Positions 1 through 64,000 of a stretch of 64,000 bases of DNA are shown here, in pieces. The stretch spans positions 1-64,000 of the forward strand of contig NZ_AUPZ01000001.1 in NCBI RefSeq assembly GCF_000445475.1. The letters are read 5' to 3'. The first letter of the stretch is position 1. Every line of letters begins with the position of its first letter. The DNA comes from Sulfurimonas hongkongensis. GTDB taxonomy: Bacteria > Campylobacterota > Campylobacteria > Campylobacterales > Sulfurimonadaceae. The position numbers and the translations under genes were made by a program. Under the pieces are notes generated by a model, which was given only the letters and a program-made list of their open reading frames with translations, was not told where the DNA came from and did not search any database.

Positions 1-8
1 ACTGACAT

Positions 9-113
9 CCGGAACAAACAAACCGTCACCCTGAACAAACAAACCGTCATCCTGAACAAACAAACCGTCATCCTGAACAAACAAACCGTCATCCTGAACA
101 AACAAACCGTCAT
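9..113. repeat. 21-bp tandem repeat, five copies
   Basis: Five head-to-tail copies of a 21-nt unit (core CCTGAACAAACAAACC, ending GTCAT) lie at 9-29, 30-50, 51-71, 72-92 and 93-113. The last three are identical, copy two is nearly so, and the first is slightly diverged. The array runs directly into a copy of the dispersed intergenic repeat at 114. The unit shares GTCATCCTGAAC with that repeat, so it probably arose by local amplification of part of it. It lies downstream of polA and encodes nothing recognisable. Confidence 0.9.
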
Positions 114-163
114 CCTGAACTTGATTCAGGATCTACCTTAATAATTGTTCAGAGCACTCAATT
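114..163. repeat. dispersed intergenic repeat, partial copy 1
   Basis: The sequence begins CCTGAACTTGATTCAGG, an imperfect hairpin with CCTGAA/TTCAGG arms, and continues through a tail containing TTAATAATTGTTCAGAGCA. The same tail follows the copy at 57.7 kb almost base for base. Only the right half of the element is present; the left half is replaced by the 21-bp array. Confidence 0.7.
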
Positions 164-184
164 AATATTGACGCAGAAAATGTA

Positions 185-199
185 GTAAACCAAGTTTAC
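185..199 (-). terminator. possible weak terminator after polA
   Basis: GTAAAC/GTTTAC arms with a 3-nt loop lie immediately downstream of the polA stop codon on the minus strand. They are followed by an imperfect T-rich stretch. The stem is short and AT-rich, so this is a weak candidate. Confidence 0.3.
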
Positions 200-200
200 C

Positions 201-2918
201 CTACTTCAATTCTCCCCAGTTATCGCCAATATTTACATCAGCTTTTAGTGGTATATTTAACTCATAGATATCTTGCATAATCTCCTGAAATCTTTTTGCA
301 AGAGACTCTGCCTCACTCTCTTTTACTTCAAAGATAAGCTCATCATGGATTTGCAGTAGCATCTTCGCTTCTAGCTTTTCATCTCTTATGACTTTTGCAA
401 TCTTGTTCATGGCAAGTTTTATGATATCTGCTGCACTTCCTTGAAAAACACTGTTTACTGACTCTCTCTCATATGCAGCTTTAAACATTGGAGTTGCATT
501 TTCATAATCAAAATATCTTCTCCTACCAAGGAGCGTCTCTATATAACCTTTGGTTTTAGAAAGCTCTACAATGCTTCTAAAGTAACTCTTAACAGTAGAA
601 AAAGACTCAAAATACTTCTCTATGATATCTTTTGCTTCTTTAGTTGTGATACCTAGCGTATCTGAGAGTTTTTTTTGTCCCATGCCATACAAAAGTCCAA
701 AGTTTACAGTCTTTGCAACTCCTCTTTTACTCTTAGCTTCATCTTCCCCAAAAAGTACAACTGCTGTTTGATAGTGGATATCTTTATCTGCTTTAAATGA
801 ATCTACTAAGACCTTGTCTTGTGAGAAGTGAGCTAGAAGTCTAAGCTCGATTTGTGAGTAGTCTATGCCTATGAGTTTGTTTCCATCTGATGCCACAAAG
901 GCCTCTCTGATTCTAAGACCTAACTGGCTTCTAGCTGGTATGTTTTGAAGATTTGGGTTTTTTGAGCTTAATCTTCCTGTTGCCGTTCCAGTTTGAATAA
1001 ATGAAGTATGAACTCTACTATCTTCATGTTCTTTGCTTAGTTTTAAAAGTGGTTCTATGTAGGTTGAGAAGAGCTTATACACCTCTCTGTATTCCAGTAG
1101 CATCGGGATAATTTCATGAGCATCTTTTAATGATCTTAGAACTTTCTCATCCGTTGAGTAGCCAGTTTTTGTTTTTTTACCAGTCTTTAAGCCTAAGTGC
1201 TCAAAAAGTATAACTCCCAACTGTTTTGGAGAGTTTATATTAAACTCACTTCCCGCTTGAGTGTAGATACTTTTTGTAAGTCGAGCAAGTGTCTCTTTTA
1301 TCTCAACTAAAAATTTCTCTAAAAATGAGCCATCAACTCTGATGCCAACTTGTTCCATATGCAAAAGTGTAGTTATAAAAGGGACTTCAACTTCCATAGA
1401 CTCGGCTATAAGATGTTCGGCATCTTGGAGCTTTAGGCTCTGGTTAAAGAGATGAAAAAGTTTTAGAGTGATAAATGCATCTTCAGCAGCATAAAGAGTT
1501 GCATCTTCGAGTTCAACTGAGGCAAAAGTTTCGCCTTTTTTAACACTCTCTTTAAATGAAATCATTGTGTGACCTAACAGTTTATGTGAGAGTTTATCAA
1601 GGCTTAAAGCACTCTCAGGGTTTATAAGCCACGCTAGTATCATGCTATCTGCATAGACTTCAAATGTGTCTTCACTTAAGAGTTTAGATATAAAGTGCAG
1701 ATCAAACTTGATGTTATGTCCAACTACTTTACTCTTAAAAATCTGCTTTATCGCATCTGCTGCATCTTCTTTGCTTACTTGAGCGGCCATGCCTAGGTAA
1801 GAGTGTGCAAAAGGTACATAAAAAGCCTCTTTATCATTAAAACAAAAACTAAAACCTACTATAGAGTCTTTGTTATATTCTAATCCTGTTGTCTCAGTAT
1901 CAAAAGCCACTACAGTTTGAGGAGTAAGGGATTTTAAAACACTCTTTAACTCTTTTGCATCAGTTATAAGAGTGGCATGAAAGTCAAGCTTTTTGCTCTC
2001 TTTTTTATCATTTGCTAGCTTTGCATTTGCCTTTTTCTCTATCTCATCTGTAAGTATGTCTTTTGCTTTTAGGGCTCTTATTACAGCGTTTTGTTCATAC
2101 TTTACAAGCTCATCATATATGTTTAAAAATGGATGCTCTACATCCATCTTATACTCTTCAAAGTCAAGCTCATCTAAGACATCATCACGAAGTGAGACTA
2201 ACTCTTTTGACATAAATGCACTCTCTTTTGACTCTAATAGCTTTTTTTTGTTCGCCCCATTTATAAGATGCACATTTTCATAGATGGATTCAAGTGAGCC
2301 AAACTCTTTTAAAAGTTTCTCAGCTCCAACTTTTCCAATACCACGGACACCGGGAACATTATCTGCACTATCGCCCAAGATGGACTGATAATCTATAAAC
2401 TGCTTTGGAGTTACACCATATTTAGAAAAACAAGCATCTTCATCCATAACTTTTTTCTTAATCGCATCTACAACTACAACTCTTCCATCATCTATAAGCT
2501 GGTACAAATCTTTGTCATGCGAGACTATGCGAACGGTGTAATCTCTCTCTCTTGCATGCTTTACAACTGTCGCTATGATATCATCTGCTTCAAAACCGCT
2601 ATATCCTAGCGTTTTATAGCCCATTTTATCTATCCAATCTATAGCGATTGGGAGTTGCATTGCAAGCTCCTCTGGTGGAGCTTGACGGTTTGCTTTGTAA
2701 TTTGAATCTATCTCATTTCTAAAAGTGTCACCCTTACTATCAATGGCAAAGATAAGATAATCACTATCGTGCTGTTTTTGCAAAGTTGAGATAAAGTTTG
2801 TAAAACCTGTTAAAAGCCCTGTAGGAAACCCATCTTTGTTCTTTAAGTGTTGTGGAAGTGCATAAAAACTACGAAAGAAAAAGCCAAAAGTGTCTATTAC
2901 TGTTACAACTTTACTCAT
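201..2918 (-). CDS. polA: DNA polymerase I
   Basis: DNA polymerase I fills gaps in repair and removes RNA primers from Okazaki fragments. The 905-residue product has the full three-domain layout: an N-terminal 5'-3' exonuclease (about 1-290), a 3'-5' proofreading domain (about 315-490) and a C-terminal family A polymerase. The proofreading DxE motif is intact (AFDTETTGL), unlike in the many homologues that have lost it. The polymerase motifs are visible as DYSQIELRLLAH (motif A), VNFGLLYGMG (motif B) and QIHDELIFE (motif C). The gene is last on its strand here, with 57 bp separating it from the upstream diguanylate cyclase gene. Identity is secure. Confidence 0.97.
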   Translation of the reverse strand: MSKVVTVIDTFGFFFRSFYALPQHLKNKDGFPTGLLTGFTNFISTLQKQHDSDYLIFAIDSKGDTFRNEIDSNYKANRQAPPEELAMQLPIAIDWIDKMGYKTLGYSGFEADDIIATVVKHARERDYTVRIVSHDKDLYQLIDDGRVVVVDAIKKKVMDEDACFSKYGVTPKQFIDYQSILGDSADNVPGVRGIGKVGAEKLLKEFGSLESIYENVHLINGANKKKLLESKESAFMSKELVSLRDDVLDELDFEEYKMDVEHPFLNIYDELVKYEQNAVIRALKAKDILTDEIEKKANAKLANDKKESKKLDFHATLITDAKELKSVLKSLTPQTVVAFDTETTGLEYNKDSIVGFSFCFNDKEAFYVPFAHSYLGMAAQVSKEDAADAIKQIFKSKVVGHNIKFDLHFISKLLSEDTFEVYADSMILAWLINPESALSLDKLSHKLLGHTMISFKESVKKGETFASVELEDATLYAAEDAFITLKLFHLFNQSLKLQDAEHLIAESMEVEVPFITTLLHMEQVGIRVDGSFLEKFLVEIKETLARLTKSIYTQAGSEFNINSPKQLGVILFEHLGLKTGKKTKTGYSTDEKVLRSLKDAHEIIPMLLEYREVYKLFSTYIEPLLKLSKEHEDSRVHTSFIQTGTATGRLSSKNPNLQNIPARSQLGLRIREAFVASDGNKLIGIDYSQIELRLLAHFSQDKVLVDSFKADKDIHYQTAVVLFGEDEAKSKRGVAKTVNFGLLYGMGQKKLSDTLGITTKEAKDIIEKYFESFSTVKSYFRSIVELSKTKGYIETLLGRRRYFDYENATPMFKAAYERESVNSVFQGSAADIIKLAMNKIAKVIRDEKLEAKMLLQIHDELIFEVKESEAESLAKRFQEIMQDIYELNIPLKADVNIGDNWGELK

Positions 2919-2975
2919 TTAGTTTTCTCTTCTTTTGCATATTCATACAAGGGTCCTTTTTTTAGATCTATTATA

Positions 2976-4511
2976 TCAGTTTTTATAAAACACTACGCGA
3001 TTTTTACCCATCTTTTTTGCTTCATACATAGCTCTGTCTGCAAACTTTAAAATCTCTTCAAGATTTTTTCCATCTCTTGGAATTATTGCCACTCCGATGC
3101 TAGCTCGCACTTGATGCTTAAACTCTTTTACGATGATAGGCTTATTTATCTCTTGTAATATTCTCTCAATAAGTGCATCAAAGTGAGCAAAATTATCTTC
3201 TCTTTTATCTTGACCTCTTACTAATATAACAAACTCATCTCCACCAATCCTCCCAGCTGCATCAAAGCTTCTGATGGACTCTAAGAGCCTGTTTGCAACG
3301 CTCTTTAAAACTTCATCACCATGGTCGTGCCCCTGAGTATCATTTATAGTTTTAAAGTCATCTAAGTCAACAAAAAGAAGTGCTGACTCAGTATTGTTTC
3401 TTTTTGCGTAGTTTATCTCTTGTGAAATTTTTTCATATATATTTTGTCGATTTGCAAGACCCGTTAAAGTATCATAAAAAGCAAGATGTTCTATCTCTTG
3501 GAGCTTTTTTTTCATAAGAGTTATATCTCTATCTATACCTCTATAACCTAGCAGGTTTCCCTTTTTATTAAAAAATGGGGCTCCTCTAGTTAATATATGT
3601 ATTTCATTGTTATCTTTGTGTAAAAGAGTATGTTCAAGGTTTACTATTTTTTCTCCTTTGCTTGAGAGTTCAAAAAACTCTTTAGACACTCTTGTTGCTT
3701 CATCCTCATTCATAAAATCAAAAGGTTTTTTACCTATAACTTCGCTAGGTTCATATCCTAAAATCTTTTTGCATTGTGGACTTACATATCTGTAAGAAGC
3801 ATTGATATCAATCTCCCAAATAAGGTCATCGCTACTCTCTACAAGTTGTTGAAATCTTTTCTCACTCTGTTCTATAAGCCTTGTTTTTTTTTCTTCATAT
3901 CTCTTTAAAATAAAATACAAAAAAACTATAAAAGAGACTATAGCAAGAGTGCCCATTATGGCAGTTTGATATAGAGGTCTAATATGTAAACTATAGGGTT
4001 GCTCTACCACAAGCCCCCAATCTGTTCCTTTTATGGGAGTGTATGATGCGAGAGTTTTTTGGTTTTTATAATCATAGCCAATACCAACTCCGCTCTTTTT
4101 CTCTAAAGCATTTCTCATCGGAGTTGCAACGCTAAGATTGTTTATCTCAACCTTTGGTGGCTGTTTATCTGAGTAGGCTAAAAACTTTATATATTTGCCA
4201 TCTTTGACTCCTAAAAGATACTCTAACCCAAGCTCTACTTGAATGATAGAATTGAAAGTTTTTTGTACTTGAAATATAGTTGCATTTGATGCTTTGTTAT
4301 CAAAATCTTGCTTTTTCGAATATTTTTTATCAAATGTTGCAACATTTGATATCATGCTTGCCATGGAGTAGGTTTTTTCTAAAAGAAACTTTTTTTTATC
4401 TTCCATGAGTCTCTCAAAAAGATAGAAACTAAATAGCACCACAAGCAGCAAAATAGGAGTGACAATAACAAGTAGGATTTTTAAAAAATCAATGTTAAAT
4501 TTTTTATTCAT
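2976..4511 (-). CDS. membrane diguanylate cyclase, sensor-PAS-GGDEF
   Basis: Predicted to make cyclic di-GMP from two GTP in response to an unknown signal. The 511-residue protein has an N-terminal membrane segment (about 12-30), an extracytoplasmic Cache-like sensor region, a second membrane segment (about 190-208), a PAS domain (about 220-340) and a GGDEF domain. The active-site signature is intact (RIGGDEFVIL). An RxxD motif (RSFD) sits exactly five residues before it, the usual position of the product-inhibition I-site. The start was set at 4511 rather than the upstream 4529 because AGGGAGG stands about 5 nt before it. Family and activity are well supported; the ligand is unknown. Confidence 0.9.
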   Translation of the reverse strand: MNKKFNIDFLKILLVIVTPILLLVVLFSFYLFERLMEDKKKFLLEKTYSMASMISNVATFDKKYSKKQDFDNKASNATIFQVQKTFNSIIQVELGLEYLLGVKDGKYIKFLAYSDKQPPKVEINNLSVATPMRNALEKKSGVGIGYDYKNQKTLASYTPIKGTDWGLVVEQPYSLHIRPLYQTAIMGTLAIVSFIVFLYFILKRYEEKKTRLIEQSEKRFQQLVESSDDLIWEIDINASYRYVSPQCKKILGYEPSEVIGKKPFDFMNEDEATRVSKEFFELSSKGEKIVNLEHTLLHKDNNEIHILTRGAPFFNKKGNLLGYRGIDRDITLMKKKLQEIEHLAFYDTLTGLANRQNIYEKISQEINYAKRNNTESALLFVDLDDFKTINDTQGHDHGDEVLKSVANRLLESIRSFDAAGRIGGDEFVILVRGQDKREDNFAHFDALIERILQEINKPIIVKEFKHQVRASIGVAIIPRDGKNLEEILKFADRAMYEAKKMGKNRVVFYKN

Positions 4512-4590
4512 AACATCCTCCCTAGACAAATATTACTCTTATTTAAATATACAAAAACTTAATATCTAGAGATAGATTTTTCTTCTACTC

Positions 4591-5301
4591 CTAAGTGTGA
4601 CACTCCGTAAGTGACTTCTTAGGGTTTACTATATAGTCGTATCCGTTATAAATAGTATATGCACCATACAAAATAACCGCTATTGATGCAAGGCTCATCA
4701 TCATATTTCTAAAGCTTGTTGCACTAGTTAGCGTAGCTAAAAAGCCAAGTCCAAACATTGCAGGGATAGTGCTTAATCCAAAAATAGCCATAACTAAAGC
4801 ACCATATAGTGGGCTTGCTGTACTTGCTGCTGTGATGGCAAAAAAGTAAACAAAACCACATGGCAAAAGTCCATTTAACATCCCTAAAACAAAAAAACTA
4901 AGATTTGATTTTGAGTTTAGAACTTTTTTAAAAGCTCTTTTATAAAGTGATGATGAGGAAAAAGAGTGCTCTATAAGTGTTAAAAATTTAATTTTGCCCA
5001 TCAGAGAGAGACCCGCAAGCATCATGGCAATTCCTGCAAATATCAGCAAAGCTCCATTTGCATTGTTTGAAAAAGTCACAACCCCACCAAGGGCCCCAAA
5101 CATAGCGCCAAGAATAGAGTAGGTAAAGACTCTACCAAGCGAGTATATAAGATGTGCAAAACTTTGTGAGACTTTAGAACTCTCTGGCTCTATTTTTATA
5201 GTAGAGTAGGCAAGAACTATTCCACCACACATTCCGATGCAGTGTCCAAAGGAACCTAAAAAAGCGATACTAATAATGGTTAAAATATTTACAGTTTCCA
5301 T
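4591..5301 (-). CDS. TauE/SafE-like (DsbD_2-type) membrane protein
   Basis: A 236-residue protein with about six membrane segments and an N-terminal GHCIGMCGG motif. It belongs to the group usually annotated as sulfite exporter TauE/SafE or cytochrome-biogenesis-like DsbD_2 proteins. In many bacteria this group sits beside cbb3 oxidase assembly or copper genes and is thought to help metal delivery. Its stop-to-start gap from the upstream NosL-like gene is only 9 bp, so the two are probably co-transcribed. That pairing favours copper handling over sulfite export, but this is inference. Confidence 0.65.
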   Translation of the reverse strand: METVNILTIISIAFLGSFGHCIGMCGGIVLAYSTIKIEPESSKVSQSFAHLIYSLGRVFTYSILGAMFGALGGVVTFSNNANGALLIFAGIAMMLAGLSLMGKIKFLTLIEHSFSSSSLYKRAFKKVLNSKSNLSFFVLGMLNGLLPCGFVYFFAITAASTASPLYGALVMAIFGLSTIPAMFGLGFLATLTSATSFRNMMMSLASIAVILYGAYTIYNGYDYIVNPKKSLTECHT

Positions 5302-5310
5302 AAGCTTTAG

Positions 5311-5817
5311 TTATTTTCCTAAGAGTTTTTTTCTAATGTGAGGATTGTTAAGAGTCTCTCCTCTTAACATTCTTAGTCGCATTGTATCAAAATCTACACT
5401 ACCCTCTACTTTTTTCTCATAAGCCCCAAATCCATATCCCATAGGAGTCTCATCAGTTAGTGAGTAAAAAGCGAGCCTAGCATCTATATACTTTTTCGTA
5501 TCTCTACTCATTACCCAGATTACAGCTTCATCTTTAAATGGCTTATCTTCAAGCCACTTTACAAAACCACCATGATCATGAAAAAACCAAGTTTTTCCAC
5601 TAGGCGAGATAACTTGTGAGACATCTCTTAAGTCATCAATAACCATTCCACAATCACTATCTTGATATCTATTTACAACAAGTTTATATGGAAGTTTTTT
5701 AAAATTTTGCTCCTTTATAACTACCATCTGATTTTTAGATGCAACTAGTAGAAATACACTGACGATAAGAGCGACTAAAGTAAAAACAACTATAAAAGGG
5801 ATAAGTTTTTTTATCAT
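5311..5817 (-). CDS. NosL-like membrane-anchored protein
   Basis: A 168-residue protein with an N-terminal membrane anchor (about 6-27) and an extracytoplasmic NosL-like domain. The conserved pattern is visible: a CGMVI motif near residue 57, then a WFFHDHGG segment, then IDARLAFY and TPMGYGFGAY. NosL proteins bind Cu(I) and supply copper to nitrous oxide reductase, but NosL-like proteins also occur away from nos genes. This copy pairs with a TauE/SafE-like gene 9 bp downstream, suggesting a small copper-handling unit. It is clearly related to the NosL at 30634-31080, which has the same IDARVAFY and TPMAYGFSA blocks. Confidence 0.75.
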   Translation of the reverse strand: MIKKLIPFIVVFTLVALIVSVFLLVASKNQMVVIKEQNFKKLPYKLVVNRYQDSDCGMVIDDLRDVSQVISPSGKTWFFHDHGGFVKWLEDKPFKDEAVIWVMSRDTKKYIDARLAFYSLTDETPMGYGFGAYEKKVEGSVDFDTMRLRMLRGETLNNPHIRKKLLGK

Positions 5818-5992
5818 ATATCAAAATCTCCAAAATTGTATAAACCAAACAAATAACTAAAATTCTTTTAAAAACCAAATATAAAAATCATAAATATCTA
5901 AATAAAAACTATATATTGCATCTTTTATCTATCTAAAAATAAGGATTTGAAATTATATCAACTATGCCATGAGATAGATATTAAAATTAGCC

Positions 5993-6823
5993 TTACGCAA
6001 AGGGATGACAAGCTTCCACTGTATTTTTGAGATCTTGCTTTTGTATATGCGTGTATATCTGCGTAGTCAAAAGTGATGAGTGACCAAGTAGTTCTTGCAC
6101 AACTCTAAGGTCTGCTCCGCCACTAATGAGTGCAGTTGCATAAGAGTGTCTTAAAACATGAGGCGAGACTCCTAGATATCTTTGAGTTATCTTATATGCT
6201 GAGATTCTACTAAGCGGCTCTGCTTTATAGTTTATCCATACTTTTAGAGTATCTTTTGGCTTTTCTTTTATGTACTCATTTATAGCTTGTATAGCTACTT
6301 TTGCGATGGGGACTATACGCTCTTTTTCTCCTTTTGCATGACTAATGCGAAGCCAATCATCTTCTAAGTCTTGAAGCTCTAGTGCCAAGCACTCACTTAT
6401 ACGAGTACCTGATGCATACAAAAACATCAAAAGAGCGTAGTCTCTTAAACCTAACCATGAGCTTCTATCTATCAGTTTTAATGAGTTTTTAAACTCTTCA
6501 TATGTGAGAAACTTTGGTAGTAGTTTTGGGATTTTTGCAAATTTTTGTTTTGTTTTTTGTTCGCTAAAATGGCTCTTATAACAAAAGTCTAAAAAAGCAT
6601 TTACAGAAGAGAGCTTGCGGTTTAGAGTTCTTTTGTTTGTGTACCTTGATAAAAAAGAGAGTATATTTTTAGTATCAAGGTTTATAAGAGGTTTTTTAAG
6701 CTCTTCTTCTATGGAGACTAAGTCACTCATATAAGCCTCGATGCTCTTTTGACTTAGTGCTTTTGTAACGCTAATATACTCCAAAAAAGCTTCTAACTCA
6801 TTACTCAAGTGTGATGTATTCAT
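5993..6823 (-). CDS. Xer-type tyrosine recombinase
   Basis: A site-specific recombinase of the XerC/XerD/XerH type, likely to resolve chromosome dimers. All catalytic residues are visible: Arg in ASGTRISE, the beta-hairpin Lys in HAKGEKERIV, HVLRHSYAT (HxxR), LGHSSLLTT and the nucleophilic Tyr in QIYTH. An N-terminal SAM-like core-binding domain covers about residues 8-90. At 276 residues it is nearer XerC/XerD in length than the single XerH of Campylobacter and Helicobacter, which is about 350, so the subtype is left open. The start overlaps the end of the upstream lipoprotein gene by 23 bp. No dif-like site was recognised nearby. Confidence 0.88.
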   Translation of the reverse strand: MNTSHLSNELEAFLEYISVTKALSQKSIEAYMSDLVSIEEELKKPLINLDTKNILSFLSRYTNKRTLNRKLSSVNAFLDFCYKSHFSEQKTKQKFAKIPKLLPKFLTYEEFKNSLKLIDRSSWLGLRDYALLMFLYASGTRISECLALELQDLEDDWLRISHAKGEKERIVPIAKVAIQAINEYIKEKPKDTLKVWINYKAEPLSRISAYKITQRYLGVSPHVLRHSYATALISGGADLRVVQELLGHSSLLTTQIYTHIQKQDLKNTVEACHPFA

Positions 6824-7799
6824 CTTTTACATAAAAAAGCTTATCTGCTTCAAAAACAAATCCATCATCTATATCTACTTCATAAATGGTATGAGTTTGC
6901 AAATCTTTTGAGACTTCTATAAGATAACCTTGCTTTTCTAAAATATAGAGTTTATCATTATGGATAATAAGACCTAAAAAGTGAGCAAATGGAAATTTTA
7001 TCTTTGCATTTACCTGCAAGTCTGGTGTCAAAGATATAACTTCACCCTCTTTTGTAGTGATAAAAATCTCTTTTTCAAGACTTACAATATCACGCACCTC
7101 ATAACTTACTCTGATCTCTTTAGCTGCCATTGAGAGGATTTTTGTTGAAGTTGCTGCTATTAGTTTATTATCCACTACATTAAAATATATAACATTGTTA
7201 AAGTTATCATCAGTTGAGACTATAGTCGTTCGTAGTTTCTTTTTTGACTCAGAGTTTACGATAACAATCTTGCCATCAAGTGTTAAAAATAGAACTAAGT
7301 CATTCATAAAGTAAGGATTTACTATCCTAGAATCCACGGCAATAGAAGGAGTTCCCTGGACTTGAACTAAAAGAGAGTTTTGTGAGATAGAGTATAGAGC
7401 CATATCATTGTTTGCAAACAAAACAGCTAGTATATCATTTTGTATACTCGCAGCTGCTATAGTTTTTTTAAGATTAAAACTCTTTGTCAAAGTCTTATCT
7501 GCTATAAAATCAATCTTTAGTTTACCATCTATAGTTGAGCTTAAAACCCAACCATCACTACTCCCTAAGAGTCTATATGACTCATCTATCTTAACATCTA
7601 AAAGTCTATCTCTTAGCAGTACTTCTCTACTCTCTAACATTGCACTATCGGATGCAACATCAACAATTGTGCTCGTAGCTTTTCCATAATAAGCCCAGTC
7701 ATCTTTTACATCTTTTGGTTCAAAAACTTTTTTAGAGCTGCAACCTAAAAAAACAGAAGATACAACTATGCCAAGTAGTAGTAATAGTAACTTTTTCAA
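6801..7799 (-). CDS. BamB-like beta-propeller lipoprotein
   Basis: A 332-residue predicted lipoprotein. A signal peptide ends in VFLGCSSKK, with Cys as the likely lipidated residue. The rest is repeating beta-strand-rich segments (for example YSISQNSLLVQV, IVIVNSESKKKLRT, IFITTKEGEVISL), as expected of a PQQ-type beta-propeller. BamB, the outer-membrane assembly lipoprotein, has this form. The upstream neighbour, 4 bp away, encodes a single-pass membrane protein resembling YfgM, and yfgM-bamB is a common gene order. The BamB assignment rests on fold type and context; sequence identity to BamB was not measured. Confidence 0.65.
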   Translation of the reverse strand: MKKLLLLLLGIVVSSVFLGCSSKKVFEPKDVKDDWAYYGKATSTIVDVASDSAMLESREVLLRDRLLDVKIDESYRLLGSSDGWVLSSTIDGKLKIDFIADKTLTKSFNLKKTIAAASIQNDILAVLFANNDMALYSISQNSLLVQVQGTPSIAVDSRIVNPYFMNDLVLFLTLDGKIVIVNSESKKKLRTTIVSTDDNFNNVIYFNVVDNKLIAATSTKILSMAAKEIRVSYEVRDIVSLEKEIFITTKEGEVISLTPDLQVNAKIKFPFAHFLGLIIHNDKLYILEKQGYLIEVSKDLQTHTIYEVDIDDGFVFEADKLFYVKDEYITLE

Positions 7800-7803
7800 A
7801 ACT

Positions 7804-8376
7804 CTATTTCACTCCATAGTGCATGAGAGCATTAGCTATATTTCTTAATGCTGATTCAGATGAGATCTGAGCCAATCTCTCATGAGCTTTTTGTATCTCA
7901 GACTTGCTCATATAGATAATAGCACTTTGGACTAAAGCTAAGTCCCTATATACTGCATCTTTTTTTGAAGCATACTCATCAAGAAGCTTAGCATCTTTAG
8001 CATCTTGTGCAACCTCATAACTAGCTAAATCAGCCACCATCATAGATGATGAGTCTGTTAGTCCTTTCATACTTAACATATCTTTTTTCACAACTGCATT
8101 TGAGTATGTCCAAGCATCATAAAGATCTGGCGATATTTGTTTTATAGTACGTAGTGCCTCAGAATTTTCAGCATCTTCATTTAAAATAGCCAAGGCTTTG
8201 TTTACCTCTTTTATCTCAGACTCTCTATTTATATCATAAGCAATATTTGCAGCTACCACAACTACAATAGCTACAAGACCACCGATGAGAAATTTTTTAT
8301 ATTTTTTTACAAACTTCTCCGTTATAACAGCTTTTTCAAAAAACTTCTCTTCGGAGTTTAACTCTTCTCTTACCAT
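7804..8376 (-). CDS. YfgM-like single-pass membrane protein
   Basis: A protein of about 190 residues with a charged cytoplasmic N-terminus, one membrane segment (LIGGLVAIVVVVAANIAYDI) and a helical, TPR-like periplasmic region. YfgM has this topology, associates with the SecYEG translocon and works with periplasmic chaperones. The beta-propeller lipoprotein gene follows after 4 bp, matching the common yfgM-bamB order. The ATG at 8376 (MVREELN) was preferred because the 25 extra residues from 8451 look non-conserved. Neither start has a strong ribosome-binding site, so 8451 remains possible. Confidence 0.6.
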   Translation of the reverse strand: MVREELNSEEKFFEKAVITEKFVKKYKKFLIGGLVAIVVVVAANIAYDINRESEIKEVNKALAILNEDAENSEALRTIKQISPDLYDAWTYSNAVVKKDMLSMKGLTDSSSMMVADLASYEVAQDAKDAKLLDEYASKKDAVYRDLALVQSAIIYMSKSEIQKAHERLAQISSESALRNIANALMHYGVK

Positions 8377-8526
8377 GTTAATATCGTTTTTAAGACTCAA
8401 AAGTATTCCTTTGTTGCAACATAATTTTATAAGCTTGTAATAATATCGCATAGTTTGTTAATGTTTCATCAAACACATAGATATTTTTTGTTACAATCTT
8501 GCAAAATTATATAATTAAGGTGACAA

Positions 8527-8817
8527 ATGCAAGTAGATGATACGCTATTGAATAAACTAGAAAAATTATCTTTTTTAAAGATTTCAGAAGACAAACGTAA
8601 GGAAGTCATATCTCAGTTGTCTGAGATTGTTAGTTTTGTAGATAACTTAAATGAGTTAAATACTGATGGAGTAGATGACAGTTTTGCAATGAGCGACAGA
8701 GGAACGTATACAAGAGAAGACACTCCACTTTGCGATAAAAACATAAGCGAAGATATTCTCAAACATGCACCACAAAGTGATGATGGTTTTTTTATAGTTC
8801 CAAAGATAATAGAATAA
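8527..8817 (+). CDS. gatC: Asp/Glu-tRNA amidotransferase subunit C
   Basis: The 96-residue GatC subunit clamps GatA and GatB in the enzyme that converts misacylated Glu-tRNA(Gln) and Asp-tRNA(Asn) to the correct amides. The family pattern is clear: an N-terminal helix (LLNKLEKLSFLKIS), a central helical region with LSEIVSFVDNLNELN, and the C-terminal sequence APQSDDGFFIVPKIIE. AAGG stands 6 nt before the ATG. gatB is elsewhere in the window (47457-48881) and gatA is not present, so the subunits are scattered. pilT follows after 19 bp and may be co-transcribed. Confidence 0.93.
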   Translation: MQVDDTLLNKLEKLSFLKISEDKRKEVISQLSEIVSFVDNLNELNTDGVDDSFAMSDRGTYTREDTPLCDKNISEDILKHAPQSDDGFFIVPKIIE

Positions 8818-8836
8818 TTCAAAAAAGGAGTCTAAT

Positions 8837-9919
8837 GTGGGCGAAGAGGTAAAAAAAGTAGTAGATATTAAAAAACTTCTCAAGAGTGTTTTAGCTTATG
8901 GCTCTAGTGATTTGCATCTTGTTGTTGGAAGTGAACCCCAAATCAGGATAGATAAAGAACTTCGTCCCTTAAACTTAGCAGTTTTAAACTCAAAAGATAT
9001 AGAAGAGATGTCCTACTCGCTCATAGAAGACAAGCAGAAAAAAGTCTTTGAAGACACTAATGAGCTAGATTTCTCTTTTGAGCTAGAGAATGTTGGTCGT
9101 TTTCGTGCAAACTACTACCGTACTATAGGGGGAATTGCTTGTGCTTTTAGAATGATTCCTATAGATGTCCCAACACTTGATGAGTATGGAAATCCTCCTA
9201 TTTTTAAAGAACTTATAAAAAAAGAAAAAGGGCTTATCTTAGTCACAGGACCAACTGGTAGCGGTAAATCGACTACCTTAGCTTCAATGCTTAATGAGAT
9301 AAATCTCACTGAGCGAAGACACATCATAACCATAGAGGACCCAGTTGAGTTTGTCCATAAAAACATAAAATCTCTTTTTTCCCAAAGAGATGTAGGAAAT
9401 GACACTGCGTCCTTTGCATCGGCATTAAAATACTCTCTTAGACAAGATCCAGATGTTATTTTAATCGGAGAGATGAGAGATGCAGAGACTATTGGTGCGG
9501 CACTTACAGCAGCAGAGACTGGTCACTTGGTTTTTGCCACTCTACACACAAACTCAGCACCAGGAACAATCAACCGAATCATAGATGTTTTTGATGGTGA
9601 AGAACAAGCTCAAATAAGAGCACAGCTCTCTTCTTCTCTTGTCTCAGTAATCTCACAAACCCTTATACCAAGAGTAGGTGGAGGAAAAGTTGCAACTCAA
9701 GAGATTCTTATAGCAAACCCAGCCATACAAAACCTCATAAGAGAAGATAAAGTCCATCAATTGTACTCACAAATGCAACTAAATCAAAAAGAAAACCGTA
9801 TGACTACACAGACTCAACAACTCTTAGAGCTACTACAAAAGAAAGTTATTACAAAAGAAAATGCTATCAAAAATTCAAATAGACCAGACGAACTTATGAA
9901 GTTACTAGTAGGTTTATAA
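8837..9919 (+). CDS. pilT: PilT-type ATPase
   Basis: A 360-residue hexameric secretion ATPase of the PilT family, which powers type IV pilus retraction. Visible motifs are Walker A GPTGSGKST, the Asp box IITIEDPVEF, Walker B VILIGEMRDAET and the His box GHLVFATLHTN. The start is GTG at 8837, six nt after AAGGAG. An out-of-frame ATG overlaps it at 8835, so automatic annotation could misplace the start. No other pilus genes lie nearby. PilT and its close paralogue PilU cannot be separated securely by eye, but PilT is the better fit. Confidence 0.9.
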   Translation: MGEEVKKVVDIKKLLKSVLAYGSSDLHLVVGSEPQIRIDKELRPLNLAVLNSKDIEEMSYSLIEDKQKKVFEDTNELDFSFELENVGRFRANYYRTIGGIACAFRMIPIDVPTLDEYGNPPIFKELIKKEKGLILVTGPTGSGKSTTLASMLNEINLTERRHIITIEDPVEFVHKNIKSLFSQRDVGNDTASFASALKYSLRQDPDVILIGEMRDAETIGAALTAAETGHLVFATLHTNSAPGTINRIIDVFDGEEQAQIRAQLSSSLVSVISQTLIPRVGGGKVATQEILIANPAIQNLIREDKVHQLYSQMQLNQKENRMTTQTQQLLELLQKKVITKENAIKNSNRPDELMKLLVGL

Positions 9920-10045
9920 ACTAGATTCCGTGTCAAGCACACAATGACAATACACGCGCCATCCTAAACACTAAAGAAACATTTTTGTATAGCAAAAGAC
10001 GATTCTCTTGTTTTGATTTAGGATCCAGTTTTATATTACTTTAGA
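9918..10045. repeat. dispersed intergenic repeat, copy 2 (long form)
   Basis: This stretch matches the copy at 57.7 kb along most of its length. It opens AAACTAGATTCCGTGTCAAG. A middle block contains CTAAAGAAACATTTT and GATTCTCTTGTTTTGATT. It closes with AGGATCC and an AT-rich tail. The left hairpin is damaged here because CACGG has become CACAC. It fills most of the gap between pilT and the TonB-dependent receptor gene. Confidence 0.75.
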
Positions 10046-10175
10046 GCGCCTAATACTCACATCATATCTATTTCAGGTATATTATTCTTAAACTAAATTT
10101 AAAAAATATACTTAACATAAAATTAACACTTTAATATTATACTTCTTCTCAATTACTAAAATATGAGGAATGATA

Positions 10176-12362
10176 ATGAAAAAGAGCTTATATATCTCTT
10201 CTGTTGCTTCTATCTTGGTTGCAAGTCTTAGCGCATCAGATTTGGGAACTATACAAGTAGAATCATCTACCATTGATGATAAATTTGAGTCAAAGAGAAC
10301 AGAAGTCTCTAGTACTTCAACGATAAGTGGGGAAGCTGTTGATGAAGCACATGCTGAGAGCGTACAGCAAATTTTACAATCAATCCCGGGAGTAACAACA
10401 GAGTACTCCACTGGTGATTCTTTAAAAATTCATCTCAGGGGTGTAGAAAACCAGATGTATATGGGTGAAAAGCCGGGCGTTGCAGTTGTTATTGACGGTG
10501 TTCCCGTGTTTGAGAGAACAGGAAAGGTAAATATAGACCTTGACAACATTGAAAGCATTAAAGTTATAAAGGGCGGGGCTTCATATCTTTTTGGAGATGA
10601 TGCACTCTCTGGAGCCATTATAATAACAACAAAAAAAGGTGCAAAGTATAACAACAACTTTGGAGCAGTTGAGTTTGGTAGTTACGGCTATCAAAAAATC
10701 TTAGCAAGAAGTGGCTATGCAAATGACAACTTAAGCTTTCATATTCAAGCGAGTCAAAGAAAGGCTGATGGCTATTGGGAAGATTCAGACTATGAATCAA
10801 ACTATCTCAATGGTAAATTGCAATATTACCTTGATGATACATCAGATATCTCATTTGGATTTGAATATTCAGACAGAAAAAAAGATACTCACGGAACTGT
10901 AGGTGGTGAAACTGCAGCTAAAGAAAATCCTAAATCTGTTTATGATGGAGATCAAGATAGTAGAGACTATACAAGAGATTATGATGTAGAACTTCTTAAA
11001 CTTTTTCTTACCTATTCTAAGGATTTTAGCAATAAGTCAAATCTACTTTTAAGTGGATACATTTATAAAGATGATACATCCTTTATATCAGGACCACAAA
11101 CTAGAGATGGTAGTGGAGCTTCAGATCCTTCTCTTGATGACAGTGATTACAATTATGACAATGACTATGCACAGATACAAAGAGGAATAAAGAGCGAATA
11201 CAGAAGTTCATTTGATACATTTGCTACTATGCTGGGGCTTGATTTAAGATTTAATGAGTATGAGAACAAAACATCTTATAGGGTCAATCAGCCTTTAATA
11301 AGATACTACCCATCTTACTCTGTAACTCCAAATTACTACTTAGCTGGTGATGCAAAAAGCGACGACACAACAGATGAAAATGTTTATGCCTTTTACGGAG
11401 AATATAAACAAAAGATTACAAAAAATTTAAGTGCTACTGCTAACCTAAGGTATGATCTTATCAAACTCGACTATGAAGACTATAAAGACAATAACTTTAA
11501 AGAGGACTTTAATGTCTACTCTTACAGACTAGGAGCCAACTATAAGATAAATGAGAGCTTTGATGTTTTTGCAAACTTCTCAACAGGTTTTAGAGCACCG
11601 ACAGTTACACAACTCTACGCTGGAAGCACCAGTGCATGGGGAAGCACAGCAAACAATCCTGACCTAGACCCAGAAAAATCCTATAACTACGAAATAGGTA
11701 TTCGTACAAAAGCAAAAGGCATAACTTATGAAGCCGCGATTTTTCAGATTGACAGAAAAGACTTTATCATGAAAACATCAGGTAACTATGGAGATACGGA
11801 TACTGTAGATATGTGGGATAATGTAGGGGGTGCAAGACATAGAGGTTTAGAACTCTCTGCAATAGGCAATATTGTTAAAGAGTTATCCTTTAATCTTGCC
11901 TATACCTATCTTGATGCATACTATACAGAGTATGACAATTTTGGTATTGACTTAGACGGCAATCCTCGTACCTCGGTTGTTACATTTTTTGATGCAACAA
12001 ACAACCAAATCCCTAGAACTCCAAAGCATCAACTAAATCTTATCTTAGACTATATGCCGACAAAAGAGTTAAAGCTAACAACAGAGATAAACGCAAAGTC
12101 TAATTACTATGCGGATGATTTAAATGAGATCAAAATACCTGGACACGCTACACTTAACCTGCTAGCGAGTTATACAAATAAAATAGGTGATTATCAGTAC
12201 AACTTTTTTGCAAGAGTAGATAATCTTTTTGATAAATTTTACTACAACACAGCAAGAGCAAGCGGTGACAGAAATGAAGACGGAATATTTGACGCAGAGG
12301 ATTTATCCATCACTGTAAATTCTGGAAGAGTATTAACAGCAGGATTATCCGTTAAATTTTAA
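10176..12362 (+). CDS. TonB-dependent outer-membrane receptor
   Basis: A 728-residue gated beta-barrel that imports a scarce ligand, typically a metal chelate, across the outer membrane. It has a signal peptide (about 1-21), a plug domain (about 40-150, with QQILQSIPGV, IDGVPVF and IKGGASYLFGDDALSGAI) and a long barrel ending in an aromatic-poor LTAGLSVKF. A Ca-loop-like segment, DRNEDGIFDAED, lies near the C-terminus. The start was set at 10176 (MKKSLYIS) because AGGA stands 6 nt before it; the ATG at 10170 is too close to that site. It heads the ten-gene operon with its own ExbB, ExbD and TonB. The substrate is unknown and no Fur-type box was recognised upstream. Confidence 0.93.
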   Translation: MKKSLYISSVASILVASLSASDLGTIQVESSTIDDKFESKRTEVSSTSTISGEAVDEAHAESVQQILQSIPGVTTEYSTGDSLKIHLRGVENQMYMGEKPGVAVVIDGVPVFERTGKVNIDLDNIESIKVIKGGASYLFGDDALSGAIIITTKKGAKYNNNFGAVEFGSYGYQKILARSGYANDNLSFHIQASQRKADGYWEDSDYESNYLNGKLQYYLDDTSDISFGFEYSDRKKDTHGTVGGETAAKENPKSVYDGDQDSRDYTRDYDVELLKLFLTYSKDFSNKSNLLLSGYIYKDDTSFISGPQTRDGSGASDPSLDDSDYNYDNDYAQIQRGIKSEYRSSFDTFATMLGLDLRFNEYENKTSYRVNQPLIRYYPSYSVTPNYYLAGDAKSDDTTDENVYAFYGEYKQKITKNLSATANLRYDLIKLDYEDYKDNNFKEDFNVYSYRLGANYKINESFDVFANFSTGFRAPTVTQLYAGSTSAWGSTANNPDLDPEKSYNYEIGIRTKAKGITYEAAIFQIDRKDFIMKTSGNYGDTDTVDMWDNVGGARHRGLELSAIGNIVKELSFNLAYTYLDAYYTEYDNFGIDLDGNPRTSVVTFFDATNNQIPRTPKHQLNLILDYMPTKELKLTTEINAKSNYYADDLNEIKIPGHATLNLLASYTNKIGDYQYNFFARVDNLFDKFYYNTARASGDRNEDGIFDAEDLSITVNSGRVLTAGLSVKF

Positions 12363-12384
12363 TTACAACACATAGGTGAAAACA

Positions 12385-12828
12385 ATGAATATAGAACTAT
12401 TAAAAGATATTGTTGATTATGGAATCATTGGACTTTTAGGAGTTATGAGTTTTATGACTTTTTGGTTTTGGATCGAGAGAATTCTTTTTTTTAAAGGAGT
12501 TAATGTAAATAATTTTGAGACAAAAGAAGAACTTGAGCTTGTACTTACAAACAATGTAAATATAATCTCAACCTTTGGTTCCAATGCCCCATATATTGGA
12601 CTGCTTGGAACAGTGTTTGGAATTATTATAACCTTTTATGCTATGGGACAGAGTGATGCCTTAGATGCAAAAATGATAATGACATCTTTAGCACTTGCTC
12701 TAAAAGCTACTGCAATGGGACTTATAGTGGCTATTCCAGCTATAGTATTTTATAACCATTTAGCAAGAAAAATCGAAGTTGTATTAGCTCATTGGGACAT
12801 GAAAGAGAAGGCAAAACATGCAAATTAA
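12385..12828 (+). CDS. exbB: ExbB/TolQ-type proton channel subunit
   Basis: A 147-residue MotA/TolQ/ExbB-family protein that, with ExbD, uses the proton gradient to energise TonB. Three membrane segments are visible: about 12-30, then a pair after SNAPYIGLLGTVFG and TAMGLIVAIPAIV. It is the short ExbB form known in Campylobacterota rather than the longer enterobacterial one. The start was set at the ATG at 12385, preceded by AGGTG at 6 nt, rather than the upstream in-frame GTG at 12376. It overlaps exbD by 11 bp and lies 22 bp downstream of the receptor gene. Confidence 0.9.
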   Translation: MNIELLKDIVDYGIIGLLGVMSFMTFWFWIERILFFKGVNVNNFETKEELELVLTNNVNIISTFGSNAPYIGLLGTVFGIIITFYAMGQSDALDAKMIMTSLALALKATAMGLIVAIPAIVFYNHLARKIEVVLAHWDMKEKAKHAN

Positions 12829-13201
12829 AAAGTTTGACTCTATAAATGTAGTCCCCTTTATTGATATTATGCTTGTTCTTCTCGTCATTGTCTTAACCAC
12901 TGCTACCTTTGTTGCCAAGGGGATAATTCCGGTTGACCTTCCTACGGCAAAGACAGCAGCTCCACAAGATGATAAAAAAAATCTCACTATAACAATCAAA
13001 CAAAATGGTGATATCTTGTTTGACAAGGTAATAGTTTTAGTAGATGATGTTGCAGAAGAACTTGCAAAATATGAAGTTAAAACACCTATTCATATTAACT
13101 GTGACAAAGAAGCAAAGTTTGATCTGTTTGTCTCACTTTTAGATACCTTAGAAGAAAAAAAGTTTAAAAACCTTGGAATAATCACTAAGAAAAATAACTA
13201 A
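12818..13201 (+). CDS. exbD: ExbD/TolR-type subunit
   Basis: A 127-residue partner of ExbB with one N-terminal membrane helix and a periplasmic domain. The essential membrane Asp is present in VVPFIDIMLVLLVIVL, followed by the conserved PVDLPTAKTA segment. It overlaps exbB by 11 bp, indicating translational coupling. With the tonB gene at the operon's end it completes a dedicated energising complex for the receptor. Confidence 0.92.
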   Translation: MQIKKFDSINVVPFIDIMLVLLVIVLTTATFVAKGIIPVDLPTAKTAAPQDDKKNLTITIKQNGDILFDKVIVLVDDVAEELAKYEVKTPIHINCDKEAKFDLFVSLLDTLEEKKFKNLGIITKKNN

Positions 13202-13216
13202 AGTGAAGTGAACATT

Positions 13217-13876
13217 ATGGAATATACAGCTTTTTTTTCTATATTTATTATAGGACTCTCTTATGGAGCCACTGCATGTATGTTCTCATGTATGCCATTT
13301 CTAAGCCCCTTGCTTATAAGTAACTCTAAGAGCACAAGAGAGGCACTTAGTGTTATTTTACCTTTTAGTCTAGGTAGGATATTTAGCTATACACTTATAG
13401 CAATTGTGGCTTACTTTAGTTCTGTTTGGGTAAAGATGATGCTAAATGACAATCACATCTTTAGCATCATCTTAGGTCTTAGCACTATATCTATGGGGAT
13501 ATATCTGATGTATAAGAGCTTCAGTTCAACTAGCTCTTGCGCTCACTCTGCACCGTTAATCAAAAAACCAAAGTTAAACAGATTTGGCTTTTTTACTATT
13601 GGTGCGACTATGTCTGTAAATCCGTGTGCTCCAATCATGGCACTCTTAGCAGTAGCGGCAAATAGTAGCAGTATTTACAACTCTATAGGTCTTGGTTTGT
13701 TCTTCGGTCTTGGTGCTGTTATTTTTTCAATTATATTTTACGGTTTTATTCTCTCAACTGTAGTAAAAGGAATGATGATTGAGTTTTCCTCTTATAAACT
13801 TTTCATAGAGAGACTTGCGGCACTTCTTCTCATAATAATAGGCGTGTTAGTTTTAAACGGTGTATTAGTACTTTAA
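13217..13876 (+). CDS. CcdA/DsbD-like membrane protein
   Basis: A 219-residue protein with about six membrane segments. Two features match the CcdA/DsbD transmembrane electron carriers: a Cys pair followed by Pro (TACMFSCMPF) near the N-terminus and a second Cys in VNPCAPIMAL. Such proteins pass reducing power from cytoplasmic thioredoxin to periplasmic thiols. A TauE/SafE label is also possible, because the DsbD_2 group merges with it. In this operon it may keep periplasmic thiols or metal sites reduced, but that is inference. The ATG at 13217 was preferred to the upstream in-frame GTG at 13208. Confidence 0.65.
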   Translation: MEYTAFFSIFIIGLSYGATACMFSCMPFLSPLLISNSKSTREALSVILPFSLGRIFSYTLIAIVAYFSSVWVKMMLNDNHIFSIILGLSTISMGIYLMYKSFSSTSSCAHSAPLIKKPKLNRFGFFTIGATMSVNPCAPIMALLAVAANSSSIYNSIGLGLFFGLGAVIFSIIFYGFILSTVVKGMMIEFSSYKLFIERLAALLLIIIGVLVLNGVLVL

Positions 13877-13888
13877 CAAAGGCGAACA

Positions 13889-16279
13889 ATGGTAGATTTT
13901 ATTAAACGTGACAAAGATGATATTTATGGCAAACCAATATTAGGATTTTTATTTAAAAATCAGAAATTTTTGATGATATTAAAAATAGCAGTTTTAGCTC
14001 TATTTTTATATGCTTTATATTTTGGCTTTGCACATACTGGCAAAGATAACAACTTTACTTGGGCGGTTTTTTGGGGGATTTTCTGGTCTTTGTTTATGGT
14101 AATAACTCTACCAACATTAGGAAGAGTTTTTTGCGGCATCTGTCCTCACGGTTTTATGGGAAAATATATTACAAAACTTGGTTTAAAAAAAACTATGCCA
14201 AAATGGATGCAAAATCCATTTATTGGCATTTTTCTTATTGTTATAGGATGGTGGGGGATCTACTACATGTTTCCTGGCATCTATAGGTCACCCCTTGGGA
14301 CTGCTATTTTATTTACAGTGATGACCCTGCTCTCTTTTGTAATCTACTTTTTATATAAAGATATGAGTTACTGTAAATATATTTGCCCTATTGGGACGCT
14401 TACACGAGCCTACTCTAAACTCTCCTTTACATGGCTAGGAACTTATAAAAGCGCCTGCGATGAGTGTAAAACCTTTGAGTGTACAACGGCATGTCCATAC
14501 AACCTAAAACCATTTACCTTTAACAAACGAAACTCTATGACTGACTGTACACTTTGTATGAACTGTTCTGCTGCTTGTGAGGCAGTTAGTTTTAAAGTTA
14601 AAAAACCATCCTTTTCTCTTTTTTCAAAATTTCAAGTTCAAAAAGCTGAAGTTTGGGCATTTATCCTTATCTTGGCTTCCATCTCTATTACTATGTCTTT
14701 TCATCATGGCATCGGTCGAAGCAATGCCGCGCCTGATATGATATGGTCAAAAACAGCTGAGTTTTTCAAAGGCTTTATTAATTTTGGCTCAGTTGACCCA
14801 ATAGGCTTATTTGCCTTCCTTTATGCTCTACTCTTTACAATAGTTGCTGCTATTGCTGGTATGTTTATAGCATCTAAAATTTTACAAAAGGATTTCTCTA
14901 AAATCTTTTATAATCTTGGATACTCCTACGCTCCACTCTTTATCTTAGGTTCAATCGCTCACACTCTTGAGACACTTTTCTTGCGTGGTTATGAAAGAAT
15001 TGTAGAAGGATTAGCTCAAGGGTTTGGCTTATCTGTAGATGTGGCATCCCTAGCAAACAGAGGAGATGGTTGGCTGCATTTATTTGGCTTACTAAAGTGG
15101 GTAGCTATTGTTTGGGCTCTAATCATACTCTATAAAAGAATGAAACTTATAGATGCTATGAAGATGAGAAAGATTATTGCATATCCATTTGCAGCCTCTT
15201 TAATCATTTTCTTTTTAAGTGTTAATATCTACAGAGGATATATCCTAGATACTTATGGTAGAGCTTTAGACGGACATGCCAATCATGGCGGAGGTGCTAA
15301 AGTATTTCAAAGTGCCTCAAAAGACAGTGTTCTTAGAGATTTCAAAAAAAGACCTGCTCAAACTTATAAACAACCAACAGCCTTAAATAGCGTATATTTC
15401 TCAGAAACCAATCCATCAGCTAAAGAGGGAGAGTCTTATGGTGGACATAGACGCGGTGGGGGAAGAGGCTGGGTGCCATCACAAAAAGTTTGGCCTATCT
15501 TTGAAGATAATATAGGAGAGAAAAACTGTATAAGCCATATAGATGCCAAGCTTTATCTTCTAGATGCTAACTTAGAGACAACAAAGCTAGTTCCATCAAA
15601 AGAAGATGGCTGTAAATCAGTTAGTTATAAGATGCCAGACAATGGTTACTACAATCTATTTTATGTAGATAAAATAGTTCAAGACAATACACTATATATC
15701 AAAACTGCAAAGTTTGAAAACATGAGATTTAACCATAGTAACGATGCTATCTATGATGAGCAAAAGATGTCAGCTCATAGTATAAATGAGGCTCCTTTTG
15801 ATATTTTAAGACTTAGAGAAGATGGGGAGACTTTTTATCATCGTCTATACTCAGGCGATAAGATAAGAGTTAAAGTTTTACTAAACTCAAAGCCTATTGA
15901 AGGTGCCACGCTAAGGCTATCGACACTAACAGGTTGGTCAAAAACTCTAAAATCTGACAAAGATGGTATAGCAGTTTTCACACTTATAAAGGATTATTTC
16001 CCCGAGTGGAATAGGTTTGATAGAAGACATAAAAGCAAATTTGTTCTAACAGCAAACTATAAAGAAGATGCCAACGCTACACCTGATGGGTACGACTCTA
16101 TAAACTATGAAGCGACATATTCATCTGTTTATTATCCAGAGGAGAGTGGCTATAGCTCTTATGCTTATGGTTTAGCGGCTGCAACATTAGCTGCCATACT
16201 GTCTGGTTTTATTATCTACTTCTTTAGAAGAGGAAGAAAAAGACCATTTAAAGAGGTGCGCTTTGATGAAAAAGATTAG
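13889..16279 (+). CDS. membrane polyferredoxin with periplasmic DUF4198-like domain
   Basis: A 796-residue fusion. The N-terminal half resembles the NosR/NapH/CcoG polyferredoxins. It has membrane segments near 29-48, 57-77, 110-128 and 136-156, and Cys motifs CGICPHG (82-88) and CKYICPIG (162-169). Two cytoplasmic [4Fe-4S] sets follow, with Cys at 190, 193, 198, 202 and 220, 223, 226, 230. More helices run to about 450. Residues about 450-757 are predicted periplasmic, with a Gly/His/Arg-rich stretch (GGHRRGGGRGW) and a beta-rich part (SGDKIRVKVLLNSKPIEGA, then KSDKDGIAVFTL) like DUF4198/NikM-type domains. A last helix (758-780) anchors the end. It probably moves electrons across or along the membrane. 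The fusion is unusual and its partner is unknown. Confidence 0.8.
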   Translation: MVDFIKRDKDDIYGKPILGFLFKNQKFLMILKIAVLALFLYALYFGFAHTGKDNNFTWAVFWGIFWSLFMVITLPTLGRVFCGICPHGFMGKYITKLGLKKTMPKWMQNPFIGIFLIVIGWWGIYYMFPGIYRSPLGTAILFTVMTLLSFVIYFLYKDMSYCKYICPIGTLTRAYSKLSFTWLGTYKSACDECKTFECTTACPYNLKPFTFNKRNSMTDCTLCMNCSAACEAVSFKVKKPSFSLFSKFQVQKAEVWAFILILASISITMSFHHGIGRSNAAPDMIWSKTAEFFKGFINFGSVDPIGLFAFLYALLFTIVAAIAGMFIASKILQKDFSKIFYNLGYSYAPLFILGSIAHTLETLFLRGYERIVEGLAQGFGLSVDVASLANRGDGWLHLFGLLKWVAIVWALIILYKRMKLIDAMKMRKIIAYPFAASLIIFFLSVNIYRGYILDTYGRALDGHANHGGGAKVFQSASKDSVLRDFKKRPAQTYKQPTALNSVYFSETNPSAKEGESYGGHRRGGGRGWVPSQKVWPIFEDNIGEKNCISHIDAKLYLLDANLETTKLVPSKEDGCKSVSYKMPDNGYYNLFYVDKIVQDNTLYIKTAKFENMRFNHSNDAIYDEQKMSAHSINEAPFDILRLREDGETFYHRLYSGDKIRVKVLLNSKPIEGATLRLSTLTGWSKTLKSDKDGIAVFTLIKDYFPEWNRFDRRHKSKFVLTANYKEDANATPDGYDSINYEATYSSVYYPEESGYSSYAYGLAAATLAAILSGFIIYFFRRGRKRPFKEVRFDEKD

Positions 16280-17246
16280 AGATTTTATAAACAAGGCTGA
16301 TATCAAAAGATTTCGTTTTTGGTTACAGATTTTTTTCTTTATCATCTTTATATATGGTGGCTACTTTGCTATCAACTTAGGAACTAGCATCCCTGTCTTT
16401 TCATGTGGATATGATAAAGAAGTTGGGGGAATGTGCTACTTTTTACCTCTGCAACATCAACTAGCCCGTCCGCTAGATCTGCTCTTTAGTGTAGCTAGTA
16501 TCTCAGTTCTTATAGGCTTTATAACATTTCTGCTTTGGTTTATAGTCTTTAACAAAGCTTGGTGTGGTTACGCTTGTCCACTTGGCACTATGCAAGATTG
16601 GCTAACAGGTTTAAGAAAAAAGATGGGGGTTAGATATAGCACCTATACTCAACCGCAATTTAACAAACTCAAAAAGATAAAGTACATAATGCTAGCACTT
16701 GTAATCTTATCTCCTATGGCCGTAGGGATGGGACTGCTTGATCGTGAATGGGTAACTGCTTTTTGTAGCATCTGCCCTGGAAGGATGGTAACGCCTCTTT
16801 TTGTAGGAGATATCTCTCAATGGAGCTTAGATTTCTCAACCAAGAGTGCAATGATCCTTACTGCTTTAGGTTTAGTGTTTACTGGACTTTTTGTAGTTGG
16901 CTCATTTGTAAAAAAGAGATTTTTCTGTTTTTTTTGTCCTATGAGTGCCATGCACTATATCTTTAGTGACGCAGCCCTTTTAAGGCTTAAAAAAGATGGT
17001 GACAAATGTACAAAATGTGGCGATTGCTACACAGTTTGTGATATGCAGATAAAAGATATAGCTGATGATGTTACAAGTACAAATATTTTAAGAGATGACT
17101 GTATTTTATGTATGAAGTGTGTAGCTGCTTGTCCAGAAGAGGATGCTTTATATGTTGACTTTGTAAATTATCCAATATTCAAATCTACAAGAGGTGGATT
17201 TGCCAAAAGGATGCAAATGGACGAACTGGAGAGAACAAATGACTAA
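16266..17246 (+). CDS. NapH-like membrane ferredoxin
   Basis: A 326-residue inner-membrane iron-sulfur protein of the NapH/NosR family, which typically takes electrons from quinol or passes them between membrane and soluble carriers. Four membrane helices are interspersed with Cys motifs CGYACPLG, FCSICPGRM and CFFCPMSA. Two classical [4Fe-4S] sets follow near the C-terminus (CTKCGDCYTVC and CILCMKCVAACP). No nap genes are nearby, so NapH itself is not implied. The ATG at 16266 has GAGGTG upstream and overlaps the preceding gene by 14 bp. It was preferred to an in-frame TTG at 16263. Confidence 0.85.
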   Translation: MKKIRDFINKADIKRFRFWLQIFFFIIFIYGGYFAINLGTSIPVFSCGYDKEVGGMCYFLPLQHQLARPLDLLFSVASISVLIGFITFLLWFIVFNKAWCGYACPLGTMQDWLTGLRKKMGVRYSTYTQPQFNKLKKIKYIMLALVILSPMAVGMGLLDREWVTAFCSICPGRMVTPLFVGDISQWSLDFSTKSAMILTALGLVFTGLFVVGSFVKKRFFCFFCPMSAMHYIFSDAALLRLKKDGDKCTKCGDCYTVCDMQIKDIADDVTSTNILRDDCILCMKCVAACPEEDALYVDFVNYPIFKSTRGGFAKRMQMDELERTND

Positions 17247-18516
17247 AAATATAAGAGAACATAAGATAGAGACTCCAAAAGAGAAACAAAATCGTCATAA
17301 AGCTATGGAAGCCATTATGGTGCTTGATAAAGTCAAAAATGAGTTTAAAGAACCACCAAAAGCAATGGAGTACTTTTACAATCTTTTTGAAAGTGTACAT
17401 TGCAAACATAAGCCACTCCATAGCAACAAAGTAAAAGTTGGAACTATGTGTATCCAAGTACCTTCTGAGATTATTTACGCACTAGATGCTGTTCCTCTAA
17501 GACTATGTAATGGTTTTTATACTGATGATGAGATAGGAAGCGATCTGCTTCCATCAAAATCATGTCCTTTAGTAAAAGCAACAGTAGGGCATTTCTCATC
17601 TAATAACTTCTCAGATAAGCCAGATGTTATTATCTCTCCAACAACCTGCGATCAAAAAACAAAAGCGGGTGCCATCATAGAAGATATGGGATATAGTATT
17701 TTTGATATGGAGTTTCCAAGAACCAAAGAGAGTGAGGAGAGCCGTGAATATTGGAGACGAAGTGTTAGAAAATTCACAAAAGAGTTATCAAATGATTTGG
17801 GCAAAAAATTGACTAAAAAGAGATTAAAAGAGTCGATACAAAAAGTAGGATATGCTCAGCATCTCTACCATAAGTTAAATGTCTTAAGAAAAAATATCAA
17901 CTCTCCCATACTTGGAGTTGATATGTTTTTAGTTACCAACGCATTTTTCTTTGACAAAATAGACAACTGGATAGATGCCGTAGATAAACTTGTAAAGGAG
18001 TGCCAGCAAAGAGTAGAAGATGAGTTTAATGCTGCACATAAAAGAAGCCCTAGAATCGTCTATACAGGATCGCCACCAATCTTTCCAAATCTAAAAATCC
18101 CTCTTATTATAGAGCAATCAGATGCCATTATCGTAGCAGATGAAACATGTTCATCAAACAGAATGTTTAATGATATGGTAAGCGTAGATGAGTGGTTTGT
18201 CAACGATATGATAGATGGGGTTGCGGATAGATATTTAAAGGGGTGTACCTGTCCAATATTTACAAAAAATGAAGATAGAAAAAGAAGAATTATTGACCTT
18301 GTTAGAGAGTATAAAGCAGATGGCGTTATATATCAAGCCTTTGCAGGATGTCAGGTTTATGAGATGGAGCAGAGATCTGTTTTAGAGGCTATGGAGAGAG
18401 AGGGCATTCCTATTATGTACTTAGAGAGCGATTACTCTCCTAGTCACTTAGGTCAGCTTACAACTAGAGTTGAAGCATTTGTAGAGTCACTTAAAAATAG
18501 AAAAAGGAAACGTTAA
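17239..18516 (+). CDS. HgdB/BcrC-family protein, double-cubane type
   Basis: A 425-residue protein of the 2-hydroxyacyl-CoA dehydratase D-component family. Members either act on CoA thioesters or, in the stand-alone double-cubane cluster proteins, reduce small molecules with ATP-driven electrons. Cysteines lie at 55, 71, 90, 109, 137, 255, 304, 336, 338 and 371, several in conserved-looking settings (KSCPLVK, PTTCDQKT, ADETCSSN, FAGCQVYE). The matching activator gene follows with a 1-bp overlap. Only one dehydratase-type subunit is present, which favours a double-cubane protein over the two-subunit fermentative enzymes. The start at 17239 has GGAG 7 nt upstream and overlaps the previous gene by 8 bp. 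Substrate unknown. Confidence 0.85.
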   Translation: MTKNIREHKIETPKEKQNRHKAMEAIMVLDKVKNEFKEPPKAMEYFYNLFESVHCKHKPLHSNKVKVGTMCIQVPSEIIYALDAVPLRLCNGFYTDDEIGSDLLPSKSCPLVKATVGHFSSNNFSDKPDVIISPTTCDQKTKAGAIIEDMGYSIFDMEFPRTKESEESREYWRRSVRKFTKELSNDLGKKLTKKRLKESIQKVGYAQHLYHKLNVLRKNINSPILGVDMFLVTNAFFFDKIDNWIDAVDKLVKECQQRVEDEFNAAHKRSPRIVYTGSPPIFPNLKIPLIIEQSDAIIVADETCSSNRMFNDMVSVDEWFVNDMIDGVADRYLKGCTCPIFTKNEDRKRRIIDLVREYKADGVIYQAFAGCQVYEMEQRSVLEAMEREGIPIMYLESDYSPSHLGQLTTRVEAFVESLKNRKRKR

Positions 18517-19322
18517 TGAAATATTTTGCAGGTATAGATATAGGCTCAACAGCTATTAAAATTGCAATTGTAGATGAAAATAAAAAACTAGCAGGACATA
18601 AAATAAGTGCAAGTGGAAGTATGTTTTACAAATACGCAAAACAAGCACTAAAAGATATGCTCGGCGAGCTTGGCGTTGATGAGGACAGATTGGTTTATAC
18701 AGTCGCAACGGGCTATGGAAGAAAGCTCTTCAAAGAAGCAGATGAAAATATAAGTGAAATTACCGCAAATGCGATGGGTGCAATGGCTGCGGCCGCGTCA
18801 GAGTGCGACATTAAAACTATTATAAACATAGGTGGTCAAGATTCCAAAGCTATCTCACTTGATGATGAGGGTAATGTAGTTAACTTTGCTATGAATGACA
18901 GATGCGCGGCTGGAACTGGAAAATTTCTAGATGTTGTTGCTATGAATTTAGAGATAGAAGTTGATGAGTTAGGCGAATATCATTTCAAATCAACAGGTAC
19001 ACCGCTAGCAATAAATAGCACATGCGCAGTCTTTGCAGAGTCTGAGATAATCGGCCTTTTAGGCAATGATAACAGTGTCGAGGATATCGTAGCAGGCGTT
19101 CACTACTCTATAGCAAAAAGAATTATTAAACTTATAAAAAGAGTTGGCATAAAAGAAGGCATCTATTTTGACGGTGGTCCCGCGCTAAATATCGGCTTAG
19201 TAAGTGCAATCGAGAATGAGTTAGGTAAAAAAATATTTATTCCTGCATTTCCGCAAATAACTACATCTTTAGGTGCTGCAATACTAGCTCATGAATCTTA
19301 TGAATATGAAAACAGAGCTTAA
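18516..19322 (+). CDS. HgdC/BadF-family ATP-dependent activator
   Basis: A 268-residue ASKHA-fold ATPase that drives electrons to very low potential for its HgdB-type partner. Visible motifs are the N-terminal phosphate loop GIDIGST, NIGGQDSK, and FDGGPALN near the C-terminus. Two cysteines match the ligands of the [4Fe-4S] cluster shared at the homodimer interface: Cys130 in RCAAGTGKFL and Cys170 in NSTCAVFAESE. Its ATG overlaps the preceding stop codon (TAATG), so it is tightly coupled to the double-cubane gene. The immediate electron donor is unknown; the two polyferredoxins in the operon are the obvious candidates. Confidence 0.92.
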   Translation: MKYFAGIDIGSTAIKIAIVDENKKLAGHKISASGSMFYKYAKQALKDMLGELGVDEDRLVYTVATGYGRKLFKEADENISEITANAMGAMAAAASECDIKTIINIGGQDSKAISLDDEGNVVNFAMNDRCAAGTGKFLDVVAMNLEIEVDELGEYHFKSTGTPLAINSTCAVFAESEIIGLLGNDNSVEDIVAGVHYSIAKRIIKLIKRVGIKEGIYFDGGPALNIGLVSAIENELGKKIFIPAFPQITTSLGAAILAHESYEYENRA

Positions 19323-19352
19323 TTAGATTTATGCAAGGAAAAAGTGCAATAG

Positions 19353-22300
19353 ATGTTTAATAAAATTATAAAATTTTTTATTGAGAACTATAGAATAAAC
19401 TATACTCTATTTTTTTTAATTTTTGCAGTAGGCATCTACTCCTATACAAAAATACCAAAGGAGATATCTCCTACTATTGAACCTTCTTCTATAACTATCA
19501 GGGGCACATATCAAGGAGCTTCTGTAGATAGTTTAAATACTATGGCTGTTGGGGAAATCGAAGATGAAGTAAAAAACATTATTGGCGTAGAGAGTGTCTC
19601 TTCTGTAATAACACCGGGAAAATTCAGTATAGTTCTTGAACTTGACAAGAGAGTAGATAAAGCAACAGTTATACGCGACGTTGAAGATGCACTCTCACTT
19701 ATTAAAGTTAATCTACCGAGTGATATGGATGATCCAGTTATCAGAGGCGTTGCGCATTCAAGAAGCATCATGCATATATCGATTCAATCTTTGAGTCTTC
19801 CTAGAGAGAGATTAAAAGAGCTATCAAAAAACTTTAAAACTAAATTGCTCTCGATTAAAAATGTATCAGATGTAACTATATTTGGAAACTCAGAGCTTTT
19901 TTATGAAGTTTTGATTGATGAGAAAAAAGTCAATGCCTACAATATATCTATGAGTGAGGTTTTGCGACTTTTTTCTGAAGTCTCTTATATCTTTCCTCTT
20001 GGAAAGATAGACAATACAAATGAGCCTTACTATATATCAACACATAATGATAAAAAATTCTCTTCTGAGTTTGAAAATACCACCCTAAATATAAACAACC
20101 AACAAATTGTTTTAAAAGATATAGCTTCCATAAGTAAAAAGTACGAAGATGCATCAACTCTTGCAAGTATGGATGGAAAAAATTCCATCACACTTGCCAT
20201 ATCTCAAAATCCAAAGGGCAATGCTATTAGCATAGCAGAAGATATCAATCAACTCATATCAAAGATGAAGATTGATGATGTTGAGTTTAGCGTGAGGATG
20301 GACTCATCAACCATTATAAAAGATAGACTCAATATTGTTATCTCAAATATTTTACTTGGTGTTTTACTTATTACTCTGCTTACAGCTGTTTTAATCAATA
20401 TAAAAATGGCACTAGTGATCGCACTAGGGATTCCTACCTCTTTTGTTATTGGTGCTATCTATTTTTATCTTACAGGGCACAGCATCAATATAAATTCACT
20501 AATCGGAGTTTTAATAGCTATAGGAATTATCGTCGATGATGCCATTGTTGTGAGTGAAAATATTCAGCAATATATTGAAAAAGGCTACAGTGCAAAAGAT
20601 GCAGCATATCTGGGAACAAAAGAGGTCGCAAAACCAGTAATGATAGCCTCTTTAACTACTATATTTTCTTTTATACCTCTTTTGATGATAAGTGGAAAAT
20701 TAGGAGAGATAGTAGCGCTTATACCCATAGCTTTTAGCGCACTTGTTATCGCTTCACTTATAGAGTCCTTTATCTTTTTGCCACTTCATGCTACTCATAT
20801 TTTAGGCTCAAACTCAAAAACTCGCTCATGGAAAAAAGCAAATCTACTCTACCAAAAAGTCTTAAGTTTTCTCCTAAAACATCAAAAAAGTTTTCTGCTT
20901 ACATTTATCATCATAGTGCCTCTTTTAACCTTTTACGGAGTTCAAAAATCAAAATTTCAGATGTTTCAACCCTTTGATGACTCTTCTATAAACATTACAT
21001 TTAAAGCAGATCCCACAACTTCACTTGATGATTCTCTAAATATTGTGCAAACTTTAGAAAAAGAGATACTAAAAGAGCAGAAGAGATTTTTTGTAAAGCA
21101 TGTAAGCTCTACAGCAGGATATAGAAGAAGTGCTACAGGCACAACTGAAATCTACCCATATGTTGGATATATATCTTTAGAGCTACACAAAATGAAACCC
21201 CAAAATTTTGTAGATAAGTATATTACGCCTTACCTTAGTTTTTATTATGACAATAAAGATAGGATCAGAGATATCTCCTCGCAAAAGATTTCAAAAGATT
21301 TAAGAGTTTGGCTAAAAGAGCAGAAGTATGAAGAAAAGTTTCATCTAAATAGCCTAATGGTAGTGGAAAATAAGATGGGAAATACAAAAGCAGATATTCG
21401 CATCGGTGTCGTTAGCGATGACTATCAAAAAGCGATAAAAGCCGTTAGAACTATCGAAGATAGCTTTAGCCAAATTCAAGGCATAGAATATTTTGGTAAT
21501 AACATCAAAGTTGGTACTGATGAGATTAAACTTAAAATCAACAGTTATGGCGAGGAGCTAGGCATTACCGAAAAACTCCTAGGTAACTATATCTCAAAGC
21601 TCTATCTCTCTCTTAAGATCGCCACAATATATGATGGGCGTGAGCTTTTAGATGTAAAGATAAAATCACTCAATTTTAAAGATGATCTAGAGAGTTTTAA
21701 AAGATTGGAAATTCCTATACAAAACGACACCTATGTAAAGCTAGAGGATATCTGTGAATTTGAAAAGGTGACTGCTCTAGAGATGTTAGTCAAAGATGAT
21801 GGACATACTAGCTTTTATGTTTTTGCAAATGTTGACCCTTCTAAAACTACAGCAACAGAAGTTTTGCAAAAGATAGAACCGACAATTCAAAAATTAAAAG
21901 ACGAAGGATTGGAGTTGAGACTCAAAGGCGAGGCAGAACAAAAGAGGAGTATGCAATCGGAGATGATATTAGCATCTATTGTTGCTATGATTTTAATTTT
22001 TATCTCTATTTTATATCTTTTTGATTCCATAAGAGAGACCCTAATAGTAATGTCAGTCATTCCCTTTTCACTTCTTGGTGTATATATAGGTCATTTTATT
22101 ATGGGTTTTAATATTTCTCTTCCATCTCTCATAGGAGCCTTAGGGCTAGCAGGTGTTATCGTAAATGATGGTATTTTGATGATGGCAACGATAAAAACCG
22201 CAACAAACAAAGATGAAATTTTCACTCTTGCAGCAAGAAGATTTAGACCAATTGTACTTACTTCTGTTACTACAATTATTGGTCTTTCGTCACTAATATT

Positions 22301-22439
22301 TTTTGCGACAGCTCAAGCTGTAACATTTCAACCTTTAGCTATTGCTATTGGATTTGGACTTTTGTGGGGAACAGTACTAAACCTCTTCTACCTGCCAACA
22401 ATATACAATTTTTTACATAAATATAGGAAAAAAACATGA
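19353..22439 (+). CDS. RND-family transporter, no adaptor gene nearby
   Basis: A 1028-residue inner-membrane RND pump (AcrB fold): a first helix, a long periplasmic porter region, a membrane block, a second periplasmic region and a final membrane block. The proton-relay acidic pair is present in GIIVDDAIVVSEN. The equivalent C-terminal helix carries GLAGVIVNDGIL, the VND variety rather than the KNAIL of classical drug pumps. No membrane-fusion adaptor or outer-membrane channel gene is in the operon. It could export the carrier ligand after cargo release, as siderophore-recycling pumps do, but this is inference. It overlaps tonB by 4 bp. Confidence 0.9.
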   Translation: MFNKIIKFFIENYRINYTLFFLIFAVGIYSYTKIPKEISPTIEPSSITIRGTYQGASVDSLNTMAVGEIEDEVKNIIGVESVSSVITPGKFSIVLELDKRVDKATVIRDVEDALSLIKVNLPSDMDDPVIRGVAHSRSIMHISIQSLSLPRERLKELSKNFKTKLLSIKNVSDVTIFGNSELFYEVLIDEKKVNAYNISMSEVLRLFSEVSYIFPLGKIDNTNEPYYISTHNDKKFSSEFENTTLNINNQQIVLKDIASISKKYEDASTLASMDGKNSITLAISQNPKGNAISIAEDINQLISKMKIDDVEFSVRMDSSTIIKDRLNIVISNILLGVLLITLLTAVLINIKMALVIALGIPTSFVIGAIYFYLTGHSININSLIGVLIAIGIIVDDAIVVSENIQQYIEKGYSAKDAAYLGTKEVAKPVMIASLTTIFSFIPLLMISGKLGEIVALIPIAFSALVIASLIESFIFLPLHATHILGSNSKTRSWKKANLLYQKVLSFLLKHQKSFLLTFIIIVPLLTFYGVQKSKFQMFQPFDDSSINITFKADPTTSLDDSLNIVQTLEKEILKEQKRFFVKHVSSTAGYRRSATGTTEIYPYVGYISLELHKMKPQNFVDKYITPYLSFYYDNKDRIRDISSQKISKDLRVWLKEQKYEEKFHLNSLMVVENKMGNTKADIRIGVVSDDYQKAIKAVRTIEDSFSQIQGIEYFGNNIKVGTDEIKLKINSYGEELGITEKLLGNYISKLYLSLKIATIYDGRELLDVKIKSLNFKDDLESFKRLEIPIQNDTYVKLEDICEFEKVTALEMLVKDDGHTSFYVFANVDPSKTTATEVLQKIEPTIQKLKDEGLELRLKGEAEQKRSMQSEMILASIVAMILIFISILYLFDSIRETLIVMSVIPFSLLGVYIGHFIMGFNISLPSLIGALGLAGVIVNDGILMMATIKTATNKDEIFTLAARRFRPIVLTSVTTIIGLSSLIFFATAQAVTFQPLAIAIGFGLLWGTVLNLFYLPTIYNFLHKYRKKT

Positions 22440-23161
22440 ACAGATATGTCTCATCATTTATAATAAGCGCGCTCTCATATTTGGCAATTGTAGTTACACT
22501 AATTTATATAGTCAATATAGATACAAAAGTAAGCACAGATACTAAGGTAGAAGATGTTAGAAAAGTATGCTTTAGAGTGGTTGCTCAAGCTAAACCCCAA
22601 AAACCAAAGCAAGAGAAGATTACGCCTAAACCTAAACCTAAACCTAAACCCAAACCCAAACCCAAATCCAAGCCTAAGCCTAAGCCAGTTCCCCAGCCGA
22701 TAAAAGAGCCAATTATTGAAGAAAAAATTGTTGAAGAGACAGTCATCGAAGAGGAAGTAGTAGAGGAGACAATTGAAGAAGTACAAGAGCAAAGAGAAGA
22801 AATTGTTGAAGAGACAGCAGTAAAAGAAGAAGAAGTTTTAACAGAGAAACAACATGAAATAAATCAAGATATTCTCTTAGCAAAACAAAATAAATTTATA
22901 AACGATCTAATAAAAAGAATCAATGATAACAAATCCTATCCAAATATGGCTAGAAGAAGGGGGATAGAGGGTCTTGTGGATGTGAAATTCAAAATACTCT
23001 CAGATGGTAATGTAGAAGGAATGAAAATAGTCTCTGGAAGAAGCGTGTTTAAAAAATCAGCCTTAGAAGCGATCAGCAAAAGTTTTCCAGTTACTGTTGA
23101 AGAAGCACTATTTAACTTCCCCAAAGAGTTTAGAGTAAAACTCTCATATACTCTAAGGTGA
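22436..23161 (+). CDS. tonB: TonB energy-transducing protein
   Basis: A 241-residue TonB. It has one N-terminal membrane helix (about 8-26), a long Lys-Pro then Glu-rich spacer that spans the periplasm, and a C-terminal TonB domain. The last contains YPNMARRRGIEGLVDVKF and KSALEAISKSF and would contact the TonB box of the receptor. It closes the ten-gene operon that opens with the receptor, overlapping the RND gene by ATGA. Together with exbB and exbD it forms a complete, locus-specific energising system. Confidence 0.93.
   Translation: MNRYVSSFIISALSYLAIVVTLIYIVNIDTKVSTDTKVEDVRKVCFRVVAQAKPQKPKQEKITPKPKPKPKPKPKPKSKPKPKPVPQPIKEPIIEEKIVEETVIEEEVVEETIEEVQEQREEIVEETAVKEEEVLTEKQHEINQDILLAKQNKFINDLIKRINDNKSYPNMARRRGIEGLVDVKFKILSDGNVEGMKIVSGRSVFKKSALEAISKSFPVTVEEALFNFPKEFRVKLSYTLR
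22625..22687 (+). repeat. hexanucleotide repeat in the TonB spacer
   Basis: About ten tandem copies of a CCTAAA-type hexamer (variants CCCAAA, TCCAAG, CCTAAG) encode the Pro-Lys repeat of the TonB spacer. The first four copies are identical. Gain or loss of copies would keep the reading frame and change only spacer length. Confidence 0.9.
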
Positions 23162-23195
23162 TTTTAAGTACTCCCCATTCAAAATAATCAGGTGC

Positions 23196-25154
23196 TTATG
23201 TTTTAAACACCTCTAGTTTTGCATGCAATTCATCCGTCATAGAGTTGAGATGCTCTGCGGCAGCTGCAATTTCTTCTACATTTCTTGCATTATTTGAAGA
23301 AATTTCGTTAATCTCTGAGACTTGAGAGACGATAAACTCGACATCTTTTCCTGTTTTTTCAAAGTCACTAACGGTTTTATCACTTGCTTTAACAGCATCT
23401 TTTACAATTACTACACTCTCATTTATTTTAACTTCAACATCCGTTGCATTTACTGAGAGCTTTTGAATATCTTCTGAGTTGGAGTTCATCTGCACACTTA
23501 CATCTATAATCGATTGGACTATAACATTGATAGTTGCATTTATCTCTGTAAGACTCTTTTGAGTTCTCTCTGCAAGTTTTCTTACTTCATCTGCCACAAC
23601 AGCAAAACCGCGTCCATGCTCGCCTGCACGAGCAGCTTCTATGGCAGCGTTAAGAGCAAGAAGATTTGTCTGTTCCGCAATATCAGAGATAATTTCAAGA
23701 ATACTTTTAACCTCATTTGCTTCACTTGAGAGTGTTTGCATTTTTTGTGCAAGTTCAACCTCAAGGTGTGCAGAGCCTTGTACTTTTTGTGTTAGTGCTA
23801 CTATCTCATCTCTTGCAAGATCAAGATTGTTATTTGCTCTTAGTATCTCTTTTTTACTCTCATTTGCATCACCTATTGCCTGAGTTATCTCATCTTTGAT
23901 CCCTCTTGCTTTTTTGGTAGTCTCGTCAATGACTATAACTGATTTCTCCACATTTTCCCCCACACCTATCGCAGTAGTGGAGAGCTCATGAGAGATGGAA
24001 GCATTCTCACTTGAAGATTTTTTAGATGTCTCTATAAGGTCTCTCAAATTTACTAAAAGTCTATTAAAGCTTTGTGCCATCTCTGATATCTCTTTAGGAG
24101 CATCTTCATTGGCTTTGATAGTTAGATTATGACTCTCCCCTATATTCACAAGAGTAACTTTAAAGTGCTCAATTGGATTATTTACAGAGATTTTAATAAG
24201 ATAGAGTATGATTAAAGCGAAAAGTATGATACCTACTACAAGTCCTGTTGTTAACATCGTAATGTTAAAAGACGCCTTTTCGATTTTTTCATCTATATCT
24301 CTATAAATATATTTGTAAAGCTCAAGCTCTACACTTCTAAGTATATCTATAGAGACCGTCGCATTTGTAAACCAAACATTTGCATCAACTCCAAAATCTC
24401 CTGCCATCCCTTTTGTTTTGGCCGTCTCTATCATAACAAATATTTTCTTAACTGCTTCGCCTCTAAACGTCTCTTTGTAAAAATCTAGTAGTTTTTGCTG
24501 CGTTAGCATCTCAAACTGTTTGATGTTTGTACCGTAAGCATCAAACACGCTACCAAAAGTAAAATACCTCTCTTGTAAAAAGTCGTCTTTGGTAAAAGCA
24601 CCATTTAAAATCGCTCTCATTCGACCTAAATTCTCTTTTGCATAAGCTAGATGAATATACGCTTGAACCATATTTCTACTATCTTTATCATCCATAAAAG
24701 AAGTAACTTCTATGGTAGCCATCAGCATAGTATTTATGTTTTTTGCATAGTATAAACCCACTTCTGATTCGCTCATGCTAAAAGAGTCTATAGAACTTCT
24801 TTTTATAGAGAGTCTACTAAGATTGTTTAAAACAGATATATCACCATTTGTTTTAGCGTAAACGGTTTTTATCTCATCTATCGCAGTATCAACTTTGCTT
24901 CTGATTTTAGAGAGTTTGTTGCCGCCTCTAGCTCCGCCTGAGGAGACAAATCCAACGCTAAGTCCCCTTTCTATTTGAAGATAATGGATAGCATTTGCCA
25001 AAGACTCTACCTCCTCAATGCGATGCTTTGTTACGCTTAAATTCTCTTTTATGCCCATGTCAAAAACTATCTTTCCTGTAGAGAGAGCAACGATAACCAT
25101 TATCGGGATAAGTGCCAATATCATCAATCTTACTTTAATACTTAAGTTTTTCAT
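23196..25154 (-). CDS. NIT-domain methyl-accepting chemotaxis protein
   Basis: A 652-residue transmembrane chemoreceptor. An N-terminal helix (about 6-26) and a second near 298-318 flank a helical NIT-type sensor domain, marked by [13 protein letters not shown] and [18 protein letters not shown]. The cytoplasmic signalling tip is textbook: [20 protein letters not shown] followed by [21 protein letters not shown] domains are linked to nitrate/nitrite sensing in known cases, but the ligand here is unproven. The start at 25154 has AGGAAG about 7 nt upstream; the in-frame ATG at 25193 would overlap the upstream gene and was rejected. It lies 28 bp behind a homologous NIT-GGDEF-EAL gene, probably in one operon. 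Confidence 0.93.
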
Positions 25155-25182
25155 AAATCGCTTCCTTTTTTTATTTTCTTTA

Positions 25183-27771
25183 TCAATAACCAACTAGTTT
25201 TTCTCTTGGTGCTGAAAAATAATATCCTTGAGAATAATCAATTTCTAACTCCTTTACTATCTTAAAAATCGCTTCATTTTCAACAAACTCAGCTATGGTC
25301 TTCATGCCAAGTTTTTTAGAAAACTCTACAATTGTAGAGACGACTAAAAAAGCATTTTCATCTGTGTCTATATTTTTTATAAGCGAGCCATCTATCTTTA
25401 AGTAATCTGCTTTTAGCTTAATGAGGTACTCAAAGTTACTGTATCCTGTTCCAAAATCATCTATAGCTATCTTGCAGCCATATCTCTTAACTTCATCTAT
25501 AAAATTTTTGACCGTTTGAAAATTTTCAATATACTCTGATTCAACTATCTCAAATACAACTTTAGATCCGATATCATACTTTTCTAACATCATTAAAATA
25601 TAGTCATGGATTTTAGGTTCAAGTACGTCCATAATAGATAAATTTACAGAAAATTCAACGTCTTTATCTTTAAACATTTCAAACGACTGTGCAATTACAA
25701 TTTTTGTAATATCAAAATATTTTTTTGTCTTTTTTGCTATATCTAAAAAGAAGTATGGGGAGATGATGCTTCCATCTTCATCTATCATTCTAATGAGTGA
25801 TTCATACTTTTCATATTTTAAATCAAGGTTGTTAACGATAGGTTGGTAAAAGGTGACAATCTTCTTGTTTTGCAGAGCGGTTGCTAGTTTTTTTGTGCAC
25901 TTTATGTTATTTTCATACTTACCATTGAGATTAATGCTATCACTATAGACGACAAAGTCGCTATTTTCTTGTTTTGCAATTTTAAGTGCCATATCTGCTT
26001 TAGGCAAAAGACTTGTTTTATCTTCAAAGGCGATACCACAACTGCAAGAGAGTACAATGTTTTCATTTTCAATAGTTAGATCTTCTTTGATTAGCAGTAA
26101 AATATCTCTGCATTTATAGATAAAAGAATCCCTCTCATATTCGGTTGCAAGAAGGGCAAACTCATCTCCTTGAAGTCTATAAAAGAAGAGTCTCTCATCT
26201 TTTGAGATAAAGTTATAGATTTTATCTGCTACGGATTTAATGATGCAATCTCCAAATGCATGTCCATAAAAATCGTTTAATTCTCTAAATCCATCTATAT
26301 TAAAAAGAGCTATTGAGAGATTGTGCTTTTCATCTATATCACTGTTTAGTTTATATCTGTTTGCATAGTTTGTAAGTGCATCAGTCTGGGCAATTTTCTC
26401 AAAGATAATCTTCTGTTTAACAATCTGGGTAATATCTGTTCTTATTGCGATAAACTCTATCACACTACCATTTGCATCTAAGATAGGTTTTATAAACGTT
26501 TTTGCCCAGTAAGCACTACCATCTTTTTTAAGATTTTTGATTTCACCAATCCAAGGTTGCTTTAAGCATTTAATCGTCTGCCACAAATCTGCGAAAAGCT
26601 CTTTAGGCATATCAGGATGATTTACAACGCTATGAGTTTTACCTAAAAGTTCACTTTCACTATAGCCATTGATTTTGCAAAACTTTTCATTTACATAGGT
26701 TATGATGCCATCTTTATCGGTTTTTGAAACTATAGCACTCTCATCAACGGCTGATTTATACTGCTCTAGAAGAGATGTGGATTTTGAAAGATTTGACTCT
26801 AGGGAGTTTGTGGAGGTTAGTATCTCTCTTATGATTATTATAGCTTGAAATATAATTACTACTGTGCTGATAATTAAAAACATTAAGACTAGAATCATCT
26901 CATAAAAATTTGATTCTTGTTTTTTTTCCAATAATATTTTAACATTAGCAAAGAGTTCATTTTCTACTTTTTTTAAAGTATCTATAGCATGCGTAACTTT
27001 TTCAAACCATACATAAGAAAGATTATCAACTTTTGTATTGTTTGGGTTGTTTAAGATAAAACTAATAATCTCAAAAGTTTCTTTAATCCTATCTTCCTCT
27101 AATGATTTTTTATAAAAATAAAAAAAATCTCTATCTTTAAATAACGTGCTTTCAAATCTTTTTTGAGCCATACGATATATGTTTAAAAATCCTCTTATTT
27201 TTACAAAATCATCATCTTGAAACTCTTTTTTAACAAAAGATTTATTTAAAATAGCTCTTGTTTTTCCAAGCGACTCTTTCATAACCGCAAGATGCGTATA
27301 AGCTTGTATGTAGTTTCTATCTTGAAGATTATTTATAGAGTTTGGAATAGTGTTTATAATATCAAGAAGCATTGAAATTTTTAAAGAGTAAAACTCTTCA
27401 ATTTCATTTATAGTAAGACTACCTACATCAAGAGAATTTTTTTCTTCTATACATTGGTTTAAAAGAGTTATATTGCTATCAATAGTACTGTTTTTTAGTA
27501 GCTCTTCTAACTCTTGTTTTACAAAGGTAAGTCTCTCTTTTTTATCACTCTTTTCATCTACTGCAAGCTCTATACTAAGACCTCTCTCAAGTTGTAACAA
27601 ATGAACAAATTTTGAGATTATCACCGCGTTGTCAATATGTTTTTTTGTAAGTTCAATATTTTGTTTTTTGTTAAATATCTCCACAAGAATCATCGTTGAT
27701 AGTATAAAGATGACGATCATTGGGAGTGTGGATAAAACAAATAGTTTTGACTTAAGATTTAGATTATGCAT
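25183..27771 (-). CDS. NIT-PAS-GGDEF-EAL protein, likely c-di-GMP phosphodiesterase
   Basis: An 862-residue membrane signalling protein. Two helices (about 9-30 and 290-312) flank a NIT-type sensor with [12 protein letters not shown], homologous to that of the adjacent chemoreceptor. A PAS domain (about 330-440), a GGDEF domain and an EAL domain follow. The GGDEF signature is degenerate (RLQGDEFAL), so cyclase activity is doubtful. The EAL domain keeps its key features: [38 protein letters not shown] and YSQGYYFS. It should therefore hydrolyse cyclic di-GMP. A perfect palindrome that recurs upstream of the divergent XRE gene lies 12 bp before the start codon. Confidence 0.92.
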
Positions 27772-27783
27772 TTCCCGCCTAGT

Positions 27784-27799
27784 TTATCCTATAGGATAA
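27784..27799. promoter_or_regulatory. palindromic operator candidate, site 1
   Basis: TTATCCTATAGGATAA is a perfect 16-bp palindrome 12 bp upstream of the NIT-PAS-GGDEF-EAL start codon. An identical core recurs at 28145-28162. On the minus strand the site abuts a TATTAT hexamer, so a bound protein could block transcription. The XRE-type regulator encoded by the divergent gene is the obvious candidate to bind it. Confidence 0.7.
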
Positions 27800-28038
27800 T
27801 AATTTTTACGCTGTTTTTTTACGTTTTCAAAGCAAAATGAAGATTACTAACTGTTAGTATAATAATTATTTATAATAAAAATGAAATTGTACATACTTTA
27901 AAGAAAAAATAATTTGACCTACATCAAATATAATATTATATTTGAAAGTTAGTTTAAAATTATAAGCTTCAAAATTTCATTATTTCTAAAAAAAACATAT
28001 ATATAACGCTAAAAAGTATTCACAAAATCTCCCCCTTT

Positions 28039-28082
28039 AAAAAGCTTCAACATTCCTTATTTAAGGGATGAAAAGGCTTTTT
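28039..28082. terminator. long hairpin with T-tract, possible sRNA terminator
   Basis: The outer arms AAAAAGC/GCTTTTT enclose a second stem, CATTCCTTA/TAAGGGATG, with a 2-nt loop and one G-T pair; the two stems are separated by mispaired bases. The downstream side ends in a T-run, and the opposite strand also ends in T after the stem. It lies between two divergent genes where neither needs a terminator, so it may end a small RNA or be a folded regulatory element. Confidence 0.45.
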
Positions 28083-28144
28083 TATTCTGCAAATAAAAAT
28101 GAAAAATCTTGGTATAAATTTTAGAGTATAGACTTTCTACATAT

Positions 28145-28162
28145 TTTATCCTATAGGATAAA
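28145..28162. promoter_or_regulatory. palindromic operator candidate, site 2
   Basis: TTTATCCTATAGGATAAA is a perfect 18-bp palindrome whose inner 16 bp equal site 1 at 27784-27799. It lies about 105 bp upstream of the XRE regulator start codon and 345 bp from site 1, fitting autoregulation plus control of the divergent operon. Confidence 0.7.
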
Positions 28163-28266
28163 GATTTTAACATTTTATATCTATATATTTAAGTTATTAT
28201 TAAAAATAAAACTAGTATTAAAAAATAAACTTATATTAAATAAAAAAATATTATGTGAGGTGATTT

Positions 28267-28518
28267 ATGGTAGATATGGATTTTTCAAACGCTTCAAAGG
28301 ATGAAATACTAGAGTTTTATAAGAGTATTTCTTTAAAAGTTAGATATTTTAGAGAAAACAAAAATATGACGCAACTGGACTTAGCTTTAGAGATTGGGAT
28401 AAAATCTGTTGCTTTTTATTCTAACTGTGAGAACAATAGATACGGCAAGCACTTTAACTTAGAACATCTTTACAAAATTGCAAAAGCTTTGAATATGAAT
28501 ATTAAAGACTTTTTATAG
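28267..28518 (+). CDS. small XRE-family transcriptional regulator
   Basis: An 83-residue helix-turn-helix protein of the XRE/Cro type, almost entirely the DNA-binding domain. The pattern LKVRYFRENKNMTQLDLALE, then IGIKSVAFYSNCENNR and LEHLYKIAKALNMNIKDFL, fits the five-helix fold. GAGGTG stands 6 nt before the ATG. It is divergent from the NIT-domain signalling operon, and two palindromes lie between them, so it is the likely regulator of both. No sensor or multimerisation domain is visible, so the signal would have to come by another route. Confidence 0.85.
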   Translation: MVDMDFSNASKDEILEFYKSISLKVRYFRENKNMTQLDLALEIGIKSVAFYSNCENNRYGKHFNLEHLYKIAKALNMNIKDFL

Positions 28519-28678
28519 TTGCATAGATTTTATTTTTTTGAAACAGATATTTATAAAGAGTTTGATGATTATCTCTTTTTGCTTAGGATTGGATTGAGCT
28601 ACAAAAGAGTTACAGACAAATAGTTTTTAATATCTGGAATTTAATTTTAAGAGTAACAAAACTCGATTTAATGTTCTA

Positions 28679-28743
28679 TAAGATTCCGCATCAAGTGCGG
28701 GATGACGGTCTTTTCGTCATCCTAAACTTGATTCAGGATCCAA
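28679..28743. repeat. dispersed intergenic repeat, copy 3 (short form)
   Basis: The left hairpin has CCGCA/TGCGG arms, followed by GGATGACGG and CGTCATCC, then CTTGATTCAGGATCC. It lacks the roughly 45-bp middle block found in the copies at 9.9 and 57.7 kb. It lies between the XRE gene and the pyrC-like gene; the rest of that 280-bp gap shows nothing recognisable. Confidence 0.75.
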
Positions 28744-28798
28744 AGATACTTGCAATATTTATGATAGTTTCTTTAAAAGAGGATTAAAGTAAACTACC

Positions 28799-29992
28799 CT
28801 AGTAAACCTCTAGAACCTCTCCAAAGAGTTCTTCTTTGTTGTAGAGTGATTGCTCGTTTTCTAGTACTTTTTGGCTCTTTACACAAAAAAGCATAGCGTT
28901 TGCCTTGCTTCCTACTTTTATCTCTCCAGCATCAAGTCCTATAGTAGATGCTGGGTTTTTGCAAGCTATCTGTATAAGCTCACTCATTGTAATGAGTCCA
29001 CTTTTTACAAGTTTTGTGTAGTAGATACTCATCGCATCACTTAGTACTTCACAACCATAAGCTGCATCATAAAAAGCAACCTCTTTGTTGATGGGTGAGC
29101 TTGGTTGATGCAAGGTTGTCAAAACATCTATCTCTTTGTTTTTAAGTGCCTCTATGAGCAGTTCTACATCGCTTCTTGATGCTAGTGGCGGATCTAGTTT
29201 TGCAGTAGTATTAAAATCCTCACAAGCTTCATCTGAGTGAGTTAAGTGGTTTATGGAGACTTCACATCTAACATCTACGCCATCTTTTTTTGCTTTTGTT
29301 ATAAGAAAAATAGAGCGAGGAGAGGCTATAGACTTAAAGAGGATTTTTATCTTAAAGTGTCTTGCTATCTCTATCATACGAGAGACATGCAAAACTTCAC
29401 TCAAATCTGGAATGCCAGCTAGTCCTAACTTTGAGCTAATATCACCATCAAGCATAACTCCACTTGTTATAAGAGAGTTATCCTCAGCTTTACAAAAGAT
29501 AGTTTTGTTATACATTTGAGCATACTCGGCTATTTTTATAGCCACATCATTTTTTGCGATGGTGCTCATATATGGTGTTATTGCCCCACTTTTTAAAAGT
29601 ATGGCAATATTGCTTAGTGTACTATCTTCTTTTAGGGAGTTTAACATTAGCTCAACTTTTGCACCCTCTAGATCATGAAGTCCATTTTGTGCAAACTCTA
29701 AGACTATCTCATTATCAATAGCTGGAGTACTGTCTGCATTTAATACAACAACTCCAACTCCACCACAGTGTGCCTCTTTTGAGATGTTTTTTATGTTTTT
29801 TGAATTTAGGGTTGAGTCAAGAAGTCTTATATTTGTATCTACTAAAAGAGGTAAAAAGTACGCGCCTTTAGCATCTCGTGTGTCTTCGCCACTTAAACTA
29901 TCAGCTATCTCAGTTATTATGCCATCTTCTATGCGAATATCAGCCTTGTACTCACTATGAGCGTCACAAACAATAGCATTTGATATTATCAT
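28799..29992 (-). CDS. inactive dihydroorotase homologue (PyrC'-like)
   Basis: A 397-residue amidohydrolase-fold protein aligned by pattern with class I dihydroorotases. The family's metal-binding HxH after the first strand is replaced (LLVDTNIRLLDST instead of DxHxH). The catalytic Asp motif TDHAPH is changed to TTLHQPSS. KLDPPLASRSD is retained, matching the substrate-loop region. Such non-catalytic homologues are known to form structural complexes with aspartate transcarbamoylase (PyrB), so that role is likely. It is the last gene of the NosL/ABC operon, 12 bp after the Crp/Fnr regulator, an unexpected position for a pyrimidine gene. Confidence 0.85.
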   Translation of the reverse strand: MIISNAIVCDAHSEYKADIRIEDGIITEIADSLSGEDTRDAKGAYFLPLLVDTNIRLLDSTLNSKNIKNISKEAHCGGVGVVVLNADSTPAIDNEIVLEFAQNGLHDLEGAKVELMLNSLKEDSTLSNIAILLKSGAITPYMSTIAKNDVAIKIAEYAQMYNKTIFCKAEDNSLITSGVMLDGDISSKLGLAGIPDLSEVLHVSRMIEIARHFKIKILFKSIASPRSIFLITKAKKDGVDVRCEVSINHLTHSDEACEDFNTTAKLDPPLASRSDVELLIEALKNKEIDVLTTLHQPSSPINKEVAFYDAAYGCEVLSDAMSIYYTKLVKSGLITMSELIQIACKNPASTIGLDAGEIKVGSKANAMLFCVKSQKVLENEQSLYNKEELFGEVLEVY

Positions 29993-30004
29993 TGGAATCT
30001 ATCC

Positions 30005-30637
30005 TTATTCAAAATATTCTAAAAGTGCTTCTCTATCTATCTTTTTTAGTTTCATATCTATGATGCCATTGTCTTTAAATGACTTTAAAATCCTAGAGAG
30101 TGTCTCAGGCGATACACTCAGTATCTCTGCTATTAGGATATTTTTGGTTTGAAAAAAGTCCTCAGAGTGGTTATACATATACTTCGCAACTCTCTCTTTA
30201 GAGTCAAGAACCAAGTTTGTAGAGATGATGATTTCGAGATTTTTGATCTTTTTTATCAAAGATGTTTGGATGATATAAGAGAGTTCAGGATTTGAGTAGA
30301 TGATATCTTTTAAACCTTTAAAATCTATCTTTAAAACTTCAACATCGCTATAAGCTTTAGCAGTTGCAGGATACGGCATCTTCTCAAAATTAGCGACTTC
30401 ACCAATGAGTTCATTTTCATGAAAGTACTTTAGAACAATCTCTTTATGGCTTGACGAAGTTTTATAGAGTTTTATAATGCCCTTAGCTAAAAGATAGAGG
30501 TATTTAGAATCATCTCCCTCATAAAAAACGATATTATCTTTAGCTATAGTATGAAATGTTGTTAGTTTTTCAATCTTAGAGATTGTATCCTCATCTAAAT
30601 CTTTAAACATATCTATATTTTGTAGTGTTTGCTTCAT
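30005..30637 (-). CDS. Crp/Fnr-family transcriptional regulator
   Basis: A 210-residue regulator with an N-terminal cyclic-nucleotide-binding-type beta-barrel (about 10-125), a dimer helix and a C-terminal winged helix (ILIAEILSVSPETLSRILKSF). No N-terminal Cys cluster is present, so it is not an [4Fe-4S] FNR and may sense another signal, as Nss/NNR-type or Dnr-type regulators do. It is co-transcribed with nosL (4-bp overlap). Together with the denitrification-style neighbours this suggests control of copper or nitrogen-oxide respiration genes. The FNR-like box at 43891 is a possible target. Confidence 0.88.
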   Translation of the reverse strand: MKQTLQNIDMFKDLDEDTISKIEKLTTFHTIAKDNIVFYEGDDSKYLYLLAKGIIKLYKTSSSHKEIVLKYFHENELIGEVANFEKMPYPATAKAYSDVEVLKIDFKGLKDIIYSNPELSYIIQTSLIKKIKNLEIIISTNLVLDSKERVAKYMYNHSEDFFQTKNILIAEILSVSPETLSRILKSFKDNGIIDMKLKKIDREALLEYFE

Positions 30638-31080
30638 TGCCCTATCTTCTTTACTCTTTTTATCACTTCATCATAAGAGATTATCTCTTCGCCTTTTTTT
30701 ATCGCTTCTTTGGTTTTGTGAGCTGAGAATCCATAAGCCATAGGAGTGACATTATTTGTATCATAAAATGCTACTCTTGCATCTATAAACTCACCACTAT
30801 CGACATCAGTTATCCAAACTATTGCTTTATCTTCCCAGTCTATTCCCTCTTCATCAAACCAAAGAGCCATACACCCTATATCATCAAACATATATGTTTT
30901 TTGTGTGTCAGGATTTCTAACTTGTACAGTGTTCTTTCTATCACTAACCACCATGACACATCTACTACACATATCTCTATCCCAATGAACAGCAGAGACA
31001 CCTTTTTGTGCTTCTTTTTCACAGGCTAAAAAAGAGAGACCTATGGCGAGCAGCAGTAAAACCTTTAGATATTTTATCAT
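30634..31080 (-). CDS. nosL: NosL-family copper lipoprotein
   Basis: A 148-residue lipoprotein. The signal peptide ends FLACEKE, with Cys as the lipid anchor. The NosL core shows MCSRCVMVVSD, MFDDIGCMALWF, IDARVAFYDT and TPMAYGFSAH. NosL proteins bind Cu(I) in the periplasm and help mature nitrous oxide reductase. Its ATG overlaps the preceding stop codon (TGATG); an in-frame TTG at 31089 was rejected. It belongs to an operon with an ABC ATPase, a permease and two more NosL-like proteins. No nosZ is in the window, so its client may be elsewhere or different. Confidence 0.88.
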   Translation of the reverse strand: MIKYLKVLLLLAIGLSFLACEKEAQKGVSAVHWDRDMCSRCVMVVSDRKNTVQVRNPDTQKTYMFDDIGCMALWFDEEGIDWEDKAIVWITDVDSGEFIDARVAFYDTNNVTPMAYGFSAHKTKEAIKKGEEIISYDEVIKRVKKIGQ

Positions 31081-32039
31081 CAAAGCCAAACTCCATTTTT
31101 TATAAAATATATCATCACAAATGATGTAAGCAATATAACATAAAGAGAGTTAAAAATCAGAGACATTTTATAGTTTTTTAGTTTGTCCTCCTTTTTAGAC
31201 TCAACAAAACCAACAACAAGTCCATAAAATGTTCCTAAAAATAGAAGTGTGTATATAAGATAACCTACAAAGTAGTAGTCACTTTGTAAAAAACAAAATG
31301 GACAGTGATGTGATGGAAGTTCATATATGTAAGTTCCAAAAAAGACTATAAGCGTGATTAGTGAGATAGGTACAAAAAGAGCATTACTTATGGCAAAAAG
31401 ATACCTGCTTTTTAAATAGTAAAACAGAACTATAAGTAAAAATATCCCATAAAACATATATAAAAGAAGTGAAGTATCAAGTGCAAATATACTCGATATT
31501 GCCGAAGTTGAACTACTTGAGTAGAGAGTACCACAACAACTCACCATCTTATCTATCTCAATGGAGCCAAACATAACTCCCTCGATGATAAGTTCCGCCA
31601 TAAAGAGAAAAAAAGCAACTATAAAAAAAGCAAATTTTTGTTTTAAAAAGGGTTGCTTTTCATGTTTTACATCTTCATTATGAAGAGCTATCCAGTAAGC
31701 AAATATATATAGATTTATGATTTTTAAAACAAACAAAGCTGTACCAGTATCTGTTGCATCTACAACTCCAGCTCCACACATCGCACCAGTTAAAACGTTT
31801 GAGATCTTATCAAGCGTAAAGACAAAAAACAGAAATAGAGGAACTTTTATGATAAATATAAACTTGATGATAGTAGCTGCTAAGTAGCTCTGTTTCTCAA
31901 GGCGGTATTGAGCTTTGCTAGTGGAGCTTAGATCCCAATTTAAGTAGATTTTCACACTCAGATAAAAAGCTATAGTGCCAAAGAGAGCAAAGACTATGTT
32001 TAGTATAAAGATAGCTAAAACTTCAGGAGTTAGTATCAA
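31080..32039 (-). CDS. multi-pass membrane protein with Cys motifs
   Basis: A 319-residue protein with about eight hydrophobic segments. Four Cys features stand out: AMCGAG near 92, SCCGTLYS near 170, and HHCPFCFLQSDYYFVGY near 245. The last combines His and two Cys at a helix boundary, like thiol oxidoreductase (DsbB/VKOR) or copper sites. The family is not recognised by name. The gene overlaps the ABC ATPase gene by 4 bp and nosL by 3 bp, so it works with that module, plausibly in copper transport or thiol redox. That role is inference. Confidence 0.6.
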   Translation of the reverse strand: MILTPEVLAIFILNIVFALFGTIAFYLSVKIYLNWDLSSTSKAQYRLEKQSYLAATIIKFIFIIKVPLFLFFVFTLDKISNVLTGAMCGAGVVDATDTGTALFVLKIINLYIFAYWIALHNEDVKHEKQPFLKQKFAFFIVAFFLFMAELIIEGVMFGSIEIDKMVSCCGTLYSSSSTSAISSIFALDTSLLLYMFYGIFLLIVLFYYLKSRYLFAISNALFVPISLITLIVFFGTYIYELPSHHCPFCFLQSDYYFVGYLIYTLLFLGTFYGLVVGFVESKKEDKLKNYKMSLIFNSLYVILLTSFVMIYFIKNGVWL

Positions 32040-32704
32040 ATGACAACTCCATTATGCATCTCAATCTCTCTATCTACAATGTCAAGATCAAAAAAGAGTG
32101 GGTCATGCGTAGCTATAACTATAGTTTTGTTTAGTTTTTTAAGCTTGCGAAGCATCTCTATAAAATGTAGAGATAACTTTTCATCTAAGTTTGCAGTTGG
32201 CTCATCTGCTATGATGATTTTAGGCTCGTTTACATTTGCTCTTGCAATTGCTACACGTTGCTGCTCTCCACCTGATAGATTTTTGATGATGGCATCTTTT
32301 TTATGAGATATCTTAAACATCTCCATAACCTTATGGAGTTTTGCATCTGCTTCATCTGCATCTGGATTTAGTGGGACTAAAGGAAGCAGGATGTTTTCTT
32401 TTACGCTAAGTGTAGTTATAAGGTTGTACTTTTGAAATACAAAACCTATGTTATCTCGTCTATATTCAGATGCAAAGTTATCTGGAAGCTTTGATATCTG
32501 CTTAGCATCTACTATGACTTCTCCAGTTGTAGGTTTACTAAGTGCTGCGATGAGTGATAAAATACTACTCTTTCCACTTCCACTAGCACCTTTAATCACT
32601 ACAAGTTCGCCCTCGTCTATCTTCATACTCACACTATTTAATGCTGTAACTATGTTGCTTTTGTTTATCTCATAGCTTTTTGTAACATTTTTTAGTTCTA
32701 TCAT
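32036..32704 (-). CDS. ABC transporter ATPase, MacB/LolD type
   Basis: A 222-residue ATPase with Walker A GASGSGKSS, the Q-loop region FVFQKYNL, signature LSGGEQQRVAIARA and Walker B IIIADEPTANLD. The EPTANLD form is typical of the MacB/LolD/FtsE group, whose permeases have large periplasmic domains. The matching FtsX-type permease lies 78 bp upstream, with a hairpin repeat in the gap. In NosF/NosY systems an ABC transporter supports nitrous oxide reductase maturation. This one is of a different type but sits in the same kind of context. Confidence 0.93.
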   Translation of the reverse strand: MIELKNVTKSYEINKSNIVTALNSVSMKIDEGELVVIKGASGSGKSSILSLIAALSKPTTGEVIVDAKQISKLPDNFASEYRRDNIGFVFQKYNLITTLSVKENILLPLVPLNPDADEADAKLHKVMEMFKISHKKDAIIKNLSGGEQQRVAIARANVNEPKIIIADEPTANLDEKLSLHFIEMLRKLKKLNKTIVIATHDPLFFDLDIVDREIEMHNGVVI

Positions 32705-32737
32705 TTTAATACCTCAAACATAATATCAGAGAGTGTA

Positions 32738-32775
32738 AAATAACTCGGAAGTGAGGCTTTAGCCTCGCCTTTTTT
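32738..32775. repeat. AACTCGGAAGTG repeat with hairpin, copy 1
   Basis: AAATAACTCGGAAGTG is followed by a hairpin (GAGGCT/AGCCTC arms, TT loop) and CTTTTTT. The same opening occurs at 56232-56250. On the plus strand the hairpin plus T-run looks like a terminator, but the genes here run on the minus strand, where no T-run follows. It sits inside the operon between the permease and ATPase genes. Confidence 0.65.
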
Positions 32776-32782
32776 GCGGGGC

Positions 32783-33967
32783 TCATCGTATAACCTCGTC
32801 TGCATCTAGTGTAGCAATCTTCCATGATGGAATGATTGTCGCTGCTATATAGATAGGAACACTTAGGAAAAATACCAAAAAGAGAGTTTGAACATCAAAG
32901 ATAAAAGGGAGTTCAAATGATGTCTTTAGCTGTGAATAGCCTGTAAATATGTTTTGCAAAAGCGGAGCTTGAAAGATATATACAAAACCTACTGCTGCAA
33001 TTACGCCCATCATATAAGAGAAAAAAGAGATAATAAATCCCTCATAAAACTTCTCTTTTAAAACATCATCAACTCTCCACCCTATTGCTTTTAGTATCCC
33101 TATCTCTCTTTTTTCTTCACTACTAAGTCCACTTGCCTTATCATAGATGATGATAAAAAATGTAAAAAGAGAGACAACAAAAAGGGCTAAAAATATGCCA
33201 CTCTTATAGTCAAAAATATTTTGATAAGAGATTTTAAGATCATTTTTAGTGATAATCCTACTATCTGGAAAGATAAGCTTTATCTTTGAGGCGATAGTCA
33301 CTACTTCATCAGGGTTTGAAACCTTTACTACTATGTCCGTAGCTTTTGATTCTCTCATATCAAAAATCTCTCTAACATCAGCTTTTGACATCACTATCAT
33401 ATCGTTTGATTCAAGCTGAGTATCTCCATCAAAAGCGCCCACTATATCCACTCTCTTTAGAGTTCCATCAGGCTTTATAAAGTTAAAGTAGTCCTTATAG
33501 TAGTTGTTTTGCATAGTCTCTTTCACTCCGCTACCAACTACCATAGCACTTCCCTGTGCATCCATTAGCCCAGTAGTACCAACAACTCTCTTTAGTGACT
33601 CTTTATACTGTGCTTCAAACTCATCTACCCCAACTATGGAGAAGTTCACCCCGGCATTTTCAAAGTAGTAGTAACCCCAAACACGAGCGACAGCATCGAC
33701 AACTCCTGTGATGGCTAGTATCTCCTCCGTCGCATGGACATCTATATCGTAGTGTCTTCCAGCTTTTATCTTTTGAACTACTATTTCAGGAAGAGCATCA
33801 ACAGTAGCATTTAGTTCGTACTTTATAGAATTTGTTATAAAGAATATACTTGTAAGTAAAAAGATTAAAAATGTAAGGGTTGTTGCTATAAAAATATTTT
33901 TGTATTTTTGCCTAAGTATCGCATTTATTGCGTACTCTATGAGGTAGAAGTTTATCTTATTTCGCAC
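32783..33967 (-). CDS. FtsX/MacB-type ABC permease
   Basis: A 394-residue permease with one N-terminal helix (IFIATTLTFLIFLLTSIFFI), a large periplasmic domain (about 50-265) and three C-terminal helices. EKREIGILKAIGWR is the characteristic FtsX-family coupling segment. It pairs with the MacB/LolD-type ATPase downstream. The GTG at 33967 is proposed as the start, with AAGG upstream. The ATG at 34018 would overlap the preceding gene by 62 bp, although it remains possible. The substrate is unknown; the location among NosL genes suggests copper-site assembly or export of a periplasmic factor. Confidence 0.8.
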   Translation of the reverse strand: MRNKINFYLIEYAINAILRQKYKNIFIATTLTFLIFLLTSIFFITNSIKYELNATVDALPEIVVQKIKAGRHYDIDVHATEEILAITGVVDAVARVWGYYYFENAGVNFSIVGVDEFEAQYKESLKRVVGTTGLMDAQGSAMVVGSGVKETMQNNYYKDYFNFIKPDGTLKRVDIVGAFDGDTQLESNDMIVMSKADVREIFDMRESKATDIVVKVSNPDEVVTIASKIKLIFPDSRIITKNDLKISYQNIFDYKSGIFLALFVVSLFTFFIIIYDKASGLSSEEKREIGILKAIGWRVDDVLKEKFYEGFIISFFSYMMGVIAAVGFVYIFQAPLLQNIFTGYSQLKTSFELPFIFDVQTLFLVFFLSVPIYIAATIIPSWKIATLDADEVIR

Positions 33968-34280
33968 TTTTATCTGCCTTTTGTATATGTGAGTGAGAAT
34001 AGGTGTAAGTTGAGACAAAATACTCCCTTAAGCTGCCATCATCTTTATAGATGCTAAAGATATCGCTCATACTTCTATGCCTTATAAATGTAGCCTCTGT
34101 AGATATTGCTAAGTCTGGCAGGGCTACTATACTTACAAACTCTTCTCTTTTTTCTAGTGTCTTATCATCAAGACTCTTAGAAGAGAAGATATAAAGAGTC
34201 TCTAAAGTAAAAAAGAGTATAAGAGCAAACAAAGAGAACAAAAGTTTTGGCGTCTTTGGAGTGTATAGATTTTTACTCAT
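33957..34280 (-). CDS. small membrane-anchored protein of unknown function
   Basis: A 107-residue protein with one N-terminal hydrophobic segment (LLFSLFALILFFTLETLYIF) and a polar, probably periplasmic remainder rich in Ser and His near the end (YTYSHSHIQKAD). The family is not recognised. It overlaps the double-NosL gene upstream by 8 bp and the permease gene by about 11 bp, so it is an integral part of the operon. The terminal HSH could help bind metal, but there is no further evidence. Confidence 0.65.
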   Translation of the reverse strand: MSKNLYTPKTPKLLFSLFALILFFTLETLYIFSSKSLDDKTLEKREEFVSIVALPDLAISTEATFIRHRSMSDIFSIYKDDGSLREYFVSTYTYSHSHIQKADKSAK

Positions 34281-35352
34281 CTAACTTTCTAATGACCAAC
34301 TCATCTATCTCATCAAACTTCAAAATCTTTTTACCTTTATGGTCAAGACTAAAAGTCTTTGCATCTTCAAGTTTTGCAAATGGTATGAGTTCATCTCCCA
34401 TAGGACCATAAACATCACTTCCAACAACAAAAAAAGACTCTCTTGCCTCTATGGCCTTTTGCGAGTAGTAGTCTGTGACTAAAATCTTAGAAATGCCATC
34501 TTTGTTTAAAAAGTAGTACTTCATAAGATCTTTTACTCCATCAAAAGAGTAGTGTTTATCTGCATAAAAAATCTGAGCTGCCCACTTTGGATATTTATAG
34601 ACAAACATACCGCAGATAGGACACTTCTCATCCTCGGTTACTTCTATCTTACCTTCTATGCTTTTTAAATCACCAAAGCGCTTAATTTCCCATAGATAAA
34701 GTGCTAAAGCTTGAAGCTTTTTCTCATCCATAGGCTTACAAAGTTTAGAGTTTTTTATATCAGCTTTTAACTCATTTATCTCTATGTAGTCAGTCTCATC
34801 TATATCTTTACTACACATTTTCTTATAAATCTTCTCACCCATTGCATATACTTTTTTCTCTTTTTTACTTTGAGTAAGAGCATTATCACTCTTTAGAGAT
34901 TTTTGTGCAGCTTTTATTGCCTCATCAAAGGTAACTATCTTACCTTTATACTTTTTTACATGTTCCTCTGCATCAGCCTTTGTTTTAAAAGCTAGCTTAG
35001 AGACTCTACTCATAGTACCTTTAACATCTGAGCCAAGAACATAAAAAGCATCACTAGCATCTATAAGTTTTTCACTCTTAGCATCTACAACCTTGATGCT
35101 AGAATTATCAATCCCATACTCTTTTTTATCTTGAACTAAACATCGTATAGAGCAGTATTGTCTTGGGGTTTTGTTCTTAAGCTCTGCGGTATGAGAAGTT
35201 TTATAAAACATCTTTATATTCATCCCACAAACAGGACACCACTCCTTTTCTGTTCCTTTTTGCACTAAGTGAGGTTCACTTGATGAGACTTTAGAAAAGT
35301 TATGCGCGCTAAGGCCCAAAAAGAGTGTTAGTAAAATAATTATTGCTTTCAT
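34273..35352 (-). CDS. double NosL-like periplasmic protein
   Basis: A 359-residue secreted protein with two NosL-like domains. After a signal peptide (1-16), the first (about 28-150) shows EWCPVCGMNIKMFYK, a second Cys pair in YCSIRC, and IDASDAFYVLGSDVKG. The second (about 238-350) shows EKCPICGMFVYKYPKWAA and IEARESFFVVGSDVYG. Between them is a stretch like a class I cytochrome c (GEKIYKKMC ... ALALYLWEIKR) without the CxxCH haem site. Each CPxCGM motif is a good Cu(I)-binding candidate. Two domains in one chain could pass copper between sites. The gene overlaps the small membrane-protein gene downstream by 8 bp. Confidence 0.8.
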   Translation of the reverse strand: MKAIIILLTLFLGLSAHNFSKVSSSEPHLVQKGTEKEWCPVCGMNIKMFYKTSHTAELKNKTPRQYCSIRCLVQDKKEYGIDNSSIKVVDAKSEKLIDASDAFYVLGSDVKGTMSRVSKLAFKTKADAEEHVKKYKGKIVTFDEAIKAAQKSLKSDNALTQSKKEKKVYAMGEKIYKKMCSKDIDETDYIEINELKADIKNSKLCKPMDEKKLQALALYLWEIKRFGDLKSIEGKIEVTEDEKCPICGMFVYKYPKWAAQIFYADKHYSFDGVKDLMKYYFLNKDGISKILVTDYYSQKAIEARESFFVVGSDVYGPMGDELIPFAKLEDAKTFSLDHKGKKILKFDEIDELVIRKLDE

Positions 35353-35425
35353 TGTGATCCTTAAATCAAAAAATAATTCTATCTAAATATAATTATTATA
35401 ACTTAAAAGCATAGTAAATCTATAT

Positions 35426-36127
35426 CTATCTTTTACCTAAGTAAATTCCAACTGCTTGGAGTTTTTTACCCTTAATATCTCCGCAAAGATTACTTGACAT
35501 CACGTAGGCTTTAGCCTCAGCAGTTGTGCTAAATTTTTTATCTGTTTTTTTACACATTTTGCTATATATCATCTCACCTTTTTTGGCCATTTTAGCTTGT
35601 TTTTTAGCTATCATTTTCATTTCACCCTCTAATGCCTTTGTCGCTAACTTATAAGTTTCTTTAAAATTCATAAGTTCTCCGCCAAACTCGTTCTTAAAGT
35701 CCTTTGCATCCTCAGCATTAGCAAATGCGTACTTACTTGTCATACTCATAGTACCTTTTTTAGAGCTTCCTACTACATAGTGAGCACTTTGTGCATCTAT
35801 GAACTTTAGACTCTTAGCATCTACTACTTTGATATCTTTTAGAGAGTTGTTGTTTTTGAGATTTGTCTCAGCTAAACAGTGAAGTGAGCAGTACTGCTCT
35901 GTATGATCGTTATGAGTCGCTGCGTGGTTTGTTTTGTAAAACATAGGAAGTGTCATTCCACATGTTGGACAGTACATCTTAGCATCGCCATCTTGAAGGA
36001 TTGTTGCCTTATTCATAGGTACAGCTTGAAACATCTGCATCTCTTTGTTTTTTTGAGGTTTACCCTCACCCATAGCTCCAAACAATATAGTGCCAAGCAC
36101 TAAAATACTCGCGATAATCTTACTCAT
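35426..36127 (-). CDS. NosL-like periplasmic protein with cytochrome-like tail
   Basis: A 233-residue secreted protein, first gene of the NosL/ABC operon. After a signal peptide it carries one NosL-like domain (MYCPTCGMTLPMFYKTNHAA, EQYCSLHCLAE, IDAQSAHYVVGSSKKG). A C-terminal part (GEMIYSKMCKK ... NLCGDIKGKKLQAVGIYLG) resembles a cytochrome c fold without CxxCH. It looks like the first two-thirds of the neighbouring 359-residue protein and is probably its paralogue. A palindrome lies 16 bp upstream, overlapping the likely transcription start. Confidence 0.8.
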   Translation of the reverse strand: MSKIIASILVLGTILFGAMGEGKPQKNKEMQMFQAVPMNKATILQDGDAKMYCPTCGMTLPMFYKTNHAATHNDHTEQYCSLHCLAETNLKNNNSLKDIKVVDAKSLKFIDAQSAHYVVGSSKKGTMSMTSKYAFANAEDAKDFKNEFGGELMNFKETYKLATKALEGEMKMIAKKQAKMAKKGEMIYSKMCKKTDKKFSTTAEAKAYVMSSNLCGDIKGKKLQAVGIYLGKR

Positions 36128-36143
36128 TTTCTATCCTTTTTCT

Positions 36144-36162
36144 TATGATTTACATAATCATA
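36144..36162. promoter_or_regulatory. palindromic operator candidate upstream of NosL operon
   Basis: TATGATT and AATCATA form 7-bp arms separated by 5 bp. On the minus strand a TATTAT hexamer (36172-36167) sits just upstream, so the palindrome would overlap the transcription start of the nine-gene operon. That position suits a repressor. The protein that binds is unknown; the operon's own Crp/Fnr protein or a Fur-type repressor are candidates. Confidence 0.5.
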
Positions 36163-36190
36163 CAAAATAATAGTTAAATAAGTGTTAAGT

Positions 36191-36670
36191 TTAAGTAAAT
36201 CTTAAAAGAAGCAATCTTCTTATAAAAAGAACTAAAAGCCCTACAGCTAGGATTTTAAAGTCAAGCTCACTAGCTATATGAACATTTCTAAAAGTATCAC
36301 TCTGGGTCGCTTCAATGCCGATAGCTTGCATTGATAGGATTTTAGGTAAGTAAACTGCACTAAACATCAAAGATGAAAAAACTACTGTTACAGAACTTGC
36401 AAAAACTATAGCATCCCTTTGTCCTAGTTTATACATCACAGATTCATAGATGATAACTACAGTAGCAATAAAATAAATCCAGTAACTAAATCTACGAAAT
36501 ATCTCTCCCATAATGATCCCAGAGTTAAAATGATCAATCGAAATGCCAACAAGAATCTTATTTGGATTAAAAACAACTGGTGCTGCCACTGCACCTAAAA
36601 CAATAACAGCTCCAAAAGTAGCAGCTAAAATCACGAGGTAACTAAAATCTACATATATTCTTTTTCTCAA
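36191..36670 (-). CDS. DUF4149-like membrane protein
   Basis: A 159-residue protein with four membrane segments resembling the DUF4149/TMEM205 group. The helix-one sequence LGAVAAPVVFNP and the segment SIDHFNSGIIMGEIFRRFSYW match that pattern. Function is unknown for the family. It is 11 bp downstream of prmC and probably co-transcribed with it. Confidence 0.7.
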   Translation of the reverse strand: MRKRIYVDFSYLVILAATFGAVIVLGAVAAPVVFNPNKILVGISIDHFNSGIIMGEIFRRFSYWIYFIATVVIIYESVMYKLGQRDAIVFASSVTVVFSSLMFSAVYLPKILSMQAIGIEATQSDTFRNVHIASELDFKILAVGLLVLFIRRLLLLRFT

Positions 36671-36681
36671 AGTTAAAACCC

Positions 36682-37512
36682 TTATATCTTTAGAGTAAAT
36701 CCACGATCAAATTTACTATAGTCATTGTAAAACTCCAAGCTCTTAAAGCTAGTGTCTTTCAAATATATTTGTATTTTATCTTTTTGGTCATAACCTATCT
36801 CACATGTAAAGAAGTTAATCTGCCTTCTTAAGGCTTCATCAAGAAGATTTTTGATGATTTCATCACCAATTTCTCCACCAAAGAGAGCATTTTGTGGTTC
36901 GTATGAGAGATTTATCTCTAGCTTTTCATCTTGTGCAATATAAGGAGGGTTTGAGACAAGATAATCTATCTCTTCATCTACCCCATCAAGCAAAGAGCCG
37001 AGCCTTAACTCTACTCTATCTTCTAGCTTAAAGCTTTTTAAGTTTTTTCTTGCGATGTTTATAGCATCTTGTGAAATATCCACAGCTATAAACTTAGCGT
37101 TTTTGAAATGCTTTGCTAAAATTATAGAGATGATGCCACTTCCAACTCCAACCTCTACAAATCTTACAGGCGCATCAAGATTTGGGCAATTTTTTATAAC
37201 TTCATCTATAAGAAGCTCTGTCTCAGGACGAGGAATCAAAGCACCTTTGTCTATAAAAAACTCCTCTGAGTAAAAACTTACACTATTTGTAATGTACTCA
37301 AGCGGTTCATTTTGCACTCTTCTATAAACCAGCTCATACAGTGCATCTATGTTTGAAACCTCTGTTTGTTGATTTGAGATGAGCCAAAGTTCATCTTTTT
37401 TTAGATGATGCATCAAAAGAAGCTGTGCCTCTCTTGATGCTCTTGGTATGTGTGGATTTAAAATTTTTACAATATCTGCTAGAACCCCCCTAACTAAATG
37501 TCCGCTTCGCAT
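36682..37512 (-). CDS. prmC: release factor glutamine methyltransferase
   Basis: A 276-residue SAM-dependent enzyme that methylates the Gln of the GGQ motif in peptide chain release factors. The N-terminal helical domain (about 1-80) is followed by the methyltransferase fold. The SAM loop is FVEVGVGSGIISI, and the substrate-binding NPPY motif is in YLVSNPPYIAQDE. The IPRPETELL segment is diagnostic of HemK/PrmC. The gene overlaps the end of the M48 protease gene by 19 bp, indicating coupling. Confidence 0.95.
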   Translation of the reverse strand: MRSGHLVRGVLADIVKILNPHIPRASREAQLLLMHHLKKDELWLISNQQTEVSNIDALYELVYRRVQNEPLEYITNSVSFYSEEFFIDKGALIPRPETELLIDEVIKNCPNLDAPVRFVEVGVGSGIISIILAKHFKNAKFIAVDISQDAINIARKNLKSFKLEDRVELRLGSLLDGVDEEIDYLVSNPPYIAQDEKLEINLSYEPQNALFGGEIGDEIIKNLLDEALRRQINFFTCEIGYDQKDKIQIYLKDTSFKSLEFYNDYSKFDRGFTLKI

Positions 37513-38750
37513 TTGCCCTCTAATAAACCTTTGTCCAACTCACCCACATCAACGCCTAACTCTTTTAATCTCTCTAGAACTGGCGGATGAGTATAGTGAA
37601 AAAATATATATAAAGGATGAGAGAGTGGAAAACTTTTGTTCTCATTTACAAGTTTTGTAAGTGCATTAGCAAGTTCAATCTCTCCACCTGCTCCGCCTAA
37701 CTCACTGCCTACTCTGTCTGCCTCGTACTCATTATGGCGACTCAAAATCCCCATGATAGGCATCATAATAAAGCCCAAAACTGGCATAAAAAGAAGCAAA
37801 AGTATCATCAAAACATAAGGCTCATTAGAGATGCCCATCTCTAAGTAAAGGGAGTCTGGAAGATTTCCAAAGATGCCAAACATAAACAGAAGCATCACTC
37901 CAACAAGTGCTATGTTTTTATAGATATCGCCATGAGCAAAGTGTCCTAGTTCGTGTCCTAAAACTGCTAAAAGCTCTTTTGTAGTTAGTTTTTCTATAAG
38001 TGTGTCAAAAAGTACGACTCTTTTAGCCTTGCCAAATCCACCAAAATAAGCATTTAACCTTGCATCTCTTTTTGATGCATCACTTATAAAGACTCCAGAA
38101 CTTACAAAGCCAGTTTTGTCCATCAGCTCTTTTATCTGCTCATCTAAAGCTTCATCTTTTAGCGGGGTTAGTTTATCAAAAAATATAGCACGAAAAGCTG
38201 GATAGAGCATATTTATAAGTACAACCACACCAAAGATAAAGACAAAACTCCACAACCACCAAAGAGTAAAAGTTGTGATGATTGTGTATATGCCCCAAAC
38301 TACAAGTGAGCCAAGCAGTAGCGTTAAAGCATATGAAATAAACGTATCTTTAATCCACTGCTTTATGCTAGATTTGTTAAATCCAAACTTTGCATCTAGT
38401 ACAAACTTCTCATAGTATGTAAATGGCAAGGAGATTAAAGAGTTTATGATGACAAAACTCATCACAATCACAATATTTAGCATCGCTTCATCTTTTAAAA
38501 CTACTGTATCTGAGAGATAAGCTATACCAAAAGCCATCCAAGCTATAAACATTATATAATCCACAAATGAGTTAACAATACTTAGTTTTTCTTTTGCTAC
38601 AGAGTAGTTTGCTGCTTTTATGAAGTCAGTGTCACTAAGCAAGATGGCTTTTTTTCTCTTTGCAGTGTTAATAAATCCTATCTGCATAACACTTGTGTAG
38701 ATGGAGGCTAAAACAAAAAGTGTATATATCGTGATAACTGTCATTAACAT
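37494..38750 (-). CDS. M48-family membrane metallopeptidase (Ste24-like)
   Basis: A 418-residue zinc protease in the inner membrane, related to CAAX prenyl protease Ste24 and HtpX. The zinc site is VLGHELGHFAHGD, with the third ligand likely in NEYEADRVGSELGG. About five to seven hydrophobic segments precede and flank the catalytic region. In bacteria such proteins take part in membrane-protein quality control. It overlaps prmC by 19 bp. The start at 38750 has AGGG 7 nt upstream. Confidence 0.9.
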   Translation of the reverse strand: MLMTVITIYTLFVLASIYTSVMQIGFINTAKRKKAILLSDTDFIKAANYSVAKEKLSIVNSFVDYIMFIAWMAFGIAYLSDTVVLKDEAMLNIVIVMSFVIINSLISLPFTYYEKFVLDAKFGFNKSSIKQWIKDTFISYALTLLLGSLVVWGIYTIITTFTLWWLWSFVFIFGVVVLINMLYPAFRAIFFDKLTPLKDEALDEQIKELMDKTGFVSSGVFISDASKRDARLNAYFGGFGKAKRVVLFDTLIEKLTTKELLAVLGHELGHFAHGDIYKNIALVGVMLLFMFGIFGNLPDSLYLEMGISNEPYVLMILLLLFMPVLGFIMMPIMGILSRHNEYEADRVGSELGGAGGEIELANALTKLVNENKSFPLSHPLYIFFHYTHPPVLERLKELGVDVGELDKGLLEGKCEADI

Positions 38751-38787
38751 TTCTTGACCCTATTTTTTTGAAATTGTATCAAAATTA

Positions 38788-38976
38788 TCATCTCATCGGT
38801 ACAGTTTTATATGTTTTGTCATCTGATAAAGGTTCTTCTCTTTCACCTAGATTTACCACTATCCCATAAATAACACTCATAACAAGTCCAACAATAACAA
38901 TAGCCCATACAACTCTTTTCTTTTGACCTTTTAAACCATTATAATCATCAATATCTTCTAATCTTGGTTCACTCAC
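38788..38976 (-). CDS. small single-pass membrane protein
   Basis: A 62-residue protein of unknown function with an acidic N-terminus (SEPRLEDIDDYN), a Lys/Arg-rich patch, one membrane helix (VVWAIVIVGLVMSVIYGIVV) and a short polar tail. The GTG at 38976 was chosen because AAAGGA stands 6 nt before it. The longer frame from 39039 would add an unlikely hydrophobic start (MRVVFIVITSYYY). It is probably real, given the ribosome-binding site and clear helix. Confidence 0.6.
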   Translation of the reverse strand: MSEPRLEDIDDYNGLKGQKKRVVWAIVIVGLVMSVIYGIVVNLGEREEPLSDDKTYKTVPMR

Positions 38977-39099
38977 AACATATCCTTTAATTTTATCTTG
39001 ATAATAATAGCTTGTTATGACTATAAAAACAACTCTCATAAAAACTAAGAAAAAAATTTAAGAGTTTTCTATAAATTATGTTCAAAAAAATAAGTATGA

Positions 39100-39105
39100 T
39101 ATAAT
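39100..39105 (+). promoter_or_regulatory. -10 element for the cytochrome c/lpxB operon
   Basis: TATAAT lies 28 bp upstream of the cytochrome c start codon at 39133, within a short perfect repeat (ATGAT-ATA-ATCAT). No clear -35 hexamer is visible, which is usual in Campylobacterota. Confidence 0.5.
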
Positions 39106-39132
39106 CATTACAAATTTTACAAGGAGTTTGTC

Positions 39133-39540
39133 ATGTTAAAGATAATAAGTATTATAACCATCTTAGGTTCTCTACTTTTGGGTGCGGACGGATATGAAGT
39201 CTATAAAAAGGACTGTGCTTCTTGCCATATTGAGATAATGAAAAAAAGTGAAATGAGGAAAAAATTCAACACTTTAAAAGCACCTCCGATGATTCAAGTT
39301 GCTATGAGATTAAAATCACAAATCATCGTAAAAAATGAAGATGAAGATGCTCATCGTCATCTTTTTATGTTGTTTGTTAAAAACTACATAGAAAATCCAA
39401 GCATTGATTACTCTTTGTGTCACCCACAAGCTATTGATACATTTGGGATTATGAAAAGCATAAAAGGTTTAAGCCAAGAAGAAAAAGAAGCCGTAGCTTA
39501 TTGGATTTATGATAGATATGAAGATGTAGACTTTGATTAG
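39133..39540 (+). CDS. monohaem cytochrome c
   Basis: A 135-residue periplasmic cytochrome with a signal peptide (about 1-18) and a CASCH haem-binding motif. Downstream features are KAPPM, FVKNYIENPS, LCHPQAIDTFGIM (probable axial Met) and a final AVAYWIYDRY helix. It shares this layout with the cytochromes at 43965 and 61893, so the three form a local paralogous family, probably small soluble electron carriers. An extra Cys and His (LCHP) lie outside the haem motif. A second, different cytochrome follows 51 bp downstream. Confidence 0.9.
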   Translation: MLKIISIITILGSLLLGADGYEVYKKDCASCHIEIMKKSEMRKKFNTLKAPPMIQVAMRLKSQIIVKNEDEDAHRHLFMLFVKNYIENPSIDYSLCHPQAIDTFGIMKSIKGLSQEEKEAVAYWIYDRYEDVDFD

Positions 39541-39591
39541 AAAAAGAGTATTTTGCTATAATTGCAGCATTTAAAATTTAGAGGATTTTTT

Positions 39592-39948
39592 TTGCGTCTT
39601 TTACTGCTTTGTTTTGTGCTTTTTTCTCTCTCTTTTGCTTCTTATGATAGAGGAAAAAAACTCTATATAGAAAAAAATTGCGGGAATTGTCACGGTTCAA
39701 AATTAGAAGGAATGCACATGTATCCAGCCCTTGCAAACCGTGCCAAAGGTTTTTTAGCTTACAAACTAAAAAGATTTCGATCTAAAGTCTCAGACAACCA
39801 ACAACAAGAGATGATGATACCTTTTGCACAAAATCTAAGTGATAAAGATATAGATGATTTAACTACATATATGCATGAGTTTGTTGAAGATATAAATAAA
39901 GAGAGATACGATACCTCCTTTGCGGTTGAGGGAGATGGAGGTTCATGA
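39592..39948 (+). CDS. monohaem cytochrome c, class I
   Basis: A 118-residue secreted cytochrome with a signal peptide (RLLLLCFVLFSLSFAS) and CGNCHG haem motif. The axial Met is probably in EMMIPFAQNLSDKDIDDL, followed by the usual final helix. The TTG at 39592 was chosen because AGAGGA stands 6 nt before it and the signal peptide starts cleanly there. Another TTG at 39562 gives a poorer N-terminus. It overlaps lpxB by 4 bp (ATGA), an odd coupling between an electron carrier and lipid A synthesis. Confidence 0.88.
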   Translation: MRLLLLCFVLFSLSFASYDRGKKLYIEKNCGNCHGSKLEGMHMYPALANRAKGFLAYKLKRFRSKVSDNQQQEMMIPFAQNLSDKDIDDLTTYMHEFVEDINKERYDTSFAVEGDGGS

Positions 39949-40994
39949 AAGTCTTAGTTAGTGCCTTAGAACACTCAGCAAATATCCACCTTAAATCTCT
40001 AAAAAAAGAGTTAAGTAGTGATGTTGAGTTTGTTGGGATTTTTGATAGTGAACTTGGCAATCCCATAGTTGATTTAAGAAGCCTTGCTATCATGGGTTTT
40101 GTTGATGTTATAAAAAAGCTTCGCTACTTTTTTAAACTAAATGCTCAAATGGTAGAGCTTGCAGCTGACGTTGATAAAGTCTTGCTTATCGACTCATCAG
40201 GCTTTAATCTCCCACTTGCAAAAAAGATCAAAAAGAGATATCCAAAAAAAGAGATCATCTACTACATCTTACCACAAGCTTGGGCATGGAAGAGAAGACG
40301 TATAGCAGTTTTAGAGAAAACTATAGACCATTTAGCATCCATCTTGCCTTTTGAAAAAGAGTATTATTCCAAAGATGCTCCCATAACTTATGTAGGACAT
40401 CCTCTGCTTGATATCATTAAAGATTTTAAACAAAACCTAAGTAGAGAGGTAAAAACTATAGCCTTTATGCCTGGGAGCCGCAAGGGTGAGATAAAAAAAC
40501 TTATGCCAGTTTTTAAAGAAGTAAACGAGAGGTTGGGGCTTACTTCTTACATCATAATCCCAGAATATTTTACTAAAGAAGAGATAGAAGAGCTTTATGG
40601 TAATTTATCTGGTTTTAAAATAGTTCACGATTCGCACAAAACTCTCAAAGAAGTAGATTTTGCATTTATTTGTAGTGGAACTGCTACACTTGAGGCTTCA
40701 CTTATTCGAACACCTTTGATCCTTAGCTATATTGCAAAACCGCTTGATTATTTTATAGCTAGCAGGCTTGTAAAGCTTAACCATTTAGGGCTGAGCAACA
40801 TCATGTTTACTAAGTTCAAAAACAGAGCCTTGCACCCTGAGTTTATCCAAGAAGATGTAACAACAGACAACCTTATAAAAGCATTTTTAGATTACGATAG
40901 AAGTCAGTTTTTTGATGACTCTAAACTACTTAGAGCTTATTTAGAGCATGGTAGTTCAAAACAAGTAGCACAAATTTTAGAAAAAACAAAATGA
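39945..40994 (+). CDS. lpxB: lipid A disaccharide synthase
   Basis: A 349-residue GT-B glycosyltransferase joining UDP-diacylglucosamine and lipid X in lipid A synthesis at the inner membrane. Family markers are IDSSGFNLPLAKKIKK, YYILPQAWAWKRRR, YVGHPLLD, FMPGSRKGEIKKLMP and CSGTATLEASL. It is shorter than the E. coli enzyme (about 382) but in the range of Campylobacterota. Translation is coupled to the preceding cytochrome gene, and a DegT-family gene follows after 10 bp. Confidence 0.95.
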   Translation: MKVLVSALEHSANIHLKSLKKELSSDVEFVGIFDSELGNPIVDLRSLAIMGFVDVIKKLRYFFKLNAQMVELAADVDKVLLIDSSGFNLPLAKKIKKRYPKKEIIYYILPQAWAWKRRRIAVLEKTIDHLASILPFEKEYYSKDAPITYVGHPLLDIIKDFKQNLSREVKTIAFMPGSRKGEIKKLMPVFKEVNERLGLTSYIIIPEYFTKEEIEELYGNLSGFKIVHDSHKTLKEVDFAFICSGTATLEASLIRTPLILSYIAKPLDYFIASRLVKLNHLGLSNIMFTKFKNRALHPEFIQEDVTTDNLIKAFLDYDRSQFFDDSKLLRAYLEHGSSKQVAQILEKTK

Positions 40995-41004
40995 CGGGAC
41001 AAAA

Positions 41005-42099
41005 ATGAAGATAAATTTTATGGATTTACAAACTCAGTATTTAAAGCACAAAGAAGAGATAGATAGCGAGATAGCAGAAGTTTTAGGCTCAACTATATTT
41101 ATTGGTGGACAAAAACTTGAGGATTTGGAAAAAAATTTAGCATCTTATGTTGGAGTTAAACATGCTATAGGTTGCAGTAGTGGAACCAATGCTTTGCTTT
41201 TATCCCTGATGGCTCTAAATATTGGTTATGGAGATGAAGTTATAACTACTCCTTTTGCATTTATAGCTACGGCTGAAGCTATCGCCTTTTTAGGCGCTAA
41301 ACCTATTTTTGTAGATATTGATAAAGATAGTTACAACATTGATGTAACAAGGATTGAAGTGGCAATAACTGAGCGAACCAAAGCTATCATTCCAGTTTCA
41401 CTCTATGGTCAGTGTGCAGAGATGCAAGCCATAAACGAGATAGCAAAAAAACATGACCTTGCAGTTATTGAAGATGCTTGTCAAAGCTTTGGAGCTACCT
41501 ATAACGGTGAAAAATCTTGTTCACTCTCAACTATCGGTTGTACAAGTTTTTTCCCAACTAGCCCTCTTGGTGCTTATGGTGATGGTGGGGCTATATTTAC
41601 AGATGATGATGAGTTAGCAACAAAGATTAAGATGCTACTAAATCATGGTCAAAGTGAGAGATATAAACATAAATATATAGGAATAAATGGTCGCCTAGAT
41701 GCTCTTCAAGCTGCGGTTTTAAATGTTAAACTAAAGTACTTTAAAGAAGAAGTAAAAGCACGTGATGATATAGGAAGTAGGTATAGTGATCTACTAGAAG
41801 ATGCAGAGGTTATCACCCCTAAAATTGCAGAGAATTCTACAAGCGTTTATGCTCAATACTCTATAAGAGTAAAAGATAGAGATGCTATGATAGAAAAACT
41901 TAGCTCAAAAGAGATTCCAACAGCCATTTACTATCCAATACCAATTCACCTGCAAGAGGCTTTTTTATATCTTGGATATAAAGAGGGAGATTTTCCTGTA
42001 AGTGAAGAGGTATCAACTCAAATAATCTCTCTACCTATGAGTCCCTACCTAAGAGAATCCGAGCAAGATTTTATTGTTAAAGCTATAAAGACAGGTTAA
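41005..42099 (+). CDS. DegT/DnrJ/EryC1-family protein lacking the PLP lysine
   Basis: A 364-residue protein with the full fold of sugar-nucleotide aminotransferases such as WbpE or GnnB. Cofactor-site features are present: CSSGTNALLL (phosphate loop), PFAFIATAEA and VIEDACQSFGA (Asp for the pyridine nitrogen). However, at the position of the Schiff-base lysine, normally FFPxKPLGxYGDGG, it reads FFPTSPLGAYGDGG. The codon is AGC, so Lys is replaced by Ser. Ordinary transamination would need that lysine. It may be inactive, have another chemistry or be regulatory. Its place after lpxB suggests surface-sugar or lipid A modification. Confidence 0.88.
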   Translation: MKINFMDLQTQYLKHKEEIDSEIAEVLGSTIFIGGQKLEDLEKNLASYVGVKHAIGCSSGTNALLLSLMALNIGYGDEVITTPFAFIATAEAIAFLGAKPIFVDIDKDSYNIDVTRIEVAITERTKAIIPVSLYGQCAEMQAINEIAKKHDLAVIEDACQSFGATYNGEKSCSLSTIGCTSFFPTSPLGAYGDGGAIFTDDDELATKIKMLLNHGQSERYKHKYIGINGRLDALQAAVLNVKLKYFKEEVKARDDIGSRYSDLLEDAEVITPKIAENSTSVYAQYSIRVKDRDAMIEKLSSKEIPTAIYYPIPIHLQEAFLYLGYKEGDFPVSEEVSTQIISLPMSPYLRESEQDFIVKAIKTG

Positions 42100-42190
42100 T
42101 TCAAGTTTATTTTTCATCTTTAAACTTAAACATTACTATATGAACTATCATTTTATACCCTCTTTAGTGAAAGTTTAGCATAATTGCCTT

Positions 42191-42430
42191 ATGCAAAAAG
42201 CCCTTAAAGATTTGTACGGAAGTGCTATACTGTTTTTCTATTTTCTTAAGTGGCCATATCTTGTGGGTTACCCATTTCTATATTTTAATGGACTAAACCA
42301 AAACTTCTTACTAGATGCACTTTGGCTTATCTGTTTGGCTCTTGTTATAAAAGATATCTATACTATGATAAAAAACAAACAAATCAATAGATACAGATCA
42401 AAACAAGACAAAGAAGATAACCCTAGCTAA
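42191..42430 (+). CDS. small membrane protein of unknown function
   Basis: A 79-residue protein with two hydrophobic segments (ILFFYFLKWPYLVGYPFLYF and LLDALWLICLALVIKDIY) and a basic C-terminal tail. The family is not recognised. It overlaps the 3' end of the convergent transporter gene by 8 bp. The clean two-helix layout supports a real gene. Confidence 0.55.
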   Translation: MQKALKDLYGSAILFFYFLKWPYLVGYPFLYFNGLNQNFLLDALWLICLALVIKDIYTMIKNKQINRYRSKQDKEDNPS

Positions 42431-43784
42431 GTATCCCTTTCCAAAAAAACTCTGCTATCATCACTATCAAAAATATTCCTACAAGATTTAAAACAAATCC
42501 ATACTTCATCATACTCTTTACATCAACAGCACCACTACTCATAGCTATGGCATTTGGCGGAGTGGCGATTGGAAGCATAAAAGCATAACTAGCACAAAGA
42601 GTTGCAACCATCATAAAAAGCGTAGTGTTTATACCAGTTTGCTGGGCTACTGAGTAGATGACTGGAAGCATTATGGAGATAAGTGCCGTGTTAGAAGTTA
42701 TCTCTGTTGTAAAAGTTATAAGTGCTGCAACTGCAAAAAGTAATAAAATAGGAGGAAGTTCTGTCATAACTATAAGATAAGATGCAACCTCAGATGCAAG
42801 TCCTGTATCGCCAAAAGCCTTTGCTATGGAAAAACCAGCGCCAAATAAAAACATTATCCTATATGGAATTTTAGCTTTATCATCCATCCACTCTAAGATG
42901 TTAAAAGGTGGCATAAACAAAACAAGACCAGCCGTTAGAAGCAAACCAGCCTCGTTAAGTCCTAATCCTCCCCAAACTGGATTCATCGGTGCATTTAAAA
43001 GCAGCAAAAGTATGAGTCCACCGATGATATATAGAACTTTTTTTTGCGCTTTGTTAAGGTGTGACTCTTTTGCTTCTCTTTTTATAGTAGTGTTTTCTAG
43101 GCCAATACTAAGAAAAGAGCTAACAACTATAAACATTAAAAAGGCTAAAGGTGCTACCATCCAAATCCATTGAAAAAATGGAATCATCTCCATGGATTTT
43201 TCATTCATTATTCCAAGAAGTATAAGGTTTGGCGGAGTTCCAATAGGCGTAATGATTCCACCAACACTAGCACCATAAGCAATAGCAAGAGCAAATCTTA
43301 GTTTTAGCCTTACATCTTTTGTGATAAAAAGAGCTATAGACATCAAAAGTAAAGAGGTAGTTGTGTTTGAGAGTATAGAGCTTAAAAGTCCTGATGTCAT
43401 GGCAAGAGAAAAAATCATTCCTCTAGGGGTATTTGGAAAAATATCTAACATCTTATTTGCTATAAAAGTGTGCAAGTTTGTCTTCTCGACTGCTATGGCA
43501 ATTAAGAACCCACCTAAGAAGAGGTAGATGATGGGGTTTGAGTAGTTAAGTGCCGTTGTTTTTGTATCTATGATGGAAAAAGCTGGAAAGAGGATGATAG
43601 GAAGAAGTGAAACTACAGCTAATGGCAAGCCCTCATTTGTCCAAAGCACAACCAACAAAGCAATAATCCCTAAAAGGGATGCTTGAGTTGTGTCAAAAAG
43701 AGAAAGAGAGATGGCAAACACTAAAAAACCTATTCCAACTCCCATACCTATCTTTTTAAACTGCTCTATCTCTTGTATACCCAT
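42423..43784 (-). CDS. DASS/SLC13-family sodium:anion symporter
   Basis: A 453-residue transporter with about 11 membrane segments that probably takes up dicarboxylates or sulfate with sodium. Diagnostic motifs are ILSNTTTSLLLM and the SNT-type TEITSNTALISIMLP that form the sodium and substrate sites, and ATPPNAIAMSSG near the end. The ATG at 43784 was chosen because GGGGA stands about 8 nt before it; the one at 43799 has a weaker site. Substrate cannot be told from sequence by eye, though C4-dicarboxylate or citrate is most common. Confidence 0.9.
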   Translation of the reverse strand: MGIQEIEQFKKIGMGVGIGFLVFAISLSLFDTTQASLLGIIALLVVLWTNEGLPLAVVSLLPIILFPAFSIIDTKTTALNYSNPIIYLFLGGFLIAIAVEKTNLHTFIANKMLDIFPNTPRGMIFSLAMTSGLLSSILSNTTTSLLLMSIALFITKDVRLKLRFALAIAYGASVGGIITPIGTPPNLILLGIMNEKSMEMIPFFQWIWMVAPLAFLMFIVVSSFLSIGLENTTIKREAKESHLNKAQKKVLYIIGGLILLLLLNAPMNPVWGGLGLNEAGLLLTAGLVLFMPPFNILEWMDDKAKIPYRIMFLFGAGFSIAKAFGDTGLASEVASYLIVMTELPPILLLFAVAALITFTTEITSNTALISIMLPVIYSVAQQTGINTTLFMMVATLCASYAFMLPIATPPNAIAMSSGAVDVKSMMKYGFVLNLVGIFLIVMIAEFFWKGILS

Positions 43785-43890
43785 ATATATTCCCCACATT
43801 TTTCTTAATATCTTTATTGAAAATTATTTTGTGTATCATAACAATATTATGTTTAATTAACCTCTCGGATATGACTTTAAAATAGCTAGA

Positions 43891-43932
43891 TTGATTAAGG
43901 TCAAAGCTAATAAAATAGTATTAAATTATAAT
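43891..43932 (+). promoter_or_regulatory. FNR-like box with class II promoter geometry
   Basis: TTGATTAAGGTCAA (43891-43904) matches the FNR consensus TTGAT-N4-ATCAA at 9 of 10 positions. A perfect TATAAT follows at 43927-43932. If transcription starts at about 43939, the box centre is at -41.5, the usual spacing for activators of this family at class II promoters. The controlled gene is the monohaem cytochrome at 43965. A Crp/Fnr protein is encoded at 30005-30637. Confidence 0.7.
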
Positions 43933-43964
43933 GTACATAAATAAGATTTATAAGAGGTTTCGTT

Positions 43965-44327
43965 ATGAAAAAAATATTGCTAGCTACTATCTTAGTCACT
44001 TCATCTCTACTCGCTCAAGGCTCAGAGGTTGAGACTTTAGCTGTAGAGAAGTGTGGGAGTTGTCATCTCATTGGCCCCATCACAAAAGAAAAACTAAACA
44101 ACATGTCAGCACCACCATCGTGGGCTTTAGCAAAAAAAGTCAACACTGCGTATCCTGATAGAGCAGATGCTATAGCGTTTATAGTTGATTACACTATGAG
44201 TCCATCAGAAGATAAGATGCTTTTTTCACACAAAACAAAAGAGCGCTTTGGTGTTATGCCATCACAAAAGGATATGATAAGCAAGGATGAACTAAGAGCA
44301 GTTGCCAAGTACATCATCGATAACTAA
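43965..44327 (+). CDS. monohaem cytochrome c
   Basis: A 120-residue periplasmic cytochrome with a signal peptide (about 1-18) and CGSCHL haem motif. Shared family blocks follow: MSAPPSWALA, FIVDYTMSPS, FGVMPSQ (likely axial Met) and AVAKYIIDN. It is paralogous to the cytochromes at 39133 and 61893. The start has AAGAGG upstream. The promoter carries an FNR-like box, so expression probably rises under low oxygen or with an alternative electron acceptor. Confidence 0.9.
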   Translation: MKKILLATILVTSSLLAQGSEVETLAVEKCGSCHLIGPITKEKLNNMSAPPSWALAKKVNTAYPDRADAIAFIVDYTMSPSEDKMLFSHKTKERFGVMPSQKDMISKDELRAVAKYIIDN

Positions 44328-44339
44328 TAGGTTTCTAAA

Positions 44340-45230
44340 TTAGTTTGAGAGAAAGCTTTTAAGACTACTAAGAGGGTCTTTTCCCTCTAGTATCTCATAA
44401 ACCTCTCTCGCTATTGGAAGATATAGATCCCTGTCTTTTGCGATTTTTTGGAGTGCATAGGCTGTTCCAATTCCCTCAGCTACCTCCCCTAGCTCTTGGA
44501 GTATCTCAGTTTGAGTCTTACCCTTTGCCAAACCCAGTCCAACACGAAAGTTTCTACTCATGGTGGAAGATGCCGTTAAAAAGAGATCACCTGCCCCGCT
44601 AAGTCCTACAAAACTCTCCTCCTTTGCACCATAAGCACAACCAAATCTTTGCATCTCAACCAAACCACGAGATATAAGTGCTGCTGCAGCATTTTTACCA
44701 AGCTCCAAGCCCTCACAAACTCCAGCGGCTATGGCTATAACATTTTTATATGCACCTGCTATTTCAGCACCTATTACATCAGTAGAGGTATATGTTTTTA
44801 TAAAAGATGGGAAAAAACTTGCAAATTTATCACTTAGCTCTTCATTTTTAGAGTTGATAACAAGCGCAGTTGGTAAGGATTTTTTAACCTCAGTTGCAAA
44901 GGATGGACCTGAAAGATATGCTATATCTTTATCTTTTACATAGTCTTTATATATGTTATTTAAAAAAAGACCGCTTGAGGCTTCTATACCTTTTGCTGCT
45001 ACTAAGATTTTTTGACCTTTGTTTACAAAATGCTCTTTAAGCCACAAAGATATCTCTTGAGCGGGAATAGCAATAACAATATATTTTAACTCCAAAATTT
45101 CTTCTAATGATACAAAATTTTTAATATCTCTTGGGGTTCTTGAAGTGATGTAAACTTCATTTTTTTCACTTAAAGCAAAAGCTAAAGCACTTCCCCACTT
45201 TCCAGCCCCAATGACGCCTATTTTATTCAT
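44340..45230 (-). CDS. gpsA: glycerol-3-phosphate dehydrogenase [NAD(P)+]
   Basis: A 296-residue enzyme that reduces dihydroxyacetone phosphate to sn-glycerol 3-phosphate for phospholipid synthesis. The N-terminal dinucleotide site is IGVIGAGKWGSALAF. The catalytic Lys lies in EIAGAYKNVIAIAAG, and the substrate region SRNFRVG is also present. It overlaps the RCK-domain gene upstream by 4 bp, placing it in the potassium-channel operon. Confidence 0.96.
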   Translation of the reverse strand: MNKIGVIGAGKWGSALAFALSEKNEVYITSRTPRDIKNFVSLEEILELKYIVIAIPAQEISLWLKEHFVNKGQKILVAAKGIEASSGLFLNNIYKDYVKDKDIAYLSGPSFATEVKKSLPTALVINSKNEELSDKFASFFPSFIKTYTSTDVIGAEIAGAYKNVIAIAAGVCEGLELGKNAAAALISRGLVEMQRFGCAYGAKEESFVGLSGAGDLFLTASSTMSRNFRVGLGLAKGKTQTEILQELGEVAEGIGTAYALQKIAKDRDLYLPIAREVYEILEGKDPLSSLKSFLSN

Positions 45231-45901
45231 TCATCTGCTCCTATTAACTTTTCAAACTCTTTTATATCCCGCTCATATCCAACTACTACAAAGATATCTC
45301 CACTTTTTATCTGGTGATGCTTTGCTTTTGATGAGTAGATAAAGTCCCTGCTCATATCTTCATGTACTATAGATATAACAATGATACCATGAGTTGAACT
45401 CCATTCAACATCTGCTGGGTGCATTCCAGCGAATGAGCTGTTCTGTCCAATCTTTATCTGGGCTATTTGGAGTGAACTCTTTTCATACAATATATTATGT
45501 AAAACTTCAGTAACAATAGGCTTTTCCAACATCTCAACTATAACATTTGCAGTAGTTTGCGTAGTTGGTAAAACCCTTGAAGCACCTGCAAGTTTTAGTT
45601 TATCTGAACTCTCTTTATTTTGTGCTAATGCAACTATAACCAAATCTTTAAAAGTATCTCTTAGAGAGATTGTTAAAAAAATATTTTCAGCCATATCTTC
45701 TAGGATGCAAAAAGCAACAGAGTCATTTATATCTACTTTTTTATTTAAATCATCCCAATTATCACTAAGATCAAAACCATTCTCCACATCCTTTGCTAAC
45801 TCAAAAATATAAACATTTTTGTAGTGGGATGAGATATTTTTTTCTATCTCTAAAGTGTACTCATTTACTCCAAATATCAAAGCATTACTAAAAGCCATCA
45901 T
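45227..45901 (-). CDS. RCK/TrkA-type regulatory protein
   Basis: A 224-residue cytoplasmic protein with an N-terminal Rossmann-like TrkA-N domain (ALIFGVNEYTLEIE, ILEDMAENIF) and a C-terminal TrkA-C domain (SIVHEDMSRDFIYSS, GDIFVVVGYERD). The nucleotide loop is atypical because the GxGxxG is not kept. It overlaps the channel gene by 14 bp. It probably forms a second gating-ring subunit beside the channel's own RCK domain. Confidence 0.8.
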   Translation of the reverse strand: MMAFSNALIFGVNEYTLEIEKNISSHYKNVYIFELAKDVENGFDLSDNWDDLNKKVDINDSVAFCILEDMAENIFLTISLRDTFKDLVIVALAQNKESSDKLKLAGASRVLPTTQTTANVIVEMLEKPIVTEVLHNILYEKSSLQIAQIKIGQNSSFAGMHPADVEWSSTHGIIVISIVHEDMSRDFIYSSKAKHHQIKSGDIFVVVGYERDIKEFEKLIGADE

Positions 45902-47450
45902 TAACCTTTTTGTTGAGACTTTGTTTAAACTCTTCTATAAAAAGCGCATTTCCAATAACCAAAATATAGTCACCTAACTCTAAAAAAGTGCTATCTATAG
46001 GGTTAAAATAAAACCTTCTTTTTTTATTTTTATGCAAACCTAAAAGTATGATACGATACTTTTTGTTTTGAAGTTCACCTACTGTTGCATAACTCTTTAA
46101 AATCCTTTGAGTAATAAGTATCTCATTTATATCAATGCCGTTATAGTTGGTTCTAAGAGCATGTATAGCTTCAAAAGCCACAGGTTGACCAACAAACTCT
46201 TTGGCTATGATGCCAACGAGCTCTTTTTCATAAAATATCTCATTTACACCAGCAAAACTTAGTTTATTTCTATTTGTTTTTTCTATGAGTATTGAGAGTA
46301 TAAAGACATCTTTGTTAAATGAGCGAACAGTTAGAGCTGTATAAACATTTTCAACATCACTATGACTCAAACAGAGAATAGCTTTTATCTGAGTATCTAT
46401 ATCTATGCGAAGTTTTTTGTAACTCTCTATAGAACCAGGGTCATAATTAAGAGATATAAAACCATCCTTTTTTGCCATCTCTACCTTTTTAGCATCTTCT
46501 TCTATAATTATGATATTGTTGTTTTTTCTTAGGGCTTTTGCGACTTCTTTTGCAACGTTTGAGTACCCACAAATAAGATAAAATTCTCTAAGTTTTGCTA
46601 TATCATCGATGGCTTTTGTATCTTTTATCTCATCTAGTTTTTCAGTAAATGATGTAACTATAAGAGAGGTTGTAAAAGAAAAGACACCGATACCTGCAAC
46701 TATAACAAACATTGCCACAATACGGCCAGCTTCTGTAACTGGAGTTATATCTCCAAAACCAACTGTAGAGATAGTAACTATAGACCAGTAAACCGCTTCA
46801 AAGAGCGTGTCTATAGGAGAGTCTGGGTTATTAGCCTCCATCACATATATCAAAACAGATGAAACAGATATTACTATGGTTGCAAAAACAAAAAGAGTTA
46901 TAAACTCAAACTTTTTAGAAGTTATAACAGAGGTAAAAGTCTCAATACTCTTAGCATATCTAAAGAGTTTAAAAACCCTAAAAAGTATAAAAATACGAAG
47001 AAGTCTTAGCTGATGGAAAAATGGCAAAATAGCCAAAAGGTCTATTATGGCTTTAATTGAGAAGACATATTTTAGTTTTTGTCTTGCTATCTTTTTAAGA
47101 GCTTTATAGAGCTTAAACTCATTGCCTATAGTAATATCATGTTCATGTTGCTCAATAATTACCCTGCTAACACTACTGCTAATCCAAAAACGAAATAGGT
47201 ACTCGATAAGAAATATTATAGAGATGATGTAGGCACTAAAGAAGGTTAGATACTCGCTAACTGGAGACTTTACCTCTCTAATGAGGATAACAACACTTAT
47301 AAGTATAAGTGTCATCATAAAGATGTCGAAATATTTTTTATATCTGTAGTTACTGTTTTCTAGTAAGTTATAAAAAAAGCGTTTGTTCTTTTGATATGAT
47401 TCTGTCGTATCTAAATAATACGCTGCATCAATAATCAAACGCTTAATCAT
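45888..47450 (-). CDS. voltage-gated-like potassium channel with RCK domain
   Basis: A 520-residue channel of six membrane helices plus a cytoplasmic TrkA-N/TrkA-C gating domain. The S4-like helix carries regularly spaced Arg/Lys (RLLRIFILFRVFKLFRYAK). The selectivity filter is TVGFGDITP. The RCK part begins FYLICGYSNVAKEVAKAL. This is the layout of Kch/Kv-like prokaryotic channels. It is first in an operon with a separate RCK protein and gpsA, and lies 6 bp from gatB. It probably controls potassium flux and membrane potential. Confidence 0.92.
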   Translation of the reverse strand: MIKRLIIDAAYYLDTTESYQKNKRFFYNLLENSNYRYKKYFDIFMMTLILISVVILIREVKSPVSEYLTFFSAYIISIIFLIEYLFRFWISSSVSRVIIEQHEHDITIGNEFKLYKALKKIARQKLKYVFSIKAIIDLLAILPFFHQLRLLRIFILFRVFKLFRYAKSIETFTSVITSKKFEFITLFVFATIVISVSSVLIYVMEANNPDSPIDTLFEAVYWSIVTISTVGFGDITPVTEAGRIVAMFVIVAGIGVFSFTTSLIVTSFTEKLDEIKDTKAIDDIAKLREFYLICGYSNVAKEVAKALRKNNNIIIIEEDAKKVEMAKKDGFISLNYDPGSIESYKKLRIDIDTQIKAILCLSHSDVENVYTALTVRSFNKDVFILSILIEKTNRNKLSFAGVNEIFYEKELVGIIAKEFVGQPVAFEAIHALRTNYNGIDINEILITQRILKSYATVGELQNKKYRIILLGLHKNKKRRFYFNPIDSTFLELGDYILVIGNALFIEEFKQSLNKKVNDGF

Positions 47451-47456
47451 TCATAC

Positions 47457-48881
47457 CTACCCAAGTTTAGCTTTTAGTATTTCATTTACTGCTTGAGGGT
47501 TTGCACTACCTTTTGATATTTTCATAACTTGACCTACAAAGAAGCCAAAGAGTTTGTCTTTTCCACCTCTGTACTGTTCTACTTTATCTTGATTTGCAGA
47601 GATTATCTCATCACACATAGCCTCTATAGCACCAGCATCACTAACTTGTTTTAGTCCAAGGGCATCTATAACACCATCTACTTCAAGATTTTCTTCCATC
47701 AGCCTATCAAGAACCTCTTTAGCCGCTTTTCCGCTTATTGTCTTATCTTCTATTCTCTTAACAAGATGCCCTAATTTTTTTGCATCAACTGGAGAGTTAG
47801 TAATATTTACATCTCCTTTTAGACGACCTTGTAGCTCCACTGTAAGCCATGTTAGAGCATTTTTTGCACTAATACCCTCTTCCATCATCGTCTCAAAAAA
47901 GTGAGCCATCTCCAAGCTTGAAGTTACAACGCTAGCGTTATAATCACTCATGCCATAATCTTTTACGAATCTTGCCATTTTTTCATCTGGAAGTTCTGGA
48001 ATTTTAGAGTAAATCTCTAACATTTCATCTGTTACAATCGTCTTTAGCAAATCTGGTTCAGGAAAGTAGCGATAATCCGCAGCTTCTTCTTTGCCACGCA
48101 TAGAACGAGTCTCTTGCTTTACTTGGTCAAAGAGTCTTGTCTCTTGAGAGATCTCTTCATCATAAACTCCATCTTCCCAAGCTTCACTCTGCCTTGCCAC
48201 TTCAAGCTCGATAGCCCTTTGGATAAATCTAAAACTATTTATATTTTTAATCTCAACACGGGTGTAGAGTTTTTCATCGCCTTTAGGTCTGATGGAGACA
48301 TTTACATCAACTCTAAAACTACCCTCTTGCATATTTGCATCACCAATATCTAAGTAACGGATGATAGCATGAAGTTTTTTAAGATATAAAATAACTTCCT
48401 CAGTACTTCTCATATCAGGCTCTGAGACAATCTCTAAAAGGGGAGTTCCTGCACGATTGAGATCTACTTTTGAGATATCTCCATCATGTATATTTTTTCC
48501 AGCATCTGCTTCTATATGTGCACGATTTATACGGATGATTTTATGACTTCCATCTTCAAAATCAATCTTTAACTTACCATGTTCAACTATTGGCGTATAT
48601 AGTTGTGTGATTTGATAAGCACTTGGAGAGTCTGGATAGAAGTATGACTTTCTATCAAAGTAAGATGTTTTATTTATGGTCGCATCTATTGCAGTACCTA
48701 ACATAATAGACTTATGCAAAACCTCTTTGTTAAGAACAGGCAGAGCACCCGGAAGAGCTAAACAAGTTGGACAAGTATTTGTGTTTTGTTTGTGATTAAA
48801 ACTCGTAGGACACGAGCAAAAAAGTTTTGTTTTTGTATTTAGTTGTACATGGACTTCAAGCCCTATAACTACTTCAAACAT
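47457..48881 (-). CDS. gatB: Asp/Glu-tRNA amidotransferase subunit B
   Basis: A 474-residue tRNA-binding subunit that activates the misacylated aminoacyl group before amidation. Diagnostic segments are [20 protein letters not shown], two Cys pairs forming the zinc site (FCSCP and TCPTC), [15 protein letters not shown], and [10 protein letters not shown]. The C-terminal YqeY-like domain is complete ([11 protein letters not shown]). gatC is at 8527 and gatA is absent, so the complex is encoded at dispersed sites. Confidence 0.97.
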
Positions 48882-48948
48882 AGATTTCCTTAAATAGATA
48901 ATAATTAAGTATCTATTTTAGCAAAACTTAGCTTTTACTTCTCATAAA

Positions 48949-49251
48949 TCATTTAAGATAGTGCTCTTTTAAAAGTTCAAACTCTACTTTAGTTATCAAC
49001 TCTTTTTCAAGTAGCTCTCTTAGTTCCTCTATTCTATCTGCTTTAATCCTATCTTTTGCAACTTCTTCTTTTTTTGGCTTATATGCTTTAGCATGTTTAC
49101 TTGAGTAGATATATGAGATAATTCCCATAATCCCAAAGACTGATACAAATAAAATAGCTTCTATATATATACTAGTTAGCTCCTCTTGAGTAGCTGAAGT
49201 GGCATAAAGAGATGAGAGTAATACAAAAAAGATTAATATAAATGTTTTCAT
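48949..49251 (-). CDS. small secreted/membrane protein with SHOCT-like end
   Basis: A 100-residue protein with a cleavable-looking N-terminus (FILIFFVLLSSLYATSA), one membrane helix (ILFVSVFGIMGIISYIYSS) and a charged cytoplasmic tail ending in RIEELRELLEKELITKVEF, like a SHOCT domain. Function unknown. It overlaps the upstream gene by 4 bp and, with it, follows atpB closely. Confidence 0.65.
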   Translation of the reverse strand: MKTFILIFFVLLSSLYATSATQEELTSIYIEAILFVSVFGIMGIISYIYSSKHAKAYKPKKEEVAKDRIKADRIEELRELLEKELITKVEFELLKEHYLK

Positions 49252-49517
49252 TTTAACTCATTACATTTAGAGTGTATTTTTTCTAATAGCTCTGTCTGTT
49301 TTTTAGCCTCTTGCAGTTTCTGTCTGTTGATGGCAAATGCGTCAAGAGCTAAAATCATAAAAAGAGAGACAACAACAAAAAGAACTGTGATAAAAAGAGC
49401 TAGTGAGAAGCCTAGAAAAAGAAAGAGTTTAAAAGTTATCAAAGCACCAAAGACGACTATCGCCCACGATGCTCCAAGCAAAAAGCTTATGATTCTATCG
49501 AATTTATCTTTTTGCAT
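49248..49517 (-). CDS. small two-helix membrane protein
   Basis: An 89-residue protein with two hydrophobic helices (about 10-32 and 35-62) and a helical, charged tail likely to form a coiled coil (RQKLQEAKKQTELLEKIHSK). The family is not recognised. It is 21 bp from atpB and overlaps the next gene, so it is probably expressed with the ATP synthase a subunit. Confidence 0.65.
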   Translation of the reverse strand: MQKDKFDRIISFLLGASWAIVVFGALITFKLFLFLGFSLALFITVLFVVVSLFMILALDAFAINRQKLQEAKKQTELLEKIHSKCNELK

Positions 49518-49538
49518 ATTATTTAAAGTGTCAAAGAC

Positions 49539-50213
49539 CTAGTGTTCTTCAACTGCTATAGCAGAACCGATGTAAACTGTAGTTAGCATCATAAAAATAA
49601 ATGCTTGTAAGAATGCCATAAAAGTAAGAAGTGCAAATGGAATCATCGGAAGCAACCAAGGAGCTAGCATAAGTATTACCATCAAGAACATATCATCACC
49701 TTTTACATTTCCAAAAAGACGAAAGCTAAGTGAAATAAGACGAGAAAAGTGAGAAACTATCTCAATTGGAAACATCAACCAGTATAACCACCAAACTGGA
49801 CCCATAAAGTGTTTAAAGTACTTTATAACACCTTGACGGCGGATACCCTCATAGTTATAGTAAACAAAAACAACAATTGCAAGAGTTAAAGGCAATTCTA
49901 AAAAGGCTGTTGGAGCTTCAAAACCTGGAACTATACCTATCAAGTTTGCTATAAGTACAAAAAGACCAATAGTCGCAATAAGTGGCACATAACGACGAGC
50001 ATTCTCAGCTCCCATCACATCTTTGCCCATCTGTAAAACACCAGAGATATAAGCTTCCATTAAATTTTGAGTTCCTTTAGGAACTAATTGAAGGTTTGAC
50101 ATTGCAACTCTTGCTAATAGTATTGCTAAACCTGCCGCAAGCAACATATGTGTCATATATATAAAGGTCTTATCGTGAGATATTAAACCAAAAAATGTGA
50201 ATAATTCACCCAT
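49539..50213 (-). CDS. atpB: ATP synthase F0 subunit a
   Basis: A 224-residue membrane subunit providing the proton half-channels of F-type ATP synthase. The essential Arg is in LSFRLFGNVKGDDM; about five to six helices are visible, as is the C-terminal pattern LQAFIFMMLTTVYIGSAI. No other atp genes are in the window, consistent with the separated atpB typical of Campylobacterota. Two small membrane-protein genes follow within 21 bp. Confidence 0.96.
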   Translation of the reverse strand: MGELFTFFGLISHDKTFIYMTHMLLAAGLAILLARVAMSNLQLVPKGTQNLMEAYISGVLQMGKDVMGAENARRYVPLIATIGLFVLIANLIGIVPGFEAPTAFLELPLTLAIVVFVYYNYEGIRRQGVIKYFKHFMGPVWWLYWLMFPIEIVSHFSRLISLSFRLFGNVKGDDMFLMVILMLAPWLLPMIPFALLTFMAFLQAFIFMMLTTVYIGSAIAVEEH

Positions 50214-50294
50214 AGGTGCACTCCCTGTCTCGTAAAAATTGCATGATTATAATCTAACTAGCATTAAATTATTATAATACGAGCCATTTTCTAG

Positions 50295-51344
50295 CTACTT
50301 TCTTGCTAAATGTGAACTTTTAGCCTTTGGTTTTACATCTTTTGCACTGTAATTCTTACCTGCTATAGACTCTAGAAAAACTGTAGCGTATGAACCCTTA
50401 GTAATTGTAAAAGAGATATTTAAAAGAGTCTTTTTTCTAACATAGTTGCACTCTATATCTTTTGGAAAAATAATTGCATCTCTTCTATAACCTTTATCTT
50501 GTAAAAACTCATCATCAAACTCTTTTTCTATCTCTCTTGCCCCATTGCGTGCACGAAAAACATCTCTTCCGGGTAAAAGACCTGTTGGGATAAGTTTCTT
50601 AGCCTTGTACTCTCTTATAGGAAGGGTTTTTGGAGTTGATAGCTTTCCTTTTTCATCTACAAATATATCTCCCTCCATTATTTTAAAAACGCTCTCTTTT
50701 GCATCAATCGTTAGATTTACTCTCTCTCTTAACCACTCGTTAAAAAGTGTACTTTGATAGATGGAGACTAAAAAGCTCTTAAGCTTTGTATCTTCTACAA
50801 AAAGGTCTCCGTGAATCATCTCCTTAGCTTGCTTTATGCTATCTGAATCCCGTCCAAACCTTTGATAACCAAAGTAGTTAGGAAGTCCATTTTTAGCAAT
50901 TTTTCTAGCTACTTTTTCTATGCGACCTGCATCTATATTATCTACAAAGTATAAGTTGATACTAAATCTATTTGCACTCAAATCTCCCATACGGATACTT
51001 TTAGAATCTCTTATAGTGTTGAGTATCTTTATCTGCTTATGATAAAACCTCTTTAGCATCTTCTCATAACTAGCATCTACGGAGATATATTGCCTTGTGG
51101 TTGCGTGCTTATCTTTTAGCCCAGCGTAGCCTATTTTTTGGGCAGGAATCGCTAAGTACTCACTAAATATTGCTATCATATCCCAAGTTGTGAGTTCTAC
51201 CTTTTGAACATGAAGTATAAGATAATTTCCTTTGCCACTAAAAGTTCTTGACGCCATCTCATCGACCATAAAATCAGTGGGAGTCTGGAAAAACTTAAAG
51301 TTTATCTCCTTATCTACACTATCTATATACTCTCTTTTTCTCAA
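50295..51344 (-). CDS. truD: tRNA pseudouridine synthase D
   Basis: A 349-residue enzyme that makes pseudouridine 13 in tRNA(Glu). The catalytic Asp is in the diagnostic IGYAGLKDKHATTRQ. Other family segments are ANRFSINLYF, NYFGYQRFG and TGLLPGRDVF. It lies 22 bp from ribF and the two are probably co-transcribed. The start has no strong ribosome-binding site but the N-terminus fits the family. Confidence 0.94.
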   Translation of the reverse strand: MRKREYIDSVDKEINFKFFQTPTDFMVDEMASRTFSGKGNYLILHVQKVELTTWDMIAIFSEYLAIPAQKIGYAGLKDKHATTRQYISVDASYEKMLKRFYHKQIKILNTIRDSKSIRMGDLSANRFSINLYFVDNIDAGRIEKVARKIAKNGLPNYFGYQRFGRDSDSIKQAKEMIHGDLFVEDTKLKSFLVSIYQSTLFNEWLRERVNLTIDAKESVFKIMEGDIFVDEKGKLSTPKTLPIREYKAKKLIPTGLLPGRDVFRARNGAREIEKEFDDEFLQDKGYRRDAIIFPKDIECNYVRKKTLLNISFTITKGSYATVFLESIAGKNYSAKDVKPKAKSSHLARK

Positions 51345-51366
51345 CTATTTTCCTTTTTTACAAACT

Positions 51367-52188
51367 CTACAGTTGTAGTAGTTTTAATCTTTTATAAGCC
51401 TCTTCTATGTCACACTCTATGGCCTTTTTTAGTTCTGCTTTTGTATTAAACTTTTTATTATCTCGCAAGTGTGAGACAAAGCTTATCCTAGCTCTATCTC
51501 TGCACAGAACTTCACCATCTAAGATATGAGACTCAACAGCAAATGAACCATCAGTAGTAACGCGATGTCCTATAAAAGATACAGATGGATGAAAATGTTC
51601 ATCATCATCGATGCGGGTAAGTGTTGCATAAACGCCCTCTTTTGGCGTTAAATACTCTCTTGCATCTATGTTTATAGTAGCTACAAACTCCTTTTTACCG
51701 ATGCCTTGACCGGCAACAAGTGGTCCATTTATAGTATAGTTATGTCCTAAAAAATCATTTGCACCTTTGATATCGCCTATCTTTATCTTTGTGCGAATCT
51801 TATGAGAGTGGATAGAATCACCTTCATATGAAACTTCATCAACCACCTTTACCTCTCCATCAAAAAGCTCTCTTAAGTCATCAAAGGAGTATTTTCTATC
51901 TTTTCCAAAGTGAAAATCATAGCCAACAACTATCTTTTGAAGTTTTGTAAACTTCTCTTTTAAAAAAGATATAAACTCATCTGCTTCTAAGTGCCGAATA
52001 TCTTCAAGCTCAATATATAGTATAGGGTAGTGCGAGTAATTTTCTCTCTCTTTTTTTGGTGTAAGATTTGCATAGCCTGTCTCTATAACTACGATAGTCC
52101 CTCTCTCTCCTAACTCTCTAAAGAGATGCTGATGACCTATATGCATCCCATCAAAACCACCTATTGCTATGGCTGTACTATCTCTCAA
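51367..52188 (-). CDS. ribF: riboflavin kinase / FAD synthetase
   Basis: A 273-residue enzyme turning riboflavin into FMN and then FAD. The N-terminal nucleotidyltransferase motif is AIGGFDGMHIGHQHLF, and VGYDFHFGKDRKYS is the second FAD-synthetase signature. The C-terminal kinase domain includes GPLVAGQGIGKKEFVATINI and GVYATLTRID. It is shorter than E. coli RibF (313) but has both domains. The gene is divergent from pdxA across a 117-bp promoter region. Confidence 0.92.
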   Translation of the reverse strand: MRDSTAIAIGGFDGMHIGHQHLFRELGERGTIVVIETGYANLTPKKERENYSHYPILYIELEDIRHLEADEFISFLKEKFTKLQKIVVGYDFHFGKDRKYSFDDLRELFDGEVKVVDEVSYEGDSIHSHKIRTKIKIGDIKGANDFLGHNYTINGPLVAGQGIGKKEFVATINIDAREYLTPKEGVYATLTRIDDDEHFHPSVSFIGHRVTTDGSFAVESHILDGEVLCRDRARISFVSHLRDNKKFNTKAELKKAIECDIEEAYKRLKLLQL

Positions 52189-52276
52189 AACTACTCTCCT
52201 GTTTTGCTATTTTTTACTCCTGACATATTATTACAATACTTTGAGTTAGTCAATGAAAGCCCATTTTACTTTATGA

Positions 52277-52282
52277 TATAAT
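52277..52282 (+). promoter_or_regulatory. -10 element for pdxA
   Basis: TATAAT lies 24 bp upstream of the pdxA start codon in the divergent ribF-pdxA gap. No convincing -35 hexamer is present. Confidence 0.5.
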
Positions 52283-52305
52283 TTTTATAAAAAAGAGACC
52301 TTTTT

Positions 52306-53220
52306 ATGAAAAAGACTATTGCCATTAGTGTTGGAGACTTAAACGGTGTAGGCATTGAGATAGCCTTAAAATCTCACATAGAAGTATCAAAACTTTGCAA
52401 TCCCATCTACTGCATAAGTAGAGAAATGCTCTTTGCTACACTTAAACTATTAAATGTAGAAGTTCCTAAAGATATAAAACTTCATAGTGTTGATGGCAAC
52501 TTTAAAATAAAACCAGGGAGAGTAGATGCGGACTCTGGCAGGTACTCTTATGACTCTTTTATGAGTGCTATAAAGCTATGCGTTGACAAAAAAGCAGATG
52601 CAGTAGTTACTCTGCCTATTCATAAAGAAGCATGGATGATGGCAGGCTTAGAGTTTAAAGGACATACAGATTTACTAAGATACCATTTCAAGCGAGATGC
52701 CATCATGATGCTAGGCTGTGAGGGGATGTTTGTAGCTTTATTTACCGAACACATCCCTCTAAAAGAAGTTGCCTCTACCATTAAGTATAAAAAATTAAAA
52801 GAGTTTTTTATAAACTTACATAACTCCATACCAAAGAAAAAAGTAGCAGTTTTAGCCCTAAATCCACACGCTGGAGACAATGGAGTTTTAGGAGATGAAG
52901 AACTAAAAATCACAAAGGCGATAAAGAGTGCTAACAAAAGGGTAGGTTTTAAGCAGTTTATTGGACCTCTTGTCCCTGATGTAGCTTTTACTCCTCACAC
53001 AAGAAGTCAGTATAACTACTTTGTAGCAATGTATCACGACCAAGGCTTAGCACCTCTAAAAGCCTTACACTTTGATGAGAGCATAAATATCTCTCTAAAT
53101 CTTCCAATCATAAGAACCTCAGTAGACCATGGAACTGCTTTTGACATAGCATACAAGGCTAAAGCAAAAACACTTAGCTACATGAATGCTATAAAAAGTG
53201 CTATCGAGTTTGCAAAGTAA
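52306..53220 (+). CDS. pdxA: 4-hydroxythreonine-4-phosphate dehydrogenase
   Basis: A 304-residue NAD-dependent enzyme of pyridoxal phosphate synthesis. Family markers are ISVGDLNGVGIEIAL, the metal-binding His in KGHTDLLRYHF, ALNPHAGDNGVLG and MYHDQGLAPLKAL. In Campylobacterota pdxJ often precedes pdxA, but no pdxJ is in the window. It is transcribed alone. Confidence 0.95.
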   Translation: MKKTIAISVGDLNGVGIEIALKSHIEVSKLCNPIYCISREMLFATLKLLNVEVPKDIKLHSVDGNFKIKPGRVDADSGRYSYDSFMSAIKLCVDKKADAVVTLPIHKEAWMMAGLEFKGHTDLLRYHFKRDAIMMLGCEGMFVALFTEHIPLKEVASTIKYKKLKEFFINLHNSIPKKKVAVLALNPHAGDNGVLGDEELKITKAIKSANKRVGFKQFIGPLVPDVAFTPHTRSQYNYFVAMYHDQGLAPLKALHFDESINISLNLPIIRTSVDHGTAFDIAYKAKAKTLSYMNAIKSAIEFAK

Positions 53221-53280
53221 GCATTAATTTAAGAGATAATAACTATACTTTAAGATAATAAGTGTTAGTATTTTACTAGC

Positions 53281-53301
53281 AAAAGATAAATTTTATCTTT
53301 T
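53281..53301. promoter_or_regulatory. palindrome upstream of cytochrome c peroxidase
   Basis: Perfect 10-bp arms AAAAGATAAA and TTTATCTTTT flank a single central T. The centre is 35 bp before the peroxidase start codon. It could be an operator, for example for a PerR/Fur-family repressor, or a hairpin in the untranslated leader. Confidence 0.5.
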
Positions 53302-53325
53302 AATAAAATCTATTAAGGAACTTAT

Positions 53326-54342
53326 ATGAAAAATATACTCATCGCGACTCTTGCTACTACTACTCTTCTTATGTCAGCATCACTTAAAGATGAAGCTAGA
53401 AATGCAGGTCTACTGCCGATCCCAAACAACAAAGCTGAGCTTATGAAGCTTATAGACAACCCTAGAAACCCTATAACAGATGCTAAAGCTGAGTTAGGTA
53501 AGAAACTATACTTTGATCCAAGACTCTCAAAGAGTGGACTCATTAGCTGTAACTTCTGCCATAACTTAGGTGAAGGTGGAGATGATGGAGTTGAGGCTGC
53601 TGTTGGTCACAAGTGGACCGCAAACCCTAATCATGTAAACTCACCAACTGTTTACAATGCAGTTTTTAATGATATCCAGTTTTGGGATGGCCGTGCAAAA
53701 GACTTAGAAGAACAAGCTCAAGGACCGATGCTAGCGCACCCTGAGATGGCAGCAACAAGTGAACATGTTGAAAAAGTTGTAAAGTCTATGCCTGAATACG
53801 AGGCTGAGTTTAAAGCAGCTTATGGCAAAGATGTAAAGATTACTTTTGCACTAATTGCAGATACTATTGGGCTTTATGAGAGGATTTTAGTTACTCCATC
53901 AGCTTATGATGACTTTCTAAATGGCGACAAAAATGCACTAAACGCTAAAGAAAAAGAGGGACTAAAGACTTTCATAGATGCAGGATGTGTAACTTGTCAT
54001 ACAGGCTATGGACTTGGCGGCGCAATGAATATGTTTAATATTACAGGAACTTACAAGCACATGGATGTTGGCGGATTTAAGGGAGATAAAAATGGTATGG
54101 TAAGAGTTCCAACTCTAAGAAATATCACTCAAACAGCACCTTACTTTCATAATGGCAAGATTTGGAGCTTAAGTGAGGCTATAAAAGAGATGGGTAAAAT
54201 CCAACTCGGGGCTAATCTATCTGACAAAGATGTTGCTTCTATTGAAGTGTTTTTAAAAGCACTAGAGGGAAGAAAGCCAGAAGTTATCTACCCAATGCTC
54301 CCAGCGTCAACTGAGAAAACTCCTAGACCAGATATGAACTAA
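53326..54342 (+). CDS. dihaem cytochrome c peroxidase
   Basis: A 338-residue periplasmic enzyme of the CcpA/MauG family that reduces hydrogen peroxide with electrons from small cytochromes. After a signal peptide (about 1-18) it has two haem motifs, CNFCHN (residues about 75-80) and CVTCHT (about 225-230). Conserved segments SPTVYNAVFN, QFWDGRAKDLEEQAQGP and VPTLRNI..TAPYFHNG are present. It is monocistronic, with a palindrome upstream and a strong hairpin terminator downstream. The classical peroxidase is a better fit than MauG by length and motif spacing. Confidence 0.94.
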   Translation: MKNILIATLATTTLLMSASLKDEARNAGLLPIPNNKAELMKLIDNPRNPITDAKAELGKKLYFDPRLSKSGLISCNFCHNLGEGGDDGVEAAVGHKWTANPNHVNSPTVYNAVFNDIQFWDGRAKDLEEQAQGPMLAHPEMAATSEHVEKVVKSMPEYEAEFKAAYGKDVKITFALIADTIGLYERILVTPSAYDDFLNGDKNALNAKEKEGLKTFIDAGCVTCHTGYGLGGAMNMFNITGTYKHMDVGGFKGDKNGMVRVPTLRNITQTAPYFHNGKIWSLSEAIKEMGKIQLGANLSDKDVASIEVFLKALEGRKPEVIYPMLPASTEKTPRPDMN

Positions 54343-54347
54343 AAAAA

Positions 54348-54375
54348 GATATAGCAACTTCAAAGTTGCTATATC
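54348..54375. terminator. bidirectional hairpin terminator
   Basis: A perfect 13-bp stem (GATATAGCAACTT / AAGTTGCTATATC) with a 2-nt loop lies between the convergent peroxidase and YceI genes. A run of seven A precedes it on the plus strand, giving a T-tract for the minus-strand YceI transcript. On the plus side the following sequence is less T-rich. Confidence 0.85.
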
Positions 54376-54386
54376 TCACTCTCTAC

Positions 54387-55013
54387 TTAGTTAGTGTTAC
54401 AAAGAGCGAACTTGATTTTTGTAGAAAAACCTATGCCTACATCACTCCATGTTTTACCTTCGTGAAGGTCGTAACAAGCTTTGTTGATAGAGCTAAGCGC
54501 ACTGTTTGCACTAAAGTCTAACAAATCTATGCTACCTTTTGCACTTAGGTCTCCCTTGTCAAAAATATACTTCATAGCAACTACTTTAGTAACTCCGTTC
54601 ATAGTTATCTCAACGCTCATCTCGCCAGTTTTTGGTTTGCCTCTCATTCTTTTGTCTGACTTGATATCAACTATCTTAGCTTTTATCACAGAGTCATTCA
54701 TCTGTTTGAAGAAAAACTTAACTAGAGTCTCATCTCTACTCTCATGCTTAGAGTTTACACTTGCGGTCTCTATAACTACGCTAGAGCCTACTAAAATCTC
54801 ACGGAAGTTATTTCCCTCAGGTGCCACTGCTGTGTAAGTTACTCTGTCAAAAACACCACCAACTCCAACTTTTTTGGGAGTCTTATAGGCTTCCCAACTA
54901 ACACTAACACTTCCATCTTGACTTAAGATACAAGAGCCTTTTTTTGTTCCCATCTCACCTGCTGCGAGAGAGACACTAACTGCTAAAACTAACGATAAAA
55001 ACAACTTAATCAT
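54387..55013 (-). CDS. YceI-family periplasmic protein
   Basis: A 208-residue secreted lipocalin-like protein with a signal peptide (about 1-18). It has the YceI pattern of paired strands: VSVSWEAYKTPKKVGVGGVF near the start, ETASVNSKHESRDETLVKFF in the middle, and a late TGEMSVEITMNGVTK. YceI proteins bind isoprenoid-type lipids or amphiphiles. Two Cys near the ends (SCIL and FALC) could form a disulfide. It is convergent with the peroxidase gene. Confidence 0.85.
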   Translation of the reverse strand: MIKLFLSLVLAVSVSLAAGEMGTKKGSCILSQDGSVSVSWEAYKTPKKVGVGGVFDRVTYTAVAPEGNNFREILVGSSVVIETASVNSKHESRDETLVKFFFKQMNDSVIKAKIVDIKSDKRMRGKPKTGEMSVEITMNGVTKVVAMKYIFDKGDLSAKGSIDLLDFSANSALSSINKACYDLHEGKTWSDVGIGFSTKIKFALCNTN

Positions 55014-55107
55014 ATTGATTCTCCTTGATGTGTTTACAAAATTATATCTGTGCTTTATAAAACTTTATTAAACTTCATAGTTTAGTTTTCTTTGCTATAC
55101 TAAAAAT

Positions 55108-56232
55108 ATGAATCCACTAATATTTTTCACTGCCTTTTTAGGCGTTTTTATGCTTATACATATCTATATATCAAGAAGATTTATAGCCCATCTTGATATA
55201 AAACCGGCGCAAAAATTTTACTTTAGAATCTTTTTGTTAGTAAACTTTTTTGGCATCATCGGCTATATGTTGGGTCGCTACTACATAGACTTCCCAAACT
55301 GGCTCTATTTTCTATTTTCACTCCCTATTGGTGTGCTTTTTTTACTCTTTTGTACAGCTATCATCTATGACATCTCAAGAGCCATACTTAAAAAAACTAA
55401 ACTCTCAAAAAAAAGAAGAGATTTTTTTAAACGCTCACTTGATATCTCATCACTCGCTCTTGCATCAACTCTAAGTGCAAAAGCCATCTATAACGCAAGT
55501 GATATAAAGCTTGAAAAAGTAGAAGTAAATATAAAAAAACTCAAAAAATCCTACAAGATAGCCCAACTTAGCGACATCCACATAGGCGGACTTATAGATA
55601 AGGCTTTTATGAAAGATATGGTGCAAAGAGTAAATGCACTTAGAGTTGATTTGGTAGTTATTACTGGGGATTTAGTAGATATTGAGATAAAGAGAGCTAG
55701 AGATATTTTAGCTGAGCTTGGGCATCTAAAATCAACTTATGGGACTTTTTTTGTAGCTGGAAATCATGAGTATTTTCACGACATCGCCAAAATTATACAA
55801 ACTCTAAAAGGGCTTGACATCAGAGTTCTTGAGAATGAAAATGTCTATATTGGAAATGAAGATGAGGGTTTTAATTTAGCTGGAGTTTATGATGTGTTTG
55901 GATATAGAACAAACACCTATGTGCCAGATATTAACAAAGCGCTAAGCACTCTAAAGGAGTCTCCAACAGTGCTTTTAGCACATCAACCACGATATATAGA
56001 TGAAGTGACCGATAGTGTAGATTTGATGCTAAGTGGTCACACTCATGGAGGGCAACTCTTTCCTTTTATGTTTTTAGTAAGACTCCAACAACCTTATATT
56101 AGCGGACTCCATCAGCACAACAATGAGCTACAAATCTATGTAAACAAAGGAACAGGGTTTTGGGGACCGCCTATGCGTTTGGGTGCTAGTAGTGAGATTA
56201 CAGAGATAACTCTAGTCCCTTCGAAACTATGA
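55108..56232 (+). CDS. membrane metallophosphoesterase, YkuE-like
   Basis: A 374-residue protein with three to four N-terminal helices (to about residue 90) and a calcineurin-like phosphoesterase domain. All metal-site blocks are present: QLSDIHIGG, VITGDLVDI, AGNHEYFHD and LSGHTHGGQLFP. Relatives such as YkuE act on phospholipid-like substrates outside the cell, but the substrate here is unknown. The last codons overlap an 18-bp direct repeat. Confidence 0.9.
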   Translation: MNPLIFFTAFLGVFMLIHIYISRRFIAHLDIKPAQKFYFRIFLLVNFFGIIGYMLGRYYIDFPNWLYFLFSLPIGVLFLLFCTAIIYDISRAILKKTKLSKKRRDFFKRSLDISSLALASTLSAKAIYNASDIKLEKVEVNIKKLKKSYKIAQLSDIHIGGLIDKAFMKDMVQRVNALRVDLVVITGDLVDIEIKRARDILAELGHLKSTYGTFFVAGNHEYFHDIAKIIQTLKGLDIRVLENENVYIGNEDEGFNLAGVYDVFGYRTNTYVPDINKALSTLKESPTVLLAHQPRYIDEVTDSVDLMLSGHTHGGQLFPFMFLVRLQQPYISGLHQHNNELQIYVNKGTGFWGPPMRLGASSEITEITLVPSKL

Positions 56233-56287
56233 AATAACTCGGAAGTGGGACTTCAGTCTCATTAAGACACCTTCGAAACCGTGAAAT
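56218..56287. repeat. AACTCGGAAGTG repeat, copy 2, flanked by 18-bp direct repeats
   Basis: CCTTCGAAACTATGAAAT (56218-56235) recurs as CCTTCGAAACCGTGAAAT (56270-56287), matching at 16 of 18 positions. Between and overlapping them is the AAATAACTCGGAAGTG element with an imperfect hairpin (GGGACT/AGTCTC). The first direct repeat contains the stop codon of the phosphoesterase gene. Confidence 0.7.
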
Positions 56288-56288
56288 T

Positions 56289-56927
56289 TTAGATTTTTTT
56301 AAATAGTATAGTGTTTTTAGAGTTGTGTTTTACAAGTTCTAAGGAGAGTCTTGATGCAAGATACTCAAATGTTTTAAGTGAGAAAAAACCTATATGCGTA
56401 ACATCTCTTATGTAAAACCACTCTAAAAACTTCTCATCATCTTGTGGATGAAAGCGGGTCATCAAAAGCACATAAGCACCATCTCTTAGATGCAAACTAA
56501 GCTCTTGTAAAACTTCTAGTGGACTCTCAAGATGCTCTATAACTTCAGTAGAGACTATTAGGTCATACCTTTTATCTCTATAGACTTTTTTTGGTAAGTA
56601 AAATAAGTCATATCTATCGCATCTAACACCTTTTCTCTCTAGCAAAACAGGTAAAACTTCACCCTCACCACAACCAAAGTCAAGAGCATCCTCTATCTCA
56701 GCCAATGGCACAAACTCATCTATCAATCGCTCAAACATCTTTACATATCCATGACATGCAAAGTTATTGTCATGCTTATCATAATGAAGTCTCTCACGAG
56801 CCTCATCTATAAAAAACTGCTCATCCATAAAAACATAGTCACACTCTTTGCATCTATAGTAGAGTTTTTTTGTTTTATGGTTTTGTATAAGTGTTGTTGA
56901 TGCGCTACAAATTTTGCATGATTTCAT
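56289..56927 (-). CDS. SAM-dependent methyltransferase with N-terminal zinc ribbon
   Basis: A 212-residue class I methyltransferase preceded by a four-Cys zinc-ribbon-like segment (CKIC and CKEC, residues about 4-27). The SAM loop is ALDFGCGEGEVLPVL, and VSTEVIEHLESPLEVL is the typical motif II region. The substrate is unknown. It abuts the lipoprotein gene upstream with a 1-bp overlap. Confidence 0.85.
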   Translation of the reverse strand: MKSCKICSASTTLIQNHKTKKLYYRCKECDYVFMDEQFFIDEARERLHYDKHDNNFACHGYVKMFERLIDEFVPLAEIEDALDFGCGEGEVLPVLLERKGVRCDRYDLFYLPKKVYRDKRYDLIVSTEVIEHLESPLEVLQELSLHLRDGAYVLLMTRFHPQDDEKFLEWFYIRDVTHIGFFSLKTFEYLASRLSLELVKHNSKNTILFKKI

Positions 56928-57346
56928 TACTTTTTTTCTTTAAAATTAAGTTCTTTTTGCACTCTTAAAAAGGCATTTTTAACATCTTTTTTACTCACCT
57001 CTTCTTCTAGGTCAATGTAGTAACTAAAAAAAAGAATTTTACCCTTATATAGTTGCATTCTAAGATAACTTGATGGAAAGTTTGAGAGGATTTTTTTATC
57101 TACATTTTGGTTAGAGTTACAAGTGATGGAAGATTTTAGTGAAACTTCAAGCCACTTATCGCAGCTCTCATCAAAGCTGTATAACTCTTGAAGTGTCTCT
57201 TTAACATCCTTGTCAAATACAACAAGCTTCATACAAGTTATCTCCTCTTTTGCAATTTTTTCATTAAAGATATTTACCATTGCACTGTCACTACATCCCT
57301 GAAAAAGAAGAAGCAAAAAAAGGAAAAGACTATGTGAGTGTTTCAA
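56927..57346 (-). CDS. small predicted lipoprotein of unknown function
   Basis: A 139-residue protein starting KHSHSLFLFLLLLFQGCSDS, a short lipoprotein signal with Cys as the likely lipid anchor. The remainder is mixed helix and strand with two further Cys and no recognised domain. The TTG at 57346 is proposed because it gives a clean signal peptide and only a 17-bp overlap with the upstream gene. The ATG at 57403 would overlap by 74 bp and add an odd N-terminus. Function unknown. Confidence 0.55.
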   Translation of the reverse strand: MKHSHSLFLFLLLLFQGCSDSAMVNIFNEKIAKEEITCMKLVVFDKDVKETLQELYSFDESCDKWLEVSLKSSITCNSNQNVDKKILSNFPSSYLRMQLYKGKILFFSYYIDLEEEVSKKDVKNAFLRVQKELNFKEKK

Positions 57347-57659
57347 TATCGACCAGCTCCACACGAGAACAATCTTTTTTAAATAACTTTCTTGAGACAG
57401 CATTTTCTTCTGCTAAAACTAAAATATCGGCAAAATCATCTTTTAAGACTTCAAAACTATATAGTTCTTTTGCTGTCTCAACGACAAGAGTAGCATCTTT
57501 GTTTTCTGTTACTAGTTCAATATTTCTCAGACCCTTTGCAAACTCACTTTTAATCGCTTTAGATATTTTTTCATTTAAAAGTAGTTCTTGAAGTTTGATG
57601 CTTGTATTTAGATCTGATTCACACAAGATCTTATATGTTACAACTATATTTCCTTCCAT
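57330..57659 (-). CDS. conserved-looking protein of unknown function
   Basis: A 109-residue soluble protein with no signal peptide or membrane segment. It has alternating strands and helices (VVTYKILCESD, LQELLLNEKISKAIKSEF, DATLVVETAKELYSF). The family is not recognised. It is followed closely by the lipoprotein and methyltransferase genes, so the three probably form one operon. Confidence 0.55.
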   Translation of the reverse strand: MEGNIVVTYKILCESDLNTSIKLQELLLNEKISKAIKSEFAKGLRNIELVTENKDATLVVETAKELYSFEVLKDDFADILVLAEENAVSRKLFKKDCSRVELVDIETLT

Positions 57660-57701
57660 AACTGGCTCCTTTATAATAACTAAATTCTCTGATTAATCTA
57701 T

Positions 57702-57836
57702 AAACTAGATTCCGTGTCAAGCACGGAATGACGGGATATGAGTCATCCTGAACTCTAAAGAAACATTTTGCATAGCAAAAAGCGATTCTCTTGTTTTGAT
57801 TCAGGGTCCAACTTAATAATTGCTCAGAGCATTCAA
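57702..57836. repeat. dispersed intergenic repeat, copy 4 (long form)
   Basis: The left hairpin has perfect CCGTG/CACGG arms around TCAAG. The repeat continues through GAGTCATCCTGAAC, CTAAAGAAACATTTTGCAT and TTGTTTTGATTCAGGGTCC to TTAATAATTGCTCAGAGCA. It matches copy 2 through the middle block and copy 1 through the tail. It ends one base before the stop codon of the methyltransferase gene. Confidence 0.8.
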
Positions 57837-58520
57837 CTATCTCTTTTTAAAGATAAGTAGAGTTTTGTCTTTTGTGTCATAGAGTGAAAATGTCTGTTTG
57901 TCTATAAGCTTTAAGCCATTTAAATTTTGAAATGTTTTTATCTTGTGAAAGTACTGCACTATTGTGTCTTGGTGTTTTATATATTTATCATCTTTGTCTT
58001 TTAGAAAAAGAGTAAATTTTGTGTGTAGTTCATCATTTTCAAACTCTGCATCCACCACTAAAAACTCTTTGTCATTCTCTGCACTCATAACTCCCTCAGC
58101 CACATCGCTAAAGCCGTAAAGTGTGTTTATATCAGCTATAAAGATACCATCATCATTGAGTCTAAGTGAGACTGCTTCTAAAAACTCTATAAGTTCATCA
58201 TGATTTAAAAAGTTCAAAACATCAAAAATAGCCACAATTGCATCATAGCTTCCATCAGCTTGGCTTATGTCAATTTGTTTTGCATTAAGTCCGTCGCTCA
58301 CACACTCATCAACCATCACAGCACTTAAGTCTATACCTGAGCAAGTAACTCCATCACTTATCATCCTCTTCATAAAGCCACCACGACCACAGCCAACATC
58401 TAGAAGTGTTTTAATTTTGTAGGAGTCTAACTCCGAGCGGTAGAGATCATAGAGTGCTTCAGTTGCCTCTTCTATGCCTAGAAGAGGCTCTGCTTTTGCA
58501 TAGAGGTCTAGGTTTGTCAT
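57837..58520 (-). CDS. SAM-dependent methyltransferase
   Basis: A 227-residue class I methyltransferase with SAM loop LLDVGCGRGGFMKRM, an acidic second motif (CSGIDLSAVMVDEC) and a motif III region (YDAIVAIFDVLNFL). The substrate is unknown. The ATG at 58520 follows the hisG stop codon after one base and gives MTNLDLYAKAEPLLG, so it was chosen over the ATG at 58550, which would overlap hisG by 29 bp. Confidence 0.85.
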   Translation of the reverse strand: MTNLDLYAKAEPLLGIEEATEALYDLYRSELDSYKIKTLLDVGCGRGGFMKRMISDGVTCSGIDLSAVMVDECVSDGLNAKQIDISQADGSYDAIVAIFDVLNFLNHDELIEFLEAVSLRLNDDGIFIADINTLYGFSDVAEGVMSAENDKEFLVVDAEFENDELHTKFTLFLKDKDDKYIKHQDTIVQYFHKIKTFQNLNGLKLIDKQTFSLYDTKDKTLLIFKKR

Positions 58521-58521
58521 C

Positions 58522-59142
58522 TTAGTTTTCCGCTTTAATGATTTTGTCAATCTTTTCGTAGATGCTTAGCACTTCATCTTTTTTTGAGATATATGAGTTT
58601 TTATTTGCTATGAGGTAAGTAGAAGATGTCATAATGTCTTGTACTACTTCTAAGCCATTTTGCTTCATCGTAGCGCCAGTCTCAACCACATCAACTATCA
58701 TATCAGCAAGTCCGATGATAGGAGCTAGTTCTATAGAGCCATAAAGTTTTATGATATCAACTGAGACTGCTCTCTCTTCAAAGTATCGTTTTGTTATGTT
58801 TACCATCTTAGAGGCTACTTTGATATCTGGTTTGTCAAGGTCGAGTTTTTCGCCCTTTTTCATCCCAATAGACACCTTACAAATGCCTCGTTTGAGATCA
58901 AGCAGACGAATAACATCAAGCCCCTGCTCTTCAAGTGTGTCAAGTCCGACAACACCAATATCTGCTGCTTGATGGTAAACATAGGTAGCTACATCTTGGT
59001 TTCTAACGAGTAAAAAACGAAAGTTTGGAGTATCTAGGATGAGTTTTCTATCATCAAACTTGAAACTCTCACCAAAAATAGTCTCAAATATCTCTAAAGT
59101 CTCTTGAGCGATACGACCCTTTGGAAGTGCTACTGTTAGCAT
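58522..59142 (-). CDS. hisG: ATP phosphoribosyltransferase, short form
   Basis: A 206-residue enzyme for the first step of histidine synthesis, joining ATP and PRPP. Diagnostic segments are LTVALPKGRIAQETLEIF, FRFLLVRNQDVATYV, DIGVVGLDTLEEQG and DMIVDVVETGATMKQNGL. The C-terminal regulatory domain of the long form is absent, so the enzyme should need HisZ. No hisZ is in the window. Confidence 0.95.
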   Translation of the reverse strand: MLTVALPKGRIAQETLEIFETIFGESFKFDDRKLILDTPNFRFLLVRNQDVATYVYHQAADIGVVGLDTLEEQGLDVIRLLDLKRGICKVSIGMKKGEKLDLDKPDIKVASKMVNITKRYFEERAVSVDIIKLYGSIELAPIIGLADMIVDVVETGATMKQNGLEVVQDIMTSSTYLIANKNSYISKKDEVLSIYEKIDKIIKAEN

Positions 59143-59459
59143 TGTTTACCTCTACATATATGTTTAATTTTTCGCATTTTATCCAAATACAGCTCAAAGT
59201 TTTATAAGCTGTGCTATAATTACCCAAATTTCAAACTAGGAAGAAGTGTGAAGAGACTTATAAACTCTAAACCTTGTCATTGCAACTGTTTCTTCAAGAT
59301 AAAAACTAGATTGATACTTTTGTTTAATGTTTTTATCCCTAGATGCAAATACTACACACCATGTTTTGCATTTCGCAGATCTGGTGTACACCCTCCTCTT
59401 TATATCCTTTAATACTTCACAACAAATATAAAATTATTAATATATCAAAGGATATTGTA
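59143..59459. other. 317-bp gap upstream of metE, possible structured leader
   Basis: This is the divergent gap between hisG and metE. It contains an inverted repeat with ACACCA/TGGTGT arms at about 59355-59386 and a nearby repeat of TTTGCAT/ATGCAAA. The rest shows no gene or known RNA. A frame in phase with metE runs through it, but its residues look non-coding. Confidence 0.45.
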
Positions 59460-61739
59460 ATGCAAAAAAATTACATAATAGGTTTTCCAAGGATTGGAGA
59501 ACAAAGAGAGCTAAAAAGAGTTTTAGAGAGTTTTTGGGCAAAAAATTGCTCATTTAAAGATGTAGTTAGAGTCGCGTCTGAACTAAAAGAGAGACACTGG
59601 AACTACCAAAGAGAAGCAGGTATAGACTTTATAAGTTCAAATGATTTTTCACTCTATGACAACATGTTAGATACAGCATTTATGTTAGGTGCTATCCCTA
59701 AGAGGTTTAGTGAGTTAAAAGGCGAAGAACTCTATTTTGCAATGGCTAGAGGCACAAAGAGTAGTGTAGCTATGGAGATGACAAAGTGGTTTAACACAAA
59801 CTACCACTATATAGTTCCTGAACTCTCAACCGATGATGAGTACAAACTTGATGCTTCAAAGATCATAGATGAGTACAAACAAGCAAAAAAACTTGGCATC
59901 AAAACAAAGATAAATATCATAGGACCTATAACATTTTTAGGGCTATCTAAGAGAGTAGATACGAAAGATAGTTACGAGTTTTTAAGCAAAATCCTTCCTA
60001 TTTACAGAGAACTTTTGCAAGTGATTTCAAAGCTTGATGAGAGAATCACTCTACAAATTGATGAGCCTATCTTTGCAAAAGATAATGATGTAAAAGTGTT
60101 AAGTCTTATAAAACCAACTTATGATGCACTTGCAAATGTTAGTAAAAACATAAACATAGTAGTTACAACTTACTTTGAGCACTCAAATGAGGCGACTAAA
60201 GTTCTTGTAAATACACCTATTTGGGGGATTGGTCTTGACTTTTTATATGGAGATGCCAACTTTGAGTCACTAAGCCTTATATCTAAGAGTTCAAAAAAAC
60301 TTGTAGCTGGAGTTGTTGATGGTAGAAACATCTGGAAAAATGATATAGTAAAAACAGATGCCCTACTTCAAAAGATATCAAAAGAGGTAGCCAAAGAAGA
60401 CATCATCATAAGCACCTCTTGTAGCCTTTTACACACTCCTTTTACATTAGAGTATGAAGAAAAACTAGATGCAAAGATAAAAAACTGGCTGAGTTTTGCA
60501 AAAGAAAAGTTAGATGAAGTCTCTCTTATATCAAAACTTTTTTTTAGCTCTAAAAATGGCTTGAATGAAGAAGAGTTAAGCCTTTTAAATGCAAATATAA
60601 AAGCAAATGAAGATAGAAAAACTTCAACTATTATTCACGATGAAGCAGTTACTAAAAGAGTGTCAAAGATAGAGAAATTTCAAAGAGATGGTAGTTATGA
60701 AAAGCGAATAAAACTCCAAAAAGAGCTTTTGGGCTATAAAGACTTAGCCATAACTACTATTGGTTCATTTCCGCAAACTACAGAGTTAAGAGAAGCAAGA
60801 GCTAAGTTTAAAAACTCCGACATTACAAAAGAGGCTTATGAGAGTGTTATGAAGTCTTACATAGATGAGTGTATAACTTTTCAAGAAGAGTGTGGCATCG
60901 AGGTTTTAGTTCACGGCGAGCCTGAGAGAAACGACATGGTTGAGTATTTTGGTGAGCAATTAAAAGGTTATGGTTTTTCACAAAACGGCTGGGTTCAAAG
61001 TTACGGTAGCAGATGTGTAAAACCGCCTTTTATCTATGGCGATATTAGCAGGCCTAAACCTATGACTGTTGATTGGATAACTTATGCTCAAAGTAAAACA
61101 AACAAGATAATGAAAGGGATGCTAACTGGTCCTGTAACTATCCTAAACTGGTCATTTGTAAGAGATGATAAACCAAGAAATGAAGTCTCAAAGCAGATTG
61201 CAGTAGCTCTAAGTGACGAAATAGATGACTTGCAAAAGGCAGGTATAAAAATCATCCAAGTTGATGAAGCAGCTTTTAAAGAGGGTTATCCACTAAGAGA
61301 AAAAAAGATAAAGATTTATGAAGAGTGGGCTGTGAGAGACTTTAAAATAGCGGTAAGTTCATCTAAAGAAGAGACTCAAATCCATACACATATGTGTTAC
61401 AGTGAGTTTAACGACATCATAAAAACCATAGAAGCCATGGATGCAGATGTTATCTCCATAGAGACTGCTAGAAGTGGGAATGAGCTTTTAAAAGTCTTTA
61501 AAGAAGTTGGCTACAAACAAGAAGTTGGTCCTGGTGTTTATGATATTCATAGCCCAAGAGTGCCGAGCGTAGAGGAGATTGTAAAACAGATAAAACTGCT
61601 TCTTGAAGTTCTACCAAAAGAGCAATTATGGATAAATCCTGATTGTGGTCTAAAAACTAGAAAATACGAAGAGGTAAAACCAAGCCTCATAAACATGGTA
61701 AAAGCTGTTCATCTAGTAAGAGATGAACTTAATATCTAA
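59460..61739 (+). CDS. metE: cobalamin-independent methionine synthase
   Basis: A 759-residue enzyme that transfers methyl from methyltetrahydrofolate to homocysteine. The N-terminal [19 protein letters not shown] and the second-half repeat TTIGSFPQTTELREAR are typical of the two-barrel fold. The zinc site is visible as THMCYSEF in the C-terminal barrel, with the later NPDCGLKTR Cys. The ATG at 59460 has AAAGGA 7 nt upstream and gives the expected length (E. coli 753). The ATG at 59343 would add 39 unrelated residues. Confidence 0.96.
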   Translation: MQKNYIIGFPRIGEQRELKRVLESFWAKNCSFKDVVRVASELKERHWNYQREAGIDFISSNDFSLYDNMLDTAFMLGAIPKRFSELKGEELYFAMARGTKSSVAMEMTKWFNTNYHYIVPELSTDDEYKLDASKIIDEYKQAKKLGIKTKINIIGPITFLGLSKRVDTKDSYEFLSKILPIYRELLQVISKLDERITLQIDEPIFAKDNDVKVLSLIKPTYDALANVSKNINIVVTTYFEHSNEATKVLVNTPIWGIGLDFLYGDANFESLSLISKSSKKLVAGVVDGRNIWKNDIVKTDALLQKISKEVAKEDIIISTSCSLLHTPFTLEYEEKLDAKIKNWLSFAKEKLDEVSLISKLFFSSKNGLNEEELSLLNANIKANEDRKTSTIIHDEAVTKRVSKIEKFQRDGSYEKRIKLQKELLGYKDLAITTIGSFPQTTELREARAKFKNSDITKEAYESVMKSYIDECITFQEECGIEVLVHGEPERNDMVEYFGEQLKGYGFSQNGWVQSYGSRCVKPPFIYGDISRPKPMTVDWITYAQSKTNKIMKGMLTGPVTILNWSFVRDDKPRNEVSKQIAVALSDEIDDLQKAGIKIIQVDEAAFKEGYPLREKKIKIYEEWAVRDFKIAVSSSKEETQIHTHMCYSEFNDIIKTIEAMDADVISIETARSGNELLKVFKEVGYKQEVGPGVYDIHSPRVPSVEEIVKQIKLLLEVLPKEQLWINPDCGLKTRKYEEVKPSLINMVKAVHLVRDELNI

Positions 61740-61750
61740 TTCCATAAATT

Positions 61751-61784
61751 CCTGAGACTGCGAAAAAAGTTTGAGTCTCAGGAT
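61751..61784. repeat. inverted repeat downstream of metE
   Basis: TCCTGAGACT and AGTCTCAGGA form a perfect 10-bp stem with a 14-nt loop, 12 bp after the metE stop codon. No T-tract follows, so it is not a standard intrinsic terminator; it may stabilise the transcript end or be another dispersed element. Confidence 0.7.
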
Positions 61785-61892
61785 GATGAAAATAAAGATG
61801 AGATATCTTATATATTTGACTGTTTTTATATTTTTACCTTATTTTAATCATCAATTAATTATACTTACTTATAATATTTAAAAGGAAAAATT

Positions 61893-62612
61893 ATGATTAA
61901 AAATATTTTTCTACTCACACTATTACTTGTTTTTACAGCTTGTGATGAAAAACCTCTCAGTAAAAACCTTGATGGGAAAAAACTCTTAGAGTTAAAGTGT
62001 GCATCTTGTCATGACATAAATATGCCTCCAATCATCTCAGATGATGAACTAGCTCCACCAATTATGGCAGTATCTTTTCATGTACATAGTTTTGTCACAC
62101 CAACAGATGAGAGTCAGAGGACTTCAAAAGCTATAGAGTTTGTTAGTGATTATATCTTCAATCCATCACTAGAGAAGTCTTTTTGTGATGAGGCAAGTCT
62201 AGAGAGATATGGACTAATGCCATCTCTAAAAGGAAAACTCACATCAGATGAAGCAAAGGCTATAGCTTCATATATCTTTACACACTATACTCAAGAAAAT
62301 CTCACAAAGATACAAAAGAGCCAAGCAGCATTTGACGCACTTGCTCCTGGCCAAAAGATAGCACTTAAAAACAGATGTTTAGGATGTCACGGTATTGACA
62401 TAAAAAAGGTTGGACCATCTCTTGTAGATATAGCAAATAAATTTGCGGACTATAAAGATGAGATGATTCAAAGTATTAAAAATGGAAGTAAAGGAGTCTG
62501 GTCAAAGGGTGCTATTATGCCAGCATTTAGTGAGATAGATGATAAGGAGTTAGAAATTTTATCTGAGTGGATTTTAAAAACTCCCTCAAATTTAGATAAA
62601 ATTAAACATTGA
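61893..62612 (+). CDS. dihaem cytochrome c lipoprotein
   Basis: A 239-residue predicted lipoprotein (signal ending FTACDEK) with two haem motifs. The N-terminal domain has CASCHD, LAPPIMA, FVSDYIFNPS and YGLMPS, matching the monohaem cytochromes at 39133 and 43965. The C-terminal domain has CLGCHG, KKVGPSLVDIANKF and IMPAFSEI, a standard class I cytochrome c with axial Met. The two domains could pass electrons between a membrane complex and a periplasmic acceptor. AAAGGA is present upstream and a TATAAT lies at 61870-61875. Confidence 0.9.
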   Translation: MIKNIFLLTLLLVFTACDEKPLSKNLDGKKLLELKCASCHDINMPPIISDDELAPPIMAVSFHVHSFVTPTDESQRTSKAIEFVSDYIFNPSLEKSFCDEASLERYGLMPSLKGKLTSDEAKAIASYIFTHYTQENLTKIQKSQAAFDALAPGQKIALKNRCLGCHGIDIKKVGPSLVDIANKFADYKDEMIQSIKNGSKGVWSKGAIMPAFSEIDDKELEILSEWILKTPSNLDKIKH

Positions 62613-62655
62613 ATCCCTCAAGGGTAAATAAAAACTTTTTAAAGGAACTCAAATC

Positions 62656-63012
62656 ATGGCAACACTTATCATACTAAATCACCAACCTTATGATGGAAGC
62701 GACATCACTTACAATGCTCTTAGACTGGTAAAAACTCTACATAAAAGAGGAGAGGTGGTCCAAATATTTATTATGAATGATGGCGTTGATTTGGCGCGTG
62801 ATAATACGCTAAAACCCGAATTTTATGATTTTGACTTAGTGGCAATTTTAAAAGAGTTATATCATGATGGAGTAGCACTTAAAGTATGTGGCACATGTCA
62901 AGCTAGATGCGGACTTAACAAAAACGAGCCATATTTTGACAAAAATATCAAAGCAACGATGCAAGATCTTGCCTCTTGGACTATGGCAGCTGATAGAGTG
63001 CTTACTTTTTAA
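62656..63012 (+). CDS. DsrE-family protein
   Basis: A 118-residue protein with the DsrE/TusD-like fold: LIILNHQPYDGSDITYNALR at the start, then VVQIFIMNDGVDLA. Two or three Cys lie in VCGTCQARCGLNKNE at the usual position of the sulfur-carrying Cys. Such proteins carry sulfur or act in oxidative-sulfur and thiol metabolism. AAAGGA stands upstream. It lies 43 bp after the dihaem cytochrome gene and could be co-transcribed. Confidence 0.82.
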   Translation: MATLIILNHQPYDGSDITYNALRLVKTLHKRGEVVQIFIMNDGVDLARDNTLKPEFYDFDLVAILKELYHDGVALKVCGTCQARCGLNKNEPYFDKNIKATMQDLASWTMAADRVLTF

Positions 63013-63026
63013 AGAAAGAGTGATTT

Positions 63027-63635
63027 TTACAAGTCTGAGATAACCCTCTTCATCCCTTTAAAAACCAAGTGCTCATCCACCCTTGCTTCTTTGAAGATTT
63101 TAGCAAATAAGTTTGCATCTCCACCTGTTAATATTATCTCCATCTTATGTGACATCACTTCACAGTAGAGTGTTTTTAGGTAACCGTAGGTTATGGCATC
63201 TTGTGAATTTTTTGGTAGTCCTCTCAAGTCAATGTCAAAGTTAAACTCATAAGCTAGTGCGCTAGAGATGTTTTTATAACTCTCGCTCATTGTCTTTAGT
63301 CCAGGATAGATAAAACCACCCTCAAAGACTCCATCTCTTTTAACATCAACTGTTATAGCACTTCCTGCATCTAAGATAATGCCTCCCTCTATAGCTTCAA
63401 GAGCCATCATCCTATCCACGCCCATAGTCTCGTAGTACTTTGCTTTATCCAAATGAGTGGAGATGTCTACCCAGTTTGCTAGATTTTTTAAGCTTATATC
63501 TACATCCTTGTTTACGCTGATATAGTAAACTTTATGTTTAACTTCACTTGCATCAAAACTCTTTACATCCTTTTTAAAGCTCTCGCTTTGGGACAAAAAA
63601 TGATACGAAGTGTTGCCAATATCACATAAAAGCAT
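63027..63635 (-). CDS. coaX: type III pantothenate kinase
   Basis: A 202-residue enzyme for the first step of coenzyme A synthesis. The N-terminal phosphate motif is LLCDIGNTSYHF and the second is LDAGSAITVDV, with the intervening GVDRMMALEA typical of CoaX. It is shorter than many CoaX (about 255) but matches Campylobacterota forms. It overlaps the upstream gene by 1 bp. Confidence 0.92.
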   Translation of the reverse strand: MLLCDIGNTSYHFLSQSESFKKDVKSFDASEVKHKVYYISVNKDVDISLKNLANWVDISTHLDKAKYYETMGVDRMMALEAIEGGIILDAGSAITVDVKRDGVFEGGFIYPGLKTMSESYKNISSALAYEFNFDIDLRGLPKNSQDAITYGYLKTLYCEVMSHKMEIILTGGDANLFAKIFKEARVDEHLVFKGMKRVISDL

Positions 63636-63955
63636 TAGTAAATCTTCCAGCCTTTAGTGCTTAGTGCTTCTTTTGCTTTTGAGCAAAGTGGTGCATCTAT
63701 AAATACTATTTTATGCTTAAAATCATGTTCAAAAAAGATAGATAATTTTTCATAAATCTCTTCAAATTTATACACATCACGCATAAGCACCCTACTCTTT
63801 TGAGAAATTGCAAAGATAGCCCAAAAACAGCCTCTTATATCAGTAGCTTTATATATCTTTATCTTATTTCTGATACCAAGCTCTTTTGGAGAGACTTCTT
63901 GCATCTTTTTATAAATCTTACCCTTTAATCTTAGGGCATCTACTAAGGTTTGCAT
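63635..63955 (-). CDS. small protein of unknown function
   Basis: A 106-residue soluble protein rich in Lys and aromatic residues, with no signal peptide or recognised domain. Its stop overlaps the coaX start by 1 bp, so the two are coupled. The frame stays open upstream to the window edge, so the true start could lie beyond 64000; the ATG at 63955 has only a distant AAGG. Confidence 0.6.
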   Translation of the reverse strand: MQTLVDALRLKGKIYKKMQEVSPKELGIRNKIKIYKATDIRGCFWAIFAISQKSRVLMRDVYKFEEIYEKLSIFFEHDFKHKIVFIDAPLCSKAKEALSTKGWKIY

Positions 63956-64000
63956 ATCTATGATTAGCCTTTTTTTAAGTAGTATTTTAGCTAAATTTAG

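Follow-up and report, generated by a model that had tools for sequence, protein, structure and literature searches.

A conserved gene unit joining TonB-dependent uptake, membrane polyferredoxins and a double-cubane protein pair, and its possible role in copper-regulon metal uptake

The window analysed here, 64,000 nucleotides of a Sulfurimonas hongkongensis contig, contains a ten-gene operon (10170-23161, + strand) in which genes for TonB-dependent uptake are joined to those for two membrane polyferredoxins and for a double-cubane cluster protein (DCCP) with its ATPase activator. We propose that the operon belongs to a copper regulon and serves TonB-dependent uptake coupled to reduction in the periplasm, a reading to which we give an even chance.

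The operon begins with a TonB-dependent outer-membrane receptor of 730 aa (10170..12362; PF00593 1.4e-51, PF07715 9.2e-19), followed by ExbB (150 aa, 12376..12828; TIGR02805 exbB2, 174 bits against a cut-off of 135), ExbD (127 aa, 12818..13201; PF02472 7.6e-24), a DsbD_2 membrane protein (222 aa, 13208..13876; PF13386 2.2e-20), a NapH/CcoG-like membrane polyferredoxin carrying a DUF4198/Zcp-type domain (PFD1, 13889..16279; PF12801), a NapH-like polyferredoxin (PFD2, 16266..17246; PF12801, PF13237), the DCCP, of 2-hydroxyacyl-CoA dehydratase or HgdB fold (17239..18516; PF06050 1.7e-95), the HgdC-type ATPase activator (268 aa, 18516..19322; TIGR00241, 231 bits against a cut-off of 125), an RND permease (1028 aa, 19353..22439; PF00873 1.5e-132) and TonB (241 aa, 22436..23161; PF03544 8.9e-14). 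All ten genes lie on the + strand at distances of, in order, 13, -11, 6, 12, -17, about -8, -1, 30 and -4 bp, and the co-directional arrangement with gaps of 30 bp or less described in the initial annotation is present as claimed. The protein called CcdA/DsbD-like there belongs to the Pfam family DsbD_2. The start of the DCCP was moved to the ATG at 17239 from comparison with orthologues, and Rfam gave no match to a known RNA or riboswitch within the window.

Homologous loci occur in at least five phyla, with 59-66 assessable depending on the feature. A PFD2-type polyferredoxin is found directly upstream of the DCCP in 66/66 loci, the activator directly downstream in 62/66, a DUF4198-type protein in 59/59 and a TonB receptor nearby in 53/60, a linkage far beyond what a chance neighbourhood would give. 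PFD1, PFD2, DCCP and activator are one unit in nearly all assessable loci; the RND pump and ExbB/ExbD/TonB are accessory members that a locus may lack. This comparison of gene neighbourhoods supports the earlier proposal that TonB uptake, polyferredoxins and the ATP-driven double-cubane pair form one conserved unit, and contradicts the possibility raised with it that receptor and HgdB/HgdC genes are never together elsewhere. The DUF4198 part, fused to PFD1 in the window, is a separate protein in other loci. The RND pump, which the initial annotation had taken for the exporter of the carrier, is optional, with 16/42 complete Campylobacterota loci having it. NosL and DsbD_2 genes adjoin the operon in some loci, and the S. 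hongkongensis genome has a second DCCP module elsewhere.

The upstream region points to a copper regulon rather than to Fur-type iron control. It contains the operator TTAACATAAAATTAACA (10112..10128, + strand), a tandem direct repeat with an 11-bp period that resembles sites of OmpR/PhoB-type response regulators, and alignment of upstream regions places a -10 element, TATTAT, at 10135..10140 (+ strand), with the first TTAACA repeat occupying the -35 position at a spacer of 17. With at most one mismatch, TTAACA-N5-TTAACA is found at 36/44 Campylobacterota operons against 0.25 expected, and at spacing 5 only. In the S. hongkongensis genome TTAACANNNNATTAACA occurs twice, once before the operon and once some 60 bp ahead of the gene for an OprC-type copper receptor, and the second DCCP module has the operator as TTAATATAAAATTAACA; over 59 genomes, TTAACANNNNATTAACA gave 124 matches against 19 with a reversed control. 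Among the sites away from the operon start whose gene contexts were retrieved, the operator precedes OprC-type receptors (five loci as well as S. hongkongensis), NosL genes at five sites, a DsbD_2 gene with an oxidase gene after it, four membrane genes of the c-type-cytochrome kind, a TonB receptor accompanied by PepSY and the CrdR-like response regulator/histidine kinase pair itself, and it adjoins nosZ and genes for cbb3 subunits. The OprC-type receptor that shares the operator matches TIGR01778 and the solved OprC and keeps the GACPNRM copper motif. Because the operator is common to genes for copper uptake and copper enzymes, the operon is probably a copper-scavenging system. The repeat is typical of OmpR-family response regulators, and a CrdR-like regulator of the OmpR type may act through it on a regulon comprising the operon, OprC-type copper receptors, NosL, nosZ and oxidase genes. 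This assignment is tentative, since related response regulators occur in genomes with and without the module, and their co-occurrence does not discriminate (relatives in 50/50 genomes tested).

The DCCP of the window matches NF040772 over its full length at 345.4 bits, below the curated cut-off of 350, and phmmer against the solved DCCP (7yyl/6eno) gives an E of about 1e-62. Seven cysteines (C86, C105, C124, C152, C319, C353 and C386) align with those of 7yyl/6eno and are at least 90% conserved among 65 homologues. These similarities suggest that the protein belongs with the double-cubane cluster proteins, and an [8Fe-9S] cluster and ATP-dependent reduction are predicted for it. The activator matches 4eht, 1hux and 7yyl_E, and its cluster cysteines C130 and C170 lie in conserved columns. 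Jeoung and Dobbek reportedly found in 2018 that a DCCP reduces small molecules in vitro in an ATP-dependent manner; to our knowledge, no natural substrate of a double-cubane protein is known.

The membrane proteins are also rich in conserved cysteines. PFD2 has eight, in a pattern for two [4Fe-4S] clusters, together with three membrane CxxC(P)/CxxxCP motifs and a C48/C58 pair (70 homologues), and the DsbD_2 protein conserves CxxxCxP (C24, C28) and CAP (C140) among 56 homologues. Family-model matches show a resemblance of the polyferredoxins to NapH/NosR. In an AlphaFold2 model, PFD1 has a C-terminal periplasmic domain at about residues 497-750 followed by a final TM helix. By sequence its assignment to DUF4198 is weak (Pfam E 0.0086), although 15/20 short DUF4198-type homologues match PF10670 at E <=0.01; a sequence profile of this part gave no relevant match in the PDB, and Zcp and DUF4198 were found by fold search only (9mhj, Z 18.4; 9gcb, Z 15.9; 187-201 residues). 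The model firmly indicates a beta-sandwich of the DUF4198/Zcp type, a fold also seen in a DUF4198 protein whose structure contains bound Zn, Co and Cu. The metal-binding histidines of Zcp are H29, H31 and H142. Its N-terminal H-x-H has no evident counterpart in PFD1, where residues 503-510 read YFSETNPS and there is no histidine near 508-510, and this counts against a copper reading. PFD1 H616 is invariant in 26 alignment rows.

A sister module provides further insight, as it has a receptor 52-63% identical, a DUF4198-like protein, a polyferredoxin and DsbD_2, with the operator in 3/4 cases, and yet lacks both DCCP and activator. DCCP therefore looks like an add-on electron source and, as the conserved core also contains no ABC or other inner-membrane importer, is more likely to feed electrons to the polyferredoxins and periplasm. 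A plausible sequence of events is that the receptor brings a metal complex, probably of copper, into the periplasm, where the DUF4198/Zcp-type domain would receive or position the metal or its complex. The two CcoG/NapH-like polyferredoxins, aided by DsbD_2 thiol chemistry, would move electrons outward across the inner membrane to reduce the imported complex, and the metal would be set free in the periplasm. In the cytoplasm, the activator would take electrons from a ferredoxin-like donor, bring them to a lower potential at the expense of ATP and load them onto DCCP, which would hand them to PFD2; DCCP would then strengthen the electron source where it is present, and would not be the enzyme handling the imported compound. 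That the DCCP pair is such a cytoplasmic ATP electron pump, acting outward through the polyferredoxins so that TonB-imported complexes give up their copper or other metal, we put forward tentatively, at somewhat under an even chance.

Several features count against copper and some of them favour iron. Reduction of Cu(II) to Cu(I) requires no very low potential, which leaves the ATP cost unexplained, whereas tight ferric chelates do need very low potentials, and ATP-raised electrons could reach them if an imported ferric siderophore were reduced anaerobically in the periplasm as in the FpvG or PepSY-DUF2271-DUF4198-ApbE systems. The operator was seen in Campylobacterota only, and nosZ is weakly associated with the module (14/27 module genomes against 113/370, p 0.03), so that a strict link to N2O reductase is rejected; both count against copper, as do the model scores of the window receptor. 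That receptor reaches 216.9 bits with the siderophore subfamily TIGR01783, below the curated cut-off of 223.5; no model passes its cut-off, and the nearest are siderophore, haem and B12 types. As a guide to cargo, however, receptor family was rejected, since models for siderophore, haem and B12 receptors all match the same 40 proteins. DUF4198 proteins of Fur-controlled iron systems, including PepSY clusters of which some have TonB receptors (PMC3751524, PMC8238504), likewise speak for iron, and FeoB is present in 15/15 genomes tested. Against this, Fur was rejected as the regulator by a scan with feoA/feoB positive controls: the best box upstream of the operons averages 11.4 of 19 against 11.3 expected, with no enrichment over shuffles, while most feoA/feoB controls in related genomes reach 14-15. 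As copper receptors and copper chaperones moreover carry the operator as well, we think iron rather unlikely.

The initial annotation had an imported compound reduced by electrons raised from the polyferredoxins with ATP; in this direction, the organic compound or chelate would enter the cytoplasm and be reduced there by DCCP. A metal chelate makes sense as cargo, the noted lack of an ABC importer is confirmed, and both operon linkage and the small-molecule reduction that a known DCCP is said to perform would suit such an enzyme. This direction is nevertheless improbable given the missing importer, the same receptor type in the sister module without DCCP, and the wide variation of receptors among loci in which PFD and DCCP remain constant. 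Lower still do we rate upkeep of cuproenzymes, in which the module, within a regulon for N2O and oxygen respiration, would use low-potential electrons to activate or assemble copper centres in a NosR-like way while the receptor brings copper. The operator beside nosZ and cbb3 genes and the NapH/NosR resemblance are what this would predict, but 13/27 module genomes have no nosZ match, and in most loci a TonB receptor belongs to the module itself.

The system is apparently undescribed, as the initial annotation had supposed: our literature search found no paper in which TonB occurs together with 2-hydroxyacyl-CoA dehydratase or double-cubane, none that joins ferric siderophore to polyferredoxin, and, judged by title and abstract, nothing relevant that joins double-cubane to copper and uptake. 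We also found no description of TTAACA-N5-TTAACA, which defines an operator and regulon in Campylobacterota. If periplasmic reduction is correct, double-cubane proteins would gain a physiological role in ATP-powered reduction of metal chelates, one that the conserved setting makes testable, namely to supply a membrane metal reductase with electrons raised by ATP, and a further periplasmic metal-release chemistry would stand beside the flavin/PepSY systems. It would also suggest a route of copper supply for N2O reductase and cbb3 oxidase in sulfidic, copper-poor water, and bear on what DUF4198 proteins do and on the part played by the Ig-like domain in CcoG-type reductases.

Among known systems, DCCP/DCCP-R of Carboxydothermus (6eno, 7yyl) has the same protein pair in the same order with the same activator family, but the pair in the operon comes with polyferredoxins, DUF4198, DsbD_2 and a TonB receptor, and its DCCP, which shares only some 30% identity with those stand-alone DCCPs of the phylum used for comparison, forms a separate clade. 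CcoG, a bacterial cupric reductase of the CcoG/RdxA/FixG group whose C-terminal Ig-like domain has no assigned role (PMC7558416), resembles PFD1 as a membrane polyferredoxin with such a periplasmic domain in a copper context. No CcoG/FixG family model is among the Pfam/NCBIfam matches of PFD1 or the listed matches of PFD2, however, and the operon differs in the DUF4198/Zcp type of its Ig-like part, its two polyferredoxins, its ATP-driven electron source and its TonB link. The PepSY-DUF2271-DUF4198-ApbE and FpvG/FpvH systems (PMC8238504, PMC6954188) resemble our proposal in reducing metals in the periplasm and in having a DUF4198 protein, some also with a TonB receptor, and the FpvG case has efflux recycling; the operon, in which Pfam/NCBIfam found no PepSY, DUF2271 or ApbE genes, has instead an iron-sulfur rather than a flavin chain, DCCP with ATP as the source, and no Fur-type control. 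Finally, although the operon encodes a receptor outside the OprC type, its operator is common to the operon and to receptors of the OprC/NosA copper regulons, in the same and in related genomes.

The initial annotation placed ten genes on one strand, and this holds: they occupy positions 10170-23161 (+) with all gaps at 30 bp or less, and a consensus scan of that strand finds no convincing terminator within the operon. A promoter-like element lies 5' of it at 10112-10140. The receptor has both plug and barrel domains, ExbB scores over its equivalog cut-off, and the gene described as CcdA/DsbD-like is present and belongs to Pfam DsbD_2, its conserved motifs being CxxxCxP and, further along, CAP. 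Of the two membrane polyferredoxins, PFD1 joins an N-terminal NapH/CcoG-like part to a distinct C-terminal part and PFD2 is NapH-like. The HgdB-type protein (DCCP) most resembles the solved double-cubane-cluster protein 7yyl/6eno (E ~1e-62), with which it has seven cysteines in common; with the NCBI double-cubane family model it reaches 345.4, the cut-off being 350. Orthologues place its start at ATG 17239 rather than GTG 17194. Its partner is clearly an HgdC-type ATPase, as annotated.

One scan of GTDB representative species genomes yielded 69 loci, and neighbours were counted in the assessable ones with HMMs built from the window family. PFD2 lies immediately 5' of the DCCP in all 66 assessable loci, a PFD1/DUF4198 protein is upstream in 59 of 59, and the activator is immediately 3' in 62 of 66. 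The proposed linkage of TonB receptor to HgdB is borne out, with a receptor nearby in 44 of 46 Campylobacterota loci and 9 of 14 others. The RND and TonB genes occur in only 16 and 20 respectively of 42 complete Campylobacterota loci and are therefore accessory. DCCP match scores are bimodal across a draw of 397 Campylobacterota genomes (27 above 690 bits, the module clade; the rest below 255 bits), and beside the two low-scoring DCCPs examined (L023, L024) the activator adjoins but the polyferredoxins do not. Module and stand-alone DCCPs separate with full support in a tree that holds only three stand-alone sequences. This tree and the nearest named loci both put the window within Sulfurimonas or near it.

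Within the genus the module is patchily distributed. The same genome carries a second one on a different contig (L003, C4:53000-72000, 8427-14308) with TonB receptor(s), a separate DUF4198-type protein, polyferredoxin, a DCCP 70% identical to that of the window, and DsbD_2; no activator gene lies beside this DCCP, and the operator TTAATATAAAATTAACA is upstream with one mismatch. A Petrimonas (Bacteroidota)-labelled contig (L048) has a Campylobacterota-type module, likely a binning error or recent transfer. The DCCP modules of an Acidobacteriota MAG (L074) and a Sedimenticola MAG (L079) adjoin a czc-type-looking heavy-metal efflux operon and His-rich proteins, and in L068 (117-3582) and L072 two proteins, of 779 and 372 aa and with no Pfam match, lie immediately 5' of the receptor.

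PFD1 comes in two forms across the clade: as a fusion of about 770-920 residues, or with its DUF4198 part split off as a protein of about 300-420 residues that ends in a single helix. Sequence assigns DUF4198 weakly for the window PFD1, and 15 of 20 short forms match. In a fold search, the AlphaFold2 model of PFD1 (mean pLDDT 69; residues 530-750 mostly 70-93) matches Zcp carrying Zn, Cu or Co, and a DUF4198 protein with bound Ni, with Z 16-18 over about 200 residues. As the next-best fold reaches Z 6.6 only, we take the DUF4198/Zcp fold of this modelled part as established, and metal binding as putative; H616 is invariant, and PFD1 has no evident equivalent of the Zcp residues H29 and H31.

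A sister module of receptor, DUF4198-like protein, polyferredoxin and DsbD_2 is found at four loci (L265, L266, L267 and L045 524-5878), with no DCCP or activator beside it. Three of these genomes have no match of the module DCCP clade; one Sulfuricurvum has both modules, facing one another with one operator each (L045). The sister receptor is 52-63% identical to that of the window and the PFD2-like protein 34-36%; in L267 the latter frame is overlapped by another and was detected in a separate search. The DUF4198-like protein (263-272 residues) is called from position and weak HMM scores of 11-27 bits. Three of the four modules have the operator. Because this module exists without them, the DCCP and activator look like an add-on, which argues that they feed electrons into a receptor/polyferredoxin core.

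Control by Fur (iron) was rejected, as the best Fur-box scores 5' of 58 operons do not exceed those of shuffled sequence, whereas in related genomes most feoA/feoB controls score 14-15 of 19 (Mann-Whitney p 0.001). What emerged from alignment of the upstream regions is a tandem TTAACA-N5-TTAACA, at 10112-10128 (+) in the window, which with at most one mismatch precedes 36 of 44 operons starting with a receptor or DsbD_2 gene (0.25 expected). No other repeat spacing is enriched among these 44, and the few non-Campylobacterota loci included lack the operator. Direct repeats at the -35 position that recur every 11 bp are a mark of OmpR/PhoB-family activators. In the genome of the window TTAACANNNNATTAACA occurs twice, at the window operon and, distant from it, about 60 bp before an OprC/NosA-type copper receptor (C7, L185 1436-3400) that matches TIGR01778 and solved OprC and keeps GACPNRM. 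OprC binds copper via CxxxM-HxM (PMC7558416).

Over 59 genomes the operator pattern gives 124 matches against 19 for the reversed pattern. In the 40 surrounding regions that we read, the adjoining genes encode NosL (in some cases next to FtsX/ABC genes), OprC-type receptors, DsbD_2 with a cbb3 catalytic gene after it, cbb3 subunit I, NosZ, TonB/ExbB, two families of membrane c-type cytochromes, further TonB receptors, of which one has PepSY beside it, and an RR/HK pair of a class that eight loci carry close to the DCCP operon. Three more genomes have the operator about 245 bp before the nosZ match start, in the same orientation. By manual sorting about 32 of 43 sites belong to this set, and from these neighbours we read the operator as marking a putative copper-supply and copper-enzyme regulon, the signal for which may be copper, oxygen or a nitrogen oxide. 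In L263 the RR gene is divergent from the DCCP operon with the operator between, and in L035 NosL and a second DsbD_2 adjoin the operon.

Other operator-linked genes include two-gene families near the operator (L234 1224-3937, L239 1270-3986, L240 327-2873, L254 1418-3958) whose membrane cytochromes have a C-terminal c-type domain and, in the two scanned, no other Pfam match; possibly they are an undescribed oxidoreductase pair. Probable copper delivery systems are the operons that the operator precedes in L225, L230, L249 and L253, which encode long NosL proteins together with an FtsX-like permease and an ABC ATPase. Back-to-back operators on opposite strands, a few to about 13 bp apart (G294, G295, G185), probably separate divergent modules.

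From the CcoG layout, the DUF4198 part and the cytoplasmic double-cubane pair together, we infer that electrons flow outward. They would pass from a donor to the activator with ATP, then to the DCCP, PFD2 and PFD1, and the end acceptor would be a metal complex at the DUF4198 domain. The regulation favours copper as this metal, while the receptor class and the need for low potential both favour iron. If the metal is copper, ATP might speculatively be needed to free it from the tight copper-sulfur species of sulfidic water or to reduce a chelator.

Ferri-pyoverdine is reduced in the periplasm by the FpvG system, with efflux recycling (PMC6954188), PepSY-DUF2271-DUF4198-ApbE systems are implicated in reducing iron (PMC8238504, PMC3751524), and CcoG, a cupric reductase of the polyferredoxin kind, ends in an Ig-like domain of unknown role (PMC7558416). 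A search mainly of openly accessible papers found none joining the parts described here. The parts, and the general principle of TonB import plus periplasmic reduction, are already known. No precedent was found for the electron source or for the combination, and we regard the case for something beyond the known principle as arguable but short of probable. The operon shares its layout with CcoG and its DUF4198 part with the PepSY-DUF2271-DUF4198-ApbE systems, and differs from these and from FpvG in adding a cytoplasmic ATP-driven double-cubane pair.
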